Shown in pieces: positions 1-64,000 of a stretch of 64,000 bases of DNA. The position numbers and the translations under genes were made by a program. The notes below the pieces were generated by a model. That model was not told the origin of the DNA. It saw only the letters and a program-made list of their open reading frames with translations, and ran no database searches. Positions within the stretch are counted from its first letter, which is position 1. Each line of letters opens with the position of its first letter. Source of the stretch: Pseudomonadota bacterium (GTDB taxonomy: Bacteria; Bdellovibrionota; Bacteriovoracia; Bacteriovoracales; Bacteriovoracaceae); contig JAIYDL010000007.1 in the NCBI GenBank assembly GCA_027487515.1, positions 124,001 to 188,000 on the forward strand, given 5' to 3'.

Positions 1-1099
1 GAGTTCCGAAAGAGCCATTGTTCGTGAAGGTGTACGTTCCACCGGAGAGATCATCCATGGTGAGCTTCTTGGTCCGTGCCTTGTTCGCCAGGACATCGAG
101 CTGCCGCGCGAGGCCCGTGAGATTGAGATCCCCCGCGTGCTTGATCACAGGAACAACCAGGCCATTCCCCGGAACCGCAACGGCGCAGCCGAGGTGAATG
201 TCTTTCTTGATGACGATGTTATCGCCTTCGATGGAGGCGTTCACAAGGGGATGCTCCTTGAGCGCTTGGACGAGAGCGTAGAGGATAAAGTGAGAGTACG
301 TGAGGTTGATGCCCTCCCGCTTTTTAAACTCGTTCTTGAACTTCTCCCGCTGTTTCACAAGGTTTGACATGTCGATCTCATCGATGGAGTTCACGTGCGG
401 TGAAGTCTGCTTCGAGATGACCATGTTCTTCGCGATGGCCTTGCGCATGTTATCCATGGCAATGATTTCAACTCGGCCGGAAGGACGAGTTTCCGTGACT
501 CCGGAGAGCGCAGGAGCTGCGGCAGGAGCAGACGCTCTCGCTGCTTGGGGCTGTGCACTCGGTGCTTTCGATCCGCGGGAAGCGATGTAGCCTTCAAGGT
601 CGGACTTATTGACCCGACCTCCGGCCCCAGATCCTTTGACGTTCTTAAGCTCGGAGAGTGGGATTCCTGCGTCTCGCGCCAGGGCCTTCACCAGTGGAGT
701 GTAGAAGCGGAAACCTTCCTCTGCCTCTTGGACAGCCTGGGCCGGAGTCTCCTGCGACGCTGATGAAGCTGCGGTGACAGAGGCCGGAGCTGACTTCATC
801 TCAGGAGCGGAAGCAGCAGGAGCTGCTGCCGCCGGAGCAGCATCAACTTTTGCGTTCAGGTCATCCTCAATGATCGCAATCGGTCGACCAACGTCGACGG
901 TCGTCCCCTCAGGGTAGAGAAGCTGAACGATTTTCCCTTGGACCGGAGACGGGATCTCGGACTCAACCTTATCGGTCGAGATCTCCAAGAGGATCGCGTC
1001 GAGCTCGATGACTTCCCCGGGTTGCTTGTGCCATTTGGTGATGGTACCCGTCGTGATCGACTCTCCCATCTGCGGCATGACGACTTCAATTTTAGCCAT
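1..1099 (-). CDS. 2-oxoacid dehydrogenase E2 (dihydrolipoamide acyltransferase), partial
   Basis: This is the E2 core of a pyruvate- or other 2-oxoacid dehydrogenase complex, which moves the acyl group from lipoamide to CoA in the cytoplasm. The reading frame opens at ATG 1099 behind an AGGAG site and stays open to the left edge, so the C-terminus is missing. Domains in order: an N-terminal lipoyl domain with the DKVE lipoylation motif around residue 45; an Ala/Pro-rich linker; a peripheral subunit-binding domain (TPLVKALARDAG, near residue 130); a second Ala/Pro linker; and the start of the catalytic domain. The HxxxD active site lies outside the window. It follows lpdA by 16 bp on the same strand, so the two are probably co-transcribed. 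Which 2-oxoacid it uses cannot be decided here because no E1 gene is visible. Confidence 0.93.
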   Translation of the reverse strand, partial: MAKIEVVMPQMGESITTGTITKWHKQPGEVIELDAILLEISTDKVESEIPSPVQGKIVQLLYPEGTTVDVGRPIAIIEDDLNAKVDAAPAAAAPAASAPEMKSAPASVTAASSASQETPAQAVQEAEEGFRFYTPLVKALARDAGIPLSELKNVKGSGAGGRVNKSDLEGYIASRGSKAPSAQPQAARASAPAAAPALSGVTETRPSGRVEIIAMDNMRKAIAKNMVISKQTSPHVNSIDEIDMSNLVKQREKFKNEFKKREGINLTYSHFILYALVQALKEHPLVNASIEGDNIVIKKDIHLGCAVAVPGNGLVVPVIKHAGDLNLTGLARQLDVLANKARTKKLTMDDLSGGTYTFTNNGSFGT

Positions 1100-1115
1100 A
1101 TATTTCTCCTAAAGT

Positions 1116-2507
1116 TTAAAGGTTGAGTGCGCGACCCTTCGCCGCCAGAACCGCCTCGCCCAGGAACTCTCCCAAGGTTGGATGCGGATGGATGGTGGCG
1201 AAGATTTCTTCATCGATGCCCTCCATGGTTCGGAAGAGGACGTATTCGTGAATCAGTTCCGTTGCCTGGGTACCGACGATGTGGGCCCCAAGAAGCTCGC
1301 CGTGTTTGCCCGTGAGGACCTTGATGAAGCCGGTGTTCTCATTGGAGGCGATCGCCTTGCCGTTGGCCATGAACGGCGCTTTCCCGACCTTGTACTCGAT
1401 GCCCTTCTCCTTCAGCGCGCGCTCGGTGTACCCAACCGAGGCGACCTGAGGCTGGCAGTACGTACAGCCCGGGATGTTCATCTTGTCGATCGCGTGGGGG
1501 TGCTGACCGGCCAGGTGTTCGGCGGCGACCACACCCTCGTGAGACGCAGCGTGGGCCAGGAGAGGTGGGCCCGCGACGTCGCCGATGGCATAGATGCCAG
1601 CGACGGAGGTTTCGTACATGGAATTCACGGCGATGAATCCCCGCTCGGTTTTAACACCTATTTTCTCCAGGCCAAAGCCTTCGGTCACACCTGTCATGCC
1701 AACGGCGATGAGGCCCATCTCAAATTTGTGCTCGACCTTCTTGCCCCCCTCCGTGACGGTGAACGTCACGTCGTTGCCATTGTTCTTGGCGGTCACGCCC
1801 TCGATCCCGAGATGGAGCTTGATCCCGAGCTTCTTGTAGGCCCGCTCGATCTCGGTCGAGCAATCGGTGTCCTCGATGGGGAGGAGATTCTTTTGCATTT
1901 CAAAGATCGTCACTTCAACCCCGAAGGCGTTCCAGAAGTAAGCGAACTCAACCCCAATGGCGCCCGCGCCGACGATGCCAACGGACTTCGGGAGTTTCTC
2001 AATCTTCAGTGCTTCCCAGGCGCCTACGAGGCGCTTGCCGTCGTGCTCGAGCCCAGGGAAGGTGCGGTACTTGGCACCGGTGGCGATGATCGCGTGAGTG
2101 AAATTGACTGCTTCCTTCTTACCATCTGCCTGAGTGACCTCGAGAGAAGACTTGGAAGTAAAAACGCCCTTACCATTGAGGACTTCGATCTTATTCTTTT
2201 TCATGAGGAAGGAGATCCCCTTCGACATGTTATCGGCGATGGCGTTGGCCCGTTTCACGGCGACGGTCGCGTCGAGGCCTTTGAGCTCCACGTTGATGCC
2301 GAGGCTTTTCATATCGTGAACCTCATGAACGGCGTGGGCGGACTTTAGAAGAGCTTTCGTCGGTATGCACCCACGATTGAGACATACCCCACCGAGCTTA
2401 TCAGCTTCAATGATCGCAACTTTTTTTCCTAACTGGGAAGCGCGAATGGCGGCAACGTAACCACCGGGGCCAGCGCCCAGAACTACCACATCAAACGTTT
2501 TGGCCAT
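1116..2507 (-). CDS. lpdA: Dihydrolipoyl dehydrogenase (E3)
   Basis: Flavoprotein that reoxidises dihydrolipoamide with NAD+ as the E3 subunit of 2-oxoacid dehydrogenase complexes. The 463-residue length is normal for the family. Visible motifs are the FAD-binding GAGPGG at residues 11-16, the redox-active disulfide CLNRGC (C42 and C47), a second Rossmann GAGAIG for NAD, the FAD motif ending in AIGDVAG, and the C-terminal HPHPTLGE carrying the catalytic His-Glu pair. An AAGGA site precedes ATG 2507. It sits directly upstream of the E2 gene in the same orientation, which supports a shared complex and operon. A long open frame on the opposite strand is a shadow. Confidence 0.97.
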   Translation of the reverse strand: MAKTFDVVVLGAGPGGYVAAIRASQLGKKVAIIEADKLGGVCLNRGCIPTKALLKSAHAVHEVHDMKSLGINVELKGLDATVAVKRANAIADNMSKGISFLMKKNKIEVLNGKGVFTSKSSLEVTQADGKKEAVNFTHAIIATGAKYRTFPGLEHDGKRLVGAWEALKIEKLPKSVGIVGAGAIGVEFAYFWNAFGVEVTIFEMQKNLLPIEDTDCSTEIERAYKKLGIKLHLGIEGVTAKNNGNDVTFTVTEGGKKVEHKFEMGLIAVGMTGVTEGFGLEKIGVKTERGFIAVNSMYETSVAGIYAIGDVAGPPLLAHAASHEGVVAAEHLAGQHPHAIDKMNIPGCTYCQPQVASVGYTERALKEKGIEYKVGKAPFMANGKAIASNENTGFIKVLTGKHGELLGAHIVGTQATELIHEYVLFRTMEGIDEEIFATIHPHPTLGEFLGEAVLAAKGRALNL

Positions 2508-2639
2508 GATCAGAAATCCTTTGTTTCCAGACGAACTGTAAATGTCCCGAAATCATGGGCTTTGCGCTGCGCACTTGTCAATCAAGTGGAGGTCCTTTTC
2601 TCTAGACGAAACCGGCCTAGAACAGCTATAAGACACTCT

Positions 2640-3542
2640 ATGTCAAGATCCCACTCTGCCCTCACTATTTCTCCCGAAGAGATCGCGTCGCTGTTCAAGC
2701 TCTTCCCGAAAGGCATCGTGGCCGTAGATCTTGAAACTACAGGGCTTTCACCGCTGGTAGACAAAATCATTGAGATTGCGGCTGTTAAAATCACCGAGCA
2801 GGGAGAGGTCTCCACTTTCCACCAGCTCATAAACCCCCTCATCGACGTGCCGGAGTTCACCGTCCAGTTCCATGGCCTGCGCACCGAAGACCTTGCGACG
2901 GCGCCGACGATCCGAAAGCCTCTCCGGGCGCTGTGGGACTTCGCCGAGCGCCTTCCGATGATCGCGCACAATTCAACCTTCGACCTGGGCTACCTCATCA
3001 AGGCATCCCACGATTTCCAGATCGAGTTCCCTCCTCTCGACGTCTACGACAGTTGCCGCTACGCTCGAGCCGTGTACAAGAAAAGCGAGAGCGGCCCCGT
3101 GAACTACAAGCTCTCGACCCTCGCCGAGTTCGTGGGCTTTCGGCTCCAGCACCACGTGGCGATCGAAGACACTTTCGCCTGCCTGAAGATCATGGCATTT
3201 GCGGCCCGGGCCGCGACGGAGCAGAAGACCGCTATGGAGAAAAGTTTCGTGTTTCGACTGTCGCACTTTGACCGGAGCGACTGCTTTAATTTTTCCGAGC
3301 GCCTCAAGGGACTGGCCGTCCTCGTGCAGCAGAAGGAACTAGTGGAACTCGACTACCGCGGGGGCTCGAAGGAGGGGCGCACGAGGCCGGTGCGCCCGAT
3401 TGGTCTGATGCCACTGCCGAAGGGACCTGTCCTCTTCGGTGAGTGCCTTCTGACTGGGATGAACAAGTCCTTCGTTCTCAAAAAAATAAAATCTTACCAG
3501 AAGCTCGAAGCGAGCCTGTGGCGAGAAGGAGCTAGCGCATGA
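2640..3542 (+). CDS. DEDDh 3'-5' exonuclease (DnaQ/polymerase III epsilon-like) with WYL-like C-terminus
   Basis: Predicted 3'-5' exonuclease of the DnaQ-like superfamily. All three motifs of the DEDDh class are visible: DLETTG (Exo I), HNSTFD (Exo II) and HVAIEDT (Exo III, His then Asp). The frame is open from TTG 2562, but ATG 2640 gives a normal N-terminus just before the exonuclease fold, so I use that start (300 residues); no strong ribosome site decides between them. About 83 residues after the nuclease (roughly 218-300) resemble a WYL domain: an Ala-rich helix, VELDYRGG, then RPVRPIGL and a final FVLKKIKS strand. It overlaps the following small membrane gene by ATGA. It is too short to be a replicative polymerase, and the standalone role is unknown. 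Confidence 0.85.
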   Translation: MSRSHSALTISPEEIASLFKLFPKGIVAVDLETTGLSPLVDKIIEIAAVKITEQGEVSTFHQLINPLIDVPEFTVQFHGLRTEDLATAPTIRKPLRALWDFAERLPMIAHNSTFDLGYLIKASHDFQIEFPPLDVYDSCRYARAVYKKSESGPVNYKLSTLAEFVGFRLQHHVAIEDTFACLKIMAFAARAATEQKTAMEKSFVFRLSHFDRSDCFNFSERLKGLAVLVQQKELVELDYRGGSKEGRTRPVRPIGLMPLPKGPVLFGECLLTGMNKSFVLKKIKSYQKLEASLWREGASA

Positions 3543-3799
3543 AAGGCTTTATCAACCGTGAGAACCTGGGCCCGAGGCTGACGCAACTCGTGATTCTCAT
3601 CGCTCACATTGTTCTTCTGAAGTGGATCCTCTACACCCTCTACGAAGGCGGAGTGTTACCGTTCTCCACCCTCCTCTACCACTTCCTCGGGATCAGCATC
3701 TACGGCGCAGTTCTGATTCGAACCTGTGCTTACATTTACAAGCGCCAGTACCTGAAGGAGCTCGAGGCAAGTGGAAAAGAACCAAAGCTGGACGACTGA
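3539..3799 (+). CDS. Small two-helix membrane protein, function unknown
   Basis: An 86-residue protein that I do not recognise. Two hydrophobic stretches (about residues 17-36 and 43-63) look like membrane helices separated by a short Gly/Pro turn. The C-terminus is charged (KRQYLKELEASGKE) and probably cytoplasmic. Its ATG overlaps the exonuclease stop (ATGA) and its 3' end overlaps the next gene by 29 bp, so the three genes are likely translated as one coupled unit. The overlap on both sides is the main support that it is real. Confidence 0.7.
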   Translation: MKGFINRENLGPRLTQLVILIAHIVLLKWILYTLYEGGVLPFSTLLYHFLGISIYGAVLIRTCAYIYKRQYLKELEASGKEPKLDD

Positions 3800-4841
3800 G
3801 TTCGCGTCAGCCTTCAAAGACTTGAGCGAACTCCACCGCTTCCTCGGCTGGGACCACAGGCCCGGGATCTCAAGCGTCGCGAAGGCCTATCCCCTCTTCA
3901 TTCCCCAGGGCCTCGCCCGGAAGATCAAAGCCGAGGGCCCGGACGGGGTGCTCGCCCGAGAGTTCCTCCCCCACGAGTCAGAGATCGACGTGAGTGAGGG
4001 TCTCGCGGATCCGATCGGTGACAAGGCCTTCCTCAAGGCGCCCCAGCTCATCCATCGCTACAGGTCCCGAGCTCTGTTCACGCCCACGAGCGTGTGCCCG
4101 GTGCATTGCCGGTACTGTTTTAGAAAAAACGAACTCGACGCAGGCCACGATCTCTTCCACCGGGACTTCGACCGGACCCTCGCCTACCTTTCCGGTCACC
4201 CGGAGATCACCGAACTCATCCTCACCGGCGGTGACCCACTCACGCTCTCGAATGATCGGCTTCGGACCTACCTCGCCGCGTTCGCCGAGCTCGGAACTCT
4301 GAAAGATGTGCGCATCCATACGCGCTATCCTGTCATCTTGCCCCAGCGGCTCGACGCCGGATTCGTCGACCTCATCGAAGAATTTGGCGAGCGCTTTCGG
4401 ACTCTCTCAGTGTCGGTCCACGTTAACCATGCCCGCGAGATCGACGGTGAGGTCCGCGCACGCGTGGGCCTTCTCCGGAAGCTTCCCGTGCAGCTCCTCG
4501 CACAGACCGTTTTGCTTCGAGGAGTGAATGACTCAGAGCTCGCCCTTCTGGAACTCATGGAGGAGCTCATCTCCATGAAAATCAGACCCTATTATCTGCA
4601 CCACCCGGATCAAGTGAAGGGGGGCCTCCACTTCTATCTACCGCTCGAAGAAGGCCGTCGCCTTTATCAAACTCTCCGGGACCAGCTCCCTGGCTGGGCC
4701 CTCCCCCAGTACGTCATCGATATCCCCGAGGGCCACGGGAAGGTCGGTGCATATAACCCCGAGGCCTATGAGTTCAGTGGGCGCCTCATCAGCCGTCGCG
4801 GGGACTTGGTGGAGCACCGGGAGCCGCAGCTTCACTCATGA
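3771..4841 (+). CDS. KamA-family radical SAM aminomutase (EF-P lysine aminomutase-like)
   Basis: Radical S-adenosylmethionine enzyme of the lysine 2,3-aminomutase family. The [4Fe-4S] cluster motif CxxxCxxC is present as C109, C113 and C116 (CPVHCRYC), followed by the SAM-binding region LTGGDPLTL. A GHGK motif near the C-terminus (K324) is at the place of the PLP-binding lysine of the family. At 356 residues it lacks the extra C-terminal part of clostridial lysine aminomutase and is close in size to EpmB, which converts a lysine before transfer to elongation factor P. No epmA or efp gene is in the window, so the EpmB assignment is inference. The start is GTG 3771, overlapping the preceding gene. 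Confidence 0.88.
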   Translation: MEKNQSWTTEFASAFKDLSELHRFLGWDHRPGISSVAKAYPLFIPQGLARKIKAEGPDGVLAREFLPHESEIDVSEGLADPIGDKAFLKAPQLIHRYRSRALFTPTSVCPVHCRYCFRKNELDAGHDLFHRDFDRTLAYLSGHPEITELILTGGDPLTLSNDRLRTYLAAFAELGTLKDVRIHTRYPVILPQRLDAGFVDLIEEFGERFRTLSVSVHVNHAREIDGEVRARVGLLRKLPVQLLAQTVLLRGVNDSELALLELMEELISMKIRPYYLHHPDQVKGGLHFYLPLEEGRRLYQTLRDQLPGWALPQYVIDIPEGHGKVGAYNPEAYEFSGRLISRRGDLVEHREPQLHS

Positions 4842-5024
4842 CCGGTACTGTGGAAGGGGCACAGGAGTGGAACAATCAAGAGGTTATGCTACCAGCACGA
4901 AGAGGATCTAAAGGGCCCTCAAGCGACCGGTAAGGTGCCCGACATTTTTGCCTGGGTATAGCGGAAAAACTCCCACAAACCTGAAACTCCTTGGACCTGC
5001 TACGAGTCATGATAAGATTCAAGG

Positions 5025-6353
5025 ATGAGTCAAACGATCCTAATTGAGACCAACGAAGACCTTAGAAAAATCTACTCTCTTAATCTAAGTACTTTCGTTG
5101 GAACTGACGTCATCCTCCGCCACAATGCGGACGATGCGCTCGCGCTCCTGAAGATCCTACCTCAAGTGGCGCTCATCATTTCTCGGGCCCAGGTGGACAG
5201 TGAAGAGACGGCCGTCCGGCTTCACCAGTACATCCGAAATCAATCCCTCAACACGGCCCTCATTGTTCTGGGTGAGTGTCCTCCGCTGGCCTCGGAGCTC
5301 CTGTGCCTTCAAGAGCCAGTGAGCTGGGAAATTTTGATCAAGCAGGCGGCTCAGCACCTCGGGGTCACGATTCAGGATGCGGTCAGTAAGATCAAGCCAG
5401 ACTTCCTTCCAGTCGGGCTCCATTATTTCTATGACATTCAGAAAACCCCGTGTGACGTCTACATCCGCATCAAAAAAGGTCCCAACGACTACCAGTTCGT
5501 GAAACGGATCCATTCGAAGGACACTTTCGATCGCGGGGTGATTAAGAAGTACGAGGACCAGGGGCTGAGTGAGTTCTACATTTCCAAAGACTACGTCCAG
5601 TACTTCACCACGTTCGTCACGAACAACCTCGTCCAGAAGCTCGAGCGCGATGACCTGACCCTCGAAGACCGCATCCTCACGACGGCAAACGCCCACGAGA
5701 TTGTCCGAGAGTCGATCTCCCAACTCGGTCTGGATCAGGCCTCGGTCGAACTCTCCGAGGCGTCGATCAACTCGATGGTGAAGTCAGTCAAGAACTCACC
5801 GGAGGTGGCGAACCTGTTGAAGTTTCTGTTCTCGAATAAGGTCACCTACGCCTACCAGCACTGCCACCTTCTGGCGCTCATGTGCCACTACGTTCTCTCG
5901 AAGCAGAGCTGGTACAAACCAGATCACCTCCACATCCTTTCGTTCGTGGCGTTCTTCTCGGACGTAACTCTCAAGTCCCATCAGCAGATGCAGATCGGCA
6001 GTATGCGGGATCTCTTCGAAGCGAACCTGACGGACGAAGAGAAGAGAGCGGTCATGAACCACGCGGCCGACGCGGCCAAGATCCTCGAAGAGCACCCCGA
6101 GGCGAACGACTACATCAGGACGGTCCTGATCCAGTCCCACGGAAAGCTTGATGGCATCGGCTTCGAGGATGATCCCGCCGAGGACCTCCATCCTCTCTCA
6201 AAAGTCTTCATCGTCGCAGACACGTTCATAAAGATTCTCCTGAACCCAGCGCTTCCCTCAAAGAAGCAGGAGATCCTTCCCCTGCTCTACGCCCGGTTCA
6301 ACAACCCGAGCTACCAAAAGATTATTAAGGCCCTTGAGCAGAAGTTCCAGTAA
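5025..6353 (+). CDS. Degenerate receiver plus HD-GYP-like protein
   Basis: A 442-residue protein with a response-regulator-like N-terminus (about 1-115) and a C-terminal helical region laid out like an HD-GYP cyclic-di-GMP phosphodiesterase. Both parts look inactive. The receiver has no Asp at the phospho-acceptor strand (LIISRAQV). In the HD-GYP-like part the expected HD is FFSDV, and the HHE..DGxGYP signature reads QSHGKLDGIGF. The paired residues HAADAAKILEEHP, matching the family's H-P-x-x-G-A-x-I-L segment, support homology. A middle region (about 140-200) carries a sensor-like beta segment. It starts at ATG 5025 after AAGG. A non-enzymatic c-di-GMP-binding or adaptor role is plausible but unproven. 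Confidence 0.65.
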   Translation: MSQTILIETNEDLRKIYSLNLSTFVGTDVILRHNADDALALLKILPQVALIISRAQVDSEETAVRLHQYIRNQSLNTALIVLGECPPLASELLCLQEPVSWEILIKQAAQHLGVTIQDAVSKIKPDFLPVGLHYFYDIQKTPCDVYIRIKKGPNDYQFVKRIHSKDTFDRGVIKKYEDQGLSEFYISKDYVQYFTTFVTNNLVQKLERDDLTLEDRILTTANAHEIVRESISQLGLDQASVELSEASINSMVKSVKNSPEVANLLKFLFSNKVTYAYQHCHLLALMCHYVLSKQSWYKPDHLHILSFVAFFSDVTLKSHQQMQIGSMRDLFEANLTDEEKRAVMNHAADAAKILEEHPEANDYIRTVLIQSHGKLDGIGFEDDPAEDLHPLSKVFIVADTFIKILLNPALPSKKQEILPLLYARFNNPSYQKIIKALEQKFQ

Positions 6354-6464
6354 CGAGGGTTACTTCTTTCCAGGTCCAGAAAACATCGAATCTTGTTTGC
6401 CCATTGGTAAGAAGAGGCGACTGCATACGTTGGAAAAAATCTATCCAACTCAGAAAGTAAGCGA

Positions 6465-6494
6465 TTGACAGTCTTGAGCGGTCAGAATTAATAT
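6465..6494 (+). promoter_or_regulatory. Sigma70-type promoter of tRNA-Gly
   Basis: A perfect -35 box TTGACA (6465-6470) is followed after 18 bp by TAATAT (6489-6494). The expected start, near 6501, is a few bases upstream of the mature tRNA 5' end at 6509. Confidence 0.7.
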
Positions 6495-6508
6495 CAAATC
6501 CACAAAAT

Positions 6509-6584
6509 GCGGTTGTAGCTCAGTTGGTAGAGCGTCTGCTTGCCATGCAGAAGGTCGTCAGTTCGAATCTGATCAGCCGCTCCA
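6509..6584 (+). tRNA. tRNA-Gly (anticodon GCC)
   Basis: A 76-nt cloverleaf with an encoded CCA. The 7-bp acceptor stem is GCGGTTG paired with CAGCCGC (one G-U). The D arm contains AGCTCAGTTGGTAGAGC, the anticodon stem is TCTGC/GCAGA with loop TTGCCAT giving anticodon GCC, and the T loop is TTCGAAT. It is preceded by a consensus promoter and followed by a long hairpin, so it forms its own transcription unit. Confidence 0.96.
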
Positions 6585-6619
6585 TTTTTTTGTAGAGAAA
6601 TTTTTCCAATTCAGTTTCT

Positions 6620-6657
6620 AATAAAGAAGCCTCCGATTCGGAGGCTTCTTTATTTCG
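6620..6657 (+). terminator. Rho-independent terminator after tRNA-Gly
   Basis: A perfect 16-bp stem (AATAAAGAAGCCTCCG and its complement) closes on a 3-nt ATT loop at 6636-6638 and ends in a T-rich stretch. It lies 35 bp after the tRNA CCA end. The symmetric A/T flanks mean it could act in both directions. Confidence 0.85.
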
Positions 6658-7057
6658 TAGCTTCCTTCCAGATCACAAATTGTAACAGTGACTGCAGCCT
6701 CACTGGGTGAGAGTCCAGCACAATTTATCGGTTTAAAATGAACTTCCCGTTTTGAGTAACCTTCTTTTTTGAGTCATCCCTCTTGCGCAACAGTCTACGC
6801 ATCTCTGGCGAGCGAGTTTGCAATGCTCACGAAAGAATCAGTCTTACTCGAAAACTCTGACCCAGCGAAAAGGCCCACAACTCATCGAGCATATCTCGGC
6901 AATTGAAATGCGCCCTTCGAAGAAGGGCTCAGCCAAGACAGCGGCAGCATGCTGTAGAAAAGAAACTGAAAAAAGAAGAAAGGAGGTTGAAAAAATCCAA
7001 AAGGAATGTAAGTATGCCTTTAAAACATTTGTTTAAAACCCTTGCTTAAGGCCAAGT
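6658..7057. other. Intergenic stretch without a supported gene
   Basis: About 400 bp between the tRNA terminator and the TolC gene. It is more A+T-rich than its surroundings. It contains only a 72-codon Lys/Glu-rich open frame (6818-7036) with a weak ribosome site and no recognisable motif. The promoter of the efflux operon should lie here, but no clear box pair can be assigned. Confidence 0.5.
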
Positions 7058-8548
7058 ATGCGAAATTACATTGCTTTATTTCACCTTGTGATGTCACTTT
7101 TGAGTTTATCTTCCGTTGCTTCAAGTCCGGTCAGGCTCCAGGAGACTCTCCTTAAAGAATATGTCGCTAAGGGTTCACCGACTTTAGATGAGATCCAGGC
7201 GGTGTTCCTCTCCTCTGAACTCCGGAGCAAAGAATTACGCGAAGACGTTTCACCGGAACTCTACGGCCGGGCCAGCTACCGGGAGACCAACGAAAAACCA
7301 ATCATCCCGTTCATTCCGATTTTCACTCCCGTAAAACTCGCGGAGCTGGGAGTCCGACAAAGGCTCGCCCATGGCTTCAGTGTGGGAGCTGCGGTCGGGA
7401 CTCAACAACAGAGCGCAGTGAGTCCGTCGGCGAAGTACCGGAATGTCACAACCACCAACATCAATTTCACGGCCCAGATGGATCTCTGGAGGGATCTCTT
7501 CGGCCGCGCTACGAAAGCGAGGCTGAAGAATGCTGCCGACGAGAGTAAACGGGCGGAGCTCGAGCAGCAGATCCAGAAGAAGGCGTTTCTCATCTCGCTC
7601 CGAAAGACATACTGGGCCCTGGTTGCGAACAACGAGTCCATGAGAATTTCCCGCGAGCTCCTGAAGGTTTCTACAGCGCAGTCCGAGGAAACGGTGAGGC
7701 GCTTCCGGAACAGCGTCGCCGAACCAGATGAAGTTGCTCGGTACAAAGCACAGGTGGCTTCACGGACCGGCACTCTCACCTCCCTGGAGTATCAGAAACA
7801 GAGTTACACGCGCCAGCTCAAGACGCTTCTCCCAGAGCTCGCCGACGCAGAGATCAGCATCGGCGACTACGATCTAGACAAGACCTTGCGAGACGTCCTC
7901 GCGTGCACGCAGGTGATCGCTTCGGAGAAAGGGATTCCGTATCAGAACACCCTGTATGATGAGTCGATTTCGCTCCTCAAAGGAATGCTGTCGAATAACC
8001 GCACCCTCAATGAGCGCTACGCGGACCCGGATGTGTCGCTCTTCGGCCGAGTCCAGTCCGTGGGGGTTTCATCGGACAAAAAAAATACTGACTTTAAAGG
8101 GACCTACGGTGGTTCCTGGGACGACATGACGTCGCAGAATCGCACCGGGTACGAGGTAGGATTAAACGTCACCATTCCTCTGGGGGACGCCAAGGCCTCT
8201 ACGCAGCGGACGAAAGAACTCTACGACGAGAAACGCCTCCACGCCTTCATCGGCAGAACGCAATCAACGGTGGCCACTTCCCACCAGGAAATCCTCACGA
8301 CGATCGCACTCCTCAGGGAGGTCATCGAGTCTCAGCGGGTGAACACGGAGCAGTTGAACAGACGGTTGCTCTACATGCAGAAAAAATATCAACAGGCGCG
8401 CGCCTCGGTGAACGACATCGTGCAGGACCAGGACGCACTCCTTTCGTCGGAGCTCACCACGATCGAGACGAAGCTCGCGGTGGTCAATGTGATCCTCGAT
8501 TACCTTGCGGTCTACACAGAAACTCCGTGCGATTTTAACAGGATATAA
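7058..8548 (+). CDS. TolC-family outer-membrane efflux protein
   Basis: Predicted outer-membrane channel subunit of a tripartite exporter. The N-terminus has a hydrophobic signal-like segment (residues 5-22), and the rest is the long amphipathic helical pattern of TolC proteins, with two repeats of the type KAFLISLRKTYWALVANNESM and later KAQVASRTGTLTSLEYQKQ. The 496-residue length fits the family. The RND pump gene begins 1 bp after its stop, so both are in one operon with a TetR regulator. The predicted mature protein has few cysteines and no lipobox. Confidence 0.85.
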   Translation: MRNYIALFHLVMSLLSLSSVASSPVRLQETLLKEYVAKGSPTLDEIQAVFLSSELRSKELREDVSPELYGRASYRETNEKPIIPFIPIFTPVKLAELGVRQRLAHGFSVGAAVGTQQQSAVSPSAKYRNVTTTNINFTAQMDLWRDLFGRATKARLKNAADESKRAELEQQIQKKAFLISLRKTYWALVANNESMRISRELLKVSTAQSEETVRRFRNSVAEPDEVARYKAQVASRTGTLTSLEYQKQSYTRQLKTLLPELADAEISIGDYDLDKTLRDVLACTQVIASEKGIPYQNTLYDESISLLKGMLSNNRTLNERYADPDVSLFGRVQSVGVSSDKKNTDFKGTYGGSWDDMTSQNRTGYEVGLNVTIPLGDAKASTQRTKELYDEKRLHAFIGRTQSTVATSHQEILTTIALLREVIESQRVNTEQLNRRLLYMQKKYQQARASVNDIVQDQDALLSSELTTIETKLAVVNVILDYLAVYTETPCDFNRI

Positions 8549-8549
8549 T

Positions 8550-11500
8550 ATGAAGTTTTTTATCGATTTCTTCCTTAAAAATTACAAACTCACTCTCGTT
8601 CTCACCCTCTTCTTAATCGTTCTTGGACTCCAGGGGCTCAACCGGATGAACGCGGAATCCTGGCCACAGGTGGACTTCGCGATCGCCACGATCACGACCA
8701 ACTACAAAGGGGCGTCTCCGGAGGACATCGAGGCCCTGATCACGAAGCCGCTCGAGGATGAGATCCGGACGGTCTCCGGGCTCAAAGATGTGAAGTCCAT
8801 CTCCCAGACGGGGATTTCGACCATCATCGTCCGCATCGACATGGATAACGTCGACGAGAAGGAAGTGATGGATGATCTTCAGAAAGCGGTTCAGCGGGTT
8901 TCGAAGCTCCCGGCCGATCTCGAGCAGCAACCACTCTTCACGGAGATCAAGTCCGATGAGTTCCCGGCCATCCAGATCAGCGTCGTGGCTTCTGGGGACA
9001 ACCGGCTGCGGGACCGGATCGCCGATCTCCTGAAAACTCAGATCGAGGACATCAACGCCGTGAAAGACGTCCGGCTCACGGGATTCCGGGAAAGAGAATT
9101 CACCATCGAACTCGATCTGAGGAAGATGGACTCTCTCCACATCGGCGTTCCCGAGGTGCTGGAGAAACTCCAGTCCCGGAACATTTCGATCCCCGGCGGA
9201 GACGTGGAGAAAGGCTCCCACAAGGATCTTGTTCGACTGAACGCGAAGGTTCAGAACGAAGACGATCTTAAGAACATCATTATCCGTTCGACGTTCTCCG
9301 GGGACGTGATCAAACTCTCCGAGATCGCCAGAGTGGCCGATGGGGCAGAAGAACCTCGGACGCTGACGAGCTACAACGGCAGAGATTCCGTGAACATGAT
9401 CGTCAACAAGAAAGGCGGTGCGGACACGCTCAAGCTCGCGGGGGCCGTGCGCGAACTCCTCGAGCGCTTCAAAAAAACCTACGAGGGCCAGGCGGAGTTT
9501 TTTATCTACCTCGATGAGGGCGACAAGGTCGCCGACAAGCTCTCGACCCTGAGCTCCAACGCAGCGTCGGGCCTCATCCTCCTCCTGATCTTTCTCATGA
9601 TCTTCATGCCGGGGTGGATCGGAATCATGACCGCTCTTTCTCTTCCCATCGGGATCATGACCGTCTTCGGGCTCATGCCACTCTTTGGCCTCAACCTCGA
9701 TTCGATTTCGATCCTCGCGTTCATCATCGCGATGGGGAACCTGGTGGATAACTCCATCGTGATCTCGGACAACTTCGTTCAGCTCAAACGCCAGGGGTAC
9801 GAGACGATTTCGGCGATTCGAAAATCCGTGTTGGATCTGTGGGCACCGATCACCGCCACCGTCCTCACGACGATCGCCTCCTTCATGCCCATGCTCGTCA
9901 CCAAAGGTGTCATGGGAAAATTCATCGCCCCGATCCCCATCGTCGTCACCCTCGCGCTCCTCGTCTCTCTCGTGGAATCCTTCTTCCTGCTCCCGATGCG
10001 ACTCACGTTCGTGGGAAATCGGGTGAAGAAAGCAGTCGTGGGTGAAGAACACTGGTTCGACAATTGGAAGAACAAGTTCGAAGTCTTCATGCACTGGGTG
10101 GTCCGGCACAAGTACATCACGGTGGGTTCATGCTCGGGGCTCATCGTGGCCGCGTTTCTCATGATCATCTTCGCCAATAAGTTCATCCTCTTCCCGGCCG
10201 AGCAGACAGAGATCTACATCGCCCGCATCGAGTCTCCGCGCGGGACACCGATCGAAACGACGCTGAAAAACGGGACTGAACTCTCGCAGACCATTCAAAA
10301 AAATCTTGGTCCCTGGATCAAATCTGTTGCCGTAAAATCAGGTTCCTCCAAGGACCGGCCGGATGATCCCAAAGGTGGAGAGGGAGACTCTCAGGGCATG
10401 GTCGTCATCTACGCCTCCGACGAAGCGAAGTTCAACGTTCCACACACGGTCTTCCTGGCCAAGCTCCGCGAGATCGAGACCACTCCGTACGGCCGTGTAG
10501 AGTTCGAAGAAATGGTTAACGGCCCGCCGGTGGGTTCACCGATCAATGCAACTTTCAGGTCTGATAACCCCGTGGAGCTCGACACCGTCGTGAAGACCGT
10601 CATCGACAAACTCAAAGTCATCGACGGAGTCATTGACCTCAAGGTTGACGACTTCGTCGACGCCGATGAGGTCCTCGTTCAGATCGACTACGAGAGCGCC
10701 GATCGTCTGGGGGTGAAGGTCGCCGACATCGGGAATACGATCCGAACCGCGCTCGGAGGGATCTTCGTCTCCGATGTTACCCTGAACAATAAGGAAGTGA
10801 ACCTCAACGTCAAGTTCATGGACGACTACAAAGAAGTGACCCAGGATCTCAAAGAGATCAAGGTCATGGATAACAAGGGGAACCTCGTTCCTCTGGGGCG
10901 GATCGCGAAGTTCGTGAAAGCTCCCGGGACCCCGCAAATTAAACGGTTCGACTTCAAGCGCTCCAAGGCCGTCGTGGGCGGGATCGACGAGGCCAAGACC
11001 ACGGCGTTCAACGTCAATAACGTCATAAAGAAAGAATGGGAGACACTCGGGATTAAACACCCCGAAGTATCCCTCGTCTTCGGGGGTGTCGAAGAAAGCA
11101 CTCAGGAATCCATGCAGTCTCTCTTCGATGCCTTGATCCTGGCCCTCATCGGCATCTTTGCTCTTCTCGTGTTCATGTTCCACTCGTTCCTCCGCCCGTT
11201 CATTATCATGATGACGATCCCGCTGGGACTCATCGGATTCTCCGTGGCATTTTTCCTTCACGGGAAACCCATTTCTTTCATGGCCCTCATCGGGATCATC
11301 GGTCTGGCAGGGATCATCGTGAACTCCGGGATCGTTCTGATCGAGTTCATTGAGATTGCCCGGCGCGAAGGGATGGCCCTCAACGAAGCTCTCGTGAAAG
11401 CTTCCAGTCAACGACTCCTCGCGGTCGTCGCCACGGCATTCTCAACCATGCTGGGTCTCTTCCCTACGGCCTACGGGATTGGCGGGAAGGATGAGATGCT

Positions 11501-11702
11501 GATTCCCATTACGTTGGCCATGGCCTGGGGACTGGCATCAGGGACGATCCTCACTCTTATCTTCATTCCTCCGGCCTACGCCATCATCGAGGACTGGGTG
11601 AACTTCCTGAAGCGCATGCCTCTGGTCGACCGGTTGCTGAATGCTGTAGGGAAAGAAGAACATCACATCTCTGCCGCCGGCGAACACCAGGCCGGAGAGT
11701 AA
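8550..11702 (+). CDS. RND efflux transporter permease (AcrB/MdtB-like)
   Basis: Inner-membrane proton-driven exporter of 1050 residues. The N-terminal helix (residues 8-25) and periplasmic NYKGASPEDIEALITKPLE are typical of the hydrophobe/amphiphile efflux group. Helix blocks lie near residues 335-490 and 860-1030. The TM4 region GNLVDNSIVISDN keeps one Asp of the AcrB proton relay and has Asn at the second. The TM10 region GIIVNSGIVLIEF lacks the AcrB Lys, a variation seen in many distant RND pumps. I start at ATG 8550 (GGATATAAT just upstream) rather than the in-frame upstream codon inside tolC. It ends 1 bp before the TetR gene. No adaptor (MFP) gene is in the operon. Confidence 0.95.
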   Translation: MKFFIDFFLKNYKLTLVLTLFLIVLGLQGLNRMNAESWPQVDFAIATITTNYKGASPEDIEALITKPLEDEIRTVSGLKDVKSISQTGISTIIVRIDMDNVDEKEVMDDLQKAVQRVSKLPADLEQQPLFTEIKSDEFPAIQISVVASGDNRLRDRIADLLKTQIEDINAVKDVRLTGFREREFTIELDLRKMDSLHIGVPEVLEKLQSRNISIPGGDVEKGSHKDLVRLNAKVQNEDDLKNIIIRSTFSGDVIKLSEIARVADGAEEPRTLTSYNGRDSVNMIVNKKGGADTLKLAGAVRELLERFKKTYEGQAEFFIYLDEGDKVADKLSTLSSNAASGLILLLIFLMIFMPGWIGIMTALSLPIGIMTVFGLMPLFGLNLDSISILAFIIAMGNLVDNSIVISDNFVQLKRQGYETISAIRKSVLDLWAPITATVLTTIASFMPMLVTKGVMGKFIAPIPIVVTLALLVSLVESFFLLPMRLTFVGNRVKKAVVGEEHWFDNWKNKFEVFMHWVVRHKYITVGSCSGLIVAAFLMIIFANKFILFPAEQTEIYIARIESPRGTPIETTLKNGTELSQTIQKNLGPWIKSVAVKSGSSKDRPDDPKGGEGDSQGMVVIYASDEAKFNVPHTVFLAKLREIETTPYGRVEFEEMVNGPPVGSPINATFRSDNPVELDTVVKTVIDKLKVIDGVIDLKVDDFVDADEVLVQIDYESADRLGVKVADIGNTIRTALGGIFVSDVTLNNKEVNLNVKFMDDYKEVTQDLKEIKVMDNKGNLVPLGRIAKFVKAPGTPQIKRFDFKRSKAVVGGIDEAKTTAFNVNNVIKKEWETLGIKHPEVSLVFGGVEESTQESMQSLFDALILALIGIFALLVFMFHSFLRPFIIMMTIPLGLIGFSVAFFLHGKPISFMALIGIIGLAGIIVNSGIVLIEFIEIARREGMALNEALVKASSQRLLAVVATAFSTMLGLFPTAYGIGGKDEMLIPITLAMAWGLASGTILTLIFIPPAYAIIEDWVNFLKRMPLVDRLLNAVGKEEHHISAAGEHQAGE

Positions 11703-11703
11703 G

Positions 11704-12300
11704 ATGGTTGAAAAGGAGCTCGAGACGAAGGAGCGGATCATCAGTACCTCGCGCGTTCTTTTTGCAGAAAAAGGATTCGAGGGTACGACGATCCGAAACA
11801 TTGCGACAGAAGCGGAGGTCAACGTCGCCTCCGTGAACTACTACTTCTCAAGCAAGGAAAAGCTTTTCGAGGCGGTGCTTCGTGCGGGGTTCAATGACTG
11901 TGCCGCAGAAGTGACCAAGATCATGATACCGGGGACGAGGCTCGAAGATGGCCTCGTCCAGATGTTTCGCTATCACCTCGACCACCGGCACGATCTTCTC
12001 TCGATGTTTAAGCTTCTCATGTCCACCCAGGAGAAACAGAGATTCATGCCGGACGAGTCCCAGGACTTCGGCCCACCGGGCGGGAAATGCGTGGCCGATG
12101 CCATCATCCGTGAACTCGGGAAAAGACCTCGGGATCAAGATCTCCACTGGGCACTTAAGATTTTATTCAGCCACGTCACTCACACAGCGATCCTCTACAC
12201 CTGTTGTTTTAAGGACAGACACATCCCGTTCACTTCCGATGAAGACATCGAGCAGAGTATCCGAAGGCTCTGCCGCGTCGTTCTTGCTGACCTCGCATAA
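11704..12300 (+). CDS. TetR/AcrR-family transcriptional regulator
   Basis: A 198-residue regulator with the N-terminal TetR helix-turn-helix: ARVLFAEKGFEGTTIRNIA-type sequence followed by NVASVNYYFSSKEKLF. The C-terminal ligand-binding domain is the AcrR/CerR-like helical type, with no recognisable specificity. It starts 1 bp after the RND pump stop, so it probably autoregulates the efflux operon and responds to a pump substrate. Its stop (12298-12300) was originally only a few bases from the stop of the convergent SnoaL-like gene. An insertion sequence now separates them. Confidence 0.92.
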   Translation: MVEKELETKERIISTSRVLFAEKGFEGTTIRNIATEAEVNVASVNYYFSSKEKLFEAVLRAGFNDCAAEVTKIMIPGTRLEDGLVQMFRYHLDHRHDLLSMFKLLMSTQEKQRFMPDESQDFGPPGGKCVADAIIRELGKRPRDQDLHWALKILFSHVTHTAILYTCCFKDRHIPFTSDEDIEQSIRRLCRVVLADLA

Positions 12301-12302
12301 GA

Positions 12303-12313
12303 TGGATCCGTCA
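12303..12313. repeat. Left copy of 11-bp target-site duplication
   Basis: TGGATCCGTCA here is repeated exactly at 13352-13362, in the same orientation, on the other side of the insertion sequence. The two copies flank inverted ends, as expected for a transposon target duplication. Confidence 0.75.
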
Positions 12314-13351
12314 GTAACTGCCCTTCTAAATTGGTGAAGGCTCCTTTGCCGAAGGTCTTTTCCCCTGGGCAAAACATTTAGCCATCTGTGTCGGCTTCAA
12401 TGAATTATCAAGGCTTAGCTTTTAATAAAGAGGTCGCCCTATTGCAGAGCTGGGGGGATGAATATCACATGCCCCAACAAATCCTGCGCATTTCCTCAAA
12501 ACCCTAGCCGAGATGGATTCTTCCGTCGAAAAGAAGACTCCAAATCCATCCAGCGCTACCGGTGCAAAGCCTGCGGTGAGCGATTCTCTTCTGCGACCTT
12601 TTCCGATGCTTACTGGCAAAAGCGCCGGCGGATAAACGGAACTCTGATGAAGCTCCTCTCCTCCAACGTCTCTCAAAGGAGAGCTGCGGTTTTCTTGGGA
12701 GTGAGTCGATCCACCGTCGAGCGGCGCGTGCCATTCCTTGGAAGAAGATGCCGTCGATTAAATGAGCTCCATCTCAAAAAAATTGCCGGCAAGGTCCACA
12801 ACATCCAGATCGATGACCTCATCACGAAAGAGAATTCAAAACTTAAGCCCCTCACCATTTCGGTTGCGGTCGATGAAAAGCGTAGGACCATCCTTGGTCT
12901 CGAGGTATCTCAAATCCCTGCCTTCGGGCACTTAGCGCATCTGGCGAGGAGGAAGTATGGCCTCAGAAAGGACGAACACAACCACGGGCTCACGCGACTC
13001 TTCCGGAAGATCGCACCACTTGCCGCGCCGGAGGTCCTCGTTAAGTCTGACGAACACCGCCGCTACCCGTACTTCATTCTGAAGTATCTTCACCGGGCGA
13101 AGCATGAGACGTTTTTGAGTGAGCGCGCCTGCGTTGCGGGGCAAGGGGAACTCAAGAAGCTGCGGTTCGACCCGCTCTTTATGGTGAATCACACGTGTGC
13201 GACTCTTCGAGCGAATGTTAACCGCTTGATCCGAAAGACGTGGTGCACGACCAAGGACCCTCTGCGACTCCAGGATCACTTGGACATCTTCATGTACTAC
13301 TACAACGCCGTACTATTGCCGCAGGAGAATCACCAATGTTAGAGGGCAGTT
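12314..13351. mobile_element. Insertion sequence of IS1/IS1595-like type (about 1.04 kb)
   Basis: A complete-looking element with one transposase gene. The left end (12316-12337, AACTGCCCTTCTAAATTGG...) and the reverse complement of the right end (13330-13351, AACTGCCCTCTAACATTGG...) form imperfect inverted repeats of about 22 bp, with small indels. An 11-bp direct repeat TGGATCCGTCA lies outside each end. Joining the outer sequences across one copy restores a compact convergent junction between the TetR and SnoaL-like genes. Family placement rests on the transposase and is provisional. No second copy is present in this window. Confidence 0.82.
12458..13342 (+). CDS. Transposase, zinc-finger/HTH/DDE (IS1/IS1595-like)
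   Basis: A 294-residue single-frame transposase. It starts with a zinc ribbon (C5, C10, C36, C39; the last pair in YRCKACGERF). A helix-turn-helix follows around residues 72-90 (SQRRAAVFLGVSRSTVERR), as in IS1 InsA. The catalytic region has Asp at 119/120 (IQIDD) and Asp198 (VKSDEHRRYPYF). The C-terminus NRLIRKTWCTTKDPL resembles the IS1-type end, but the expected third acidic residue is not a clear Glu; D273 or D276 could serve. The TAG stop lies inside the right inverted end. The frame is intact, so the element may be active. Confidence 0.85.
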   Translation: MNITCPNKSCAFPQNPSRDGFFRRKEDSKSIQRYRCKACGERFSSATFSDAYWQKRRRINGTLMKLLSSNVSQRRAAVFLGVSRSTVERRVPFLGRRCRRLNELHLKKIAGKVHNIQIDDLITKENSKLKPLTISVAVDEKRRTILGLEVSQIPAFGHLAHLARRKYGLRKDEHNHGLTRLFRKIAPLAAPEVLVKSDEHRRYPYFILKYLHRAKHETFLSERACVAGQGELKKLRFDPLFMVNHTCATLRANVNRLIRKTWCTTKDPLRLQDHLDIFMYYYNAVLLPQENHQC

Positions 13352-13362
13352 TGGATCCGTCA
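13352..13362. repeat. Right copy of 11-bp target-site duplication
   Basis: Exact copy of TGGATCCGTCA from 12303-12313. Its last three bases are the stop codon of the neighbouring minus-strand gene, so the insertion kept that gene's end intact. Confidence 0.75.
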
Positions 13363-13734
13363 CGGTTTAGGGAAGGGACTTAAGTGCTCGTGGATGATCT
13401 TCCACCCCGACTGCTCCCGTCGGAAGCAAGTAGTGCCACGCCCACGCCCCTCTCTTCTTTCTCCATCGATCCGGCCTGACCAATGGAACGTGTAAGTGCA
13501 CACGGCCGCCGCGTCCGCCGTTGCGATCCACTGAAGATCACTGAGGGAGTAAACCTCTGACTCGATCAGGCCCCAGGTTTTCTCAAACGCGGCCCGGGCC
13601 TCTTCGATCCCAACGTAAGTTCCACTCGAGAACCAGAAGGTGCAGTCAGCAGAAAGGAGTGGCTCGAGGAGATCGAAGTCGTGCTGATTGACCTGCTGCT
13701 CGTACCTTTCCAAAACCTCCTGGGGAGAATTCAT
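13360..13734 (-). CDS. SnoaL/NTF2-like fold protein
   Basis: A 124-residue small alpha/beta-cone protein. Features of the family are the opening EVLERYEQQVNQHDFDLLE helix, the FWFSSGTYVG strand, the EARAAFEKTW helix, and the terminal WKIIHEHLSPFP strand. Such proteins are ketosteroid-isomerase-like enzymes or ligand binders; no substrate can be assigned. The start at ATG 13734 has a GGGATGG ribosome site. The frame extends upstream to 13776, but that part has no support. Its stop codon lies in the duplicated target of the adjacent insertion sequence. Confidence 0.8.
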   Translation of the reverse strand: MNSPQEVLERYEQQVNQHDFDLLEPLLSADCTFWFSSGTYVGIEEARAAFEKTWGLIESEVYSLSDLQWIATADAAAVCTYTFHWSGRIDGERREGRGRGTTCFRREQSGWKIIHEHLSPFPKP

Positions 13735-14063
13735 GATGGACCATCCCTTTAAGAAATGCACCGACGAGGCCAGCACTTCCGGTGAAGATCGGAAGCCGAT
13801 CCACTCCGTGCAATCGACTGTCTTTTTTAGAGAGTAGCAGTGGCTGTCTCATGTATCAAGAGCTTAGGCATGGTCCTAGGGACCCGTGAAGAGACGGGCC
13901 GTCCAATCTTTAGTCAACCAGGAAGTGAAGAACTTTCACGCCTTCTCCCCCCTGGCAAAAAGCAACATACACTAGGCAAAACTCCGGTGAAGGCCCGAAG
14001 CTTCGAGCATGATCTCATGCCGATCAACCGGTCACATCAAAACATCTACGAGAAGGTGAATCC
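13735..14063. other. Intergenic stretch between divergent genes
   Basis: Holds the promoters of the SnoaL-like gene (minus) and the secreted Cys-repeat gene (plus). A 75-codon open frame (13840-14067) overlaps the next gene start, has no motif and no good ribosome site, and is not called. Confidence 0.45.
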
Positions 14064-14984
14064 ATGAAAAAGACAGCGGCCCTATTCCTTTCGGTTCTTT
14101 CACTGAGCGCGGTTGCTCAGAACTTGAGTCGCACCATTAGTGTGAAGATCGAACAGCTTCAACAGGCCCAGGCCAACGGAGAGATTTCCAGACTCTCAGA
14201 GAGTGAAAAGCAGATCATGAACCGAGGCCTCAATGAAGCCCTCTCGGTCATTCGAGACAATGGTCGACCAACTCCGCGCCCGACGGACAATCGCCCGGAC
14301 ACGAACAACGACCCTGGCCAGTGGCGGCGGAACTCGAGCTACGCTCGGAACCAAGTTCAAGTGTTCTCCGACGACCGGTGCTCCCGGTTGATCACAGAAG
14401 TTTTACCCCGGGATAACTGCGGTCGGTTGAATTCCATCTTCGGCAATCAGAATGCGTGGTCCGTCGCCGTCAATGGAAAGTGCACGGACATCCTAGACAC
14501 ATCGTTTGCAAACATCTGTGGTTCAGCAGTCAGGCTTTCGTCGGCGCAGGCCCCTCGATCTGCCGACCTTACCGTGTACACTGATGACAGGTGCACCGCA
14601 AACTTAACGGTGATCGACCCCGGCGTCGACTGCGAAGCGCTCGGTGGAGTTCTCGGGAATACGAAGGTATGGTCAGTCAAGATTGGGAACTCTTGCGTTG
14701 ATATCCCTGACACAACCTTCAGCACCAATACCTGCAATAACTACCAAGACGCAGTGCTCGCATCGTATGAGAATGATGGCTCCAGAAGACGCGGTGACGA
14801 TGTAGAACTTTTCTCCGACGACCGGTGTACGAATTCCGTGATGACCGTTAAGAGAGGCACGAACTGCCAGGCGCTCAACGGGGTCTTCAATGGCCAAAAA
14901 GTTTGGTCAGTGCGCTTCCGCGGCCAGTGCGTCGACATCCAAGACACAACCTTCCTTCCGGCCTGCGAAGGTTACGGTCGGTAG
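14064..14984 (+). CDS. Secreted protein with three four-cysteine repeats
   Basis: A 306-residue exported protein of unknown function. A signal peptide is clear (KKTAALFLSVLSLSAVAQ). A short helical segment and a Pro/Asn/Asp-rich linker (65-90) lead to three tandem domains. Each begins F/Y-S/T-DDRC and contains W-S-V and C-x-DI-x-DT-S/T-F. The cysteines are at 106/119/140/152, 177/190/211/224 and 255/268/289/301, giving spacings 13-21-12, 13-21-13 and 13-21-12. The regularity implies two disulfides per domain in an oxidising compartment. I do not recognise the domain by name. A hairpin terminator follows at 15039, so the gene is probably monocistronic. Confidence 0.85.
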   Translation: MKKTAALFLSVLSLSAVAQNLSRTISVKIEQLQQAQANGEISRLSESEKQIMNRGLNEALSVIRDNGRPTPRPTDNRPDTNNDPGQWRRNSSYARNQVQVFSDDRCSRLITEVLPRDNCGRLNSIFGNQNAWSVAVNGKCTDILDTSFANICGSAVRLSSAQAPRSADLTVYTDDRCTANLTVIDPGVDCEALGGVLGNTKVWSVKIGNSCVDIPDTTFSTNTCNNYQDAVLASYENDGSRRRGDDVELFSDDRCTNSVMTVKRGTNCQALNGVFNGQKVWSVRFRGQCVDIQDTTFLPACEGYGR

Positions 14985-15038
14985 TTCCCAGCCGAGGTGA
15001 CGCGGCATTGATCTTTCTAGCAGATTGCACTCCCAGGC

Positions 15039-15075
15039 AAAGGCCTCATCTCTCAACGGGTGAGGCCTTTTCAGT
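15039..15075 (+). terminator. Rho-independent terminator after Cys-repeat gene
   Basis: AAAGGCCTCA and TGAGGCCTTT form a 10-bp perfect stem around a 12-nt loop, ending in a short T-rich tract, 55 bp after the stop codon. Confidence 0.75.
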
Positions 15076-15189
15076 TTCTCCGACCTCAGAGTTTATGCTG
15101 CTCCGAGGAGAAAACCTCAAGAACAATTTAATACCCATTCGGGATCGGAGAATCTAAATATCTAGTAGGCTTTTACCATGGAGGTAGTG

Positions 15190-15537
15190 ATGAAAAAGTT
15201 AATCCCCGTTTGCCTGTCGGCGATGCTTCTTGCAACACCAGTTCTTGCCCAGTCTGGAAATCCGAGCTCAACCCCAACCGGTTCTGGTCAAGGAACTGAT
15301 TCAATGGTCACCCCCTCCGGATCGGGACGGGGTATGACTCAGACGCCGGATTCGAGCACCGAATCCTCGACTTCATCCTCGACGACGATCCGAAAGCAGA
15401 AGATGGAAGACAGATCCATGGGATCCGAGAGATCGGTCAAACCGGGCACTGGCCAAGGGGCAGGGTCGTCCACCGATAGTTCAATGGGCGTCGACTCCGA
15501 CTCCGACTCCGACACAGAAAGCACGAATAATCCGTAG
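15190..15537 (+). CDS. Small secreted Ser/Thr/Gly-rich protein
   Basis: A 115-residue protein with a strong signal peptide (MKKLIPVCLSAMLLATPVLAQ). The mature part is low complexity: Ser/Thr/Gly-rich blocks (GSGQGTDS, GSGRGMTQ, GTGQGAGS) and an acidic Asp-Ser repeat near the end. The three related G-x-G blocks look like a short degenerate repeat. The start at ATG 15190 is chosen because GGAGG lies 6 bp upstream; an earlier ATG at 15178 would precede the ribosome site. The function is unknown. The mature part is intrinsically disordered and may be an exported surface or periplasmic protein. Confidence 0.75.
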   Translation: MKKLIPVCLSAMLLATPVLAQSGNPSSTPTGSGQGTDSMVTPSGSGRGMTQTPDSSTESSTSSSTTIRKQKMEDRSMGSERSVKPGTGQGAGSSTDSSMGVDSDSDSDTESTNNP

Positions 15538-15548
15538 GACCTGGTTGC

Positions 15549-15577
15549 GGGAGGGGGATGAAATCCTCTCCCCTTTC
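15549..15577 (+). terminator. Possible terminator
   Basis: GGGAGGGGGAT and ATCCTCTCCC can form a stem with one mismatch or bulge around GAA, followed by CTTTCTCC. The weak T-tract makes this tentative. It sits between convergent genes. Confidence 0.4.
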
Positions 15578-15597
15578 TCCTCTAAAAAGATCTACCG

Positions 15598-16446
15598 TCA
15601 TTCTCTCTGTGCAGCACCCGCACTTTTCCTGAACCGCCACCACCTCCAGTGATTCCGCAACCGATCCCACCAAGATTCTCGGCGCACAGGCAAGGAGCTT
15701 ACTTCAGGAAGACGTGGCCCTTCCGGTAGACGGGGGATTCGCTGGATGCCGTCACGAGAAGTCTCTGGACTCGGAATGGGTCTCTCATCCGGGGGTGACG
15801 ACTCAGCAAGGCGAGTTAAGATGCCGCAAGCGAGGGGGAGCTCTTCCAAGGTAGACCCCGGGCGCAGAGAAGATCTCGCAAAGACGCTGACCGCTCGGCG
15901 CTCCAGGGGCAGATCCCGGGCGGAGAGCTTCACGAGATCATCATTTAAGATCTCATCCGGCAGGTGAAGGTCATAGAGCATCAGGTAGTAGGATGAGGAG
16001 CGAGTGTAGCGGTAGCTTGATGTCAGTCGGTGCGCAGGTCCTCCCTGTTGAGTACTGAGGTCTCCATCAAATGGAACGATCGCGGGCCCCGTGAACCGTC
16101 GCGCCTCTTGGCGATCGACGAATCCGTCGCCGTTGGTGTCTGCGGCGGCCTTCGGGCATAGCCTTCCCGTGTGGAGATACTGGCTGATTTGAACCCTCGG
16201 AGCATCCTTGAGGTCAACGGTGACCCGAAACTCATCACCGTACTTCAGGACTTGGACCTCACCGTGAACCTGGGCAGATAGTCTCTGGTTCACCGGCATC
16301 AGAAGCGCGAAATACGTGCCGTCAGGAGTCTCATCGTTGACTTCTTTTTGCGTTTCCTCGGTATCCTCGACGGTCTTTCCACAACCCGTCGCAAGCACGA
16401 TTACTGCCAGTGCGAGGGTACTCCGCAGCGCTGTCAGAAAGGCCAT
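15598..16446 (-). CDS. Lipoprotein with EF-hand-like calcium loop
   Basis: A 282-residue predicted lipoprotein: a hydrophobic leader ends in LATGC with the lipidated Cys at 22. The N-terminal third has a beta-rich region (HGEVQVLKYGDEFRVTVDL), which could be a CHRD-like sandwich. A textbook EF-hand loop follows at 103-114 (DTNGDGFVDRQE, with acidic residues at positions 1, 3, 5, 9 and 12). A C-terminal Pro/Arg-rich tail with WWDRLRNHWRWW is unusual. I cannot assign a function; calcium binding is inferred from the loop alone. The reading frame is convergent with the Ser/Thr-rich protein gene. Confidence 0.72.
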   Translation of the reverse strand: MAFLTALRSTLALAVIVLATGCGKTVEDTEETQKEVNDETPDGTYFALLMPVNQRLSAQVHGEVQVLKYGDEFRVTVDLKDAPRVQISQYLHTGRLCPKAAADTNGDGFVDRQEARRFTGPAIVPFDGDLSTQQGGPAHRLTSSYRYTRSSSYYLMLYDLHLPDEILNDDLVKLSARDLPLERRAVSVFARSSLRPGSTLEELPLACGILTRLAESSPPDERPIPSPETSRDGIQRIPRLPEGPRLPEVSSLPVRRESWWDRLRNHWRWWRFRKSAGAAQRE

Positions 16447-16495
16447 CTCATCTGAACTCCTCTCGTTCCATGGTTGTCTCAGCTCTGACGAAGAG

Positions 16496-17182
16496 CTATC
16501 TAAAAAGGTCCACGTTTACCTCCCTCAGGCCCTGGACCACGAGATCCTTAAGGATGCTGGAGCTTTCATTCAGCGCAGTTTCGAGGTCATGATTTAATTC
16601 AGAGAAGTCACCGGCAAAATTCCGGGAGACGGCGGTGGCCTCGTGATCACTCACCGGGAGCGCGATTGCGGTGAGGGCCCCAAGGCCCGCCCCCAAAGCC
16701 ATCATCATCAGGGGATCCACCTGTGGGAATCCTCTGGGGCCATGACTAGGCATCGCCCCGGCGTTCGAACCTTGGGGGCTGATGTCTTCGGCCTGCTCTT
16801 CTTCTAATCGGTGGTCTTGGGAAGACCTCAGTCCGCTAATTTTCTCTCGCACCGACTCAGTCAGAGTTTGAAGCGTGTCCCGAGCACCTCCACGGATGCT
16901 TTTGATCTTTTGTCCCATCACCGTCTCCACCGACCCGCGGTGCTCATCCTCCATGAGCAGGAGTGTCCCGAGCGAAAGGAACGTTGTTCCGATGGGGTTC
17001 TCCTTTAAGTGCTCGAACGTCGCCCCAATGCTTCTTCCCCGATGGTAAAAGATGACATCGTCGAGGAGCTGCCCTGGAGTCAGTCGTGCCTGGAGCGCGT
17101 CGAAATCCTCCTCCACTCGCTTGAGGTCCTGGTCTACGTCACGTTTCAGATCATCCGCGCTTTTAGTGCTTGGTGATTTCAT
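16496..17182 (-). CDS. Hypothetical protein of YqjE-type envelope operon (DUF3618-like)
   Basis: A 228-residue protein beginning SPSTKSADDLKRDVDQDLKRVEEDFDALQARLTPGQL-like coiled coil, then DDVIFYHRGRS and KENPIGTTFLSLGTLLL. This resembles DUF3618-type proteins found with YqjE-like holins. A second hydrophobic patch (MMMALGAGLGALTAIALPV, residues 165-183) may insert in the membrane. The start at ATG 17182 has an AAGGAG site and overlaps the preceding gene by 20 bp. It is the last gene of a three-gene operon and most likely an inner-membrane-associated stress protein. The exact function is unknown. Confidence 0.7.
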   Translation of the reverse strand: MKSPSTKSADDLKRDVDQDLKRVEEDFDALQARLTPGQLLDDVIFYHRGRSIGATFEHLKENPIGTTFLSLGTLLLMEDEHRGSVETVMGQKIKSIRGGARDTLQTLTESVREKISGLRSSQDHRLEEEQAEDISPQGSNAGAMPSHGPRGFPQVDPLMMMALGAGLGALTAIALPVSDHEATAVSRNFAGDFSELNHDLETALNESSSILKDLVVQGLREVNVDLFR

Positions 17183-17630
17183 GGATTTTCTCCTTGAGAG
17201 AGAAGCGTATGTGGTCAAATGCCTCAATGGATTTCTTCGGACGGAGGTTCTCAGCACTGATCTTTTTGAGCGCCAAGGACAGCATGATCCCAGCGGCGAT
17301 AAAAAAAGAGGTGGTGACGAGGACGGCCGAGATCCAGAGTGGAATCACCTGGGAGAGCATGATGATCAAGGTCGCGCCGAGGCATTGCGCGGCGATGAGG
17401 AGCACGATCCCGCACGCCACGAGAGAGGTGAACGCAACCTTCACTTGAACGATTTTCTCCCCAAGCTCCGCGCGAACGAGTTGTCCTTCGCGCTGGAGGA
17501 GGATCCCGAGATCTGAGTAGACTCTTTGAATCATCAATCCCCAGGACTCACGGTCCTGGGACCGGCCGTCCATGAACGCGTTGGCCTTCTCAAAAAACGG
17601 ATCGGAACTTTTTGGGATACTGCTGTCCAT
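17163..17630 (-). CDS. YqjE/Holin-X family membrane protein
   Basis: A 155-residue protein with two adjacent membrane helices (about 72-92 and 96-118), preceded by an amphipathic helix GQLVRAELGEKIVQVKVAF. This layout is that of the putative actinobacterial holin-X/YqjE family, which despite the name is mostly a conserved envelope protein and not a phage lysis gene. The C-terminus is basic and coiled. It overlaps the downstream DUF3618-like gene and follows the 17642 gene by 11 bp, so the set is an operon. Confidence 0.75.
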   Translation of the reverse strand: MDSSIPKSSDPFFEKANAFMDGRSQDRESWGLMIQRVYSDLGILLQREGQLVRAELGEKIVQVKVAFTSLVACGIVLLIAAQCLGATLIIMLSQVIPLWISAVLVTTSFFIAAGIMLSLALKKISAENLRPKKSIEAFDHIRFSLKEKIHEITKH

Positions 17631-17641
17631 AAGAACTCCTT

Positions 17642-18121
17642 TTAGTGAATCGACTCATCGCCGGCAGGGGTCCCCGCCGCAGGGGACGCAGACGCACCGT
17701 GGGCCCGATAAACATGCTTTGAGAGTCTCCCGGCAAAAAGCCCCACAATGTAGGATGCGCTAAACATCAGGCCAGGTTTTTTGTTGGCGAGATCCAAGGC
17801 GTAGGTGCCGAAATCAGAAAGATCATTCGTCGCCAGTTTCTGCCTCGCTTCGGAGATGTTCTCCTCCGCTTCGCGGAAGAGGCGGGCGACAAAGCGATCG
17901 GCGTCATTTGCCCCATCCCGTTCGAGGGCCTCGACACTGGCGTGGAGGCCACAAGAGATGGCATCGAAGTACGGGGAAAAATGATCCCGGTATTTGTGGA
18001 CGACCGACAGAAGGGGCATCGAGGCTTTCTTACCGTACTCTTTGATCATCTCAAAGGGGCCAGGGCCCAGTGCCTCCCATTCACTCGCTTGGTTCCTAGG
18101 TTCTTCAGCTTGATCGGTCAT
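17642..18121 (-). CDS. Hypothetical protein, first gene of YqjE-type operon
   Basis: A 159-residue, mostly helical protein. Its charged middle (ADRFVARLFREAEENISEARQKLATN) and a C-terminal GLMFSASYIVGLFAGRLSKH segment match a weak membrane anchor, like DUF883/YqjD-type proteins. ATG 18121 has a GGAGGGATC site, so the longer open frame up to 18289 is not used. It heads the three-gene envelope operon and is divergent from the Crp/Fnr-type regulator gene across a region with an 11-bp-period repeat. Confidence 0.7.
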   Translation of the reverse strand: MTDQAEEPRNQASEWEALGPGPFEMIKEYGKKASMPLLSVVHKYRDHFSPYFDAISCGLHASVEALERDGANDADRFVARLFREAEENISEARQKLATNDLSDFGTYALDLANKKPGLMFSASYIVGLFAGRLSKHVYRAHGASASPAAGTPAGDESIH

Positions 18122-18228
18122 GATCCCTCCTCGTGACAAAGCTCCCGAACGAATTAGCAAGATGGGGGCCACGATCAGGAGAAGAGATCTCATCTCGCGG
18201 AGGGCAAAAACGTAGCTCGAAGGAGACT

Positions 18229-18257
18229 TGTAAAGTCGCTGTAAAGTGCGTGTAAAG
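18229..18257. promoter_or_regulatory. Triple TGTAAAG direct repeat with 11-bp period
   Basis: TGTAAAG occurs at 18229, 18240 and 18251, each copy followed by 4 bp of unrelated sequence. On the minus strand it reads CTTTACA-N4-CTTTACA-N4-CTTTACA. This layout (7-bp direct repeats, one per helical turn) is the kind recognised by OmpR/PhoB-type response regulators. It lies between the divergent YqjE-type operon and the Crp/Fnr-type gene. A small inverted repeat CGCAA-TT-TTGCG follows at 18274-18285. Confidence 0.6.
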
Positions 18258-18352
18258 AACTCGTCAATCAGGGCGCAATTTTGCGTCAAAAGAGGATAAG
18301 AACTAGATCAAAATGGCCACCGTGCTATCTTTATCTCGAGGAGCCAAAGCCC

Positions 18353-19060
18353 ATGGCCAACGTCATTCAATCTACTCATTGCGAAACCTGCGTCTCCCAC
18401 AGCGAGGGAATCTTCTATGGAATCTCGGGAGAAGCGCAGCAAGAGCTCAATTCCAAGAAGGTGTTAAGCACGCAAAAAAGGGGTCAGACTCTCTTCCTCC
18501 AAGGAGCGCCGGCCCTCGGTCTTTACTGCATCAAAGCGGGGAAGATCAAAATCTCGAAAGTCAGTGGTGACGGCAGGGAAATCATCCTTCGGATTTTAGG
18601 ACCGCACGACGTTCTCGGTCATCAGAATCTCTTGTCCAATCTCACTCACGAAGTAACGGCAAAGGTCATCGAAGACGCCACAGTCTGTTTTTTCGAAAGA
18701 AAGAACATCCTAAGCATCATGGATAAGCACCCAATGATCGCCTTGAACATCGTGCGACGGCTGAGCGAAGAGATGGCACTCTTTGAGGCCCAGACTGCGG
18801 CCATGTCATACAAGAACGTCCGGGAGCGGCTGGCAGAGCTTCTACTGAACCTGCTGAACACCTACGGCGTGAGTGACCGGAGCCGCTTCCGGCTAGACGT
18901 GAAGCTCACCCGTGAAGAGATGGCGTCCATGGTAGGAACCGCCGTGGAAACCGTGATCCGCTTCATTTCGGATTTCAAAGAAGAGGGCATCCTCGAACAG
19001 GATGGGAAGATCATCTACATCGTTGATGTTGAGAGGCTCCGACTCACGGCCAATCACTAA
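18353..19060 (+). CDS. Crp/Fnr-family transcriptional regulator
   Basis: A 235-residue regulator: an N-terminal cyclic-nucleotide-binding-type beta-roll (about 30-140), a dimerisation helix, and a C-terminal winged helix with recognition helix GTAVETVIRFISDF. The ETVxR pattern is like FNR. The N-terminus carries HCETC (C10, C13), like the first two FNR cluster cysteines, but the third FNR cysteine is absent there, so an oxygen-sensing cluster is doubtful. ATG 18353 is chosen because AGGAG lies upstream; an in-frame extension to 18281 runs into the control region. It is divergent from the YqjE-type operon and could regulate it. Confidence 0.9.
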   Translation: MANVIQSTHCETCVSHSEGIFYGISGEAQQELNSKKVLSTQKRGQTLFLQGAPALGLYCIKAGKIKISKVSGDGREIILRILGPHDVLGHQNLLSNLTHEVTAKVIEDATVCFFERKNILSIMDKHPMIALNIVRRLSEEMALFEAQTAAMSYKNVRERLAELLLNLLNTYGVSDRSRFRLDVKLTREEMASMVGTAVETVIRFISDFKEEGILEQDGKIIYIVDVERLRLTANH

Positions 19061-19115
19061 CTCACATGTGTAGTCGCGGTCTTGAGCAACGAAGTCAACC
19101 CATCCGCATGGATCC

Positions 19116-19685
19116 TTACTCGAACTTCTTTCCGACTTCCCGTACGATTCTGCCTACGGCATAGGGTACCGAAAACCGGCGACGAGGAGAACGCTCTCGT
19201 TCGTGGTCGTACCCGAGCTTATGGAGCCACTCATGGACTAAATGACCTGCGATTTCGGCCGGGGAATGGTGATTAAAATATTTCGTATTCATCCAGATTC
19301 TCCGAGACCGAGGGTACGTGTAACCCAGGACCTGGGATTCAAAATCAGCATAGAACTCAATCTCGACGTCCATGGCGTTATTTCGAGTGGGGTAAAGCTC
19401 CTCCCCACCGGCGAGGATCTTGGCGTAGAGCCGCCGATTAGTTTCCTGCTCGTTCATGTGATAGCCATAACGGCCTTGGTAGCGGTGGCGCAGAATCCGC
19501 TCACGGAACTCCGGGGATGAAAACACTGCCCGGAGGAGCTCAACGGCCTGGAAGAGTTTTTGCTCTCTGGCCCTCGGCATCCGAACCGTCGTGATGTTGA
19601 AATCAAAAGTGTAGGCCTCGGCGGGAATCAAAGCATGTGCGTCGAAAGTCGTAACGAGAATCAGAGAGTAGATAAAATTCTTCAT
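19116..19685 (-). CDS. Secreted zinc metallopeptidase (HExxHxxGxxH)
   Basis: A 189-residue protein with a short signal peptide (KNFIYSLILVTTFDAHA). The zinc site is complete: HEWLHKLGYDH at 151-161, giving H151, E152, H155 and H161, the extended metzincin-type motif. A following SVPYAVG segment takes the place of a Met-turn region. ATG 19685 has a near-perfect AAAGGAGGT site; the much longer upstream frame is not supported. It is convergent with the Crp/Fnr gene. The family is not one I can name, and the substrate is unknown, but the catalytic site looks intact, so an exported protease is likely. Confidence 0.82.
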   Translation of the reverse strand: MKNFIYSLILVTTFDAHALIPAEAYTFDFNITTVRMPRAREQKLFQAVELLRAVFSSPEFRERILRHRYQGRYGYHMNEQETNRRLYAKILAGGEELYPTRNNAMDVEIEFYADFESQVLGYTYPRSRRIWMNTKYFNHHSPAEIAGHLVHEWLHKLGYDHERERSPRRRFSVPYAVGRIVREVGKKFE

Positions 19686-19845
19686 AGGGACCTCCTTTCC
19701 TGCTGGCAAAGGATGGCATAAAAGAACTCGGAAGCATTGCTCAGAAGCACAAGCGCCCTGCAGGACGAGTCCTGAACACCAAGTTGAGAGAGCAAAAGTC
19801 CCGCCCCATGGGTGCGCCGCGGGTCTCGGAATCCGGAGTGGTGCT

Positions 19846-20802
19846 CTAAGGAAGCTCTTGCCGGCGGTGAGGAATGTTGCCACCGGCCGGTGGAATTGGG
19901 AATCCATCGTCACTCACGACAGCGTTCAAAACCACAGCTTTTGCGAAGTCCAATATGAGGTCCCCAGAAGCTCGAACCTCGGCGGGATTTCCGAGCTCAG
20001 GATTAAACTCAACGATGTCCATGCTCCGGAGCCGACCGGTTTCTGCGAGGAGCCCCCCGAGGAGGAACAACTCCTCAAGCGCTGGACCGCCGGGCACTCG
20101 AGTCCCGGTGGCAACGACCGCTTCCCCATCAAAAACATCTACGTCAAAGGAGAGATGAATGGGTGCGGTGCCATCGGGATCGGCCCTGTGAAGTGCCATC
20201 GAAAGGAGCTCCGAGGCGCCGAGCCGACCGAGGTCTTCGCTGGAAAAGTACTGGATGCCGTAGTTTCGGATGGCACTGACTTCCCCAGAATCTAAGTCGC
20301 GAGGGCCTACAAGGATGAGCCGCTGAGGGTTAATCACCTTCTTAAGCCAGGCGAACTGGGGATGGGACGCAATCCCGAGAAGGAATGCGAGGGGCATTCC
20401 GTGGAAGTTCCCTGACGGAGAAGTCTCCGGAGTGTTGAGGTCTCCGTGAGCGTCTAACCAGACCACGACGGCATTGGGATGATGGTGAAGGAGCCCGTGA
20501 ATGGTTCCCAGCGCCATTCCGTGATCGCCACCGATGTTCAATTGGAAGGAGTCCCGACGGTAGTTTCGTGCGACGTGGGCCGAGATGACTTCGGAGGCGT
20601 AAGCAGCTTGGCGTGCTTCGCGGATCCGGAGGTCCGTGTCTTTCATCTTCACCGGGATCTGAATCCGCTTTTCGATGACGGGCCGCGCGGCTTCAAGCTC
20701 TTCGACGAGACCAAGGGACTTTAAGTACTCAAACGCCCCTCGAACGCCAGAGTGAGGCTGGCCCAGATCAAAGGGGATATCGGTGAGTTGGATGTTACGC
20801 AT
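19846..20802 (-). CDS. rocF: Arginase (ureohydrolase family)
   Basis: Mn-dependent hydrolase that converts arginine to ornithine and urea. Metal ligands are all visible: H94 (GGDHG), D117, H119 and D121 (DAHGDLNT), and D220 and D222 (SFDVDVFD), plus E265 (MDIVEFNPEL). The arginine-recognition stretch TPETSPSGNFHG at 124-135 matches true arginases rather than agmatinases. The protein is 318 residues, the usual size. Its ATG 20802 overlaps the stop of the upstream acyltransferase by 8 bp, so it is the third gene of olsB-olsA-arginase and could supply the ornithine for lipid synthesis. Confidence 0.9.
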   Translation of the reverse strand: MRNIQLTDIPFDLGQPHSGVRGAFEYLKSLGLVEELEAARPVIEKRIQIPVKMKDTDLRIREARQAAYASEVISAHVARNYRRDSFQLNIGGDHGMALGTIHGLLHHHPNAVVVWLDAHGDLNTPETSPSGNFHGMPLAFLLGIASHPQFAWLKKVINPQRLILVGPRDLDSGEVSAIRNYGIQYFSSEDLGRLGASELLSMALHRADPDGTAPIHLSFDVDVFDGEAVVATGTRVPGGPALEELFLLGGLLAETGRLRSMDIVEFNPELGNPAEVRASGDLILDFAKAVVLNAVVSDDGFPIPPAGGNIPHRRQELP

Positions 20803-21580
20803 AGGCCTCAGCAATCAGGGAATGGCACTGTTTCGCAAGAAGCATCTTCTCCGTTCCTGTGACTTCGGGGAGGACCGTGAGCGAAACCTCGATCTGCTCC
20901 TGGAGGCAGACTCGAAACAAATGATCAGGGAAAGTCATGTCACCGTACCAGGGCGGAACATCTCGGTTCTTGCCGAGGTACTTGAGGCAGAGAGGGCGCA
21001 CTGGAGTCTGGGTATCTACCGCTAGCTGAAAGAAAGTCCCTTTGAACGGAAGGACAGAAGACCCATCAGAGCTTGTTCCTTCGGGAAACAGAAACACACT
21101 AAAGCCCTGCCGAAACTTCTCGAGCATATCCCCGAGTTCCTGCTGCTTGGTTTCCGGTGTCCGGAGGTCTCGACGGCGCTCGACGAAAAAGCAACCGGCG
21201 AGCTTACAGATATGTCCCAGAACCGGCGTGTCCCGGATCTCCGTGGAGGTGATAAAAAGAGCTGGAAAAAAGCGAAGGAAGACAAGCACGTCGAGGTAGG
21301 ACAGGTGATTGGAAACCACGAGTTGATGGCCAACACTCTTCAGATCTCCGTGAACGGTGATCCGGATGTTAAGAAGACGCAGCACAAGCGCACTCATCCG
21401 AGCGATCGATCGGAGGTAGTAGTGGAGCTTTCGCTCCTCGTGGCGGATGAGAATACTCGCAGCGAGGTGATGCACCAAGAAGAAGACGAGGAGAACTCCG
21501 AAAACAGTGAACCTACCGACCGCGATCGCTAAGCGGATGAGCTCGAGCGATCTGGTTCGCGGCAAGGTCGATGTGATCAA
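20795..21580 (-). CDS. olsA: 1-acylglycerol-3-phosphate-type acyltransferase, probable OlsA
   Basis: PlsC-family membrane acyltransferase. The motifs NHLSYLD (N-H-x4-D, catalytic HxxxxD) and FPEGTSS are present, and a hydrophobic N-terminus around residues 20-42 anchors it. Next to OlsB it most likely adds the second acyl chain to lyso-ornithine lipid; a general PlsC role cannot be excluded. I choose the TTG at 21580: GGAG lies just upstream and TTGA overlaps the OlsB stop. The earlier in-frame start at 21646 would sit inside olsB. The protein is then 261 residues. The 3' end overlaps the arginase start. Confidence 0.82.
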   Translation of the reverse strand: MITSTLPRTRSLELIRLAIAVGRFTVFGVLLVFFLVHHLAASILIRHEERKLHYYLRSIARMSALVLRLLNIRITVHGDLKSVGHQLVVSNHLSYLDVLVFLRFFPALFITSTEIRDTPVLGHICKLAGCFFVERRRDLRTPETKQQELGDMLEKFRQGFSVFLFPEGTSSDGSSVLPFKGTFFQLAVDTQTPVRPLCLKYLGKNRDVPPWYGDMTFPDHLFRVCLQEQIEVSLTVLPEVTGTEKMLLAKQCHSLIAEAYA

Positions 21581-22422
21581 GAAAATCTCCGCTCGAAGGA
21601 GGCCGGCAATCGGTTCATGTCCATCAGCGTGAACATGTCCAGGCAATCCATCTCGCTGTCATAGGCGAGCTCCCGACCAAGCTTGGCGCCGGCCAGGAGG
21701 TACATGTGCATGAGGGAATTCACTGGCTTCGTTCCTGGAGCACAGTCCCCCGCCACGGCCTCGAAGGTCATCTTGTACTTAGGCCTGACCCCAACCGAAA
21801 AGTCCTGAATGAAAGCATCTTGCTTTTCAAGGTATCCGAGAATTTCCGGGAGAGCAGGAAAGTCTTTACGATTAATACTTGAGCAACCAAACATGTAACG
21901 AGTTTCAGACTTCCGAGCATATTCAAGCATTCCTTTCCAGAGAAGACCGATGACGGTCCCCTTCCGATAATCTTTATGAACACAGGCCCGCCCGAGCTCG
22001 AGCTTGTTGCCTGGGGCCGACAAGAGGGGGTCAAAATCAAACTCGCCTTCGGAGTAGTACTCCGAACGCCGGCGAGGGTTCGTGGAAGACATGAGCCGGT
22101 AGCAGGCCACGACCTTGTCTTCGGCCTTGTCCTTGACGATCAGGTGATCACAGGCGAAGTCGTGAAGGTCAACGTCGTAGGGAAAAAGAGAGAAGGAAAT
22201 CTTTTTCGTAGAAAACTCGCGGAAGAAGACTTCGAACCGGAGCATCAAAACCTGCACCAATTCTTCCGGATGATTGACCGTCTTCACCTGGTAGAACTCG
22301 TTCTCGAAGTCGATCTGAATGAACGGAGTGAGGATCTTTCTCTCGAGGCTTTTCAGTCGGAGAACGTGGGGCGCCCGACCGATAGCGAACTGGGTATTGA
22401 CCCATAAGGAACTGATTTCCAT
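21577..22422 (-). CDS. olsB: Ornithine-acyl-ACP N-acyltransferase-like protein, OlsB
   Basis: A 281-residue GNAT-fold protein of the OlsB/hemolysin acyltransferase type (Acetyltransf_5-like). Family features are the LRFEVFFREF segment, DHLIVKDKAEDKVVACYRL, the ELGRACVHKDYRKGTVIGLLWKG acyl-donor loop (shown in parts), and MFGCSSI. OlsB transfers a 3-hydroxyacyl chain from ACP to ornithine, the first step of ornithine lipids. It is the first gene of the overlapping set with olsA and arginase, which supports this role. A promoter should lie in 22423-22584. Confidence 0.85.
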   Translation of the reverse strand: MEISSLWVNTQFAIGRAPHVLRLKSLERKILTPFIQIDFENEFYQVKTVNHPEELVQVLMLRFEVFFREFSTKKISFSLFPYDVDLHDFACDHLIVKDKAEDKVVACYRLMSSTNPRRRSEYYSEGEFDFDPLLSAPGNKLELGRACVHKDYRKGTVIGLLWKGMLEYARKSETRYMFGCSSINRKDFPALPEILGYLEKQDAFIQDFSVGVRPKYKMTFEAVAGDCAPGTKPVNSLMHMYLLAGAKLGRELAYDSEMDCLDMFTLMDMNRLPASFERRFS

Positions 22423-22584
22423 TCGATCCCCTCTGTTAGTTGACTTAGCTCTATTGTTTCAACAGAAGAGTATGGCTGGCCAGCAAAGATTATGTCAGGA
22501 TCGCATGAGTAAGGTTATTTTTGAGTGAGCGCCGAGGCCCCTGGCATTCATATTCATCTTGCCAAACGACCCCAGCCGATTTTT

Positions 22585-23019
22585 TCATTTGATCGGAAGA
22601 TCTGTGACGAGCATTGTGATGCGTCCAGAGGAGACAAGTTTTTGATTCTGATTCGTGATGTTCACGTCCCAGATCTGGGTTGTTTTTCCGATGTGAACCG
22701 CAGTCGATTTTGCGAGGAGGACATCCCCGGGGCGAGCGATGCTCAAGTGGTTTGCAGTGACCTGAATGCCAAAAGCATTTTGACGTTCAGAGTCAAGGGA
22801 AAGGTAGGAGCTGAAGCTTCCTACGGTTTCAATGAGAACCAAGGAGACGCCCCCGTTCATGATGTTGCCGGGGCGCAGGTGCCGCGAGTCCACCGTGAGC
22901 TGCGCGGTCAAAGACTCCTCTCCCACTTCGACGATATCTATCCCGAAGGCTTCGGGAAGCTGGGTTTTGATGGCGACTTTCCTTAGGTCTTCGAGCGAAA
23001 GTTTTTTTGTGCCGTTCAT
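22585..23019 (-). CDS. Hotdog-fold thioesterase (PaaI/YdiI-like)
   Basis: A 144-residue acyl-CoA thioesterase-fold protein. The central motif RPGNIMNGGVSLVLIETVGS aligns with the YdiI/EntH type (LHGGxSVVLAE), keeping the catalytic Glu in IETVGS. The His of LHGG is Asn here (MNGG), so activity may be altered. The VTANHLSIARPGDVL strand is typical. It is upstream of olsB on the same strand but separated by about 160 bp, so it is probably a separate unit. The substrate is unknown. Confidence 0.82.
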   Translation of the reverse strand: MNGTKKLSLEDLRKVAIKTQLPEAFGIDIVEVGEESLTAQLTVDSRHLRPGNIMNGGVSLVLIETVGSFSSYLSLDSERQNAFGIQVTANHLSIARPGDVLLAKSTAVHIGKTTQIWDVNITNQNQKLVSSGRITMLVTDLPIK

Positions 23020-23189
23020 TGAATCACTACTCCCGTTGCAAAATCGTATTCCAAGATCATAGTAGACTCAGATGGGACCTGCAATCAGGCTCGGTAGGTA
23101 TTCATTTAAAAATGAGTTCACACATTTAGGAAGAGAGGTGTGATCCGGAAGATCAGCATGGGTGAAGTGACTTCCTAGGAAGTTCGACG

Positions 23190-23804
23190 CTACCTAAACT
23201 GCACTCCCGTAAACGTTCCGTTCCAGGACGGTGGAATCAGTGTGATCCCCGGAGAGATCACGATCTGATTAAATGCACGACCGGAAGTAAGGAGCCGAGG
23301 GGCGTTCGGAGAGGCATCGAGCTGAATTTGATGAGACGAATGCTGCTCAGGATCTAATCTCGTTCGAAGGCGGATGTTAAAATTAAAAGTGTTACCTTGG
23401 CGGAAAGATGATCCCCCTTCTAGAATGATGGCAGGTCCGGGGACTGCCGCATTCTGGAAGACGAGAGGTTGCCCGTTCTCTAGATCTGCTAGTGACCTTA
23501 CTAAAGAGACGGGGGTCCCTTGCCGAGTCACATACTGCAACCGAACGCTGACTGGCTGACCATTTTGATACTGAACACCGATCGTCCCCTCACCGTCATG
23601 ATTCACTTTCAATCGAGCAACAGTTTGGAACATTCCATCAGTCACGGCTTGCACGTTACGAAGAAGATTATTGACCCCTTGAGATCCCGGGATCGCTGTC
23701 GTGTCGCAGTCCAACATGTCTAAGGCACCGATGACAATCGCACCTGCTGGAGAAGCGTGGAAGGCAAAGAGAACACAAAGGAAGGCCGTGCTTAAAATTT
23801 TCAT
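23190..23804 (-). CDS. Secreted hypothetical protein
   Basis: A 204-residue protein with a signal peptide (KILSTAFLCVLFAFHASPAGA). The mature part is beta-rich, without cysteine clusters except one Cys near residue 33. A region DGEGTIGVQYQNGQPVSVRL followed by LENGQPLVFQNAAV suggests repeated beta strands. No motif identifies the function. It is divergent from the nucleotidyltransferase gene and stands alone. Confidence 0.65.
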   Translation of the reverse strand: MKILSTAFLCVLFAFHASPAGAIVIGALDMLDCDTTAIPGSQGVNNLLRNVQAVTDGMFQTVARLKVNHDGEGTIGVQYQNGQPVSVRLQYVTRQGTPVSLVRSLADLENGQPLVFQNAAVPGPAIILEGGSSFRQGNTFNFNIRLRTRLDPEQHSSHQIQLDASPNAPRLLTSGRAFNQIVISPGITLIPPSWNGTFTGVQFR

Positions 23805-23966
23805 GAGTTTCCTATCGGCGAACTGACAAAAAGACTTTAATCCATGAGCTCGCTAGCCTCGTTAAAACCTGACGAGCATGGGCCAGGACATTTCTTCCCT
23901 CGTAAGTGCCCTCCTGGGCATTAGACTCTGGCCCCAAGTTTGAAGGAACCCGAGGTAGAGGTTACT

Positions 23967-24956
23967 ATGGAGACCAAAAAAGTCTTGGGCCACGACGAAG
24001 ACAAAGAACAGTTCGAGCGGGACTACTACGACCATAATCTCGCGGACCTCCCGAGCCTTGAGAAGATCCTCTTCGAAGCGGTTGATACCATGGAGGAGTC
24101 TGGGGTTCCCTACGCACTGATCGGTGGCGTCGCAGTGAAGAGCCTGGGGAGACCCCGGGTGACCCACGACATCGATCTCTTCGTCCGCCCCGACGACGCA
24201 GAAAAAACCCTTCAGGTCCTCGAAGCCCGAGGCTTTACGACCCAGAAAAGGGAACCCATCTGGCTCTTCAAAGCGTGGAAGGGAAACATCCTCGTCGACG
24301 TCATCTTTAAATCCAGCGGAGACATCTACTTCGATGAGGAAGTTCGCTCCCATGTGCGGCGAATGCCCTACCTCGGCCGCTACGTCAACGCCATCAGTCC
24401 CGAAGACTTTCTCGTCATCAAGGCGGCCGTGCACCAGGAACAGAACCCGCACCACTGGCACGATGCCCTCGCGGTCCTCAAGCAAGGAAACCTCGACTGG
24501 GACTACCTCGCTCGGCGATCGAAGCATGCCCCCCGAAGAGTCCTCGCTCTCCTCATCTACGGCCAGTCCAATGACATCGCAGTCCCGAACGATATCATCA
24601 AGCGCCTTTACCGTTCTGTGTTCGAGGCAGCGGCCTACCTTCCGGAGAGTGTTGTCCATCCCTACCGCCTCGACCCCCCTCAAGTGCCGTTGCCGGCAGA
24701 CGGTGGGCACGGGCCACAGATCTACACCAAGGGTCGGATCATGGAGGCCCTCACGAGTGACGAGCGCGTCGCCGAGCATGACATTAAAATTCAGGTGGGA
24801 GACAAGCTCATCACGGCGAGAGGTGAGGTGTTTACTCACGAACAACGGGAGGCGATCGAAGAGGTCATCCGGAGGACCGCTCCCGACTTCGAGTGCCGAA
24901 ACTACATCGAAGTTCGCATCATCAAGAGACCGGAGGGAAGCGAGGCCATCAAATGA
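23967..24956 (+). CDS. Nucleotidyltransferase-fold protein fused to a BON domain
   Basis: A 329-residue protein in two parts. Residues 40-190 are an MNT/AbiEii-like nucleotidyltransferase fold: GG at 53-54, THDIDLFV with metal Asp pair D68/D70, and LVDVIF giving the third Asp (D111). Residues about 253-319 match a BON domain: an IMEALTSDERV helix, HDIKIQVGDKLITARGEV, then QREAIEEVIRR. BON domains usually sit in periplasmic lipid-interacting proteins, so this fusion is unusual. ATG 23967 has a GAGGT site. It is coupled (ATGA) to the phosphoesterase gene. No antitoxin-like partner is visible, so a toxin role is not claimed. Confidence 0.8.
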   Translation: METKKVLGHDEDKEQFERDYYDHNLADLPSLEKILFEAVDTMEESGVPYALIGGVAVKSLGRPRVTHDIDLFVRPDDAEKTLQVLEARGFTTQKREPIWLFKAWKGNILVDVIFKSSGDIYFDEEVRSHVRRMPYLGRYVNAISPEDFLVIKAAVHQEQNPHHWHDALAVLKQGNLDWDYLARRSKHAPRRVLALLIYGQSNDIAVPNDIIKRLYRSVFEAAAYLPESVVHPYRLDPPQVPLPADGGHGPQIYTKGRIMEALTSDERVAEHDIKIQVGDKLITARGEVFTHEQREAIEEVIRRTAPDFECRNYIEVRIIKRPEGSEAIK

Positions 24957-25690
24957 TTCGAGTCGCCGCCGTCGGAGATCTTCACTTCGATCGAAAATCC
25001 CAGAACCGACTAGCGGAGCACTTCTTGGGTCTTGAGAGCAAGGCAGATTTATTCTTGTTGGCCGGGGATCTCACGCAGACGGGACACCCGGAAGAGATGC
25101 GCGTCCTCGCCGAGGATCTTCGGACATGCCCCATACCGATCGTCGCCGTTCTCGGCAATCACGACTACCACTCCGATCAAGTGCAGCAGGTGATCCAGAT
25201 CCTAGAGGAAGCCAGAGTCACTGTGCTTGAGGGAAGTGCCATCGTCTTCGAGCTCAAAGGCCAGAGCATTGGAGTCGCCGGGGCCAAAGGCTTCGGCGGA
25301 GGGTTCATCGGGGCGTGCGGGTCTGATTTCGGAGAGCCGGAGATGAAAGCCTTCATGCGCCATTCGAAGAGTAGCGCGAGGAAGTTTGAAACCGCGGTGC
25401 GGGACCTGCACACTGACTACAAGATCGCTCTCCTCCATTACTCCCCGACTGCGCAAACTCTGATTGGTGAGAGGAAAGAGATCTACCCCTTCTTGGGGAG
25501 CTACTCTCTGGCAGAGGCGATTGACTACGGGAAGGCCGACATCTGTTTCCACGGCCACGCCCATGCCGGTGTCGAGCGCGGGGAAACACCAGGAGGGTGT
25601 CCCGTCAGAAACGTTGCTCAACCGGTCATCCGTCACGCCTTCAACATCTACACCCTGGATCGGCCACAGCTCCCAAAACCCATGCCCTGA
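24953..25690 (+). CDS. Calcineurin-like metallophosphoesterase
   Basis: A 245-residue cytoplasmic phosphoesterase. The conserved metal-site blocks are all present: GDLHF, GDLTQ, GNHD, ALLHYSP and FHGHAHAG. The opening MIRVAAVGDLHF is the standard N-terminus, so ATG 24953, which overlaps the previous stop, is the start. The size suits YfcE/ICC-type phosphodiesterases, but the substrate cannot be read. The overlap with the nucleotidyltransferase-BON gene suggests that the two act on one nucleotide-type product, one adding and the other removing a group; this is inference. Confidence 0.9.
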   Translation: MIRVAAVGDLHFDRKSQNRLAEHFLGLESKADLFLLAGDLTQTGHPEEMRVLAEDLRTCPIPIVAVLGNHDYHSDQVQQVIQILEEARVTVLEGSAIVFELKGQSIGVAGAKGFGGGFIGACGSDFGEPEMKAFMRHSKSSARKFETAVRDLHTDYKIALLHYSPTAQTLIGERKEIYPFLGSYSLAEAIDYGKADICFHGHAHAGVERGETPGGCPVRNVAQPVIRHAFNIYTLDRPQLPKPMP

Positions 25691-25892
25691 AATCTAGAGT
25701 CCCCGGCGATCGCTTCACCTCCTTCTATGCTTCGAGGAATAGCGTGGGACGAACCTGGTGGTCGCACTTCTCGTGTCACCGGAGCTGGTTGCCCCTTCCG
25801 TCGGGGGATCGTTGAGAGAAGAAATCTAGTTAAGCAAAATTAAAAAATTCGAACTCCAGCATCTGGTAGTCTTCTAAAGTCGAGGAGGAGAC

Positions 25893-26549
25893 ATGCCAAA
25901 AATTCTGATCGTGGAAAAAGACCCTCAGCTCAAGGAAACCCTAGAACGCAACTTCCTTCAGGTCGGGTATGAAACTGAGCAAGTGGGAACGTTAGCAGAG
26001 GCCCTGCTCCGCATCGCAGACGGCCACTTCGATCTGATGGTTATGGTCATGACCCTCAGAGGCAAAGAGGCTGAGGTCGACCTCTATGTGAAGGCCCGGG
26101 GGAGCGCTGGCACCGTGCCGGTCCTTTTTTTACCCGCGCTCACAAGGGGAGGTCACAGCGCCTCGGAGAAATCACTAGCCTCCCATGGAGTAGACGAGCT
26201 CAGGACGCGAGTGAATGGATTCTTCGAGCGCCTAGAGTCAGAAAAGCAGATGGTGCGCTTCGGGGACCTCTTCATCGACCCGGCCAAACGAGTTGTAACC
26301 CTCATGGGGTCCTTACTAATCCTGGGACGGAAGGAGCTGGAGATCCTGACTCTCCTCGCACGGCGAGCGGGCGACATCGTGACTCGCGATAACATCCTCA
26401 ATAGCCTCTACGATAACCCGGATCGGTATGACCGAACGGTGGACTCCCACATGAGTCACCTTCGGAAGAAGCTCCGAGAGGTCGCAGGCCCTGCGCTTCG
26501 GATCTCTTCCGTCTACGGACTCGGTTATCGTCTAGAGTGGAAGCGGTGA
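25893..26549 (+). CDS. OmpR-type response regulator with pseudo-receiver
   Basis: A 218-residue protein. The C-terminal winged helix is a good OmpR/PhoB DNA-binding domain (ILGRKELEILTLLARRAGDI, DRTVDSHMSHLRKKL, VYGLGYRL). The N-terminal receiver keeps the acidic pocket start (VEKDP) but has Val52 where the phospho-Asp belongs (FDLMVMVMTL). It also lacks the conserved Lys-Pro near its end. No histidine kinase gene is beside it. It probably acts without phosphorylation. An AGGAGGAG site precedes ATG 25893. Its repeat-type binding class fits the 11-bp-period motif at 18229, though no link is shown. Confidence 0.85.
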   Translation: MPKILIVEKDPQLKETLERNFLQVGYETEQVGTLAEALLRIADGHFDLMVMVMTLRGKEAEVDLYVKARGSAGTVPVLFLPALTRGGHSASEKSLASHGVDELRTRVNGFFERLESEKQMVRFGDLFIDPAKRVVTLMGSLLILGRKELEILTLLARRAGDIVTRDNILNSLYDNPDRYDRTVDSHMSHLRKKLREVAGPALRISSVYGLGYRLEWKR

Positions 26550-26732
26550 GTCGTTTTTCTCCAAAGCCTCGACCGGGTAGAAGCGCATGGAGGTTAAACT
26601 CGAAGCTCCTCTGGTAAAAAAGAATGTCCCCCTACTCCACGGCAGGACAAAACAGAAGTAATTTAATTATCCTAAACTATCAATTTCACGAGCCATCTGA
26701 GCAAAACAGGGTCATTTTACTCATTAGGAATA

Positions 26733-26749
26733 CTAATAATAGGTATTAG
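26733..26749. promoter_or_regulatory. Short inverted repeat upstream of HNH nuclease gene
   Basis: CTAATA-ATAGG-TATTAG, a 6-bp palindrome with a 5-bp centre, in an A+T-rich region about 60 bp upstream of the HNH start. It could be an operator. There is no other evidence. Confidence 0.3.
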
Positions 26750-26809
26750 CATCTCTTGACTGAGTCCATGGCCATGAGTATCTTGCGTTCATTCAGAGAA
26801 AGGGGCGAA

Positions 26810-27292
26810 ATGATGAAGACTTTTATTGCGTTGCTTATGATTTCATTCGGGGCCTTGGCACAGAGATACATTGGTGAGTACCCCCTAGGCCCAGTCGCTT
26901 CTTTAACACCGGGTCGCATGTGTGACCGTCCAGACGCTTACCGATACGCTGAGCGAGTCCCTTACTGTAACCGAGATGTGAACCCGATGCTCAAAGAGAT
27001 GATCTTCCGCCAGTACAGAGAATTGGGCTACCGGCTCGATCCGAGCCGGCGCGGCGACTTTAAAATCGATCACTTCGTTCCCCTTTGCGCCGGTGGCAGC
27101 AATGAAGAGGATAACCTCTGGCCTCAGCACATCTCGATCTACACTCAAACAGACGTTCTCGAGAGTCTCGGCTGTGAGAAACTGAAGCTCGGTAAAATCC
27201 GCCACGCCCAACTTGTTCAACTGATTGTTGCTGCGAAGAGAGACCTCAACCTTCTCCCTCGGACTCTGTCTTACCTGAGTAGCCTTCGCTAG
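26810..27292 (+). CDS. Secreted HNH endonuclease
   Basis: A 160-residue protein with a signal peptide (MKTFIALLMISFGALAQ). Residues in the C-terminal half form an HNH motif: KIDHFVPLCAGGSNEEDN then LWPQ, with the DH, the Asn of DNLW and a conserved Gln. Three or more Cys pairs (CDRP, YCNRD, GCEK) suggest disulfides after export. Adjacent ATGs at 26810 and 26813 are both possible; the preceding AAAGGGG supports them. The likely role is degrading extracellular or periplasmic DNA for nutrients, inferred from the signal peptide. Confidence 0.83.
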   Translation: MMKTFIALLMISFGALAQRYIGEYPLGPVASLTPGRMCDRPDAYRYAERVPYCNRDVNPMLKEMIFRQYRELGYRLDPSRRGDFKIDHFVPLCAGGSNEEDNLWPQHISIYTQTDVLESLGCEKLKLGKIRHAQLVQLIVAAKRDLNLLPRTLSYLSSLR

Positions 27293-27346
27293 GAAGCTCC
27301 TCAACCTCATTCACAGATCCGAGAGGGCCAGTGTGAATCCTGAGTC

Positions 27347-27375
27347 AAAAAAAAGGGGGCCTTGGGTGGTCCCCC
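27347..27375 (-). terminator. Rho-independent terminator of egtBD operon
   Basis: Read on the minus strand, GGGGGACC pairs with GGCCCCC (one bulge) around a short loop, followed by eight T residues. It lies about 50 bp beyond the egtD stop. Confidence 0.7.
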
Positions 27376-27424
27376 TCCTCTTCATCCTTGATCGGATCAA
27401 ATCGTCGCCGTCCTTGGCCTCTTT

Positions 27425-28435
27425 TTAAAAAACTGTCATTTGAGAAGAGCGATCTCTTGAGCCTCCATCTCCCTGGCACAGGTAGTAGACACTGAAAAGT
27501 TTCTCCGAGTCCGTCCAGGAATGGTTCAAGATGAATCCCGCTTTGGCGGCGAGGGCGACAAAATCTCCGGGGGCATATTTATAGGAGCATTCGGTGTGGA
27601 TCGTTTCTCCTTCCTGGAAAGAGAAGGGAGTTCCGCAGACCCGAACGACTTGGGTGATCTCGCTCCGGAGGTGCATCTCGACTCTGGCGAGAGCATCGTT
27701 GTAGATCACCTGGTGCGAGAAAGTTTGCGGCTTGAAATCCGCTCCCACCTCGCGATTGAGCCGCTGGAGAAGATTGAGATTGAAGGCGGCCGTGACTCCC
27801 GCTTCATCGTCGTAAGCGCGCAAGAAGTGTTCCCTCGGCTTGCGTCGATCAACCCCAATGAGAAGGCCTCCCCCGGGACCGACGAGGTTTCCGAAGTGCG
27901 TGAGTAACCGGACGGCGTCGGGGGGATGAAAATTTCCAATCGTTGACCCTGGAAAAAAAATCACTCTCCGAGAAGGTCGGACGTCGTGAAGCTCGGGCAG
28001 CTGAATCGGCTGCGTAAAATCAGCACAGATGGGTAGGACCCGAAGCTCCGGGTCCATTGCCTGCAGCTGTTGGGTGGAGAGACGAAGCATGGCCGCAGAG
28101 ATTTCGATCGGAACGTAGGCAGCGATCTCGAGGTGAGGCCTGAGGAGGCGCAACTTCGTCGGACTTCCGCTCCCGGGCTCGATCAGGAGACAGCGGCCCT
28201 TAAGCGCCTCACCGATCTCGGCACCGAAAGACCTGAGGATGGAACACTCGGTTCGAGTGGGGTAATACTCCGGGACGTCGCAGATCAACTCGAAGAGCTC
28301 AGAGCCTCGCCGGTCGTAGAGAAACTTCGAGTCGATCATTTTCTGCGGCCGAGACAGCCCGGTCAGCACGTCGCGGTGGAAGCGATCTGGACTCGGGGCC
28401 AGGTCGATGGAGTCAAAGCTCATCTCAGTTCTCAT
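27425..28435 (-). CDS. egtD: L-histidine N-alpha-methyltransferase, EgtD
   Basis: SAM-dependent enzyme that trimethylates histidine to hercynine, the first step of ergothioneine synthesis. It shows the family signatures YDRRGSELFELICDVPEYYPTRTE (in part), the SAM loop LIEPGSGSPTK, VIFFPGSTIGNF, and LLIGVDRRKP. The C-terminal HTECSYKY matches the substrate-binding Glu region. The 336-residue length is typical. It lies 13 bp after egtB on the same strand, so the two form an operon. Confidence 0.93.
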   Translation of the reverse strand: MRTEMSFDSIDLAPSPDRFHRDVLTGLSRPQKMIDSKFLYDRRGSELFELICDVPEYYPTRTECSILRSFGAEIGEALKGRCLLIEPGSGSPTKLRLLRPHLEIAAYVPIEISAAMLRLSTQQLQAMDPELRVLPICADFTQPIQLPELHDVRPSRRVIFFPGSTIGNFHPPDAVRLLTHFGNLVGPGGGLLIGVDRRKPREHFLRAYDDEAGVTAAFNLNLLQRLNREVGADFKPQTFSHQVIYNDALARVEMHLRSEITQVVRVCGTPFSFQEGETIHTECSYKYAPGDFVALAAKAGFILNHSWTDSEKLFSVYYLCQGDGGSRDRSSQMTVF

Positions 28436-28448
28436 GTTGGGTCCTCGT

Positions 28449-29789
28449 TTACACTAAGTCCTTCGCCAGGCGGATGCCGGCGAACTGCCAGCGCATGTGG
28501 GGGTAAAAAAAGTTTCGGTACGTGGGCCGGTAGTGGGACCGGGGTGTGAGAGAGCTCCCACCTCGAACCACGAATTGATTCACGGTGAATTTCTCGTTGT
28601 ATTCGCCGAGACCTTGGCGATGCTCTTCGAACCGAGGGTAGGGCCGGTAGGCACTTTGAGTCCACTCCCAAACGGTACCGTGAATCTGCGAGAAGAGGTC
28701 ATCGCTCAACCGAGGGGGTGCCGGATCAAGGTCCCCGTCACCGAGGAAGGTCCCCGTGATCGGTCTCTGGGTCGCGGCCAGTTCCCACTCAAACTCGGTC
28801 GGAAGCCGCGCTCCTCGCCACCGAGCGAAAGCGGCGGCTTCGTAAAAGCTGACGTGCACCACCGGTGCGCTGAGATCGAGCGGGACCATGCCACTGAACG
28901 TAAAGCAGCTCCACTGGCGCTGGTCTCGTTCCCAGTAAAGCGGGGCCTCCCACTTTTCTTGGGACTTAAAGTCCCAGCCATCGGAGGACCAAAGGAGTGG
29001 ATTCGCATACCCACCGGCGTCGATGAACTCTAGGAACTCCAGATTGGTCACAAGGTGGGCCGAGAGCATACACGACTCAACCCATTGGCGGTGCCGGTCG
29101 CGCTCGTTATCGAACGCAAACTCCCCGGAGTCTTTTGCGACGCCCACTTCGATGAGGCCCGACGGAAGATGATGCCAAACCGGCGGACGGGGTCGGTGCT
29201 CTCCGTGAGAGTGATTCAGACGGTAACAGGGTCTGAGCGGATTTTCATAGAAGTTCCGCTTGAGATCCATGAGTAGAAGCTCCTGGTGCTGTTGTTCATG
29301 GTTAAGCCCAAGTTCAAGGACGCCCAGAGAATCCTGAAACCCAGCTTCCGACAAAGACCCGAGCTCCTCGAGGACTCGTTCCGTGACCGTTTGGCGGTAA
29401 ACGAAGATTTCCCCGGTGGTGGGCCTCGAAAGGACATTCCGCTTCGAGTGCGGCAGGAAGGGTCCTTCCCGACGGTAGTAAGAATTGAAGAGGTAGTGGT
29501 ACTCGGCCTTGACCGGAACGTAGTCGGTCCGGAGCCGCCGGAGAAGAAAAACTTCAAAGAACCAAGTCGTGTGCGCAAGGTGCCACTTGACCGGACTCGT
29601 TTCCTCGGTGGCGGAAACCAAAAAATCTTCCGCCAGGAGCGGCAGCGTGAGCTCCTCGGTGACCTTCCGAACCGTCGCGAACCTATCGAGCAGCGCTCTC
29701 TCCGTGGAGAACTCGGCTCTCACCAGCTGACCCATGGGCCTCCGTTTACTCACATCAGAAGACGTCCAACGTGAAAGATAAAAACTCAT
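28449..29789 (-). CDS. egtB: Hercynine sulfoxide synthase, EgtB
   Basis: Non-haem iron enzyme that joins hercynine to a thiol with O2. It has a DinB-like N-terminal domain with iron-ligand histidines in WHLAHTTWFFE and NHEQQHQ, and a C-terminal formylglycine-generating-enzyme-type sulfatase-modifying domain ending VRGGSSLTPRSHYRPTYR and YPHMRWQFAGIRLA. Its 446 residues are the usual size. The gene is first of egtB-egtD. No egtA, egtC or egtE is nearby, so the organism may use cysteine directly or borrow a lyase encoded elsewhere. The start could also be Met19. Confidence 0.93.
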   Translation of the reverse strand: MSFYLSRWTSSDVSKRRPMGQLVRAEFSTERALLDRFATVRKVTEELTLPLLAEDFLVSATEETSPVKWHLAHTTWFFEVFLLRRLRTDYVPVKAEYHYLFNSYYRREGPFLPHSKRNVLSRPTTGEIFVYRQTVTERVLEELGSLSEAGFQDSLGVLELGLNHEQQHQELLLMDLKRNFYENPLRPCYRLNHSHGEHRPRPPVWHHLPSGLIEVGVAKDSGEFAFDNERDRHRQWVESCMLSAHLVTNLEFLEFIDAGGYANPLLWSSDGWDFKSQEKWEAPLYWERDQRQWSCFTFSGMVPLDLSAPVVHVSFYEAAAFARWRGARLPTEFEWELAATQRPITGTFLGDGDLDPAPPRLSDDLFSQIHGTVWEWTQSAYRPYPRFEEHRQGLGEYNEKFTVNQFVVRGGSSLTPRSHYRPTYRNFFYPHMRWQFAGIRLAKDLV

Positions 29790-30052
29790 CTGAGACGTGT
29801 CGCCGTCTCAGAGTTTCTCCAATCTATGTCCGCTCACCCCTTTGATCACCGAGCGACCGGCCACCGCGTTCCGCTGCATTCACGACGGCGCCGTGACGGA
29901 GAGAACCGGTCTTGTAATTGCTACCGGCCTCGGAGGCGTCAGGAATCCTGCGCCGGGACTGCGCGAAGACCAAACCCCTTAAGGCCAGGCGCGGTTTGCT
30001 TGGGACCCAGGGCCGTGGGAGGATTCCTCAAGCCGAACCGGGAGGTTCTTCC

Positions 30053-30526
30053 ATGCGCCCTCAACGAATTGTGATCGCTGTTCCCCTCGAAGAGTCTCAA
30101 CTGGTACCATTTTATGAGTGGGGAAGAACGTTCGATTTCACTCACGTGGAAGCCGTCCATCTCCTCCACGTGGTCCAGAAAAACCTCACCCCTCTTGAGT
30201 TCGGCCTCGTCGAATCTCCCGATGAGTTCGCGTATCTAGAGATGGTTCCGGACCTCGAGAAGTTCTTGCGCCGCCAGGGAGAGAAGATCATTCCCGCGGA
30301 CTATGCGGGAGCGATCACTTATGAGGTCCATGGTGCCTTTAATCCGGAGGAGAGGGTCTCCGAAATTGTGCATCAGCTGAGGGCCACGCTGATCGTTGTG
30401 GCGACTCGAGGGAAACACGGATGGGACGGCTTCCTGCATAACTCCTTTACCGATTTCATGGTCAAGTACTCGCCGTGTGATGTCTTCGTCGTGAGACCTC
30501 CCCTGGAGCAAGGCAGAACCCCCTGA
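30053..30526 (+). CDS. Universal stress protein (UspA) family
   Basis: A 157-residue alpha/beta protein. It begins IVIAVPLEES and ends VVATRGKHGWDGFLHNSF then SPCDVFVVRPP, the Usp C-terminal ATP-loop layout (G-x2-G-x-n), although the final G(S/T) is not perfect. ATG 30053 follows GGGAGG; the longer open frame from 29918 has no ribosome site. It stands alone between the divergent egtB promoter and the protease gene. Function in stress response is a family inference. Confidence 0.8.
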   Translation: MRPQRIVIAVPLEESQLVPFYEWGRTFDFTHVEAVHLLHVVQKNLTPLEFGLVESPDEFAYLEMVPDLEKFLRRQGEKIIPADYAGAITYEVHGAFNPEERVSEIVHQLRATLIVVATRGKHGWDGFLHNSFTDFMVKYSPCDVFVVRPPLEQGRTP

Positions 30527-30657
30527 CCTCAATCCCGCCCGCTCAAGCATTTCAGGAGATTGCCCTGCGAAGGTCAGTGTATCCGTCAGTTCTCATCAAC
30601 TTCCAACCACCTACAGTTTAGAGCTCAGAAAGCCGATAGAATCCTTAGGAGATTCTT

Positions 30658-32880
30658 ATGCGGTCTGGGTTAGCGCTGATCCTTCTTCTTCCGCTTTTTG
30701 CGTGCATCAAAGAGGAAGCTAAAATTGCTGGAGGCAACGCGAGCGGAGACACCTCTGGTGGCGGGTCCGGAGAAACGAGCTCCGTCTCGGGAACAGATCC
30801 CTTGGCGGCTGAGGCATGGCACCTCCGCAACACCGGCTCCAACAAGGGGTATAGCCAGTCCGCGGGCCTCTCCGGCGAAGACCTCGACGTGCGGTACGTG
30901 CATGAGACCCTGAACATTCGGGGCCGCAACGTTCGGATTGCGATCTCCGATTCTGGGACCCAGATCGATCACCCCGACTTAACGGGGAATTCCCTGGCCC
31001 TGGCCTATCACAGGAACTACACCTTCGCGCCACTTGAAACGAGCCCCGGGAACTACGAGGCGAACCCAGACTGGCACGGGAAAAGCCCTCTTCCGGCGCT
31101 CTACGATGCAGAAGAAGCCCACGGCACCGCTGTCGCAGGCCTCGCCTCTGCGGTCGGCTGGAACTCCATCGGCTCCCGCGGTGTAGCACCGGGGTCAAAG
31201 TTCGGGGCCTTTCGCTTCATTTTCAACTACCCGTCGACGGAAACCAGTGGCTCATTCCTCGCTCGAGAAATTGACCAAATGCTCGGTGACTTCCACATCT
31301 TTAACTACAGCTATGGCCCGGCCTCGTCCCATCGGTTCATCGAGGAAGACGACCTCATCTTCGAGACTCTCTCGTATGGTGTCAGCGAACAACGCGATGA
31401 GCTTGGATCAATCTACATCCAGTCAGCGGGCAACTCCTTCTCCGGATCATACCGAGATGCCTCGGTGGACCCAGACTCTGTGGTGACGGGCAATGACCCG
31501 ATCTACTTTGACGGAAATGCGAACGCCCATGAAACGCTCGTCACTCCCTATAAAATCGTGGTGGGTGCGACCAATGCCCTCGGGGTGAGATCGAGCTATT
31601 CCACTCCCGGCAGTAACCTCTGGGTCTCGGCCCCGGGGGGAGAGTTCGGAATAACCACACCGGCCATGATCTCGACCGACATCCAGGGTTGCAACGCGGG
31701 GATGAGTTTCCGGAACGTCAACTACCCGACCCTCTTTAACTACGGCAACTCGAGCATAAACCTCCAGTGCGATTACACCAACCTCATGAACGGCACCTCC
31801 TCCGCCGCTCCCGTGACTGCGGGTGTGGTGGCCCTCATGCTCGAGGCCAACCCCGCGCTCACCTGGCGGGACGTGAAGCACATCTTGGCCATCACCTCAG
31901 AAAAAATTGACGGCCCGAATTCGCTCCAGGACCCAACGGACTACGTGGACGATCCGATCCTCAACACCCTCGATCACCCTCGGGACCAAGATGTCTCCGG
32001 CCACACCTATGACTACAAATGGGTCCTGAACGGGGCCGGACACCTCTTCTCGAACTGGTACGGATTCGGGCGCGTGAACGCGGCCAACGCCGTGGTGGTT
32101 GCTCAGTCCTATGACCTTGGCTCTCTCGGGACGTTTGAGCAAACCCTGAACTCGGTTGGAACCTGGTACTATGACTCCGGAACGATCAACCTCTCGGTGG
32201 ATGAACAAGACGGCACGACCGGGGCCGAGGTATCCGAAAGTCGGATCTGGGTTGGCCACAACTACGAAGTTGAATACGCTCAGATCGAACTGGTCACTGA
32301 CCACCCGTTTCCCGGCGACCTCGCGGTGATACTCGAGTCCCCCTCCGGGACCGAATCGCGCCTCCTCACCGCCAACAGCATGCTCCTTCTTTGGAACGCT
32401 TCTCGCTCTTCAGTCACTATCCCGCTGGGATCGAGTGCCTTCTACGAAGAGCTCTCGGAGGGCCACTGGACGTTGAGAGTCCTCGATGGAAGCGACGCCC
32501 GTGGGGCCGGGACCATTATCTCCTGGAAGCTCTTGATCAGCGGTCACCGCCCGGTGGCCGAGCGCGCGTACCCGTACCCACCCACATCCATCATCCTCTC
32601 ATCTGTTCCCGCGTCGGACCTGACCGTGACTCCGGTGTTTTCCTTCACTCCAGCGACGACATCGAGTGTGACCTATCAAGCTTCAATCACGACCATGAGC
32701 GGGCTCACGGAAGTGACAATCCTTAACTGGACGTCCATCGGCTCCAGCACGGTGAGCCGACAACTCTCGGGTCTCTCCCTCTCCGGTGATACGACGTACT
32801 ACCTGAAGCTCCGGAGTGTGAACGGTCTCGGCCGGGTCTCGAGCACGCAGCTCGTTGAGTGGAGGACCCCGAACATATGA
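30658..32880 (+). CDS. Kexin-like subtilase lipoprotein with P-domain
   Basis: A 740-residue exported serine protease of the S8 family. The leader ends in LFAC (lipobox, Cys17), so it is likely outer-membrane anchored. The catalytic triad is present: Asp in AISDSGTQIDHPDL, His in HGTAVAGLAS, and Ser in NGTSSAAPVTAGVVAL. The mature sequence begins only about 40 residues after the leader, so there is no room for an I9 propeptide. A proprotein-convertase P-domain follows (IWVGHNYEVEYAQIELVTDH region to SEGHWTLRVLDG), then a C-terminal fibronectin-III-like region. It is coupled to the next gene by ATGA. Confidence 0.9.
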   Translation: MRSGLALILLLPLFACIKEEAKIAGGNASGDTSGGGSGETSSVSGTDPLAAEAWHLRNTGSNKGYSQSAGLSGEDLDVRYVHETLNIRGRNVRIAISDSGTQIDHPDLTGNSLALAYHRNYTFAPLETSPGNYEANPDWHGKSPLPALYDAEEAHGTAVAGLASAVGWNSIGSRGVAPGSKFGAFRFIFNYPSTETSGSFLAREIDQMLGDFHIFNYSYGPASSHRFIEEDDLIFETLSYGVSEQRDELGSIYIQSAGNSFSGSYRDASVDPDSVVTGNDPIYFDGNANAHETLVTPYKIVVGATNALGVRSSYSTPGSNLWVSAPGGEFGITTPAMISTDIQGCNAGMSFRNVNYPTLFNYGNSSINLQCDYTNLMNGTSSAAPVTAGVVALMLEANPALTWRDVKHILAITSEKIDGPNSLQDPTDYVDDPILNTLDHPRDQDVSGHTYDYKWVLNGAGHLFSNWYGFGRVNAANAVVVAQSYDLGSLGTFEQTLNSVGTWYYDSGTINLSVDEQDGTTGAEVSESRIWVGHNYEVEYAQIELVTDHPFPGDLAVILESPSGTESRLLTANSMLLLWNASRSSVTIPLGSSAFYEELSEGHWTLRVLDGSDARGAGTIISWKLLISGHRPVAERAYPYPPTSIILSSVPASDLTVTPVFSFTPATTSSVTYQASITTMSGLTEVTILNWTSIGSSTVSRQLSGLSLSGDTTYYLKLRSVNGLGRVSSTQLVEWRTPNI

Positions 32881-33530
32881 ACTGGCGCAAAAGTTTTTAC
32901 CTCTCGTTCATCCCCCTCTTTGCTTTCCTGGCATTCCTTCTCTATGAAAAGCCTCAGGGACCTGAACGGAGTGGTGTCCGGACCCTCGCCTCCCTCCCGG
33001 GACAGAATCGCAGCAAGATCCGGAAAAAAATCAACCCTCGCGTCGAGGCTGCGGTTAGAGGTCGCAAAAACCAAGACCCCTACCTCCGGAACAGAATCCC
33101 ACAGAGCGTGGAAGTGGGCCTGGTTCGGAATCCGTCCGTGAAGGTGACCAAGGGCCATGAACTCCTCCGGGATGTGGCCGCGACACCTCAGAAAGATTAC
33201 CGCCCCGAGATGGGAGAGATCCTGAAAGAAAGTGACGGCATGGTTTACTTCCGTGCGCCCCAGGACCACCGCTACACGCCCGTGGCCATTTCTCGGAGGA
33301 CCGGTGCCCTCTTCCCGGTCTCTCAAGTGCTCCACGTGAGAGGAGCGACCCCGAGTGTGAGAGAGTCACTCCTGCGTCAGGGGTATACTCAGTATTATTA
33401 CCAGGCGCCGCTCAAGCTCCTCTCGGTGAAATCAAAAAGCGGTCAGGTTCTGTCTGCCTACAACGAACTGGCCCAGAAGGGTCTTAAAGTAGAACTCGAG
33501 GTTCTCAAGCCCACGGACCGTAACTTTTAG
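32877..33530 (+). CDS. Unknown protein coupled to kexin-like protease (possible external chaperone)
   Basis: A 217-residue protein with one N-terminal hydrophobic helix (residues 8-23, [18 protein letters not shown]), then an alpha/beta region with no family I recognise. The ATG overlaps the protease stop, so expression is coupled. Aeromonas sobria serine protease, also kexin-like and without a propeptide, needs a separate chaperone (ORF2) encoded right beside it. The same arrangement here makes a maturation chaperone or inhibitor plausible. Sequence similarity to ORF2 cannot be judged by eye. Confidence 0.65.
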
Positions 33531-33619
33531 CACATCCGCGCACTGCATTCTCTCGACAAAGCCGGCCTTTTTACCCAAAATATGAACACATTCCTTCAAC
33601 TACTCCGCTGGAGAATTTT

Positions 33620-34846
33620 ATGGCCAAAATTAAAGTCCAAAACCCTGTCGTCGAGCTCGACGGCGACGAGATGACCCGGATCATCTGGTCGTTCATCAAA
33701 GACAAACTCATTACCCCGTACTTGGACGTCGACATCAAGTACTACGACCTCGGGATGGAGAACCGCGATAAGACCGACGACAAAGTGACCGTCGAGGCCG
33801 CGGAAGCGATCAAGAAGTACAACGTCGGCATCAAGTGCGCCACCATCACTCCCGACGAGAAGCGGGTCGAAGAGTTCAAGCTCAAGCAGATGTGGAAGTC
33901 TCCCAACGGAACGATCCGGAACATCCTCGATGGAACAGTCTTTCGCGAGCCAATCATCATCAAGAATATCCCTCGCCTCGTCCCGGGCTGGACCCAGCCC
34001 ATCGTCATCGGTCGCCATGCCTTCGGCGATCAGTACCGGGCCACGGACACGGTCATTCGCGGGAAAGGGACACTGAAAATGACGTTCACCAGCGAAGACG
34101 GAAAGGTTCAGGAATGGGAAGTCTACAACTTCAAAGGTGATGGTGTCGCCCTCTCCATGTACAACACGGACGAGTCCATCCGTGGGTTTGCGGAGTCCTG
34201 TTTCAACATGGCCCTGGTCAAGGGCTGGCCCCTGTACCTCTCGACGAAAAACACCATCCTCAAAAAGTACGACGGACGCTTCAAAGATGTCTTCGCGGAA
34301 ATCTACGAGAAGGATTACAAGAAGAAGTTCGAGGCCAAAGGCATCAGCTACGAACACCGCCTCATCGATGACATGGTAGCGTCGTGCATGAAGTGGTCCG
34401 GCGGTTACGTCTGGGCGTGCAAGAACTACGACGGCGACGTCCAGTCAGACACCGTTGCCCAAGGCTTCGGATCCCTCGGACTCATGACCTCCGTGCTCCT
34501 GACTCCAGACGGAAAGACGCTCGAGGCCGAAGCGGCCCACGGAACCGTGACCCGGCACTACCGCATGCACCAGCAAGGCAAGCCGACCTCGACCAATCCG
34601 ATCGCCTCGGTCTTCGCCTGGACCCGTGGCCTGGCCCACAGAGGGAAGCTCGACGGGAACAAGGATCTGGTTCACTTCGCTGAGACGCTTGAGGACGTGT
34701 GCATTAAAACCGTCGAAGAGGGCAAGATGACCAAAGACCTCGCGGCCTGTATCCACGGGGAGAAAGTGACCGCGGACAAGTACCTCACGACAGAACAGTT
34801 CCTTGAGGCGATCAACGCCAACCTTCAGAAAAGACTCTCCAAGTAA
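33620..34846 (+). CDS. icd: NADP-dependent isocitrate dehydrogenase, type II
   Basis: TCA-cycle enzyme making 2-oxoglutarate, CO2 and NADPH. The sequence is the dimeric, eukaryote-like type II form: [14 protein letters not shown] at the start, [28 protein letters not shown] (in part), [21 protein letters not shown], and [12 protein letters not shown]. The 408-residue length fits. AGAATTTT precedes ATG 33620, a weak site. A hairpin terminator follows. It appears monocistronic. Confidence 0.96.
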
Positions 34847-34857
34847 GAATCGACTCC

Positions 34858-34887
34858 ATGTGGGGGCTTAGGCCCTCACATTTTTTT
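34858..34887 (+). terminator. Rho-independent terminator after icd
   Basis: ATGTGGGGGC and GCCCTCACAT form a 10-bp stem with one G-T wobble around TTAG, followed directly by seven T residues, 12 bp after the icd stop. Confidence 0.85.
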
Positions 34888-34901
34888 CCACTCCCACACT
34901 C

Positions 34902-35231
34902 CTAGGTCAGCTTAATCAATCGTCGGATCTCCGGAGCGTCCGGATGCCGGATGTGGAGTAGAAGCAATCTTTCACGGCCCCGCCCGACGCAGGTTCGCAT
35001 CTTGTGGATGGTGAGCCCTTCTTGAGCACACATCCGCTCAATGAGTTGAGTCAGATACCGCTCTGATCCCTCGAAGTGGAGCGAATGAAGCTTGTTCGTG
35101 AGGTACTGATAAAGGATCCGGTCGTCTTCTCGATCCAGAGGAATGATCGAGGTCCCAACCCGTGGGTTAACTGCCCGAAGGATGGGCCTTCGCACAAGTG
35201 AGTACCTTTGAATGAGCTTCAACCAACGCAT
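34902..35231 (-). CDS. Hypothetical basic protein
   Basis: A 109-residue Arg/Leu-rich protein that I do not recognise. ATG 35231 has a CAGGAG site nine bases upstream and is preferred over the longer frame. Features are an amphipathic N-terminus (RWLKLIQRYSLVRR), IIPLDREDDRILYQYLTNKL, and a C-terminus GRGRERLLLLHIRHPD. It is convergent with icd and divergent from ppx. Confidence 0.55.
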   Translation of the reverse strand: MRWLKLIQRYSLVRRPILRAVNPRVGTSIIPLDREDDRILYQYLTNKLHSLHFEGSERYLTQLIERMCAQEGLTIHKMRTCVGRGRERLLLLHIRHPDAPEIRRLIKLT

Positions 35232-35312
35232 GCGACCGACTCCTGAAACTTTATACATTCTTAATAACCGAGCAGTGTGTTTTTTGCCAGACTCTGTGTA
35301 AGATTAACGTCT

Positions 35313-36260
35313 ATGCCCAGCTACATCGCCAAAGTCAGTCAGCTTGAAACCATCGCCGCCGTGGACCTCGGATCGAATGCCCTTCGTGCCGTAATCGCCC
35401 GAAACCACGGGGGGACAGTGGAAATTGTAAAGAGTTTCCGCGAACCCCTAAGGCTCGGGGAAGAGGTTTTTGAAACGGGAGTCATTTCACCGGAGAAGCT
35501 GAAGAAGACTGAGGAAGCCTTCATTCGACTCTTTCACATCTTCGCCGAATTCAACGTCACAAGGATCCGCGCCATGGCAACCTCGGCCATGCGGGACTCG
35601 AAGAACGGACCCATGCTGGCGGCCCGGATCGCCGCGAGCACGGGCATCGAGATCGAAACCATCCAGGGAGAGGAAGAGGCCTCGGTCATCTTCGGGGCCG
35701 TCTCTAACCACGTGTCTCTGAAGAATAAGACGGCCCTCCTCATGGACATCGGCGGCGGGAGCACGGAGCTCATCGTCGTGCGGAACAATCAGATCCTCGC
35801 TGTGGAGAGCTTCAAGGTGGGAACGGTTCGGCTCCTGAAGCTGGCCCAAGAGAGTCTCGAGAAAGAGATCTTATACCAGCTCGGAAAAATGCTGACCTTC
35901 ATTAAGACCCACATCAAAATCAAAGACCTCGACCTGCTGGTCGGAACCGGTGGAAATCTCCGGAGGATTGGGAAGATACGAAAGAAGATTCTCGGGAAGC
36001 CAAGCTCAGAACTTGCCCTCTTCGAAGAGATCAATCACATGGAAGAGGCGATCCTTTCCATGAGCTACGTCGATCGAATCCGAAGGCTCGAACTCGATCA
36101 GAACCGAGCTGACGTGATCCTCCCGGCGATCATGCTCACGCATCACCTCATGCAAGCACTCAAGATAGACAGCATCGCTCTCCCGAAGGTGGGCCTCAAA
36201 GAAGGCATCATCCTCTCCATGCTGCCCGAGGGCCCAACGAAGCTCGTCGTCCGCGACTAG
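35313..36260 (+). CDS. ppx: Ppx/GppA-family exopolyphosphatase or pppGpp phosphatase
   Basis: A 315-residue ASKHA-fold phosphatase. It shows AAVDLGSNALRAVI (phosphate 1), AMATSAMRDSKNG, IQGEEEASVIFGAV, the phosphate-2 motif DIGGGSTEL, and VGTGGNLRRIG. Only the N-terminal catalytic domain pair is present, as in short Ppx proteins; the large C-terminal HD part of E. coli Ppx is absent. ATG 35313 is used rather than the upstream in-frame codon. Convergent neighbours are sixA and ppk, so the region forms a polyphosphate cluster. Ppx versus GppA specificity cannot be settled by eye. Confidence 0.9.
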   Translation: MPSYIAKVSQLETIAAVDLGSNALRAVIARNHGGTVEIVKSFREPLRLGEEVFETGVISPEKLKKTEEAFIRLFHIFAEFNVTRIRAMATSAMRDSKNGPMLAARIAASTGIEIETIQGEEEASVIFGAVSNHVSLKNKTALLMDIGGGSTELIVVRNNQILAVESFKVGTVRLLKLAQESLEKEILYQLGKMLTFIKTHIKIKDLDLLVGTGGNLRRIGKIRKKILGKPSSELALFEEINHMEEAILSMSYVDRIRRLELDQNRADVILPAIMLTHHLMQALKIDSIALPKVGLKEGIILSMLPEGPTKLVVRD

Positions 36261-36270
36261 GCGTCCCCGA

Positions 36271-36768
36271 CTATCCGTCCGCGAGAATCTTAACGATCTT
36301 CGGCGGTAACAGAAGCTCCATCGTAAACCCTTCCCAGAGGCCTCCCTCGAGGACACAGATTCCGCCTTTCTTAATGGTCATGAAATCATGCTCCGGGTGA
36401 AGCGCTAGGAGTGCAGCGATGACCTTGGTTAAGTGCGGGTCATGGCCCACGAAGGCGTAGCACCCGTCGCTCGGAAGAAAGGAGATGTACTCCACCAAGT
36501 GCCGAGGATCATCAAGGATGTCGAGATCTGCCATGAGCTCGAGATCCGCTTCCGGATAGTAGCTCCAGAAGAGTTCGGCGCTCTGAACAGCGCGCGCGAG
36601 CGGCGAGGAGAAGATCACATCGATCGAGGGCTGGAGCTTCTTGTAGGCGCGGATCGTTCGGTCGAGGCGCCGGATCCCGTCCGGTGTGAGTTCGCGCTCG
36701 AAGTCCTTGTCCTGCTCGAAGGAGAAGTGACCTTCGGCGATGCCATGGCGAAGAAAAATGAGTCTCAT
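36271..36768 (-). CDS. sixA: Histidine phosphatase, SixA-like
   Basis: A 165-residue member of the phosphoglycerate-mutase-like histidine phosphatases. The catalytic LRHGIAEG motif opens the protein, the second His appears in FVGHDPHL, and DVIFSSPLARAVQSAE supplies the phosphate-pocket Arg. ATG 36768 directly follows the ppk stop, so the two are one operon. SixA dephosphorylates phospho-histidine proteins in E. coli. Here the polyphosphate context suggests a phosphate-related role. Confidence 0.88.
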   Translation of the reverse strand: MRLIFLRHGIAEGHFSFEQDKDFERELTPDGIRRLDRTIRAYKKLQPSIDVIFSSPLARAVQSAELFWSYYPEADLELMADLDILDDPRHLVEYISFLPSDGCYAFVGHDPHLTKVIAALLALHPEHDFMTIKKGGICVLEGGLWEGFTMELLLPPKIVKILADG

Positions 36769-36769
36769 C

Positions 36770-38893
36770 TTAAAGTGCCTTTTCCCGTTGAATCGTTTTC
36801 TGCATGAGAAGAGCATGGGTGCCGCGCTCCTCCTCACCGTCTTTTGGAGTCCGCTGGGTATACGTCCCGTCCTCATTGAGGTACCAGGCCTGTCGGTTAT
36901 CGTTGAGCAGGATGTCCATGAACTCCCACAATTTCTCTCGGAGTTTGCCGTCGAAGATCGGCGTGATGAGCTCGACACGGTTGTGGAGGTTTCGGTGCAT
37001 CCAGTCCGCGGAGCCGATGAAATATTCTCCGGCCATCGGATCCTCACTCCCGTTGGCGAAGTAGAAGATCCGGGAGTGCTCGAGGAAGCGACCGATGATC
37101 GAAATCACCTGGATGTTTTCCGAGAGTCCCTTGACCCCTGGCTTCAGAGAACAAAAGCCCCGCACGATGAGGGTGATCGGAACCCCCACGCTGCTCGCTT
37201 CGTAGAGCGCCTCGGTGATCACTTCGTCTTCCATGGAGTTCATCTTCGCGATGATCCGGGCAGGTTTCCCCGCCTTCTTGTTCCTGATCTCCTGCTGAAT
37301 CTTTCCCATGAACTGTGACTTCATGTTGATCGGAGCGACCAGAAGGTCAGCGTAGTCAGTCTTCAGGGAGCTTCCCGTGAGATAGTTGAAGACTTCGATG
37401 ACCTCACCGCAGACGCGCCGGTTACAGGTCAGGAGTCCGAGGTCCGTGTAGAGCGTCGAGGTCTGCGAGTGGTAGTTCCCGGTCCCGATGTGGGCGTAGC
37501 TCGTGATCTCACCGTCACTCTCTTGGCGGATGATGAGCGCAGTTTTGGTATGGGTCTTGAGGCCCAGGATCCCGTAGACCACGTGCACTCCCGCGTCCTC
37601 GAGCTTCTGTGCCCAGACGATGTTCCGTTGCTCGTCGAAGCGGGCCTTCAACTCCACGAGGCACACGACCTGCTTTCCTTTCTCGGCGGCCTTGATGAGG
37701 CTCTTGATGAAGGTCGAATGCTCCCCGGTCCGGTACAGCGTCATTTTGATCGTCAGGACATGGGGATCCTCGGCCGCGGCGGAGATGAACTTCTCGACGG
37801 TGCCAGAGAAGCTATCGTAGGGGTGATGGAGAAGAATGTCACCCTGACGGATGAGCTGAAAGATGTTCGTGTTCTCGAAGAAGGTCTTCGGGATGACCGG
37901 CTGCCAGGGCTTAAACTTCAGCGCGGGGATGTCCAGATCGACCACGGGTTTAAGGATTCCAAAATCGATCGGAAAGTCCATCAGGTAGATGTCATCTTCG
38001 ACGATCTCAAGCGAGTCCTTGAGGAAGTTCATGATCGAGGGTTCCGTGTCTTTGTGGATCTCGAGGCGCACGCAGTCCGCAAGGCGCCGCTCTTTGATGC
38101 CTTCTTCAACGAGCACCAGAAGATCCTGGGCCTCATCTTCCCGGTGGTCAACGTCCGCGTTCCTCGAAACTCGGAAGGGAACCGTTTGCTGGATTTCCAT
38201 GCCCGGATAAAGGAGATCGAGGTTCGAGCGAACGAGGGTGACGGTGGTCACGAAGCGGTGCCGCTTCTCCCCATCGGCCTTGGGTAACGGAATGAGACCC
38301 GGGATTACCTCGGGGATCTTAACCCGAGAGAACAGCACTGTCTCGGTGAGCGGATTTCGGAGGATCATCCCGAGCGAGTAGGAAAGGTTTGAGATGAACG
38401 GAAACGGATGCCCAGGATCCACAGAGAGCGGAGTTAACACCGGGAAAACTTTCCGCCGGAAGTAGCCGTTCAGGTAGTCTCGGTCTTCCCCCGGAAGATC
38501 GTCGTAATCGTAGATGTAAATGTCATGCCGTTTGAGCTCCGCGATGAGGCCCAGGTAGATGCTCCGCTGGCGCTCGAGGTCTTCGTTGATGTGGCGGCGG
38601 ATGTTCACCAGCTGATCCTCGGCGGTCTGGCCGTCCACCGAGCGGTGAGTAAAACCGGAAGTGATCAGATGCTTGAGGTACCCCACCCGCTTCATGACGA
38701 ACTCGTCGAGGTTCGAAGAGAAGATGATCAGGAACCGAAGGCGTTCGAGAAGAGGATTCCTCGGATCGGCGGCCTCTTGAAGGACCCGCCGGTTAAAATG
38801 GAGCCAAGAGATATCTCGGTTGAGAAAGTGCGTCGGGTCGACGTTGAAGTTAATTTTTTTGGGCTGGCGGGTAGCACTTCGGCGTTTACGCAT
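36770..38893 (-). CDS. ppk: Polyphosphate kinase (Ppk1)
   Basis: A 707-residue kinase that makes polyphosphate from ATP. Family blocks are FLNRDISWLHFNRRVL near residue 23, NLDEFVMKRVGYLK, HPYDSFSGTVEKFI, the autophosphorylated His region AHIGTGNYHSQT, and RNLHNRVELITPI. Length matches Ppk1. It heads a unit with sixA. The convergent ppx gene encodes the opposing activity, so synthesis and breakdown of polyphosphate are encoded side by side. The basic N-terminus (RKRRSATRQPKK) is unusual and could be a nucleic-acid or membrane-binding tail. Confidence 0.96.
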   Translation of the reverse strand: MRKRRSATRQPKKINFNVDPTHFLNRDISWLHFNRRVLQEAADPRNPLLERLRFLIIFSSNLDEFVMKRVGYLKHLITSGFTHRSVDGQTAEDQLVNIRRHINEDLERQRSIYLGLIAELKRHDIYIYDYDDLPGEDRDYLNGYFRRKVFPVLTPLSVDPGHPFPFISNLSYSLGMILRNPLTETVLFSRVKIPEVIPGLIPLPKADGEKRHRFVTTVTLVRSNLDLLYPGMEIQQTVPFRVSRNADVDHREDEAQDLLVLVEEGIKERRLADCVRLEIHKDTEPSIMNFLKDSLEIVEDDIYLMDFPIDFGILKPVVDLDIPALKFKPWQPVIPKTFFENTNIFQLIRQGDILLHHPYDSFSGTVEKFISAAAEDPHVLTIKMTLYRTGEHSTFIKSLIKAAEKGKQVVCLVELKARFDEQRNIVWAQKLEDAGVHVVYGILGLKTHTKTALIIRQESDGEITSYAHIGTGNYHSQTSTLYTDLGLLTCNRRVCGEVIEVFNYLTGSSLKTDYADLLVAPINMKSQFMGKIQQEIRNKKAGKPARIIAKMNSMEDEVITEALYEASSVGVPITLIVRGFCSLKPGVKGLSENIQVISIIGRFLEHSRIFYFANGSEDPMAGEYFIGSADWMHRNLHNRVELITPIFDGKLREKLWEFMDILLNDNRQAWYLNEDGTYTQRTPKDGEEERGTHALLMQKTIQREKAL

Positions 38894-39245
38894 GACTGGA
38901 TCCCATGTCTAGAGCAACGGCGAACAGATTTGTCGCCGTCAGGGTTTGATAGTGTTCCCATATTTTATAACCGAGAGCCGCGATTTAACAAAGCATCGTT
39001 TGCGCTAGAAGGATTTTAAATGAACGGGAGCACGGACGTGACTAAAGAATAGTCACTCGGGTGCGAAACTGAGGATTTTTTAGTCGGTCTCCACCGGAAA
39101 GGCCGCTCTCGTATTGGTCACAAGAAGGGCCCTAACCCCTTGAATAGAATAAATAAAATGCCGAGAACACTGCGGGGGGCTGAGACCCCGCCGGTTTGGC
39201 ACGTGGCTTGGAGTGATCCCTGTAAGAATTATTTTAGGGGGAAGC
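38894..39245. other. Intergenic region between divergent ppk and the Q-rich gene
   Basis: About 350 bp with no gene. It contains a perfect 7-bp inverted repeat GTGACTA-AAGAA-TAGTCAC (39038-39056), and GCGGGG/CCCCGC near 39172-39191. The former could be an operator of either divergent gene; the latter is a hairpin without a T-run. Confidence 0.45.
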
Positions 39246-40613
39246 ATGAAACACGTTAACCGACATCACTTGGCCATGGCGCCGCTTTTATCGATCCTGG
39301 CCATGTCACCAGCTGTCATGGAAAAAACTTTCAGCGATCGAAGCATTGCTTCCGAGCCCGTGACGGTACCGGTTTCGACCGCCTCCTCAGGGTCAGCATC
39401 CACAGCGCGGAGTGCGCCCGCAAGTAAACCTTCTTCTTCAACGACGAATCCCAGTCCCCCACCGACTCCAGTAGCGGCCGGGAGATCGGCCAGCGTCACG
39501 GTCGCAGCGACGACGGAGGCAGCGAGCACGGTTTCATCCGGCGCCGCCGAAACAGTAAGACCAGCGAAAGCGGCTCGACCCCATCGCCGGATTGAGCAGC
39601 TCGCGGAGAAAGTCGATCGAGAAGCCCTTCAGCGGGACGCGAACCTGACCTTGGAGCAGTTTAAAGAGAAGACCGACGAGTTGAAGGCTAAGCTCATTCT
39701 TGAGCGGCGAGAATTTAAAAAGGACGAGTCGAATAAGGAAGTGGTGGAGGGCCAGCGACGGAAGCTCGAAGGTCTGACTCAAGACCTCCTCGTCGTCGAG
39801 GCCAACCACAAAAAACTGAAAGAAAAAGACCAGATCCCCAAGGTTGACGATGAGGCATCAGTGAAGATCATCGGGGATTCGAAAGATCTCTTGGAGGGTC
39901 TTTTGCAAGACCTGGAGTCCAATGAACTCCTCGTTGATAAAGGCACTCGGAGCAGCGGCAGTCGGGCCAGCACGTCACGGGGCCGGACCGTGGAAATCAC
40001 TCTAAGCCCACCTCGGACCCGTTCCGAAGGGACCCAGAACCGGGACAATGACCGCTCTGAGAAACCGGAGAAGGAAGAGTGTGAAACCGAAGAGCGCAAC
40101 CGCCTCCTCACCCGGCAAGTGGAAGAACTCACTCGGCAGCAAACACAGATCATGCAACAGATGATGAGCATGCAGCAAATGATGATGATGCAACAGCAGC
40201 AGAGTCAGATCGCGCACCTTCAGCAGTACATGTTCAACGGGCCCGGCTTCAACACCAGCCCCTATCAGTACCAACAACCGACCACCGCTGGAAACTGGGT
40301 CTACTACCCTAGTGGATTCCAACCTCAGCAGCCGAACATCTTTGCGCAACCTCAACAGGGGGCCCAGCAGCAGCAAGGTGTTTTTCCGGATCAGATGCAC
40401 CTGCAGATGCAGCCGCAACAACCCGCGCAGATGCAAGGGCAGCAGTGGGGACTTCGACCGGGACCATCTTACGCAGATCCACGGTTCCAGGGGATGCCCA
40501 TACAGACTGGGAACTTCGGAGGAGATGCTCTTAGCTACAACCTCGGATCCCCGGGACCGGTCCAGCAGGCCCCGATGTATGGCCCTCCTGCGCCGATGTT
40601 TCCTCGAGGCTAA
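39246..40613 (+). CDS. Secreted low-complexity Gln/Met-rich protein
   Basis: A 455-residue protein. The N-terminus has a weak signal-like stretch (APLLSILAMSPAVM); the next 90 residues are Ser/Thr/Ala/Pro-rich; the middle (115-290) is a charged coiled coil. A run of Gln and Met follows (QQMMSMQQMMMMQQQQ). The tail (about 310-455) is Gln/Pro/Tyr/Gly-rich and prion-like. ATG 39246 has an AGGGGG site. No known domain is visible. Disorder and coiled coil suggest a scaffold or self-assembling envelope protein, but this is inference. A strong terminator follows. Confidence 0.7.
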   Translation: MKHVNRHHLAMAPLLSILAMSPAVMEKTFSDRSIASEPVTVPVSTASSGSASTARSAPASKPSSSTTNPSPPPTPVAAGRSASVTVAATTEAASTVSSGAAETVRPAKAARPHRRIEQLAEKVDREALQRDANLTLEQFKEKTDELKAKLILERREFKKDESNKEVVEGQRRKLEGLTQDLLVVEANHKKLKEKDQIPKVDDEASVKIIGDSKDLLEGLLQDLESNELLVDKGTRSSGSRASTSRGRTVEITLSPPRTRSEGTQNRDNDRSEKPEKEECETEERNRLLTRQVEELTRQQTQIMQQMMSMQQMMMMQQQQSQIAHLQQYMFNGPGFNTSPYQYQQPTTAGNWVYYPSGFQPQQPNIFAQPQQGAQQQQGVFPDQMHLQMQPQQPAQMQGQQWGLRPGPSYADPRFQGMPIQTGNFGGDALSYNLGSPGPVQQAPMYGPPAPMFPRG

Positions 40614-40629
40614 TCCGACTAAACAACTC

Positions 40630-40664
40630 CGTGGCCCGGAGACATTCCGGGCCACGCTTTTTTA
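40630..40664 (+). terminator. Rho-independent terminator
   Basis: CGTGGCCCGGA pairs with TCCGGGCCACG in an 11-bp stem around a 5-nt loop, followed by CTTTTTT. It ends the transcript of the Gln-rich protein gene. Confidence 0.85.
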
Positions 40665-40725
40665 TAAAGTTAAAACCCCACCATCCGATCAGATCCGCAT
40701 AACTGACCCAACCTGCGGGGATCAA

Positions 40726-40968
40726 GTGAAAGATGTTCAAAAAAAATCCCATGAAAAACTACTGGTCCGAGTCTGCCATAGCTGTATGAAAGTCAACGAA
40801 TCTTGCCAAGAGCTAGAACGTTGCACTCACTGCAACAAGTCCTTTCTCCCTCTGCGTTACTTCGATAAAATTCACAATGATAAAGAGTCAAAGTGGGAAA
40901 ACTACTTCTACCCAACCGAGCTCATCGAAGAAGAGGATCTGATCAAGGGGCTCTTTGTTTTGTGGTGA
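40726..40968 (+). CDS. Small zinc-ribbon-type protein
   Basis: An 80-residue protein from GTG 40726 (GGGG about 8 bases upstream). It has two zinc-knuckle pairs: CHSC and CTHC, with an extra Cys (ESC) between, in CHSCMKVNESC then CTHCNKSFLPLRYF. The remainder is acidic (KWENYFYPTELIEEEDLI). The frame extends far upstream into the Gln-rich gene and the terminator, which is not credible as coding. Function is unknown. It ends 30 bp before recJ. Confidence 0.6.
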   Translation: MKDVQKKSHEKLLVRVCHSCMKVNESCQELERCTHCNKSFLPLRYFDKIHNDKESKWENYFYPTELIEEEDLIKGLFVLW

Positions 40969-40998
40969 AAGCCACTCCCTCTGTGCTAGCTTCAAACG

Positions 40999-42708
40999 AT
41001 GGAAATTACCTCTGCTTCTCACGCCCAGGACCTTCATCCTGTCGTTGTCCGTCTTCTTAAAAAGCGCGGATTTTCTCCCCAGGCCGTCCAAGACATGTTT
41101 TCCTGGAACCTCAAAGATCTACCCGTGCTGACGCAGATGCAGGATCTTTCGAAAGCTTCTGAGCGCATCCTTCGTGCGATCGACGCCGGCGAAAAGATCG
41201 GTGTCTACGGCGACTATGACGTCGATGGCACCACTTCTTGCGCTCTCCTTTGGCACTTCTTTCAAATGCTCGGGGTCACGGTTGAAGTGTTTCAACCGAG
41301 CCGCTTCATCGAGGGCTATGGAGTCCATGACTCGTCCATCGACGCTGCGGTTGAAAAGGCCGTGCGGGTCTTGATCACCGTCGACTGCGGGATCACGAGC
41401 GTCGCGACGGCCGCCTACGCCAAAGGAAAACTCGATCTCATCATCACCGACCATCACACCGACGGGGCACCGGAACTTCCCGAGGCCTTTGCCGTGATCA
41501 ACCCCTCTCGGCGAGACGAACCCGTGGACTCGCCGCTGCGCCCCCTCGCCGGAGTCGGTGTCGCCTTCGCTCTCGCGCTTCAGATCAAGAACGATCTACT
41601 CTCTCGCGGAACTGAAACACCGAGCCTCTACCCGCTCCTTCAATTCGTCGCCATCGGAACCATTTCCGACCTCGCGCGGATGACTCCCCTCAACATCCGC
41701 CTTACCCGTCACGGGCTCAAGCAGATTCCAACCACCACCTATGCGGGGATCCGTGCCTTCTTCCAACCCGAGGACTTGAAGGTCCCGATGATAGCCTCGG
41801 AGAAAATCTCCTTCCACGTGGGCCCGCACATTAACTCCAAAGGACGTCTGGACCATCCGGACCGGGCCCTCCGGCTTCTCCTGGCCCAGACGCCGGCCGA
41901 GTGCCGAGAGCACTACACCCACCTCGAAGTCGCCAACCGAGATCGGCGCCATATTCAGTCCGAGGTCTTCGCCGAGGCGAAGAAGGACGCCATTGAGAAT
42001 CTTAAATCCGATGAGCTCTTGATCAATGTCCTTTATCGTCCCCATTGGCACGAAGGTGTCATTGGCATCGTCGCCTCCAAGCTCGTGGAGACCTTCGAGG
42101 TGCCGGCCATCGTTTTAACCGACGCTGAAGAAGCGGGAGTCATCAAGGGAAGCTGCCGCTCTGCTGGGGAGCTCAATGTGTTCGAACTCCTCGATCAGTG
42201 CCGTGACCTCTTCATTAAATTCGGAGGCCACAAAGCCGCGGCCGGGCTCTCCATGCGGCGGGAGAAGCTGCCAGAGTTCAAGGCGCGGATGGCCTCCCTG
42301 CTCGGAGCTATACCAGCAACCCTCCGGACCAAACTCAACGCCTTCGACGTCGAGATCGGTATCGAAGAAATAAGCGCGGGTCTCCTGAAGGACCTTGAGA
42401 AACTGGAACCTTTTGGCCCTGGGAACGAGCGGCCCGTGTTCCGGATGCGGAACGCAGTCATTCAAAATTACAAGGTCATGAAGGACGCCCATGTCCGCTG
42501 GACCTTCGCCGGAACTGCCACCAAAGTCGCGCTCCAGGGGATCAGTTTTAATTACATCGGGAAGTGGAACGAACTCAACCCCGAGGAACTCTTCGAGCTC
42601 CAGAAACGCTCGGGCCTCACGGTCCAGTTCACCCTTGGGGTCAACCGTTTCAACGGCAACGAAACCATCCAACTCATGGTGGATAAGGTCATCGCAGGCC
42701 AGGTCTAG
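40999..42708 (+). CDS. recJ: Single-stranded-DNA exonuclease RecJ
   Basis: 5'-3' exonuclease of recombination and mismatch repair. The DHH-phosphoesterase motifs are present: VYGDYDVDGTTSCALL (motif I), TVDCGITS (motif II), and ITDHHTDG (the DHH). A DHHA1-like region with FGGHKAAAGLSM follows, and the C-terminal OB-fold-type end includes MRNAVIQNYKVMKDAHVRW. The 569 residues agree with E. coli RecJ. It appears to be a housekeeping gene. Confidence 0.95.
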   Translation: MEITSASHAQDLHPVVVRLLKKRGFSPQAVQDMFSWNLKDLPVLTQMQDLSKASERILRAIDAGEKIGVYGDYDVDGTTSCALLWHFFQMLGVTVEVFQPSRFIEGYGVHDSSIDAAVEKAVRVLITVDCGITSVATAAYAKGKLDLIITDHHTDGAPELPEAFAVINPSRRDEPVDSPLRPLAGVGVAFALALQIKNDLLSRGTETPSLYPLLQFVAIGTISDLARMTPLNIRLTRHGLKQIPTTTYAGIRAFFQPEDLKVPMIASEKISFHVGPHINSKGRLDHPDRALRLLLAQTPAECREHYTHLEVANRDRRHIQSEVFAEAKKDAIENLKSDELLINVLYRPHWHEGVIGIVASKLVETFEVPAIVLTDAEEAGVIKGSCRSAGELNVFELLDQCRDLFIKFGGHKAAAGLSMRREKLPEFKARMASLLGAIPATLRTKLNAFDVEIGIEEISAGLLKDLEKLEPFGPGNERPVFRMRNAVIQNYKVMKDAHVRWTFAGTATKVALQGISFNYIGKWNELNPEELFELQKRSGLTVQFTLGVNRFNGNETIQLMVDKVIAGQV

Positions 42709-42711
42709 GAG

Positions 42712-42736
42712 CGGCCTCCGGAACACCCGGAGGCCG
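42712..42736. terminator. Hairpin between convergent recJ and cyclophilin genes
   Basis: CGGCCTCCGG and CCGGAGGCCG form a perfect 10-bp stem around AACAC. There is no clear T-run on either side, so termination is tentative. It is placed symmetrically for a bidirectional terminator. Confidence 0.55.
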
Positions 42737-42750
42737 TAAGAATATAAATC

Positions 42751-43290
42751 CTAAGAACGTTTGATCTCTACTGCTTCGATCACCACGTCCGTGCGCGGGC
42801 GATCCATCATTCCGGTAGGAACGTCACCGATCTTTTTTACGATGTCTAAACCGCGGACGACTTTCCCGAAGACCGTATGGCGTCCGTCGAGGTGTGGGGT
42901 AGGCCCGAGCGTGATAAAGAACTGAGAGCCGTTCGTTCCAGGGCCAGCGTTGGCCATCGAAAGGGTGCCCTCGTCCGTGTGCCGAAGGTGGGGGCGAAAC
43001 TCGTCTTCGAAGCGGTACCCGGGACCGCCGCGGCCCGAACCTTCAGGGCAGCCTCCCTGGATCATAAAACCTCGGATCACGCGGTGAAAGATGAGGCCGT
43101 TGAAGAAGGGGCCTTCCTTGCTCGTTTTCTGCCGGCCCTCAGCGAGGTTCACAAAATTCCAAACTGTTTCTGGTGCGTCTTTGGCGTAGAGCTCGATCTC
43201 GAACTCTCCGAGTGACGTCTTGAAGACGGCGGCGAGGTTCGCGACGTCTTCTTTGTGGGTAGATTTGTCATTTTTCATCATTCCGAACAT
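42751..43290 (-). CDS. Cyclophilin-type peptidyl-prolyl isomerase
   Basis: A 179-residue cyclophilin without a signal peptide. Signature blocks are FHRVIRGFMIQGGCPEGSG, MANAGPGTNGSQFFITL and HLDGRHTVFGKV, with the active-site Arg in FHRVI. ATG 43290 has a GAAGGAG site and is used rather than the longer frame. It is the last gene of a three-gene unit with two hypotheticals. It probably catalyses proline isomerisation in the cytoplasm. Confidence 0.95.
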   Translation of the reverse strand: MFGMMKNDKSTHKEDVANLAAVFKTSLGEFEIELYAKDAPETVWNFVNLAEGRQKTSKEGPFFNGLIFHRVIRGFMIQGGCPEGSGRGGPGYRFEDEFRPHLRHTDEGTLSMANAGPGTNGSQFFITLGPTPHLDGRHTVFGKVVRGLDIVKKIGDVPTGMMDRPRTDVVIEAVEIKRS

Positions 43291-43303
43291 GGGGAACTCC
43301 TTC

Positions 43304-44032
43304 TTAAAGAACGATCTCAGTGGGTAACAGTATTTCACTCGGCGACACGAAGCGAACGTTCACCATCGGCGCCAGTAATTTTTTGATCTCAATCTGGAGC
43401 CCGCTCTTGAGCTCCAGGTCAGCCGCGAAGGGGGAAAGCCATTCCGCCGTGACCGAATAGAATCCGACATCCTCGAGGCCATTTTCAATGAGCCACTGGT
43501 TCAGGTCCTGGCGAGAAAGACAGGTCGAGAAGAGGATCGGAACGCGTTGGTCAAAGCGTCCGAGTTCGTTCATTTTTTTGATCTCGTTGACTTGGTTGAG
43601 GGCCATGTACCGGTCAAGCCAGATGACGTCCACTTTGTTGGCGCTGGCCGGAAGTTTCAGAGTCCGCACCCCTCCACGAACACTCTCGAGCGAATTCGAG
43701 AAGAACGCGGCCTCCTCCACCGGCTTCACAAACCGCATCGTCGTGGACCGGAAATAGGATTCGAGGCGATCGTTGTACTGGGCCTGGAGTTCGATCAGCT
43801 CCGGGTACTTGAGGTCATAGGTTTTCCCAAGCTTCCCGAGGTCGAGGTACTGAAACGAATGCTTTTTGAAACACTGCCCAGACGCGGAACCGTTGGCCCA
43901 GGCGGGGAGCTCCGGCAAGAAGTACTGCTCAAGCCCCGAGGTCTGGTACGGAACTTGTTCGACGTCCTTTCGAAGCTCAGGTCCGGAGCAGCTAGTGAGA
44001 ATCAGTAGGAGAAAAAAGCTTAAAGATTTCAT
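43304..44032 (-). CDS. Hypothetical lipoprotein
   Basis: A 242-residue predicted lipoprotein: the hydrophobic leader ends LTSC, with Cys15 after KSLSFFLLLILTS. The mature part has LELQAQYNDRLESYF and a region DVIWLDRYMALNQVNEIKKM. Function unknown. Its 5' end overlaps the upstream Rossmann-type gene by 41 bp and its 3' end is 13 bp from the cyclophilin gene, so the three are probably co-transcribed. Confidence 0.7.
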   Translation of the reverse strand: MKSLSFFLLLILTSCSGPELRKDVEQVPYQTSGLEQYFLPELPAWANGSASGQCFKKHSFQYLDLGKLGKTYDLKYPELIELQAQYNDRLESYFRSTTMRFVKPVEEAAFFSNSLESVRGGVRTLKLPASANKVDVIWLDRYMALNQVNEIKKMNELGRFDQRVPILFSTCLSRQDLNQWLIENGLEDVGFYSVTAEWLSPFAADLELKSGLQIEIKKLLAPMVNVRFVSPSEILLPTEIVL

Positions 44033-45272
44033 CTTCGATTCCTTCTAGGTGTTCGAGGTCTCGCTCCCACGGGCGCGCCAGATTGGGTCGCGTCGGAGTG
44101 GACTCAAAATGACCCGGTTCATCGGGGTCGATTGCCAGGAGAGAGAGGTCCTTCCGCGCGTGCGCGACGAAAATTCGGTCGCAGCCCACGGTCTTCAAGT
44201 CAAGGTCGTTATTCTGCGGGTGCTTTTTCCCGAGGCGGAACTCTGGCCGCTCGAGGGTCAGGAAGAGGCGGCGGCGATCGATGAGCTCGTCGATGGCGGT
44301 CACGTTATGGCCCGAGAAGAAATTCACCCGAGGGATCGGTTCAGACGGGCGCGGGATCTTCGCTTGGACAAAGTCATCGAGCTCCTGCCACTCCCGGAGT
44401 TTCCGGGTGAAGAGGTCGATCTCCTCGGCGTACTCCTCGTCCAACTTCTCGAAGAGAGTAGTGAGTTTCTCGCCGGTCACCGGATTGGCACTCCGGAGGA
44501 ACTCCTGGAAGGGGACCTCTTCTGTCGTGATGATAAAAAGCATCGACCGCGGATCCCGCAGCCAGTCCGAGAGCCGGAGGAGAATCTCCGCCGCAAGAGA
44601 ATCCGACCCTACGAGCGCGAGTTCGCGCTCGTCTGCAGTCGGAGCAAGGCCAGCAGCGACGGGTAGGGCCTCCAGAGCGTAGTGCACTTTCGGAGGCCTT
44701 CGGCCTTCACCTAACGCACGGCCAGTCACAGAGGCCGAGGCACGATCGAGGTCTCCTCGCAGGTCAAGGACCAGGTCGTAATCTTGATACATCTCAATGC
44801 TGCTCGTAAGAGAGCTGATGAATTCCTCGGTGAGCCGCTGGTACGTCTCGGGGTTCGAATCCTTCTGCTGCTCGATGAAATCCTTGGGGTTCACCCGGAA
44901 GATAATCCGGAACAAATCCAGAAACCGTGAGCGCTCGGGGATGACCTCGCGGGGAGCGAGGAAGCGCTTCGCCACACTCACAACCTCATCCGTCTTCACT
45001 TCCTGCTGAGCACGGAGATAATCCGTTAAGGGCTTCGCGTAAGTCTCTTGCCACTCACCCCAGCTAAACGACTTCGGCAAGTAGCGCTGATTGAGTTCCC
45101 GAAGAACACCGTGTCCGTGATCACTTGTGAAGGCAAGAGGCTCGAGGCCTGGAGATGCAAAGTGAGATGGATCCAGTCGATCCTGGTACCAGGTGAGGGC
45201 CGCACCATGCAGATGGAACCGGAGGGCCGCTTCGAGGGCCAGGGGTGAGTTTCCAAGGATCGCCAATTTCAT
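43992..45272 (-). CDS. Hypothetical protein with N-terminal Rossmann-like motif
   Basis: A 426-residue protein. It opens KLAILGNSPLALEAALRF, a G-x-x-x-x-A dinucleotide-like fold start, but it lacks a full GxGxxG, so FAD or NAD binding is uncertain. A second segment (LALVGSDSLAAEILLRL) resembles another Rossmann strand-turn. The rest is helical and acidic. I do not recognise the family. ATG 45272 is preferred to the ORF start at 45290. It is first in the unit with the lipoprotein and cyclophilin genes. Confidence 0.6.
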   Translation of the reverse strand: MKLAILGNSPLALEAALRFHLHGAALTWYQDRLDPSHFASPGLEPLAFTSDHGHGVLRELNQRYLPKSFSWGEWQETYAKPLTDYLRAQQEVKTDEVVSVAKRFLAPREVIPERSRFLDLFRIIFRVNPKDFIEQQKDSNPETYQRLTEEFISSLTSSIEMYQDYDLVLDLRGDLDRASASVTGRALGEGRRPPKVHYALEALPVAAGLAPTADERELALVGSDSLAAEILLRLSDWLRDPRSMLFIITTEEVPFQEFLRSANPVTGEKLTTLFEKLDEEYAEEIDLFTRKLREWQELDDFVQAKIPRPSEPIPRVNFFSGHNVTAIDELIDRRRLFLTLERPEFRLGKKHPQNNDLDLKTVGCDRIFVAHARKDLSLLAIDPDEPGHFESTPTRPNLARPWERDLEHLEGIEDEIFKLFSPTDSH

Positions 45273-45386
45273 AAGGCCCGATCGTAGCAAAAATTACAGA
45301 TAAGGGCGATGGATTACGACACTAGTGGCGACGCGTTGTATGGATTTTCAACGGGCCCCCCGAACGGGAAGCCCGAGGGACATGAG

Positions 45387-45851
45387 CTATAAAAAGAAGA
45401 CCTTAGACTCACCCTTATCAAGGCATGAGAATTCGGCGTATTGGTAGATGAAATTGATGAAGCTCGAGAGCGCAGCAAAACTCGGCAGAGACGTGTCGAA
45501 CTCCCCCCCAAGACGAAGCCAGGCGTCTCCCTGCTGATCGACGTACTCGCTGGCGTGACGAATCGTGACCACCGCCGGAAGGTAAGAGCCCTTGGTAAAG
45601 AAGAGCTTCAGCGTGAGCTCAGTGCCACCCTTAAACTGATTCTTGGCCTTCGCTGAAAACGGAACCTGAAACTGGCAGCCGACCTTCGAGATGTCGAGGA
45701 GCTTAATGGGAAACCCAGCTCCTTGATCGTCGATCACTGTGTAAACGCCAAGGAACTCTTGAAACACAACGCGCTCGAAAGTCCGCCGCTTCTGTTCGAT
45801 GTTCTTCATCCGCTTTTCGTTAAAATCGACAACTTTCTTATCGTCAGACAT
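45387..45851 (-). CDS. PilZ-domain protein
   Basis: A 154-residue protein with the c-di-GMP-binding PilZ features: an Arg pair region QKRRTFERVVF before the barrel and DISKVGCQF (D-x-S-x-x-G) after it. The beta-barrel strand pattern continues to DAWLRLGGEF. A basic-acidic N-terminus (SDDKKVVDFNEKRMKN) leads. A few further residues after the domain (FINFIYQYAEFSCLDK) are not typical. It is probably a c-di-GMP effector. It stands between the murI unit and the Rossmann-type gene. Confidence 0.82.
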   Translation of the reverse strand: MSDDKKVVDFNEKRMKNIEQKRRTFERVVFQEFLGVYTVIDDQGAGFPIKLLDISKVGCQFQVPFSAKAKNQFKGGTELTLKLFFTKGSYLPAVVTIRHASEYVDQQGDAWLRLGGEFDTSLPSFAALSSFINFIYQYAEFSCLDKGESKVFFL

Positions 45852-45928
45852 GGTCTCTCCTTGGACGTGCTCAGACGGCTTATCGTCCGGGAACAGGAGA
45901 GACCTGAGAGAAAAGGCGTGCTTAGGAG

Positions 45929-46729
45929 TTAGAGGACAACTTTTTCCAGCCGACCGATGGGCTCAGGATCCATGAGCTGAGTCGCCAGGCGCTCGAAGTG
46001 ATCCGTGAGGTCCGTGATACAGACCCGAATCTGTCGGGTATTCCCGAGAGAAGAGGCAGGAACCGTACCGTTCTGAAAGAGCTCCCTCAACTCGGCCGCC
46101 AGCACTTCCCCGCTTTCTACCAGCCGGACCTCGGGACCTAAAACCTTCCGCAGGTCTCCGCGAAGCACCGGGTAGTGGGTGCACCCGAGGATGACTGTTT
46201 TGATGTTCTCTTGCTTAATCTTTTGAAGATAGCGAAGGGCCACGAGTTCCGTAATGAGATCCCCAACCACTCCTTCCTCGACCAAGGGAACAAAGAGCGG
46301 ACAGGCCGTTTCAATGACCTCGACCAAAGGGTCAAGGCCCTTCAAGGTCGTCGCGTAGGCGCCGGAGCGCACAGTGGCCGAGGTCCCGAGGACGGCGATT
46401 CTTTTATCCCTTCCTGCGGCCGCGAGGGCCGCTCGGGAACCCGGAACAATAACGTTCAACAGTGGGATCCCGTCGAAGTCTTCCTCTCCCAGAAACACCG
46501 TCGACGCCGAGTTACAAGCGATGATCAGCGCTTTCACATCCTGGGCCTTGAGGAATTTCAGAATCTGAAGGCCGTACTTCCGGATGGTCTCCGGCGACTT
46601 GTTGCCGTACGGAAGGCGGGCAATGTCGCCCAGGTAGCAGAACGATTCTTGAGGAAACTTTTCGGCCAGAACCTTCAGAACCGTCAGACCACCGAGACCC
46701 GAGTCAAAGATACCAATGGAGCCACTCAT
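45929..46729 (-). CDS. murI: Glutamate racemase
   Basis: Converts L- to D-glutamate for peptidoglycan. Signature blocks are GIFDSGLGGLTVLK (catalytic Asp region), GDIARLPYGNKS, IACNSAST (first catalytic Cys) and LGCTHYP (second Cys). The 266 residues are normal. Its start overlaps the stop of the epimerase-type gene by ATGA, so it is the third gene of that unit. Confidence 0.95.
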   Translation of the reverse strand: MSGSIGIFDSGLGGLTVLKVLAEKFPQESFCYLGDIARLPYGNKSPETIRKYGLQILKFLKAQDVKALIIACNSASTVFLGEEDFDGIPLLNVIVPGSRAALAAAGRDKRIAVLGTSATVRSGAYATTLKGLDPLVEVIETACPLFVPLVEEGVVGDLITELVALRYLQKIKQENIKTVILGCTHYPVLRGDLRKVLGPEVRLVESGEVLAAELRELFQNGTVPASSLGNTRQIRVCITDLTDHFERLATQLMDPEPIGRLEKVVL

Positions 46730-47763
46730 GGTGACTTCCTCGAGAGAATATCCTTCAAGCGCGTGACGCGCTCGAGGTTCTTAAGGACCTGGGGTGCCAG
46801 GAGCCCAGACTGCGTCAGCACTTTGTCAGACAATAGGTGCTTTAAGAAGTCCTTCTCCCAGATCGGAGCGTAGTGCGTCGTGGAGCCTGCACGGGCAAGG
46901 TCCATCGCGGTCCTCACCGTCATCGGCTCAATGCTAGGAAAAGTTTTTCGTGCCAAGCCATTCGTCACCACCGTCGGGTGCTCGAGGCTCTCAGTGAGTT
47001 TTCGCCCAATCTGGGCGTGCTCCGGGATAGCGTAGTCGAGCGCGCGCGTGAGGACTTTCACTTCCACATCCGGGAGCTTGAGCTTCATCCGACGAAGGCC
47101 CGCTAACTCAGCGTAGAGGTCGAGGAGTTCGCCGTACGTGACGGCCTCGGGTCCTCCGATCTCGAAGACTTTATGGCCGGGAGCATGGAGCTTCAGCGCC
47201 TCGTCAAGGTAGCGGAGTAGGTCTCCCAGGCCCAGAGGCTGGCAGGGTTGAGACAGGAGCGTCATGTCTGGTCGCACTGGAAAGCGCTCCGAGATCGCCT
47301 TGATCATCTCGAACGAAAGGGATCCTTCCCCAAGAATAATGCTGGCCCGAAACTCGATGACGGAGAGTCCACTTGACCCGAGGATCGCTCCCGTGAGGTG
47401 GCGACTCCGCAGGTGAGGAGAGAGGTCCAATGATTCAGGGCCAAGACCCCCGAGGTAGATCACCCCGGCCCCACTCGGTCTGATCCAGTTGACGAAGTTC
47501 ACCGCCGCAAGAGACTCGTGGTACTCAAAGAGGCCCTCTTCCGCTTTCAGTCCGTGGACCAAGTAGTACGCTCGGTCGATGGCGCCCAGGGAAGGCAACG
47601 AGTCCGGTTGGAGAAGGTCCCCTTGGACCCAGGTCACTCCGTTCGGTTGCTTTTCTTTGCGCTCCGTCCGGACGAGGCCCGTGACGTGATGGCCCTGCTC
47701 TACTAACTGCTGGATAAGGGCTTGCCCAACGAAGCCATTTGCTCCGGTGACCAGGATCTTCAT
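46726..47763 (-). CDS. NAD(P)-binding protein, atypical SDR/NmrA-like (copy 2)
   Basis: A 345-residue Rossmann protein beginning KILVTGANGFVGQALI (TGxxGxxG). A YYLVHGL region replaces the usual SDR YxxxK centre, and FEIGGPEAVTYGELLDLY is shared with the neighbouring paralogue. It resembles the YbjT/NmrA-type complex-I-like oxidoreductase group; substrate unknown. ATG 47763 overlaps the upstream paralogue's stop, and the 3' end overlaps murI. Confidence 0.8.
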   Translation of the reverse strand: MKILVTGANGFVGQALIQQLVEQGHHVTGLVRTERKEKQPNGVTWVQGDLLQPDSLPSLGAIDRAYYLVHGLKAEEGLFEYHESLAAVNFVNWIRPSGAGVIYLGGLGPESLDLSPHLRSRHLTGAILGSSGLSVIEFRASIILGEGSLSFEMIKAISERFPVRPDMTLLSQPCQPLGLGDLLRYLDEALKLHAPGHKVFEIGGPEAVTYGELLDLYAELAGLRRMKLKLPDVEVKVLTRALDYAIPEHAQIGRKLTESLEHPTVVTNGLARKTFPSIEPMTVRTAMDLARAGSTTHYAPIWEKDFLKHLLSDKVLTQSGLLAPQVLKNLERVTRLKDILSRKSP

Positions 47764-49139
47764 ACTCTTCCCTTTGGTTGCGAAATTACGTGCCACTTCA
47801 GGTGTTCCCCGAAGGCCTTCATAACAATCAGATGAACGAGCGCCTGACTCCAGCGGTAAATGAACCACGGAAGTGCTGGACGAAACTCATGGAGTGCTGC
47901 CATGACGTAGCGACGATTAAGCACCTCACGAAACTCGAGTCGCCCGCGGTCCATGGTCCCAGAGAGGAGGCCCCCGACCACATAAAGAAGCTGCCGGTCC
48001 GGCGTGCTCCGCTCGACGCTCTTCTCGAGGACCAGGATCGCTACGGAGGGATGGAGGAGGTAGAACACACAGCGATTCCCCAGGATCCGAACACTGACCA
48101 GTGTGGAGAAGAAAAAAGGCAGCCAGTGGAAATACTCCTGCGCGACCCACTCCGCGTTCCGCCCCTCTGGCAAGACCAGACGCTGGATCGATCGGACGTC
48201 ATTCGCTGAAGGCCGGTAGGCCCGGTACGAGGACTGCGATTTCTCCAGAAGACCGGTCTCGAGCATCTCGTCCAGGCCCGTTTGGAGGTCTTCCGGATGG
48301 GGCCAGGTATGGTTCTTCGTCGGGAGCATCTCGTGGCGCAGGCTCAGCACCAGGGGGTAGACCAGATCCCGCGGCACACCGGTGATGAGCGAGACCCAGA
48401 AGCGCGAGATCCCGAGCGGGATGACGTTCAGAGTGAGGAGAGTTGTCGTCTTGCGGATCTTGCTCGCAGCTCTCGCGATGAGGCCCTGGTAGGTCACGAC
48501 TTCGGGCCCGGCGATGTCATAAATCTGTCCCTGGATCGCCACGTCCTGGTGACTTCGCTCGAGGGCATTGATGACATCACTGAGCGCCACAGGCTGGGAG
48601 CGGGTGCTCGTCCAGGCCGGACAAATCATGATCGGCAAGCGTTCAATCAACCGCTGAAGGATAGTAAACGAAGAACCGTTGGGTCCGATGATGAGTCCCG
48701 CTCGGAGTACGGTGGTGCGAATCGGAGACTGCCGGAACGTCTCCTCGACCTCAAGGCGACTCCGGAGGTGCCAGGAGAGTTCGACGTTCGGAGGGATCAT
48801 GCCTCCGAGGTAAATAATGTGCTCGAGACCATTGGCGTGGCCCGCGCGGATGAAGTTATCTGCCATGATGAGGTCGAAGTCATAGAACGTGCCCTGCGAG
48901 AGCGACGCCGATGGAAGCATCGAGTGAACCAAGTAGAAGCCCTCTACGCAGCCCTCCATCGCTTCGGAGATGTCTTTGAGGGAAAAGAGGTCGCACTTCT
49001 TCCACGCAAGCCGCGGGTGGTGAGACTCGCGCGCGCCACGAGAGAGTGCTACGATCTGGAGCTCCGGATCGTTCAGGAGACGGTCGATGAGGGCCCGACC
49101 AATGAAGCCACTGGCGCCAGCGATGAGGATTTTTCTCAT
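47760..49139 (-). CDS. NAD(P)-binding protein with DUF2867-like C-terminus (copy 1)
   Basis: A 459-residue protein. The N-terminal half starts KILIAGASGFIGRALID and shares YLVHSML and IYDIAGPEVVTYQGLI with the next gene, showing tandem paralogy. The C-terminal extension (about 310-459: SYRAYRPSANDVRSIQRL, WYR-type GGLLSGTMDRGRLEFREV) matches the DUF2867 region of YbjT-type proteins, often with a hydrophobic end. It heads the three-gene unit with the shorter paralogue and murI. Confidence 0.82.
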   Translation of the reverse strand: MRKILIAGASGFIGRALIDRLLNDPELQIVALSRGARESHHPRLAWKKCDLFSLKDISEAMEGCVEGFYLVHSMLPSASLSQGTFYDFDLIMADNFIRAGHANGLEHIIYLGGMIPPNVELSWHLRSRLEVEETFRQSPIRTTVLRAGLIIGPNGSSFTILQRLIERLPIMICPAWTSTRSQPVALSDVINALERSHQDVAIQGQIYDIAGPEVVTYQGLIARAASKIRKTTTLLTLNVIPLGISRFWVSLITGVPRDLVYPLVLSLRHEMLPTKNHTWPHPEDLQTGLDEMLETGLLEKSQSSYRAYRPSANDVRSIQRLVLPEGRNAEWVAQEYFHWLPFFFSTLVSVRILGNRCVFYLLHPSVAILVLEKSVERSTPDRQLLYVVGGLLSGTMDRGRLEFREVLNRRYVMAALHEFRPALPWFIYRWSQALVHLIVMKAFGEHLKWHVISQPKGRV

Positions 49140-49223
49140 ATATTCCTGTGATTACTTTCTCGACTGTAGCATAATCGATCTGTGACTGAAACGCCATGAA
49201 CGCGTTAGGCCTGGAGGAACTCG

Positions 49224-49994
49224 ATGATCCTGCTGAGAATTCTACCCGGGGTCTTAAAGGAGTTGGCAAAGCACGTCCCGACGGTCCTCTTCCAGACCGT
49301 TGAGTGGAGCGAGCTCGCCGCTGAAATCCCTAAGCTCTCCCGCCGCCTTGTGCAAAATGAAGGTTACGATGAGCTTTACCACGCGCAGCTCGAGCTCCTC
49401 GCTCCGCAGGGTATTCATCTCACAAATCAGCCGCTCACTTCGTCTCAGTTCATGACCCCGAAGAGCTGTGGGGAGCAACTGCTGACACTCTATTTTGTCC
49501 AGCTTTTTTCTACCACTGGTCTCTTCCTCGACCTCCGGCCTCAGCACTTCAACGAAGAGAAAAGTGGTCTCACCTGGCATCCCACGGGCCTCTGGACCCA
49601 GCTTGATGAAGGATTTCGTCAGGGCCTACTTAAGGTGTACGAGGGGTTCTACCTCGAAAACGATGAGCGCTACTACGAGGGCCTCGAGGGAATCGGACTG
49701 CTTAAGCCGAACTTTGACAGAGAGGAGAAGCAACAGCTCGGAGACCTCTTCCGTGCTCAGTTCGGGAGTGCTCTCGACCAGGACATGAAATTCGATCTCG
49801 AGCACCTGAAGGACTCGATCGTCGGACTTTCGAACTTCATGCTGCTTAAAAAATTGACCATCTCAAAAGACTTTCTCTACCTCGGCATTTACCTCGTGAC
49901 CCTTTACGCGAGTCTGGAGCACCTCGGGGAGAGCTACCCCGTGAAGAAAATCTACCTCGGAGTCCGAGACCGCTTCACTTCTGCGAGAGCTTAA
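49224..49994 (+). CDS. Hypothetical protein
   Basis: A 256-residue, largely helical protein that I cannot place. Notable stretches are the hydrophobic N-terminus MILLRILPGVLKELAKHV, LLTLYFVQLFSTTGLFLDLR, and FYLENDERYYEGLEGIGLLKP. No catalytic motif is evident. Its 3' end overlaps the convergent HAD gene by 20 bp. Codon use and length support a real gene. Confidence 0.6.
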   Translation: MILLRILPGVLKELAKHVPTVLFQTVEWSELAAEIPKLSRRLVQNEGYDELYHAQLELLAPQGIHLTNQPLTSSQFMTPKSCGEQLLTLYFVQLFSTTGLFLDLRPQHFNEEKSGLTWHPTGLWTQLDEGFRQGLLKVYEGFYLENDERYYEGLEGIGLLKPNFDREEKQQLGDLFRAQFGSALDQDMKFDLEHLKDSIVGLSNFMLLKKLTISKDFLYLGIYLVTLYASLEHLGESYPVKKIYLGVRDRFTSARA

Positions 49995-50622
49995 GAAGCG
50001 ATCGCGCCTCCGTAAAGTCGTGGAGGATGAGGTCGGTCTTGACTGTAAGTTCGGTCGCTCGATGCGACGTCGCCACCCCCACGATGCGACATCCGGCCCG
50101 CGCCCCGGACTCCAACCCTGCCAGAGAGTCTTCAAACACGACACAGTCTTGCGGGTCAAGACCTAGTTTTATGGCGCAGAGTTGGTACACCTGGGGATCC
50201 GGCTTGCCGCGCTCAACCATGGATCCATCGACGATGACCTCAAAGTAGGAACGAAGCTTAAGTGTGTCCAAAGTGAAGTCCACATTGCTGGTCGGGGCAG
50301 AGGTCCCAAGAGCGATGCGAACACGCTGCTTCCGAAGATACTCCAGGAAGTCAATCAGGCCCACATGAGGGCGCATTTCGGGCCGGTAAATGGTCTGATA
50401 GAGACCTTCCTTCTCCTCCGCATAGCGCTTCGCCTCCTCGGGGCTTATCCGGCCGAAGATCATGTGAAAGAGGTCCGCATTGGTCTTACCGTTGAACGTT
50501 TCCCGGTAAATTTCTTCGTTCAGTGTGAAGCGGTACTTCTCCGCAAAGGACATCCACGCGCGGAAGTGATACTGATGGTTATCGACGACGACTCCGTCCA
50601 TATCAAAGATCGCAGCTTTCAT
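49975..50622 (-). CDS. HAD-superfamily phosphatase (beta-phosphoglucomutase-like)
   Basis: A 215-residue HAD hydrolase, subfamily I. It shows the nucleophile motif FDMDGVVVDNHQ (Asp8, Asp10), LGTSAPTSN (motif II), GKPDPQVYQ (motif III Lys) and VFEDSLAGLESGA (motif IV). It has a cap domain like beta-phosphoglucomutase. It starts 15 bp after the GNAT gene on the same strand, so it may be the last gene of the isocyanide operon; its substrate is unknown. The 3' end overlaps a convergent gene. Confidence 0.9.
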   Translation of the reverse strand: MKAAIFDMDGVVVDNHQYHFRAWMSFAEKYRFTLNEEIYRETFNGKTNADLFHMIFGRISPEEAKRYAEEKEGLYQTIYRPEMRPHVGLIDFLEYLRKQRVRIALGTSAPTSNVDFTLDTLKLRSYFEVIVDGSMVERGKPDPQVYQLCAIKLGLDPQDCVVFEDSLAGLESGARAGCRIVGVATSHRATELTVKTDLILHDFTEARSLLKLSQK

Positions 50623-50637
50623 TTCTCGCCTCCCCTG

Positions 50638-51210
50638 CTAGTCGAGAACAGCATACCCGTAGACTTCGCCTGCTCCTAGGAAAAAACCACGATGCCGCGT
50701 CCAGAAAAAGCTCGGCCGTAGCGGACAGCGAGCGCGGGCGCCGAGTAAGAGTTGATGCGTAAGGCCTCTTCCCCGTGCCTGGGGCGCCACTGCGAGGTTA
50801 AAGAGAAAGGTCGCTCCTGGCGCCTCACCAACGAGGAGAGAGGCGACGATCTCCCCCTCCTCCTCAAGCCAAAGGTGCCAGTGCGGAAGTTGGTGGGTCA
50901 TGAGAAACGGAAGCAGCCGGCGAAGAAAGGGGATGGCCTCGGGATTCGCGTATTCATGAAAACCCCAGAACGCCTCCCGTTTGAACGCGAGCGGAAGCTC
51001 CTCCTGCTGAAGCTCCGAGCTTCTTTGAGTGCCCAAGGGGGAGAAGTAGCAGAGCCATCGACCGGCGGATTCTGCCGAAGGCCCACCGAGGATCAGGTTC
51101 CTCGTCCCAAAGCGCGGCGACATGAGAGGCTCCGGAAATCCCGGAAGCTCGAAGTTGCATCCATCTTGAGTCCAGGCCCCGAACATCTCTTGCCAGTACT
51201 TTTGAATCAC
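50638..51210 (-). CDS. GNAT-fold N-acetyltransferase in isocyanide operon
   Basis: A 190-residue protein with a C-terminal GNAT core: LWLEEEGEIVASLLVGEAPG then FLFNLAVAPQARGRGLTHQLL (acetyl-CoA loop R-x-x-G-x-G). The first 90 residues are not part of a minimal GNAT fold and include two Trp-rich segments. Its ATG overlaps the P450 stop, so it is coupled to the isocyanide genes. A tailoring acetylation of the product is the natural inference. Confidence 0.82.
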   Translation of the reverse strand: MIQKYWQEMFGAWTQDGCNFELPGFPEPLMSPRFGTRNLILGGPSAESAGRWLCYFSPLGTQRSSELQQEELPLAFKREAFWGFHEYANPEAIPFLRRLLPFLMTHQLPHWHLWLEEEGEIVASLLVGEAPGATFLFNLAVAPQARGRGLTHQLLLGARARCPLRPSFFWTRHRGFFLGAGEVYGYAVLD

Positions 51211-52466
51211 ACGAGCTCCAATTGCAGTTGGGAGAAGCCTGAAAATGAGAGGGAGTAATGATCCCGGATCGCCTTCGACTTCTCCCCCACCCTAAACTCC
51301 GGGAGCTCCCGCAGAAGCTCCTCAAAGAGCGACTGCATCTCCATCCGCGCAAGCCTCGCTCCGATGCAATAGTGTGCACCGTGCCCGTAGGCGAAGTGCG
51401 GCGTCTTGCGCCGGATCTCAACCGCCTCCGGGCGCTCCGCCTCTGGGAGATCACGGTTCACCGCATGAGAGGAGATGAACACCACTTCGCCAGGGAGAAT
51501 CTCCTGACCTCCGATCACCGCTCTCTCTCGCGCGACCCGAAAGATAAACGTCACCGCGGGATCGAAGCGTTTAAACTCTTCCAGCATCCCAGGAATGAGC
51601 TTCGGGTCCTGCCGAACTTCACCCTGGATCTGGGGATCCGAGGCCAGGAGGAACATGCAGTTGTTCATCTGATCCGTCGTGGTCGCCATGCCGGCGACGA
51701 GCATCATGATAAGCTGAGAGACAACTTCTTCGTCGGTGAGCCCCGTCACCGCCTGCATCCGGAGCATCAGGGACACGTAATCATCGGCGGGTTCTCGGCG
51801 GCGCTTGGCAACGAGTTCGGTGAAGTAAACTTTCAGTGACCGAGCGGCAGCATTGACTTCGATTCCGTCTTCGTTTCGGTACTGGGAGGCCCCTCCGAAG
51901 AAGCCGGTCATGACATTTGACCAGTGTAGGAAGTCTGCTCGGTCTCCCGCAGGAATTGAAAACAAGTCGGCCAGGACCGTCGCCGGCAACTTCTTCGATA
52001 TCATCTCCACAAAATCGAAAGACGCAAGGCCCTTCACATCGGCCACCAGCGCGTGGATCGCCTCATGCATGACCGACCGAAAGCGCTCAAGCACATGCTC
52101 CTCGAACCCCGCAGCGGCAGCTCGCCGCCGACGGGCATGGTCCTCGTCGTCGCTCATGACCATCATCTTCTTTACGACCCCGAAGAAGTCCTGCACCAGC
52201 GAGAGGTCGAGGTTGGGCATGCGAGACACGAAGAACGAGCCCCGGTCCGCCGAAAAGGCCTGGGACGTGAGAACCTCCCGGGCCTGGGCCGCCCGGGTGA
52301 TGACGTGGAAGTTTCCTTTTTCCCAGAAGTAAATTTCACCGAAGCTTCTCACGTAATCGGCAAACCGCTGAGGAAACTCATCCGTGCTCGATGCCCGTTT
52401 GAAATCGTGAAACCCAGCGCCGCTCGTCGTGGTCCGCCGAGACTGCTCTGTTAACTCTGTGGTCAT
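51207..52466 (-). CDS. Cytochrome P450 in isocyanide operon
   Basis: A 419-residue soluble bacterial P450. The haem-binding motif FAYGHGAHYCIGARLAR carries the axial Cys367. The K-helix ExxR is EEFKR, and the I-helix AGMATTTDQ keeps the Thr of oxygen activation. The N-terminus has no membrane anchor, so it needs ferredoxin/flavodoxin partners from elsewhere. It lies 8 bp after the oxygenase gene. It probably oxidises the isocyanide intermediate or its amino-acid precursor. Confidence 0.93.
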   Translation of the reverse strand: MTTELTEQSRRTTTSGAGFHDFKRASSTDEFPQRFADYVRSFGEIYFWEKGNFHVITRAAQAREVLTSQAFSADRGSFFVSRMPNLDLSLVQDFFGVVKKMMVMSDDEDHARRRRAAAAGFEEHVLERFRSVMHEAIHALVADVKGLASFDFVEMISKKLPATVLADLFSIPAGDRADFLHWSNVMTGFFGGASQYRNEDGIEVNAAARSLKVYFTELVAKRRREPADDYVSLMLRMQAVTGLTDEEVVSQLIMMLVAGMATTTDQMNNCMFLLASDPQIQGEVRQDPKLIPGMLEEFKRFDPAVTFIFRVARERAVIGGQEILPGEVVFISSHAVNRDLPEAERPEAVEIRRKTPHFAYGHGAHYCIGARLARMEMQSLFEELLRELPEFRVGEKSKAIRDHYSLSFSGFSQLQLELV

Positions 52467-52474
52467 ACTCGCTC

Positions 52475-53143
52475 CTAAAAGATTTGAATGCGTTTAAAGC
52501 TTCTTCGCCGGTTACTGCCGAGGGACCGCCGTCCGTGGAGGTACCTAAAATTATCGACGACCAGGAGATCTCCTTGCTCCCAGCGGTGCTCTGTCATGAA
52601 CTCAGGACGGTAGAGCATCCTCACCAGAGACTGGAAGAACTCCTCACAACCCGGAACTCCCGAAACCGTAAGTTCGACGGGGTTCAGGGCCGTCTCGACC
52701 CGCTCCGCGATCCGAAGGATGGGCCTCTTGGTCTCCGGGTGTGACTGCAAGAGGGGGACAGTGATCTCGCCTCCATAGTGGGCGAGTTTTTTCGTGCGGT
52801 ACGTGAGCTGGACGCTTCGGCAGCGAACTCGGTCTTCTTCGGAAAGAGATTCCCAGATCTTCTCCGTGTCCGCGAAGAGCGTCTCGCCCCCACTCCCCTC
52901 GCTTTCGAGACAATAAAAAAGTAGGTAGCGCGGCTCCCGGTAGAAAGCTCCATCCCAGTGAAACGGGACCGCCTCATCGGAGAAGAGATAGTTCGTCGCC
53001 GCCGGATCAAACTTCATGGTCATCACCGCCCCAAAGTCCCAGTGCAGGAGCTGCTCACGGATGTCACCGGTGACCGTACTAAGGCCCCGTGCATGAGCGA
53101 TCAGTTCGTCGTCGGTGAATGTCTTAGACTTCAAAATACGCAT
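52475..53143 (-). CDS. Fe(II)/2-oxoglutarate oxygenase, IsnB/PvcB-like
   Basis: A 222-residue TauD-type dioxygenase. The iron ligands are H62 and D64 (PFHWDG) and distal H203 (RYLHGRR), with Arg for 2-oxoglutarate in RRRSFKR. The SDEAVPFHWDGAF and GGETLFADTE blocks are like PvcB/IsnB, which decarboxylate and desaturate the isocyanide-amino acid to a vinyl isocyanide. It is shorter at the N-terminus than typical PvcB. Its start lies inside the isnA stop region (20-bp overlap), so the two are coupled. Confidence 0.87.
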   Translation of the reverse strand: MRILKSKTFTDDELIAHARGLSTVTGDIREQLLHWDFGAVMTMKFDPAATNYLFSDEAVPFHWDGAFYREPRYLLFYCLESEGSGGETLFADTEKIWESLSEEDRVRCRSVQLTYRTKKLAHYGGEITVPLLQSHPETKRPILRIAERVETALNPVELTVSGVPGCEEFFQSLVRMLYRPEFMTEHRWEQGDLLVVDNFRYLHGRRSLGSNRRRSFKRIQIF

Positions 53144-54017
53144 AGCGCTCCTTCTCGAACTTTAGGATCGCGTTAAGCGCCAGGGCCTCGCTTCTATGCA
53201 TCAGTTCGAACCGGTCTCGGATCTTCACGACGACGTTGTGCCAGGGTGTGGCCCACTTCGATGAGCTTGCCACGAGCTTGATTCCAAACTTCTCATGCTC
53301 CGGATCGTGAGGATGAATCGACAGCCGGAGGGCGCCTCTGAAGTGGGTCGCGAGGAGTTCCGACCAGGCCTCAGAGCGCCGCAGGAGCTCGTAGGCATTT
53401 TCTTTGGATTGTTTTTGCACTTGTGTGCGGGAGAGACCCGGGAACAACGTCTTGGTGTCCTCGGAGAGAAACCGATGGAGTCCGTTGAACAGGGAGCGGT
53501 ACCCCGGATCGGAGACGATCCGAGCTTTCACTTCCGAGAGCTCCTTACCGTGAGTGACCAAGAGAATCTCCCGCAGCTCCTCGGGAGTCTTTCCCGGGTA
53601 GAGCTCATCCATGGTGAAGACACTTAAAGCGCCGAGGTCGAACTCCTGGATGATCTGCTTCACTCCCTCGTTGTACCGATCGATGACCGGATCGGCGACG
53701 TTCACGACGTCGCTGAAGGCCCGCCCATCGGAGCAGATCAAGAGCCTAGCACCAGGAGGATAGACCGCTCCGATCCGCTCGCACAGGTTCTGGAGGTTTT
53801 TCAGCGCCAAGACCTCACCGAAGTCCGGTAACGATCCAATAGTCTTCTCCCCACTCGGACTCTTCGCCGGGAAGGCCGGGAGGATGAAAAGGAGTTCTTC
53901 TCTCAGCGCGATCTTCTCTTCGATGCGCCTCAAGAGAGGCACTTGATTAGACTGGAAGGATTCTTTTTGTAGACTGTACTCCCGGAGAATTTCTCCGATC
54001 ACTTCAACGGCACCCAT
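53124..54017 (-). CDS. Isocyanide synthase, IsnA/PvcA/Dit1 family
   Basis: A 298-residue enzyme expected to build an isonitrile on the amine of an amino acid (tyrosine or tryptophan in known cases) using ribulose-5-phosphate carbon. Family blocks are LPAFPAKSP at 46-54, PDFGEVLAL at 64-72, SDGRAFSDVV at 96-105, SIHPH at 233-237 and WATPWH at 255-260. ATG 54017 is chosen for its AAAGGGGG site; longer in-frame starts up to 54125 run into the divergent regulator. It is the first gene of the operon with oxygenase, P450 and GNAT genes. Confidence 0.9.
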   Translation of the reverse strand: MGAVEVIGEILREYSLQKESFQSNQVPLLRRIEEKIALREELLFILPAFPAKSPSGEKTIGSLPDFGEVLALKNLQNLCERIGAVYPPGARLLICSDGRAFSDVVNVADPVIDRYNEGVKQIIQEFDLGALSVFTMDELYPGKTPEELREILLVTHGKELSEVKARIVSDPGYRSLFNGLHRFLSEDTKTLFPGLSRTQVQKQSKENAYELLRRSEAWSELLATHFRGALRLSIHPHDPEHEKFGIKLVASSSKWATPWHNVVVKIRDRFELMHRSEALALNAILKFEKERYAYFEV

Positions 54018-54053
54018 GACGCCCCCTTTTGCTACGGTAGGTATAGGCCTCAT

Positions 54054-54082
54054 TTGAATATTTATGAATTCAATGCTATAAA
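54054..54082 (+). promoter_or_regulatory. Promoter and palindrome between isnA and lysR
   Basis: TTGAAT (54054-54059), 17 bp, then TATAAA (54077-54082) forms a good sigma70 promoter for the LysR-type gene. The same -35 hexamer is half of TTGAAT-N8-ATTCAA (54054-54073), a palindrome suited to a LysR-type operator. The whole 90-bp intergenic region is much richer in A+T than its surroundings. Confidence 0.6.
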
Positions 54083-54108
54083 TAACCACAATAGGTAAAA
54101 ACAAATAC

Positions 54109-54930
54109 ATGAAAATAACCTTCAAAGACCTTCAGAACTTCGTGACCTGTTCGGAATCAAAGACCCTCTCCGAGGCGGCGGAGAAACTCGACATGGCCCA
54201 GCCCTCTCTCTCCCTTGGGATTAAGAAGCTCGAGGGCGAAGTCGGGCATGCCCTTTTCCTCCGAAGCAAAGAAGGACTACGGCTCACGCCTCACGGGAAA
54301 CGTCTTCTTCCGGAGGCCCGGGAAGCGCTCCGGAGCTTAGATCGCCTTCGGGGCGGGGCCAACACCCTTAAATTTCGCATCGGCTGCCATCCCTCCGTTG
54401 GCATGTTCGTCCTCGGGTCATTCCTCCGCCTCATGCACCGAACCCACCCGGAAATAGACTTCGAGATCGTGAACGGCTCTTCCCACGAGATCAATAAGCT
54501 CGTCGCCCAAGGAAGCGTAGATTTCGGCGTCGTCATGAACCCCGCGTCTTTCCAAGGTCTCATCATCAAGGCCATCGGAGAAGATGACGTCTATGCCTGG
54601 GAGTCGAAGGCACGGTATCAAAACAAGCTCATCTACAATCCCAACATGCTCCAGGCCCTCTCGATCATCTCCCGCTGGAAAGGGGCCCCGGTGCAAACCG
54701 TCGAAGTTCAGAACCTCGAGCTCCTCGCCCACCTCACGGACTCCGGAGCGGGCGTGGGCATCCTCCCGTCGCAGGTCGTGAGGGCCCAGCGCCTCCAACT
54801 GCAGCGAGTGCCCGGAACCCCATCATTCAAGGATCACCTCACCCTTGTCTGCTACCCGGAAATGATCAAATCAGTGGAAGGGAAGACCATCTTCGAAGCT
54901 CTGAAAAAAGTCTTCCATCACTCGTCCTAA
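54109..54930 (+). CDS. LysR-family regulator divergent from isocyanide operon
   Basis: A 273-residue LysR-type regulator. The N-terminal winged helix is clear: DLQNFVTCSESKTLSEAAEKL, AQPSLSLGIKKLEGEVG, LFLRSKEGLRLTPHG. The effector domain begins FRIGCHPSVGMF and contains GVGILPSQV near the end. It is slightly shorter than the usual 290-310. Its position head-to-head with isnA makes it the likely activator. The effector is unknown. Expression from the TTGAAT/TATAAA promoter and autoregulation through the palindrome are inferred. Confidence 0.92.
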   Translation: MKITFKDLQNFVTCSESKTLSEAAEKLDMAQPSLSLGIKKLEGEVGHALFLRSKEGLRLTPHGKRLLPEAREALRSLDRLRGGANTLKFRIGCHPSVGMFVLGSFLRLMHRTHPEIDFEIVNGSSHEINKLVAQGSVDFGVVMNPASFQGLIIKAIGEDDVYAWESKARYQNKLIYNPNMLQALSIISRWKGAPVQTVEVQNLELLAHLTDSGAGVGILPSQVVRAQRLQLQRVPGTPSFKDHLTLVCYPEMIKSVEGKTIFEALKKVFHHSS

Positions 54931-54932
54931 GC

Positions 54933-55715
54933 CTAGAACTTCGCGACCAAAGCCGTCGTAAAAAGAGTGTCGGTCTTAAACAAAATTCCCGGGGCCGGTA
55001 CCTGATCGTGACGAAGTAAGACCCCCGTTTTGAGCGAGAAGATCTTACTCAGAACGGCCGAGAGAGAGAACTCGGTGTTAAACTGCCAGTCCCGGTTCTC
55101 GGAAATGTTCGGGAGATACTCCGCCCAGTACTTCGTTGAGAAGTTCGGATTCCACTTTCGCTCCCACTCGACGAAGACTCGCCCGTAGCTACTGAGCACG
55201 AAGGAGTCGTCGATCCGATCCTCGTCCATGTACCGGTAACCGAGCTCAGAAAAAAAATCCGTCACACTCGATTCGATGTACCGATACCTCCCGCCGAAAT
55301 CCGTGATGAACCTGTTATCAATCCCGGCGAACTTATCTTTCTCCCAGGTCTCTCCGGTGAAGAGACCAAAGTGCGTCGAGAGGTGCCGCTCGTAGCGAAG
55401 GGAACTCATGACGTAGCGAGCGGTTTCCGCGCCGTTTGCCTTGGCGTTCAGATACCGGGAATTAAAACTCACGACGTTCAGGTCCCACTTGTACTCGTTA
55501 CTTTGCTTAATGTTGTAGGTCTGGACTTTGCTGTTCCCATTGGCCGAGGCGATGCCCGCTTCTGAGTCGTTGGTGAGTTGCGCCTGTGCAGGTGAGAAGA
55601 AGAACATCAGCCCTAGAACAAAGAGTGCTTTGAGCAGATTCCTAAATTCCGCCTCCCGGTGATCGAGAAGGGACAACGATTTTCTCAAGTTATGGGGTTC
55701 CCGAATTTCAATCAT
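54933..55715 (-). CDS. DUF481/YdiY-like outer-membrane beta-barrel protein
   Basis: A 260-residue exported protein. A hydrophobic segment ending SPAQA (residues 28-45) is a signal peptide after an unusually long polar N-terminus; AGGAGG before ATG 55715 supports that start, though a later start is possible. The mature part is an alternating-strand barrel (SLRYERHLSTHFGLFTGET, FGGRYRYIES, FSELGYRYMDE) ending in a C-terminal Phe, as in the salt-induced YdiY family. It lies 12 bp after the PaiB-like gene. Confidence 0.8.
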   Translation of the reverse strand: MIEIREPHNLRKSLSLLDHREAEFRNLLKALFVLGLMFFFSPAQAQLTNDSEAGIASANGNSKVQTYNIKQSNEYKWDLNVVSFNSRYLNAKANGAETARYVMSSLRYERHLSTHFGLFTGETWEKDKFAGIDNRFITDFGGRYRYIESSVTDFFSELGYRYMDEDRIDDSFVLSSYGRVFVEWERKWNPNFSTKYWAEYLPNISENRDWQFNTEFSLSAVLSKIFSLKTGVLLRHDQVPAPGILFKTDTLFTTALVAKF

Positions 55716-55727
55716 CCTCGTCCTCCT

Positions 55728-56342
55728 CTAGCGCGAGTCCTTGAAGGGATCAGTCAGTTTCATGTAGCGCAGAAGCTTCTCATTCCCAGGAACTGAACTC
55801 AGGGCCTTAACAAGGAGGTCGTAGTCTTCTCGTTTCCGGTTCTGACTAAGTTTGAATTTTCCCTCGAGCTTCGTCACCCGGATCCGGATCCAGACGATGG
55901 CGGCGAGGAGTTGACGGTGGAACTCCTCCGGGAGCTCATACTTCCAACCCGTCCCTGAGAGGGCCTCCTGGTGCCGCACGAGTTCACTCATTCGATCCTG
56001 TGCCAGGCCGGAATCTGTCACGACGGAAACTTCACCCAGCGCGTGAACAGCGGTGTAATTCCAGGTCGGAACATTGAGCGGATTGGCATAGTGGGCCGGG
56101 GAGATGTAAGCGTTCGGTCCTGTGAAAACGGCTAGACATGTTTCACCCGCAAGGCTCTTCCATTGAGAGTTACTCCTCGCCAGATGAGTCCACAGGTCTA
56201 GGTCTCCTTCGCTCTCTGTGAGAAGGAAGGGGTAATGGTTCGCGGCAAGGGCCGGACCCACGAGTGTGCCAAAATTATTCTCGCGGATGAACTCGATCAG
56301 AGTCTGGCGCTCGGGAACAGAAGCATAAGGAGGAATGTACAT
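55728..56342 (-). CDS. PaiB-like FMN-binding split-barrel protein
   Basis: A 204-residue protein of the PaiB family. The start MYIPPYASVPERQTLIEFI and core NNFGTLV, ANHYPFLL, HLARSNSQW and VFTGPNAYISPAHYA are diagnostic, and NVPTWNYTAVHALG completes the FMN-binding fold. PaiB was described as a negative regulator of sporulation and protease genes in Bacillus; here the role is unknown. It is upstream of the DUF481 gene in one unit. Confidence 0.88.
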   Translation of the reverse strand: MYIPPYASVPERQTLIEFIRENNFGTLVGPALAANHYPFLLTESEGDLDLWTHLARSNSQWKSLAGETCLAVFTGPNAYISPAHYANPLNVPTWNYTAVHALGEVSVVTDSGLAQDRMSELVRHQEALSGTGWKYELPEEFHRQLLAAIVWIRIRVTKLEGKFKLSQNRKREDYDLLVKALSSVPGNEKLLRYMKLTDPFKDSR

Positions 56343-56403
56343 GAGAAAAGCTTAAACCTTCTCGGATAAAACGGAAAGACCCGTGAGCTCTTGAGAACGC
56401 AAA

Positions 56404-57462
56404 CTAGTTCCGGAGTGTCGATGATTTCGAATCTTTGAGACCAGTTCTGGAGTGGTAGCGAAAAAACAATTTCCCACCAGGATAATCGGCGATGACCTCG
56501 AAATGCTTGAGAATGTTCCCTCCCACCGCTCCATCGATCCTGGCGTCCATGATCTCTGCTGAGTACTGATCGTAGACAGAATCTTTCCTCGTCGCAAACC
56601 AGACTGGGCCCACGACCTGGCCCGCGATGGTGACCTCCGGAACTTCGATGAGAAATCCCCCTCCCCCAAACTGGTCGCCGTTTTCTAGGACCCTCCATCC
56701 AGGATGTAATCTCCGCCACTCCCGAGCGACAGACTCTCTGATAAAGGAAGAGGGATTCACTCGCTGCTTGAGTCCCAACTTCGAGAGAGCTTCTTTTGAG
56801 TACAGAGATGTTGCACCGGTGTCAAAAAGCATAGGCCGCTTCACCCCTGCGACGCCCATCTCCATTCGGGCCTGGTGCGTTTCACGGATGCCTTTGGTCG
56901 TCCTGAAATGGATATCCATCGGTTTAAATTCAGGGCCCGGAGTCAAGCTCTCGCAGAACCAAAGTTCCTGCCTTGAGTAGTCAAACCGCCAGACCATCCC
57001 GTTTGAAAAGAATGTGGCCCCGAAGAAGCCGTCGTGGACAAAGAACTTGATCTCCGAGGCTTCATCACGACCTCCCTCCACTGGGGTAAAAACTTTGACC
57101 TTTCCTTTCCAGCTTGCTGGGAGTGGCACTCCCTGGCCCTCTAGGGATGGGGGCAGCGTCGAAAGACCATGGCCCGGTTCATCACCTTTAGATGGCTTTT
57201 CAAGCGTCATCCCCAGGAGCTCTGCTGTCTCGCGGTACACGAATGGGTAGAGACCCCCGCCGCTATCGGTGTAAATCAGAAGTGGGCGTTTGGGGGTTTG
57301 AATCTTTAAGTAAATCCGGTGATCAATGAAAGAGGTAGGAGCCTTCCGGCAGTTCGCGAAAGCAGAGGGAGTGAAGAGCACCACAAAGAAGAAGCCTGAC
57401 CACCGAATGGAATTCACCATCCTAGCTCTATACAAAGATCGCCGAAGAAGCTCAAGGGACAT
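56404..57462 (-). CDS. Secreted two-lobed aspartic peptidase-like protein
   Basis: A 352-residue exported protein of pepsin size. A signal peptide ends near SAFA (residue 36). Lobe 1 has Asp66 in IYTDSGGG and closes with DGFFGATFF and FDYSRQELWF; lobe 2 has Asp214 in LFDTGATSL and closes with DGAVGGNIL and ADYPGGKLFF. This is the duplicated lobe plan of pepsins, rare in bacteria. ATG 57462 directly follows the upstream GNAT stop (TGAATG); Met15 is an alternative. No propeptide is obvious. Catalysis by two Asp residues is inferred. Confidence 0.8.
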   Translation of the reverse strand: MSLELLRRSLYRARMVNSIRWSGFFFVVLFTPSAFANCRKAPTSFIDHRIYLKIQTPKRPLLIYTDSGGGLYPFVYRETAELLGMTLEKPSKGDEPGHGLSTLPPSLEGQGVPLPASWKGKVKVFTPVEGGRDEASEIKFFVHDGFFGATFFSNGMVWRFDYSRQELWFCESLTPGPEFKPMDIHFRTTKGIRETHQARMEMGVAGVKRPMLFDTGATSLYSKEALSKLGLKQRVNPSSFIRESVAREWRRLHPGWRVLENGDQFGGGGFLIEVPEVTIAGQVVGPVWFATRKDSVYDQYSAEIMDARIDGAVGGNILKHFEVIADYPGGKLFFRYHSRTGLKDSKSSTLRN

Positions 57463-57897
57463 TCAGATTTTTTTCTTATAGACGACCGCTCGTAGGGCCC
57501 AAAGGTTCTTCTCATAGAACCTCTTTCCACGGTCGTTATCGATGCCGGTGCAGAGCCGCAGGTTGGTGCAGCCCTGGGCCCTAGCAATCTCTTCGGCGCG
57601 CTCAAGCAACTGCGCTCCGTAGTTCTGGGAGCGATGCTTCTCTGCGGTCACGAGGTCGTCGATGTACACGTGCTTCCCGTGGACGAAGTCGTAGCTCAGT
57701 CTGTACCCCAGCAGCGCGATGAGCTCCCCATTAGGAGCGAGGAAGCCCTCGAGCTGATACCCCCCTGATTCCTGGGCTTTTTTTAAGAGATCGATGAAAG
57801 TTGGAAAGTTAAGCTGAGGTCTAAGTTGTCTCAGGAGTTCGAAAAAATCCTTCGCCTTATCCTCAGAGTACTGAATCAATGTGGGGGCCTGAGACAT
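57463..57897 (-). CDS. GNAT-family N-acetyltransferase
   Basis: A 144-residue GNAT. Core features are LIALLGYRLSYDF, VYIDDLVTAEKHRSQNYGAQLLE (acyl-CoA loop; written in part) and GCTNLRLCTGIDNDRGKRFYEK. I use Met20 of the longer frame as the start. It is immediately upstream of, and likely coupled to, the aspartic peptidase-like gene. The substrate is unknown. Confidence 0.82.
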   Translation of the reverse strand: MSQAPTLIQYSEDKAKDFFELLRQLRPQLNFPTFIDLLKKAQESGGYQLEGFLAPNGELIALLGYRLSYDFVHGKHVYIDDLVTAEKHRSQNYGAQLLERAEEIARAQGCTNLRLCTGIDNDRGKRFYEKNLWALRAVVYKKKI

Positions 57898-58130
57898 GAA
57901 GACATCCAAAGTGCATGAAAATGTTGAGATAGAAAATGCTGTTTCAAAGTTCATTTGTCAACGACTCAGGCCGTAGAGCTCCGTTGTCCGACCACCAAAC
58001 TCAGCTTCTGTTCCTCAAACGCAGGGGCTAAAAGATGAACTCCGTAACAATCGAACACAGGATGAAAAGGATAACCTATAATAAACGCATTCAATCCAGG
58101 AACGGATATGAGTTCGGTCTCAGGGAAAGC

Positions 58131-59642
58131 ATGAAAAAGTTGCTAACATTTCTCGCTGTGTTTAGCGTTCTAAATCTCGCTTTCATCCCTTTGATGGCAC
58201 TCTACGGATTAAGTGTCTGCCCGGTGTTAAAGACCCCTGGCTTTTTCTTTGGGTGTGCGTACGCCGGGACCTACGTCGCCACAGTCTTGATCTCGAACTT
58301 GACGATCATTTACTTTGGGCCCATCTCGAGAAGAAATCGGCTACCGGCCTACTTTCATGACAGGATCTATTTGACCTACATCCTCGCTTACGTTTTTTCA
58401 TCCGCAGTGGGTCTCCTTGTCCTCGAATGGTTGTTTACTTTGAATCATCTCACTGGAGGGTCTCGGGCCCCGGAAATCCTAGCGCTCACGAGCCTTCTCC
58501 TAGGGATCACACAAGCCTATGGGCTCGACTGGGCGATGGAGGACCGGAGCTCTGAGCGAAGGCAAAAGACGGACTTTAATAAATCCTGGCGCAGACACAC
58601 ACTCCGGACCATGGCACCGATCGCGTGCCTCGTCCTGGTCCTCGCCCATTTCCTCGTGGTGCAAATCTTCTTACTCAAAAGAGCGGACATCGGAGTCGTC
58701 TCCGCCGAAGCCATCCTCGATCAGGTGAACACCATCATCAGTTTTCTTGTTGTTTGGCTCACCATAACTTATTTCTTTCACTTTCTTTCGGAAAGAGATG
58801 CGGCCCTCGTCGTCAATGTGCACCTGAAAAAACTCGAAGACGGGGAATACGATCATAGATCCTCCGAGGCACGCCCCTGGGGACTCTGGCTCGCCTTAGT
58901 CCAATCCCTAAATGATTTTTCAAAAGCATTCGGAGAAAGGACGAAACTCCTCAACTCGTTTTCGAGATTCGTCACTGGAGAAGTTGCCCAGCATGCGCTC
59001 AAGGAAGAGATCACGACGGTCAGTGGGAAACAAGAAGAACTGACAGTGATCATGTCGGACATCCGGGACTTCACGAAACTGTCCTCGGAGTTCCCAGCGG
59101 ACGAAGTCGTCAATCTCCTCAACGATTACTTCACGGCCATGCTCGACGAGATGGTCAAGCACTCCATCGCCATTGATAAGTTTATTGGGGACGGGATCCT
59201 GGCCTACGTGGACGATGCGAAACTCAGTCCTAAAGAGTCCAATGAGAAGGCAGTCATCGCCGCCATCGAAATGCTAAAGAGAGTCAAGAGCTTTAACGAG
59301 ACCTCGAATCGACCGGAGCTTCGAATCGGGATCGGCATCAGCAGAGGTCCACTTATCAAAGGCTACATTGGGTCCCGGGAGAAACTGCAGCACACCATCA
59401 TCGGAGATACGGTCAACAAGGTCGCTCGGCTCGAGGCACTTTGTAAGGACTGCAATGTCCCCTTGGTCGTCTCTGACCATGTCTGGAGCGACCTGGATGA
59501 GAAATTAAAATCGAGCTTCACAATTTTTAGAGGCGTGAGAGTCAAGGGAATCACCGACGCATTTGACGTCTTTGGTCTGAGCCTCGAAGCCCTCAACAGC
59601 CTGACAGAAAGTCAGTCCAACGAGTCCTTAAAGGCTAGATGA
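58131..59642 (+). CDS. Membrane class III adenylate/guanylate cyclase
   Basis: A 503-residue protein with about six membrane helices (residues 1-220), a short HAMP-like linker, and a C-terminal class III cyclase domain. Metal Asps are D310 (SDIRDFT) and D354 (FIGDGILAY). The substrate Lys region IAIDKF and the transition-state Asn/Arg in GDTVNKVARLE are present, so it should be active. The start at ATG 58131 has AGGGAAA upstream; two earlier in-frame ATGs (58035, 58062) are less likely. cAMP is favoured by the Lys, but cGMP is not excluded. A Crp/Fnr-type protein is encoded at 18353. Confidence 0.9.
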   Translation: MKKLLTFLAVFSVLNLAFIPLMALYGLSVCPVLKTPGFFFGCAYAGTYVATVLISNLTIIYFGPISRRNRLPAYFHDRIYLTYILAYVFSSAVGLLVLEWLFTLNHLTGGSRAPEILALTSLLLGITQAYGLDWAMEDRSSERRQKTDFNKSWRRHTLRTMAPIACLVLVLAHFLVVQIFLLKRADIGVVSAEAILDQVNTIISFLVVWLTITYFFHFLSERDAALVVNVHLKKLEDGEYDHRSSEARPWGLWLALVQSLNDFSKAFGERTKLLNSFSRFVTGEVAQHALKEEITTVSGKQEELTVIMSDIRDFTKLSSEFPADEVVNLLNDYFTAMLDEMVKHSIAIDKFIGDGILAYVDDAKLSPKESNEKAVIAAIEMLKRVKSFNETSNRPELRIGIGISRGPLIKGYIGSREKLQHTIIGDTVNKVARLEALCKDCNVPLVVSDHVWSDLDEKLKSSFTIFRGVRVKGITDAFDVFGLSLEALNSLTESQSNESLKAR

Positions 59643-60318
59643 CTTTCTTTCCGAGTCGTTCAGTTTCTTGGCCAATCTTATCAAAAGCCTTCCCTACCTC
59701 TTCAGAGGTCCATCCCGTACCCTGGATTAGTTTTCCGGCGACAAACCTCACTCCGTGCACAACACCAAGGGTTCCCTTCTCCAGTTCTTTCCCGGACCAT
59801 TTGGCACCACTCTCTAAGGCGTAGGCAGCCGCAAGAAGATCATGTCCCACGAGGCGATACTCCTTCCTTGTCCACTCCGCAGCAGCATGGATCCGGTGGT
59901 GCGATGACGTGAGGTAGGCGGCCTTACTCATCTGCACATCGAGTTGCCGCTCGTTCTTAATGATCTGTCCCTTAACGTCTCGAGCCAAAACATCGAGATT
60001 ATCTGCCACGACCTTTAAGGGTAGCGCTTCATCGGAGCTAATCAAACGCCTTCCCTCGGCTCGAAGAATCCTCGCCGCAGCATTGATATCAGCTGCCGCC
60101 TCTCCGAAGTTCTTTTCGGCAAAATCTTTTTTGGCCTCGGAGAGAAGTTCGAACGGAATTTGTCTCAGATCAGTCATCACTTCGTCTTCAACGATTAAAA
60201 CTCCAACGGCCGCAGGTTTTGAAGACGTAGCCTTCGGTTCAACCGCATGCAATGGAAGAGCCATAAACAAAGTCAAAGAGAGGAATGTCCGGAATGAAGA
60301 AGATCTTAGCATGTTCAT
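59635..60318 (-). CDS. Secreted helical hypothetical protein
   Basis: A 227-residue protein with a signal peptide (LRSSSFRTFLSLTLFMALPLHA). The mature part is helical: AAADINAAARILRAEGRRL and VKGQIIKNERQLDVQMSKAA. This is like YfdX-type periplasmic proteins, but I cannot confirm it. The C-terminal GTLGVVHGVRFVAGKLIQGTG may be a hydrophobic helix. Its 3' end overlaps the cyclase stop by 8 bp in convergent orientation. Confidence 0.65.
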   Translation of the reverse strand: MNMLRSSSFRTFLSLTLFMALPLHAVEPKATSSKPAAVGVLIVEDEVMTDLRQIPFELLSEAKKDFAEKNFGEAAADINAAARILRAEGRRLISSDEALPLKVVADNLDVLARDVKGQIIKNERQLDVQMSKAAYLTSSHHRIHAAAEWTRKEYRLVGHDLLAAAYALESGAKWSGKELEKGTLGVVHGVRFVAGKLIQGTGWTSEEVGKAFDKIGQETERLGKKVI

Positions 60319-60474
60319 ACTCCTAGTTAAATGGACGACTCGCTCATGAGCCTAGACCTCGCGAGCACCAAAGACTTTTAAGATTCCATAAAGATCAGTC
60401 GTTGGAATGAACGCTGAAATGGCCAGAAGCTTGCAATGTATTCTCTGTCCTAGTCCGTAAACAAGGAGAAATCT

Positions 60475-61143
60475 ATGTTCAATGTCTTTGGCAAGAAGGA
60501 TTACGAGATTCAGCAGGACGTGATTGACGAAATGAACTGGGATCCCAGTGTCCTGTCGACGCAGCTGAGCATCAGTACGAAGGATGGGATTGTCACACTC
60601 AAGGGAACCGTGCCCCACTACTATCAAAAGAGTCTTGCGGAATCAGCGGCGCAGAGAGTCGGCGGAGTGAAGGCCGTGGTGGATGAGATAGAAGTGAACC
60701 TCGATAAGTCCTACCAAAAGAGCGACGAATCCCTTGCAGGGGCAGCCTCGAATGCACTGGCGTGGGATTATTCGGTACCGGAGGAAGGAATTAAGATAGC
60801 TGTGGAGAAAGGATGGATCACCCTCTCGGGAGAGACGGACTGGGTGTTCGAAAAAGAAGCCGCCAAGAAAGCCGTTGAGCACCTCGTTGGCGTCCGTGGG
60901 GTGAGGAACAATCTGAGCGTGAAGCCGAAAGTCTTCCCGTCAGACATCAAGGAGAAGATCCAGGCCGCGTTCAAACGATCGGCTGAGATTGAAGGCCGTG
61001 AAATCGACGTGGTCGTCAGGGGTAACAAGGTCACCTTAGAAGGCAAGGTCCATTCCTTACACGAGCAAACCGAAGCAGGTCTCACGGCGTGGAATGCGCC
61101 TGGTGTGATGGTCGTAGAAAATAACATCCAGATTTCACAATAA
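60475..61143 (+). CDS. Triple-BON-domain protein (OsmY-like)
   Basis: A 222-residue protein of three tandem BON domains (about 8-75, 82-150, 152-222), each with the pattern helix, I-x-V-x-x-G-x-x-T-L-x-G-x-V and a terminal V-x-N-x-I/L strand. There is no signal peptide or lipobox, so unlike OsmY it would remain cytoplasmic, or it is exported by another route. AAGGAG precedes ATG 60475. A strong terminator follows. A membrane/phospholipid-associated stress role is a family inference. Confidence 0.9.
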   Translation: MFNVFGKKDYEIQQDVIDEMNWDPSVLSTQLSISTKDGIVTLKGTVPHYYQKSLAESAAQRVGGVKAVVDEIEVNLDKSYQKSDESLAGAASNALAWDYSVPEEGIKIAVEKGWITLSGETDWVFEKEAAKKAVEHLVGVRGVRNNLSVKPKVFPSDIKEKIQAAFKRSAEIEGREIDVVVRGNKVTLEGKVHSLHEQTEAGLTAWNAPGVMVVENNIQISQ

Positions 61144-61147
61144 TTCA

Positions 61148-61184
61148 AACACCCCCTTTCTGCGACGGGAGGGGGTGTTCTTAG
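61148..61184 (+). terminator. Rho-independent terminator after triple-BON gene
   Basis: AACACCCCC pairs with GGGGGTGTT (9 bp) around a 14-nt loop, followed by CTTAG. The U-tract is short. It lies a few bases after the stop. Confidence 0.65.
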
Positions 61185-61203
61185 ACTTAAGCCACAGAGA
61201 CTC

Positions 61204-61893
61204 TTACCTACTCCCCTGTTCGAATGGTTCAGGCCCAGCCGCGATCTTCCCGTCAATTAGCCGAATGGTGCGCTGAGCGAGATTAGCAAAATCCTCATCA
61301 TGCGTCACAAGGATGACAGTGGTCTTTTGATCTTGATTCGCACGCTTAATGATTTCCATCACCAGAGCACCGTTGGTAGAGTCGAGGCTCCCGGTGGGTT
61401 CATCGGCGAAGAGGTACTTGGGTTTCATGATCAGCGCTCTCGCAATAGCGACTCGTTGTTGTTCACCTCCAGAGAGCTGCCGAGGAAAACGATCCATCTT
61501 TTCCTTAAGTCCAAATTTTTCAAGAAGACTCTCTCCGAACGGTTTAAGCTCGGACTTCCGGTGAAGCTTCAGTGTAGGCATGAGAACGTTCTCCAACGCG
61601 GAGAGCTCCGCGATTAAGTAATTGAATTGAAAAACAAACCCCATTTCCACATTCCGAAACCGATAAAGCTCTTCGGATTTCATTCGGCCTAGGTCATTGC
61701 CAGAGATGTGCACCGATCCCTCCGAGGGGGTGTCGAGACTACTCAGGAGATACAGGAGTGTGCTTTTGCCGGACCCTGACTTTCCCGTCAACGAAACGAA
61801 CTCACCGTCCTCAATCATGAGCGAAATGTTGGCGAGGATGCGAACCGGTGGATCTCCAACGACTTTTCCTACATTCTTCGCTTCAATGCTCAT
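61204..61893 (-). CDS. ABC transporter ATP-binding protein (MacB/LolD-like)
   Basis: A 229-residue ATPase. It has Walker [11 protein letters not shown]-loop FVFQFNYL, signature [15 protein letters not shown], Walker [13 protein letters not shown], and switch [11 protein letters not shown]. The sequence is of the MacB/LolD subfamily that powers lipoprotein release or mechanotransmission-type exporters. Its ATG overlaps the permease stop. It completes an adaptor-permease-ATPase operon. Confidence 0.95.
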
Positions 61894-63134
61894 GCTCCGG
61901 CCCTGATGATTTCAATCGGCGTGAGTTTCCCTGCTGCCCTCGCGGGCAGGATGCTCGCGATGGACGCCGCGACGAGAGCGAGCATGCTCGCCTGGAGATA
62001 GATCGCCCAGTCGAGGGAGATGTGAAGTGTTTCGCCGGCGTGAGACGAGTTGGGGGGAAAAAACGAGATGGTCTGAAGATAGCGACAGAGGAGGTAGCCA
62101 CTCAGAAGACCGCAAACCCCTCCCACGGCTCCTACCATCACCCCCTGGGTGAAAAAGAGTGTCACGATGTCAAACGTATCGTAGCCCATCGAGCGGAGGA
62201 TGGCGATGTCCTGGCGCTTCTGGGTCACGGTCATGTTCAAGACATTATAAATTCCAAATCCTGCCACCAAGAGAATGGCAAAGATCATGGTGAACCGAAG
62301 CGTCGTTTGCATCTTGATCACCGACAGAATGTTAACATTCTGCTGATCCCAACTTTCGACTTTTTCTGGGCTAATCCGGGACCAATCCTGGGCGATGCTC
62401 CCGGCCTGGGAATAGTCCTTGAGCCGCACGGCAATCTCCGTCACTCGGTTCGGGGTACCATTCATTCTCTGAACATCATTGAGTGCGGCGTAGGCCTGCA
62501 GATCACTTCCTCGGTTCCCCGAGATGAAGCGTCCGACCACTTTCATCGGAGTGGAATCTCGCCCACCGATCGAAACGAGGACAACTTGATCCTTGGCCGC
62601 TCCGATCCGCTTCATGAGTTCATCCCCCATGATGACGCGATTCCCTCCACCGGCGATGTCAGAAAACTTTCCATCCACCATGGACTTCGCAATGCTCGTC
62701 ACCTGAGCTTGCTGAAGAGGATCGCAGCCGGTGAGCACAGCGGAAACGGAGTTCTTAGCCAACGTAAACAAGACGGGAGCGCTTATTAACGGAGAAAATG
62801 CTCTTACCCTTTGATCGGCACGAAGTCTCTGGTACCAGGCCTGAGGATCTTGAACTTCAAGGTAACCTAGAAGGCCTGAGGGAGGAGACACCCACTGAAC
62901 GTAGGCGTGTTTATAAAAAGCCTCATCTAGGCCATGCTCCGTCAAAACATCTTGCCGCGCCTGGATATGGATCTGGGCAGAGTTATCGATGAGCTGCTGC
63001 ACCATGTAGTTTTGAAATCCGAGGAAGAAGCCGGAGACACCAACGTAGGTCATCGTTCCAAGGAATACCCCAAGCAAAGTAAAGATAGTTTGCTTTCTTC
63101 GCTCGAGTAAGTACCGAAAAGCTAAAAAAATCAT
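61890..63134 (-). CDS. FtsX/MacB-type ABC permease
   Basis: A 414-residue membrane protein with one N-terminal helix (residues 15-38), a large periplasmic MacB_PCD-like region (40-270), and three C-terminal helices (FAILLVAGFGIYNVLNMTV, MVGAVGGVCGLLSGYLL, YLQASMLALVAASIASIL). This is the FtsX layout. It overlaps the ATPase gene by 4 bp and is preceded by the adaptor gene by about 100 bp. Together these fit a DevBCA or MacAB-type exporter. Confidence 0.92.
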   Translation of the reverse strand: MIFLAFRYLLERRKQTIFTLLGVFLGTMTYVGVSGFFLGFQNYMVQQLIDNSAQIHIQARQDVLTEHGLDEAFYKHAYVQWVSPPSGLLGYLEVQDPQAWYQRLRADQRVRAFSPLISAPVLFTLAKNSVSAVLTGCDPLQQAQVTSIAKSMVDGKFSDIAGGGNRVIMGDELMKRIGAAKDQVVLVSIGGRDSTPMKVVGRFISGNRGSDLQAYAALNDVQRMNGTPNRVTEIAVRLKDYSQAGSIAQDWSRISPEKVESWDQQNVNILSVIKMQTTLRFTMIFAILLVAGFGIYNVLNMTVTQKRQDIAILRSMGYDTFDIVTLFFTQGVMVGAVGGVCGLLSGYLLCRYLQTISFFPPNSSHAGETLHISLDWAIYLQASMLALVAASIASILPARAAGKLTPIEIIRAGA

Positions 63135-63232
63135 GCCGACCTCTTAAATCTACGTCCCGGACCACTTCTTAAAACAAACTCCCCCCAAAGACTGATTTGC
63201 AAATGTTACGCCAGGCGCTTCAGAGGGAAGCT

Positions 63233-64000
63233 CTAGTCAGCGGTATCTCGCTTGAGCAGAACGCGATCGCCGACTTTCACATCCCCAGAAATCACCTCGG
63301 CGAACGCCCCGTTTACAATTCCAGTCTTAACGTTTAAGAGTTTCATGGGACTTCGGCCTCTCTTGATCCTAACCTTACCGTCATCCAAGGCTTCGACTGG
63401 GATCACGATCGCATTCTGTTTCTCCTCGAGGGTGATCGCCACGTCAGCTGTCATATCGGGAAGAATCCGACCAGGAAGAGTTGAAACATTGATACGTGCC
63501 AAGAAGCTATTCTCCGAGGAGTAAACGGATTCGACGACACCGGTGTAGCTGTTATCTCGAATCGAATCGAAGCTCATGATCACTTTTTGACCTTTGAGCA
63601 CTCTCAGGGCGCCCTGCTGCTCTAGGGAGACGACGAGGTACCTATCAAGAAGGTTAACCAGGGAAAGAGCGGAAACATTGGTAAACACATTTTCCCCAAC
63701 TTTAAACGGTAAAGCAGTGATGGTCCCTGGGAACGGCGCTCTATAAGTCGTGCCATCAATCTTCAAGAGGCTTTCGCCTTTTGTAACGAAGTCCCCCTCT
63801 TTTACGAAGAGGTCATCGATTCTGCTAACGACCCCAAGCTTCAGATGGTAGCTGTGAGCGGCGGTTACCGTGCCGATGCCGTAGACCGAGCGGACGATGG
63901 TGCTCAAGCGAAGAGGAGAAGAAAGAGTCCCCGAGGAGCGTTTGACGATGACAGTTACTGCGGACGCAAGTCCCAAGAGAGCGACGAAGAGCCCACTGCT
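63233..64000 (-). CDS. HlyD-family periplasmic adaptor, 5' end beyond window
   Basis: Adaptor subunit of the ABC exporter. The frame is open from the right edge, so the true start is outside. The first residues visible (SSGLFVALLGLASAVTVIV) form an inner-membrane helix. Then come a lipoyl/barrel-sandwich half (VYGIGTVTAAHSYHLKLGV, FVTKGESLLKIDG, FPGTITALPFKVGENV), a beta-barrel and a membrane-proximal domain. The helical hairpin is very short, so it may not reach a TolC channel alone, as in DevB/MacA variants. The three genes are co-oriented. Confidence 0.88.
   Translation of the reverse strand, partial: SSGLFVALLGLASAVTVIVKRSSGTLSSPLRLSTIVRSVYGIGTVTAAHSYHLKLGVVSRIDDLFVKEGDFVTKGESLLKIDGTTYRAPFPGTITALPFKVGENVFTNVSALSLVNLLDRYLVVSLEQQGALRVLKGQKVIMSFDSIRDNSYTGVVESVYSSENSFLARINVSTLPGRILPDMTADVAITLEEKQNAIVIPVEALDDGKVRIKRGRSPMKLLNVKTGIVNGAFAEVISGDVKVGDRVLLKRDTAD

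Follow-up and report, generated by a model that had tools for sequence, protein, structure and literature searches.

The locus considered here raises the question of whether a compact gene cluster from a member of the Bacteriovoracaceae encodes the biosynthesis of an isonitrile and, if so, whether the presence of two different tailoring oxygenases beside the synthase sets its product apart from those of known pathways. The analysed window, a stretch of 64,000 nucleotides from contig JAIYDL010000007.1, carries all features named in a preceding sequence-only reading, namely the synthase, oxygenase, P450 and GNAT genes arranged nose to tail and a divergent LysR gene (Table 1). The genes of IsnA and IsnB overlap by 20 nt, 8 nt separate IsnB from the P450, and the P450 stop overlaps the GNAT start by 4 nt. 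A comparison with the related locus L081, covering six genes (DUF481 without a dS value), gave dN/dS values of 0.028–0.159 across IsnA, IsnB, P450, GNAT and LysR, including 0.035 for IsnA at saturated dS, 0.086 for IsnB and 0.067 for the P450. Family matches, catalytic residues, conserved synteny and these low dN/dS values support the earlier reading well and, as far as sequence can tell, the cluster very probably constitutes an isonitrile (isocyanide) biosynthesis operon under the divergent LysR regulator.

Table 1. Features of the cluster, with positions counted from the first nucleotide of the window.
Feature	Position	Strand	Basis and remarks
IsnA isonitrile (isocyanide) synthase	53124..54125	-	PF05141; likely true start 54017 (297 aa)
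IsnB Fe/2OG oxygenase, PvcB/PIsnB family, N-terminally short	52475..53143	-	PF02668
Cytochrome P450	51207..52466	-	PF00067, haem Cys367, ExxR
GNAT-like acyltransferase	50638..51210	-	PF00583, 25.0 bits; family of 8 P450-adjacent homologues
Divergent LysR-type regulator	54109..54930	+	PF00126 + PF03466
Divergent promoter region, 91 nt	54018..54108		Alignment of 8 intergenic regions; candidate operator only

The paerucumarin cluster pvcABCD of Pseudomonas aeruginosa encodes the homologous PvcA (PDB 3e59) and PvcB (3eat) and, to our knowledge, no P450, while the homologous isnA-isnB pair of rhabduscin biosynthesis is presumably accompanied by a glycosyltransferase in place of the P450. The sequence-only reading knew of no cluster that combines both tailoring oxygenases with an acetyltransferase; a synthase with both oxygenases is, however, found in two described clusters. 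In Legionella, isnAB is reported to be accompanied by genes for a P450 and an HTH protein, and this cluster, compared by description only, shares with ours the synthase, the Fe/2OG oxygenase, the P450 and a gene for a regulator, whereas a GNAT goes unmentioned in the available part of the description (PMC5126622). Among fungal xanthocillin clusters, the xan genes of Aspergillus fumigatus likewise provide ICS, dioxygenase and P450 activities but, according to the available excerpt, XanB is an ICS-dioxygenase fusion and its partner P450, XanG, is described as a Dit2 homologue (PMC5974471). Judged from its genes, the cluster is of a kind already known, within which it belongs to a separate branch of the family whose second enzyme is unusual.

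The profile searches proposed earlier, PF05141 for the synthase and PF02668 for the oxygenase, were both positive. IsnA scored 234.6 bits (E 1.9e-69) against a curated cut-off of 26.4, carries the motifs LPAFPAKSP, SDGRAFSDVV and WATPWH as claimed, and has a solved relative in PvcA (3e59, E 1.6e-55). Translation probably begins at an internal ATG, at 54017, since the 333-aa ORF overlaps LysR and several relatives start near this position. Enzymes of the IsnA family are known to form isonitriles from an amino acid and ribulose-5-phosphate, and for IsnA the substrate whose amino group is converted in this way would be an aromatic one, Tyr or Trp. Because its score against the L-tyrosine isonitrile synthase model NCBIfam NF045653 (196.4) lies below the equivalog cut-off of 600, an assignment of Tyr as the substrate would be tentative. 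We consider it very unlikely that IsnA is instead a Dit1-like formyl-forming enzyme whose N-formyl amino acid product is oxidised by the P450. As stated in the accessible parts of the respective papers, Dit1 and the P450 Dit2 serve yeast dityrosine formation (PMC10153163) and the Dit1 product is formyl tyrosine (PMC7345447), but IsnA resembles PvcA, and in the P450-type loci it is followed by an IsnB gene whose Fe/2OG residues are intact.

IsnB, the putative second enzyme, matched PF02668 (TauD) with E 5.1e-31, contains the HWDG motif and distal His reported before, and has its best solved relatives in 7tcl (1.2e-33) and PvcB (3eat, 8.2e-29). With 222 aa it lacks approximately 40–50 N-terminal residues of both, and its predicted structure is poor (pLDDT 51.5, alignment of 6 rows), so that doubt about the completeness of its fold counts against the operon reading. 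The Fe/2OG ligands and the substrate Arg are kept (H62, D64, H203, R218, and R214), providing the His-x-Asp...His iron site and carboxylate-anchoring Arg of PvcB/PIsnB-type Fe/2OG desaturases; Arg261 of PIsnB likewise counts among these residues. The roles of PIsnB His101, Asp103, His250 and Arg265 are described in the available portion of PMC9467999, and 7tcl was taken as PIsnB because its residues fit the numbering given there.

The pocket of IsnB is formed by Ala66-Phe67-Tyr68, Thr117 and Ala146 according to the residue table. The PIsnB type, which yields vinyl isonitriles, has Lys/Arg at position 107 and Asn/His at 188 (Met-Tyr-Lys and Asn in the rhabduscin enzyme), and the isocyanoacrylate-forming PvcB type has Leu and Cys, as seen in P. 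aeruginosa, whereas the window IsnB has Ala-Phe-Tyr and Ala, i.e. Tyr and Ala at the two selectivity positions. A pocket signature outside both published product classes was also found for the P450-linked IsnB proteins; the IsnB table left out G367 (582-aa ORF) and G276 (no IsnB match over the score limit, contig end). As this aromatic pocket is unlike both characterised classes while the carboxylate anchor is kept, IsnB likely differs from them in substrate or outcome.

Of the 368 genomes that represent the phylum, 43 contain PF05141. The readable contexts, which do not include a 30-bit fragment in G188, fell into two kinds of cluster: 17 genomes have isnA-isnB-P450, one of them as a remnant at a contig end that lacks isnA, and 25 have isnA-isnB-flavin hydroxylase. 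A match to the window P450 at E ≤ 1e-30 occurs in 18 of the 368 genomes, 16 of which also have PF05141 and 17 of which have isn genes; in G049 the end of IsnB lies beside the P450 at a contig edge, and G237 has a P450 at 28% identity and neither PF05141 nor isn genes. In the IsnA tree, from which G238 (200-aa fragment) and G049 (no IsnA) were left out, 15 P450-linked rows including the window IsnA group together with a support of 100/98; the flavin-type label given there to G276 is provisional as to its third gene. The outside row next to this group (99/94) is IsnA of the Hymenobacter plasmid NZ_CP007144.1, whose TauD protein also contains HWDGAF and FAEP, although in the Hymenobacter isn loci (NZ_CP007144.1, NZ_CP040937.1) the surrounding 6 kb contain an FAD-dependent oxidoreductase but no gene annotated as a P450. 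Beyond the phylum, the comparison covered plasmid records: IsnA matched 14, none of them from Legionella, of which 8 were fetched and 7 re-scanned, four having a P450 and no IsnB match and three an IsnB match and no P450. Viral contigs searched with the IsnA alignment gave 45 pattern matches and no relative. The split between two third-step oxidases, mirrored in the IsnB pocket, would allow the determinants of IsnB selectivity to be tested directly, a question that the available part of PMC9467999 leaves open, single mutants of one orthologue having kept the same product.

The P450 matched PF00067 (E 9.7e-22), shows FxxGxxxCxG and ExxR (E297/R300), and has its haem ligand, Cys367, within FAYGHGAHYCIG, in agreement with the earlier assignment and a motif alignment of 17 sequences. 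Where P450s usually carry an acid in the I-helix it has Ala261, and the acid is absent from 17/17 aligned P450s (Ala in 7, Val in 9, Ile in 1), which is unusual for a plain hydroxylase and would fit the coupling of two isonitrile units to a xanthocillin- or dityrosine-like dimer in place of a hydroxylated monomer. The second-best NCBIfam match, a cyclodipeptide-synthase-associated P450 model, points in the same direction, but all NCBIfam P450 matches lie far under their cut-offs, and in the tree the P450s from G237 and Nostoc, which serve as outgroups, also lack the acid, which marks its absence as a trait of the wider family. For the A. fumigatus cluster, the available text states that dimerisation ‘may involve’ XanG (PMC5974471), but a GNAT or glycosyltransferase next to the P450 equally fits a new hydroxyl group, and we regard a dimeric product as rather unlikely. 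The Streptomyces and Embleya P450s were not close to the window P450 in the tree, and no isn gene is annotated within 6 kb of the P450 of Nostoc linckia.

The GNAT-like protein exceeds the Acetyltransf_1 cut-off of 20.7 bits and carries QARGRG at 144–149, corresponding to R/QxxGxG, which we take to be the GNAT acetyl-CoA motif. This motif is eroded in the homologues L052, L053 and L057, four of the six other homologues scanned had no Pfam match at E ≤ 0.1, and the predicted structure is poor (pLDDT 37.2). The acetyltransferase beside the P450 is no isolated case: homologues adjoin the P450 in 8 of the 17 P450 genomes. Their absence from this position in the other nine would suit a passenger gene outside a pathway with only isnA-isnB-P450 as its core, as would the fact that none of the other five genes in the comparison evolves as fast (65% identity and dN/dS 0.159 against L081 for the GNAT) and the four presence changes needed on the P450 tree, at least two of them forced by starred branches. 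However, the GNAT accompanies the P450 even away from isnAB in G104, and the 368 genomes contain no further strong member of the family (next best 39 bits, against at least 220 bits for the same eight homologues from which the model was built), making a mere passenger a somewhat improbable explanation. As the P450-GNAT pair of G104 lies ~590 kb from isnAB, the two pairs do not necessarily share a substrate molecule. The HAD gene does follow the GNAT gene after 15 nt as described, but its membership in the operon was rejected: it belongs to the core genes of the genus, 23 of 26 genus genomes carry it, 15 of these without a PF05141 match, and in G081, G087, G090, G101 and G104 it lies on a contig other than that of isnA or more than 600 kb away.

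In the pathway that we propose, IsnB would oxidise the isonitrile acid provided by IsnA at its Fe/2OG centre, the P450 would perform a third oxidation, by hydroxylation or coupling, and the GNAT-like protein may acylate the product of the P450 step in this lineage, although this full order of steps is doubtful. Tentatively, and with slightly more confidence, we suggest that the P450-linked clusters of the phylum could form a third class of IsnA/IsnB pathways, in which an enlarged IsnB pocket (Ala-Phe-Tyr/His/Leu, Thr, Ala) leads to a substrate or outcome other than vinyl isonitrile or isocyanoacrylate, after which a dedicated P450 and then a divergent GNAT-like acyltransferase would afford an acylated isonitrile scaffold that has so far gone undescribed, from Bdellovibrio-like bacteria. 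Metallophores, enzyme inhibitors and antibiotics are all found among the isonitriles, which bind copper, iron and haem; the exported product would probably bind one of these three, and a role in predation may be envisaged. Judged by titles and abstract beginnings, none of the papers found on isonitriles and Bdellovibrio deals with a product of this sort from such organisms. New are the distribution of PF05141 in the phylum, the two cluster kinds, the grouping of the P450-linked synthases, the IsnB pocket signature and the divergent GNAT-like family beside the P450.

The identity of the LysR regulator was confirmed by a profile search. Relatives of 370–562 bits adjoin isnA in seven other P450-type loci, among them all six others of the genus (389–562 bits). 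In P450-type loci of more distant genera no strong relative was seen beside isnA, with only 131–134 bits in G139 and G027, and none above 33 bits in the fetched stretches of G054, G058, G275 and G153. The palindrome TTGAAT-N8-ATTCAA at 54054–54073 is a candidate operator; as a shared LysR palindrome it was rejected, since just two of the 8 intergenic regions, those of the window and L081, have it. ACCTAT is kept in 7 of the 8 aligned intergenic regions.

Family searches recovered the five minus-strand genes and the divergent LysR gene where the sequence-only reading had placed them. The minus-strand proteins match DIT1_PvcA, TauD, p450, Acetyltransf_1 and HAD_2, and the plus-strand regulator matches HTH_1 and LysR_substrate, all above the cut-off; the family check proposed for the IsnA and IsnB proteins was borne out by DIT1_PvcA and TauD. 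Among solved structures, IsnA is closest to PvcA 3e59, and IsnB to 7tcl and PvcB 3eat; for the P450, 455 distinct sequences of known structure gave a match (top score 151.6 bits). The PF05141 match is the only one in the whole genome, a 3.4 Mb draft of 27 contigs. Compared with the near relative L081 (isolate H1_MAG_00023), IsnA, IsnB, P450, GNAT, HAD and LysR share 65–92% protein identity with dN/dS values of 0.028–0.159, which are rough because dS is saturated. The six relatives with names are metagenome-assembled genomes. Judged from the genes, we conclude with high confidence that the window carries a predicted isonitrile cluster.

PF05141 occurs in 8/26 genomes of the genus, 16/129 of the family and 43/368 of the phylum, and isn surroundings were retrieved for 41 of the 42 other genomes, omitting a 30-bit fragment (G188). 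A flavin hydroxylase lies 3' of isnB in 25 of these 41 (PF01494 in locus L041), the contig of G276 ends before any third gene, and the remaining 15, together with the window, contain a P450. Genome G049, without a PF05141 match, has an IsnB end adjoining a P450 at a contig edge and brings the P450-type total to 17. The P450 is directly 3' of isnB in most of them; in G101 and G027 it lies on a separate contig starting at or within isnB. No flavin hydroxylase was found in the stretches retrieved for the 17 P450-type genomes, and no P450 at E<=1e-30 in the 25 flavin-type genomes. One extra P450 match (28%) came from G237, a genome with no PF05141 or IsnB match. The isnA-isnB-flavin aromatic hydroxylase cluster is the commoner kind in the phylum (25 loci: L041, L048, L051, L054, L055, L059–L061, L064–L080), its IsnB reading Met-Tyr(Phe)-Arg.

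In an IsnA tree of 47 rows, the 15 P450-linked rows fall on one side of a branch (100/98; bootstrap support 100%, 200 trees). Hymenobacter IsnA adjoins them (99/94), and PvcA lies among the flavin-type rows. With lengths taken from the earliest start codon that follows a stop, and with fragments and the 582-aa ORF of G367 excluded, complete IsnB ORFs span 222–267 aa when P450-linked versus 268–309 aa when flavin-linked; the 222-aa form is common to the window, G088, G081, G087 and G024 and hence not a sequencing slip.

IsnB pocket residues were read in PIsnB numbering for the 16 P450-linked genomes with a usable IsnB and for 24 flavin-linked rows, with roles taken from PMC9467999. P450-linked IsnB has Ala-Phe at 105–106 and Thr at 159 (16/16), Tyr, His or Leu at 107, and Ala at 188 (15/16; Gly in G027), although alignment is less sure at 107 and 159, which border gaps (159 is a gap in flavin rows and PvcB). 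In G275, Phe replaces Trp102. Flavin-linked IsnB has Met105 and Arg107 throughout (24/24), and Asn (19), Cys (4) or Ser (1) at 188. According to that paper, vinyl isonitrile formation goes with Lys/Arg plus Asn/His and isocyanoacrylate formation with Leu plus Cys, a correlation in which the authors' single mutants switched no product. P450-linked IsnB fit neither rule, and 5/24 flavin-linked rows likewise lack a clean fit. Since changing Met-Tyr-Lys to Ala-Phe-Ala in PIsnB is described there as abolishing stabilisation by substrate, the natural Ala-Phe-Tyr is notable. Because the P450-linked rows form one clade, their pocket signature likely represents a single evolutionary event, not 16.

All 17 P450s retain the haem Cys and ExxR, and their I helix reads AGx(A/V/I)TT where an acid would stand; the outgroup P450s of G237 and Nostoc lack the acid as well. 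According to PMC5126622, Legionella isnAB is always associated with a helix-turn-helix protein and a P450; Legionella homologues of PvcA and PvcB are mentioned in PMC4256840, and the xan and dit clusters are described in PMC5974471 and PMC10153163, respectively. Titles and abstract openings on Bdellovibrio-like bacteria revealed no such isonitrile clusters.

A GNAT-like homologue directly follows the P450 in 8/17 genomes (window, G088, G104, G054, G058, G238, G049, G027). These homologues form three subgroups whose profiles match one another pairwise, with E-values of 2.4e-13 (187 columns), 4.6e-7 (62 columns) and 8.3e-6 (108 columns). A model built from these eight, searched against the 368 genomes at E<=0.001, matched 27, scoring at most 39 bits outside the eight. 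In G104 the P450 and its GNAT lie about 590 kb from isnAB, and the pair therefore moves, or split off, as a unit. The place after the P450 is taken by a glycosyltransferase in G139 (scanned), by a glycosyltransferase-like gene in G153 (by eye) and by an amine oxidase-type flavoprotein in G275; a glycosyltransferase lies beyond LysR in G004, as does a similar-looking gene in G101.

The HAD gene occurs in 23/26 genus genomes and is hence a neighbour. IsnA probably starts at 54017, which gives an IsnA-LysR spacing of 91 nt. Across eight aligned IsnA-LysR intergenic regions, ACCTAT is kept in 7/8, and a 20-nt palindrome of the window recurs only in L081. Further genes flanking the operon are listed below.

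Coordinates of cluster genes and of neighbouring or distant features
Location	Strand	Feature	Observation
Window 46726-49139	-	Two overlapping ORFs	By eye, both starts look like those of SDR-type Rossmann proteins that bind NAD(P)
Window 47760-49139	-	The one of these two ORFs that was scanned	Weak NCBIfam matches only
Window 49224-49994	+	256-aa ORF	Convergent with HAD gene; no Pfam or NCBIfam match; no relative seen in L043
Window 50638-51210	-	GNAT	
Window 51207-52466	-	P450	
Window 52475-53143	-	IsnB	
Window 53124-54125	-	IsnA	
Window 54109-54930	+	LysR	
L118:6752-8571 (G104)		P450-GNAT pair	Alone; genome a single contig
L122:2027-7091 (G237)		Distant P450	Between possible cupin, MFS-like and possible glycosyltransferase genes (names by eye)
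Window 54933-56342	-	DUF481 and FMN_bind_2 genes	Behind LysR; same order in L043
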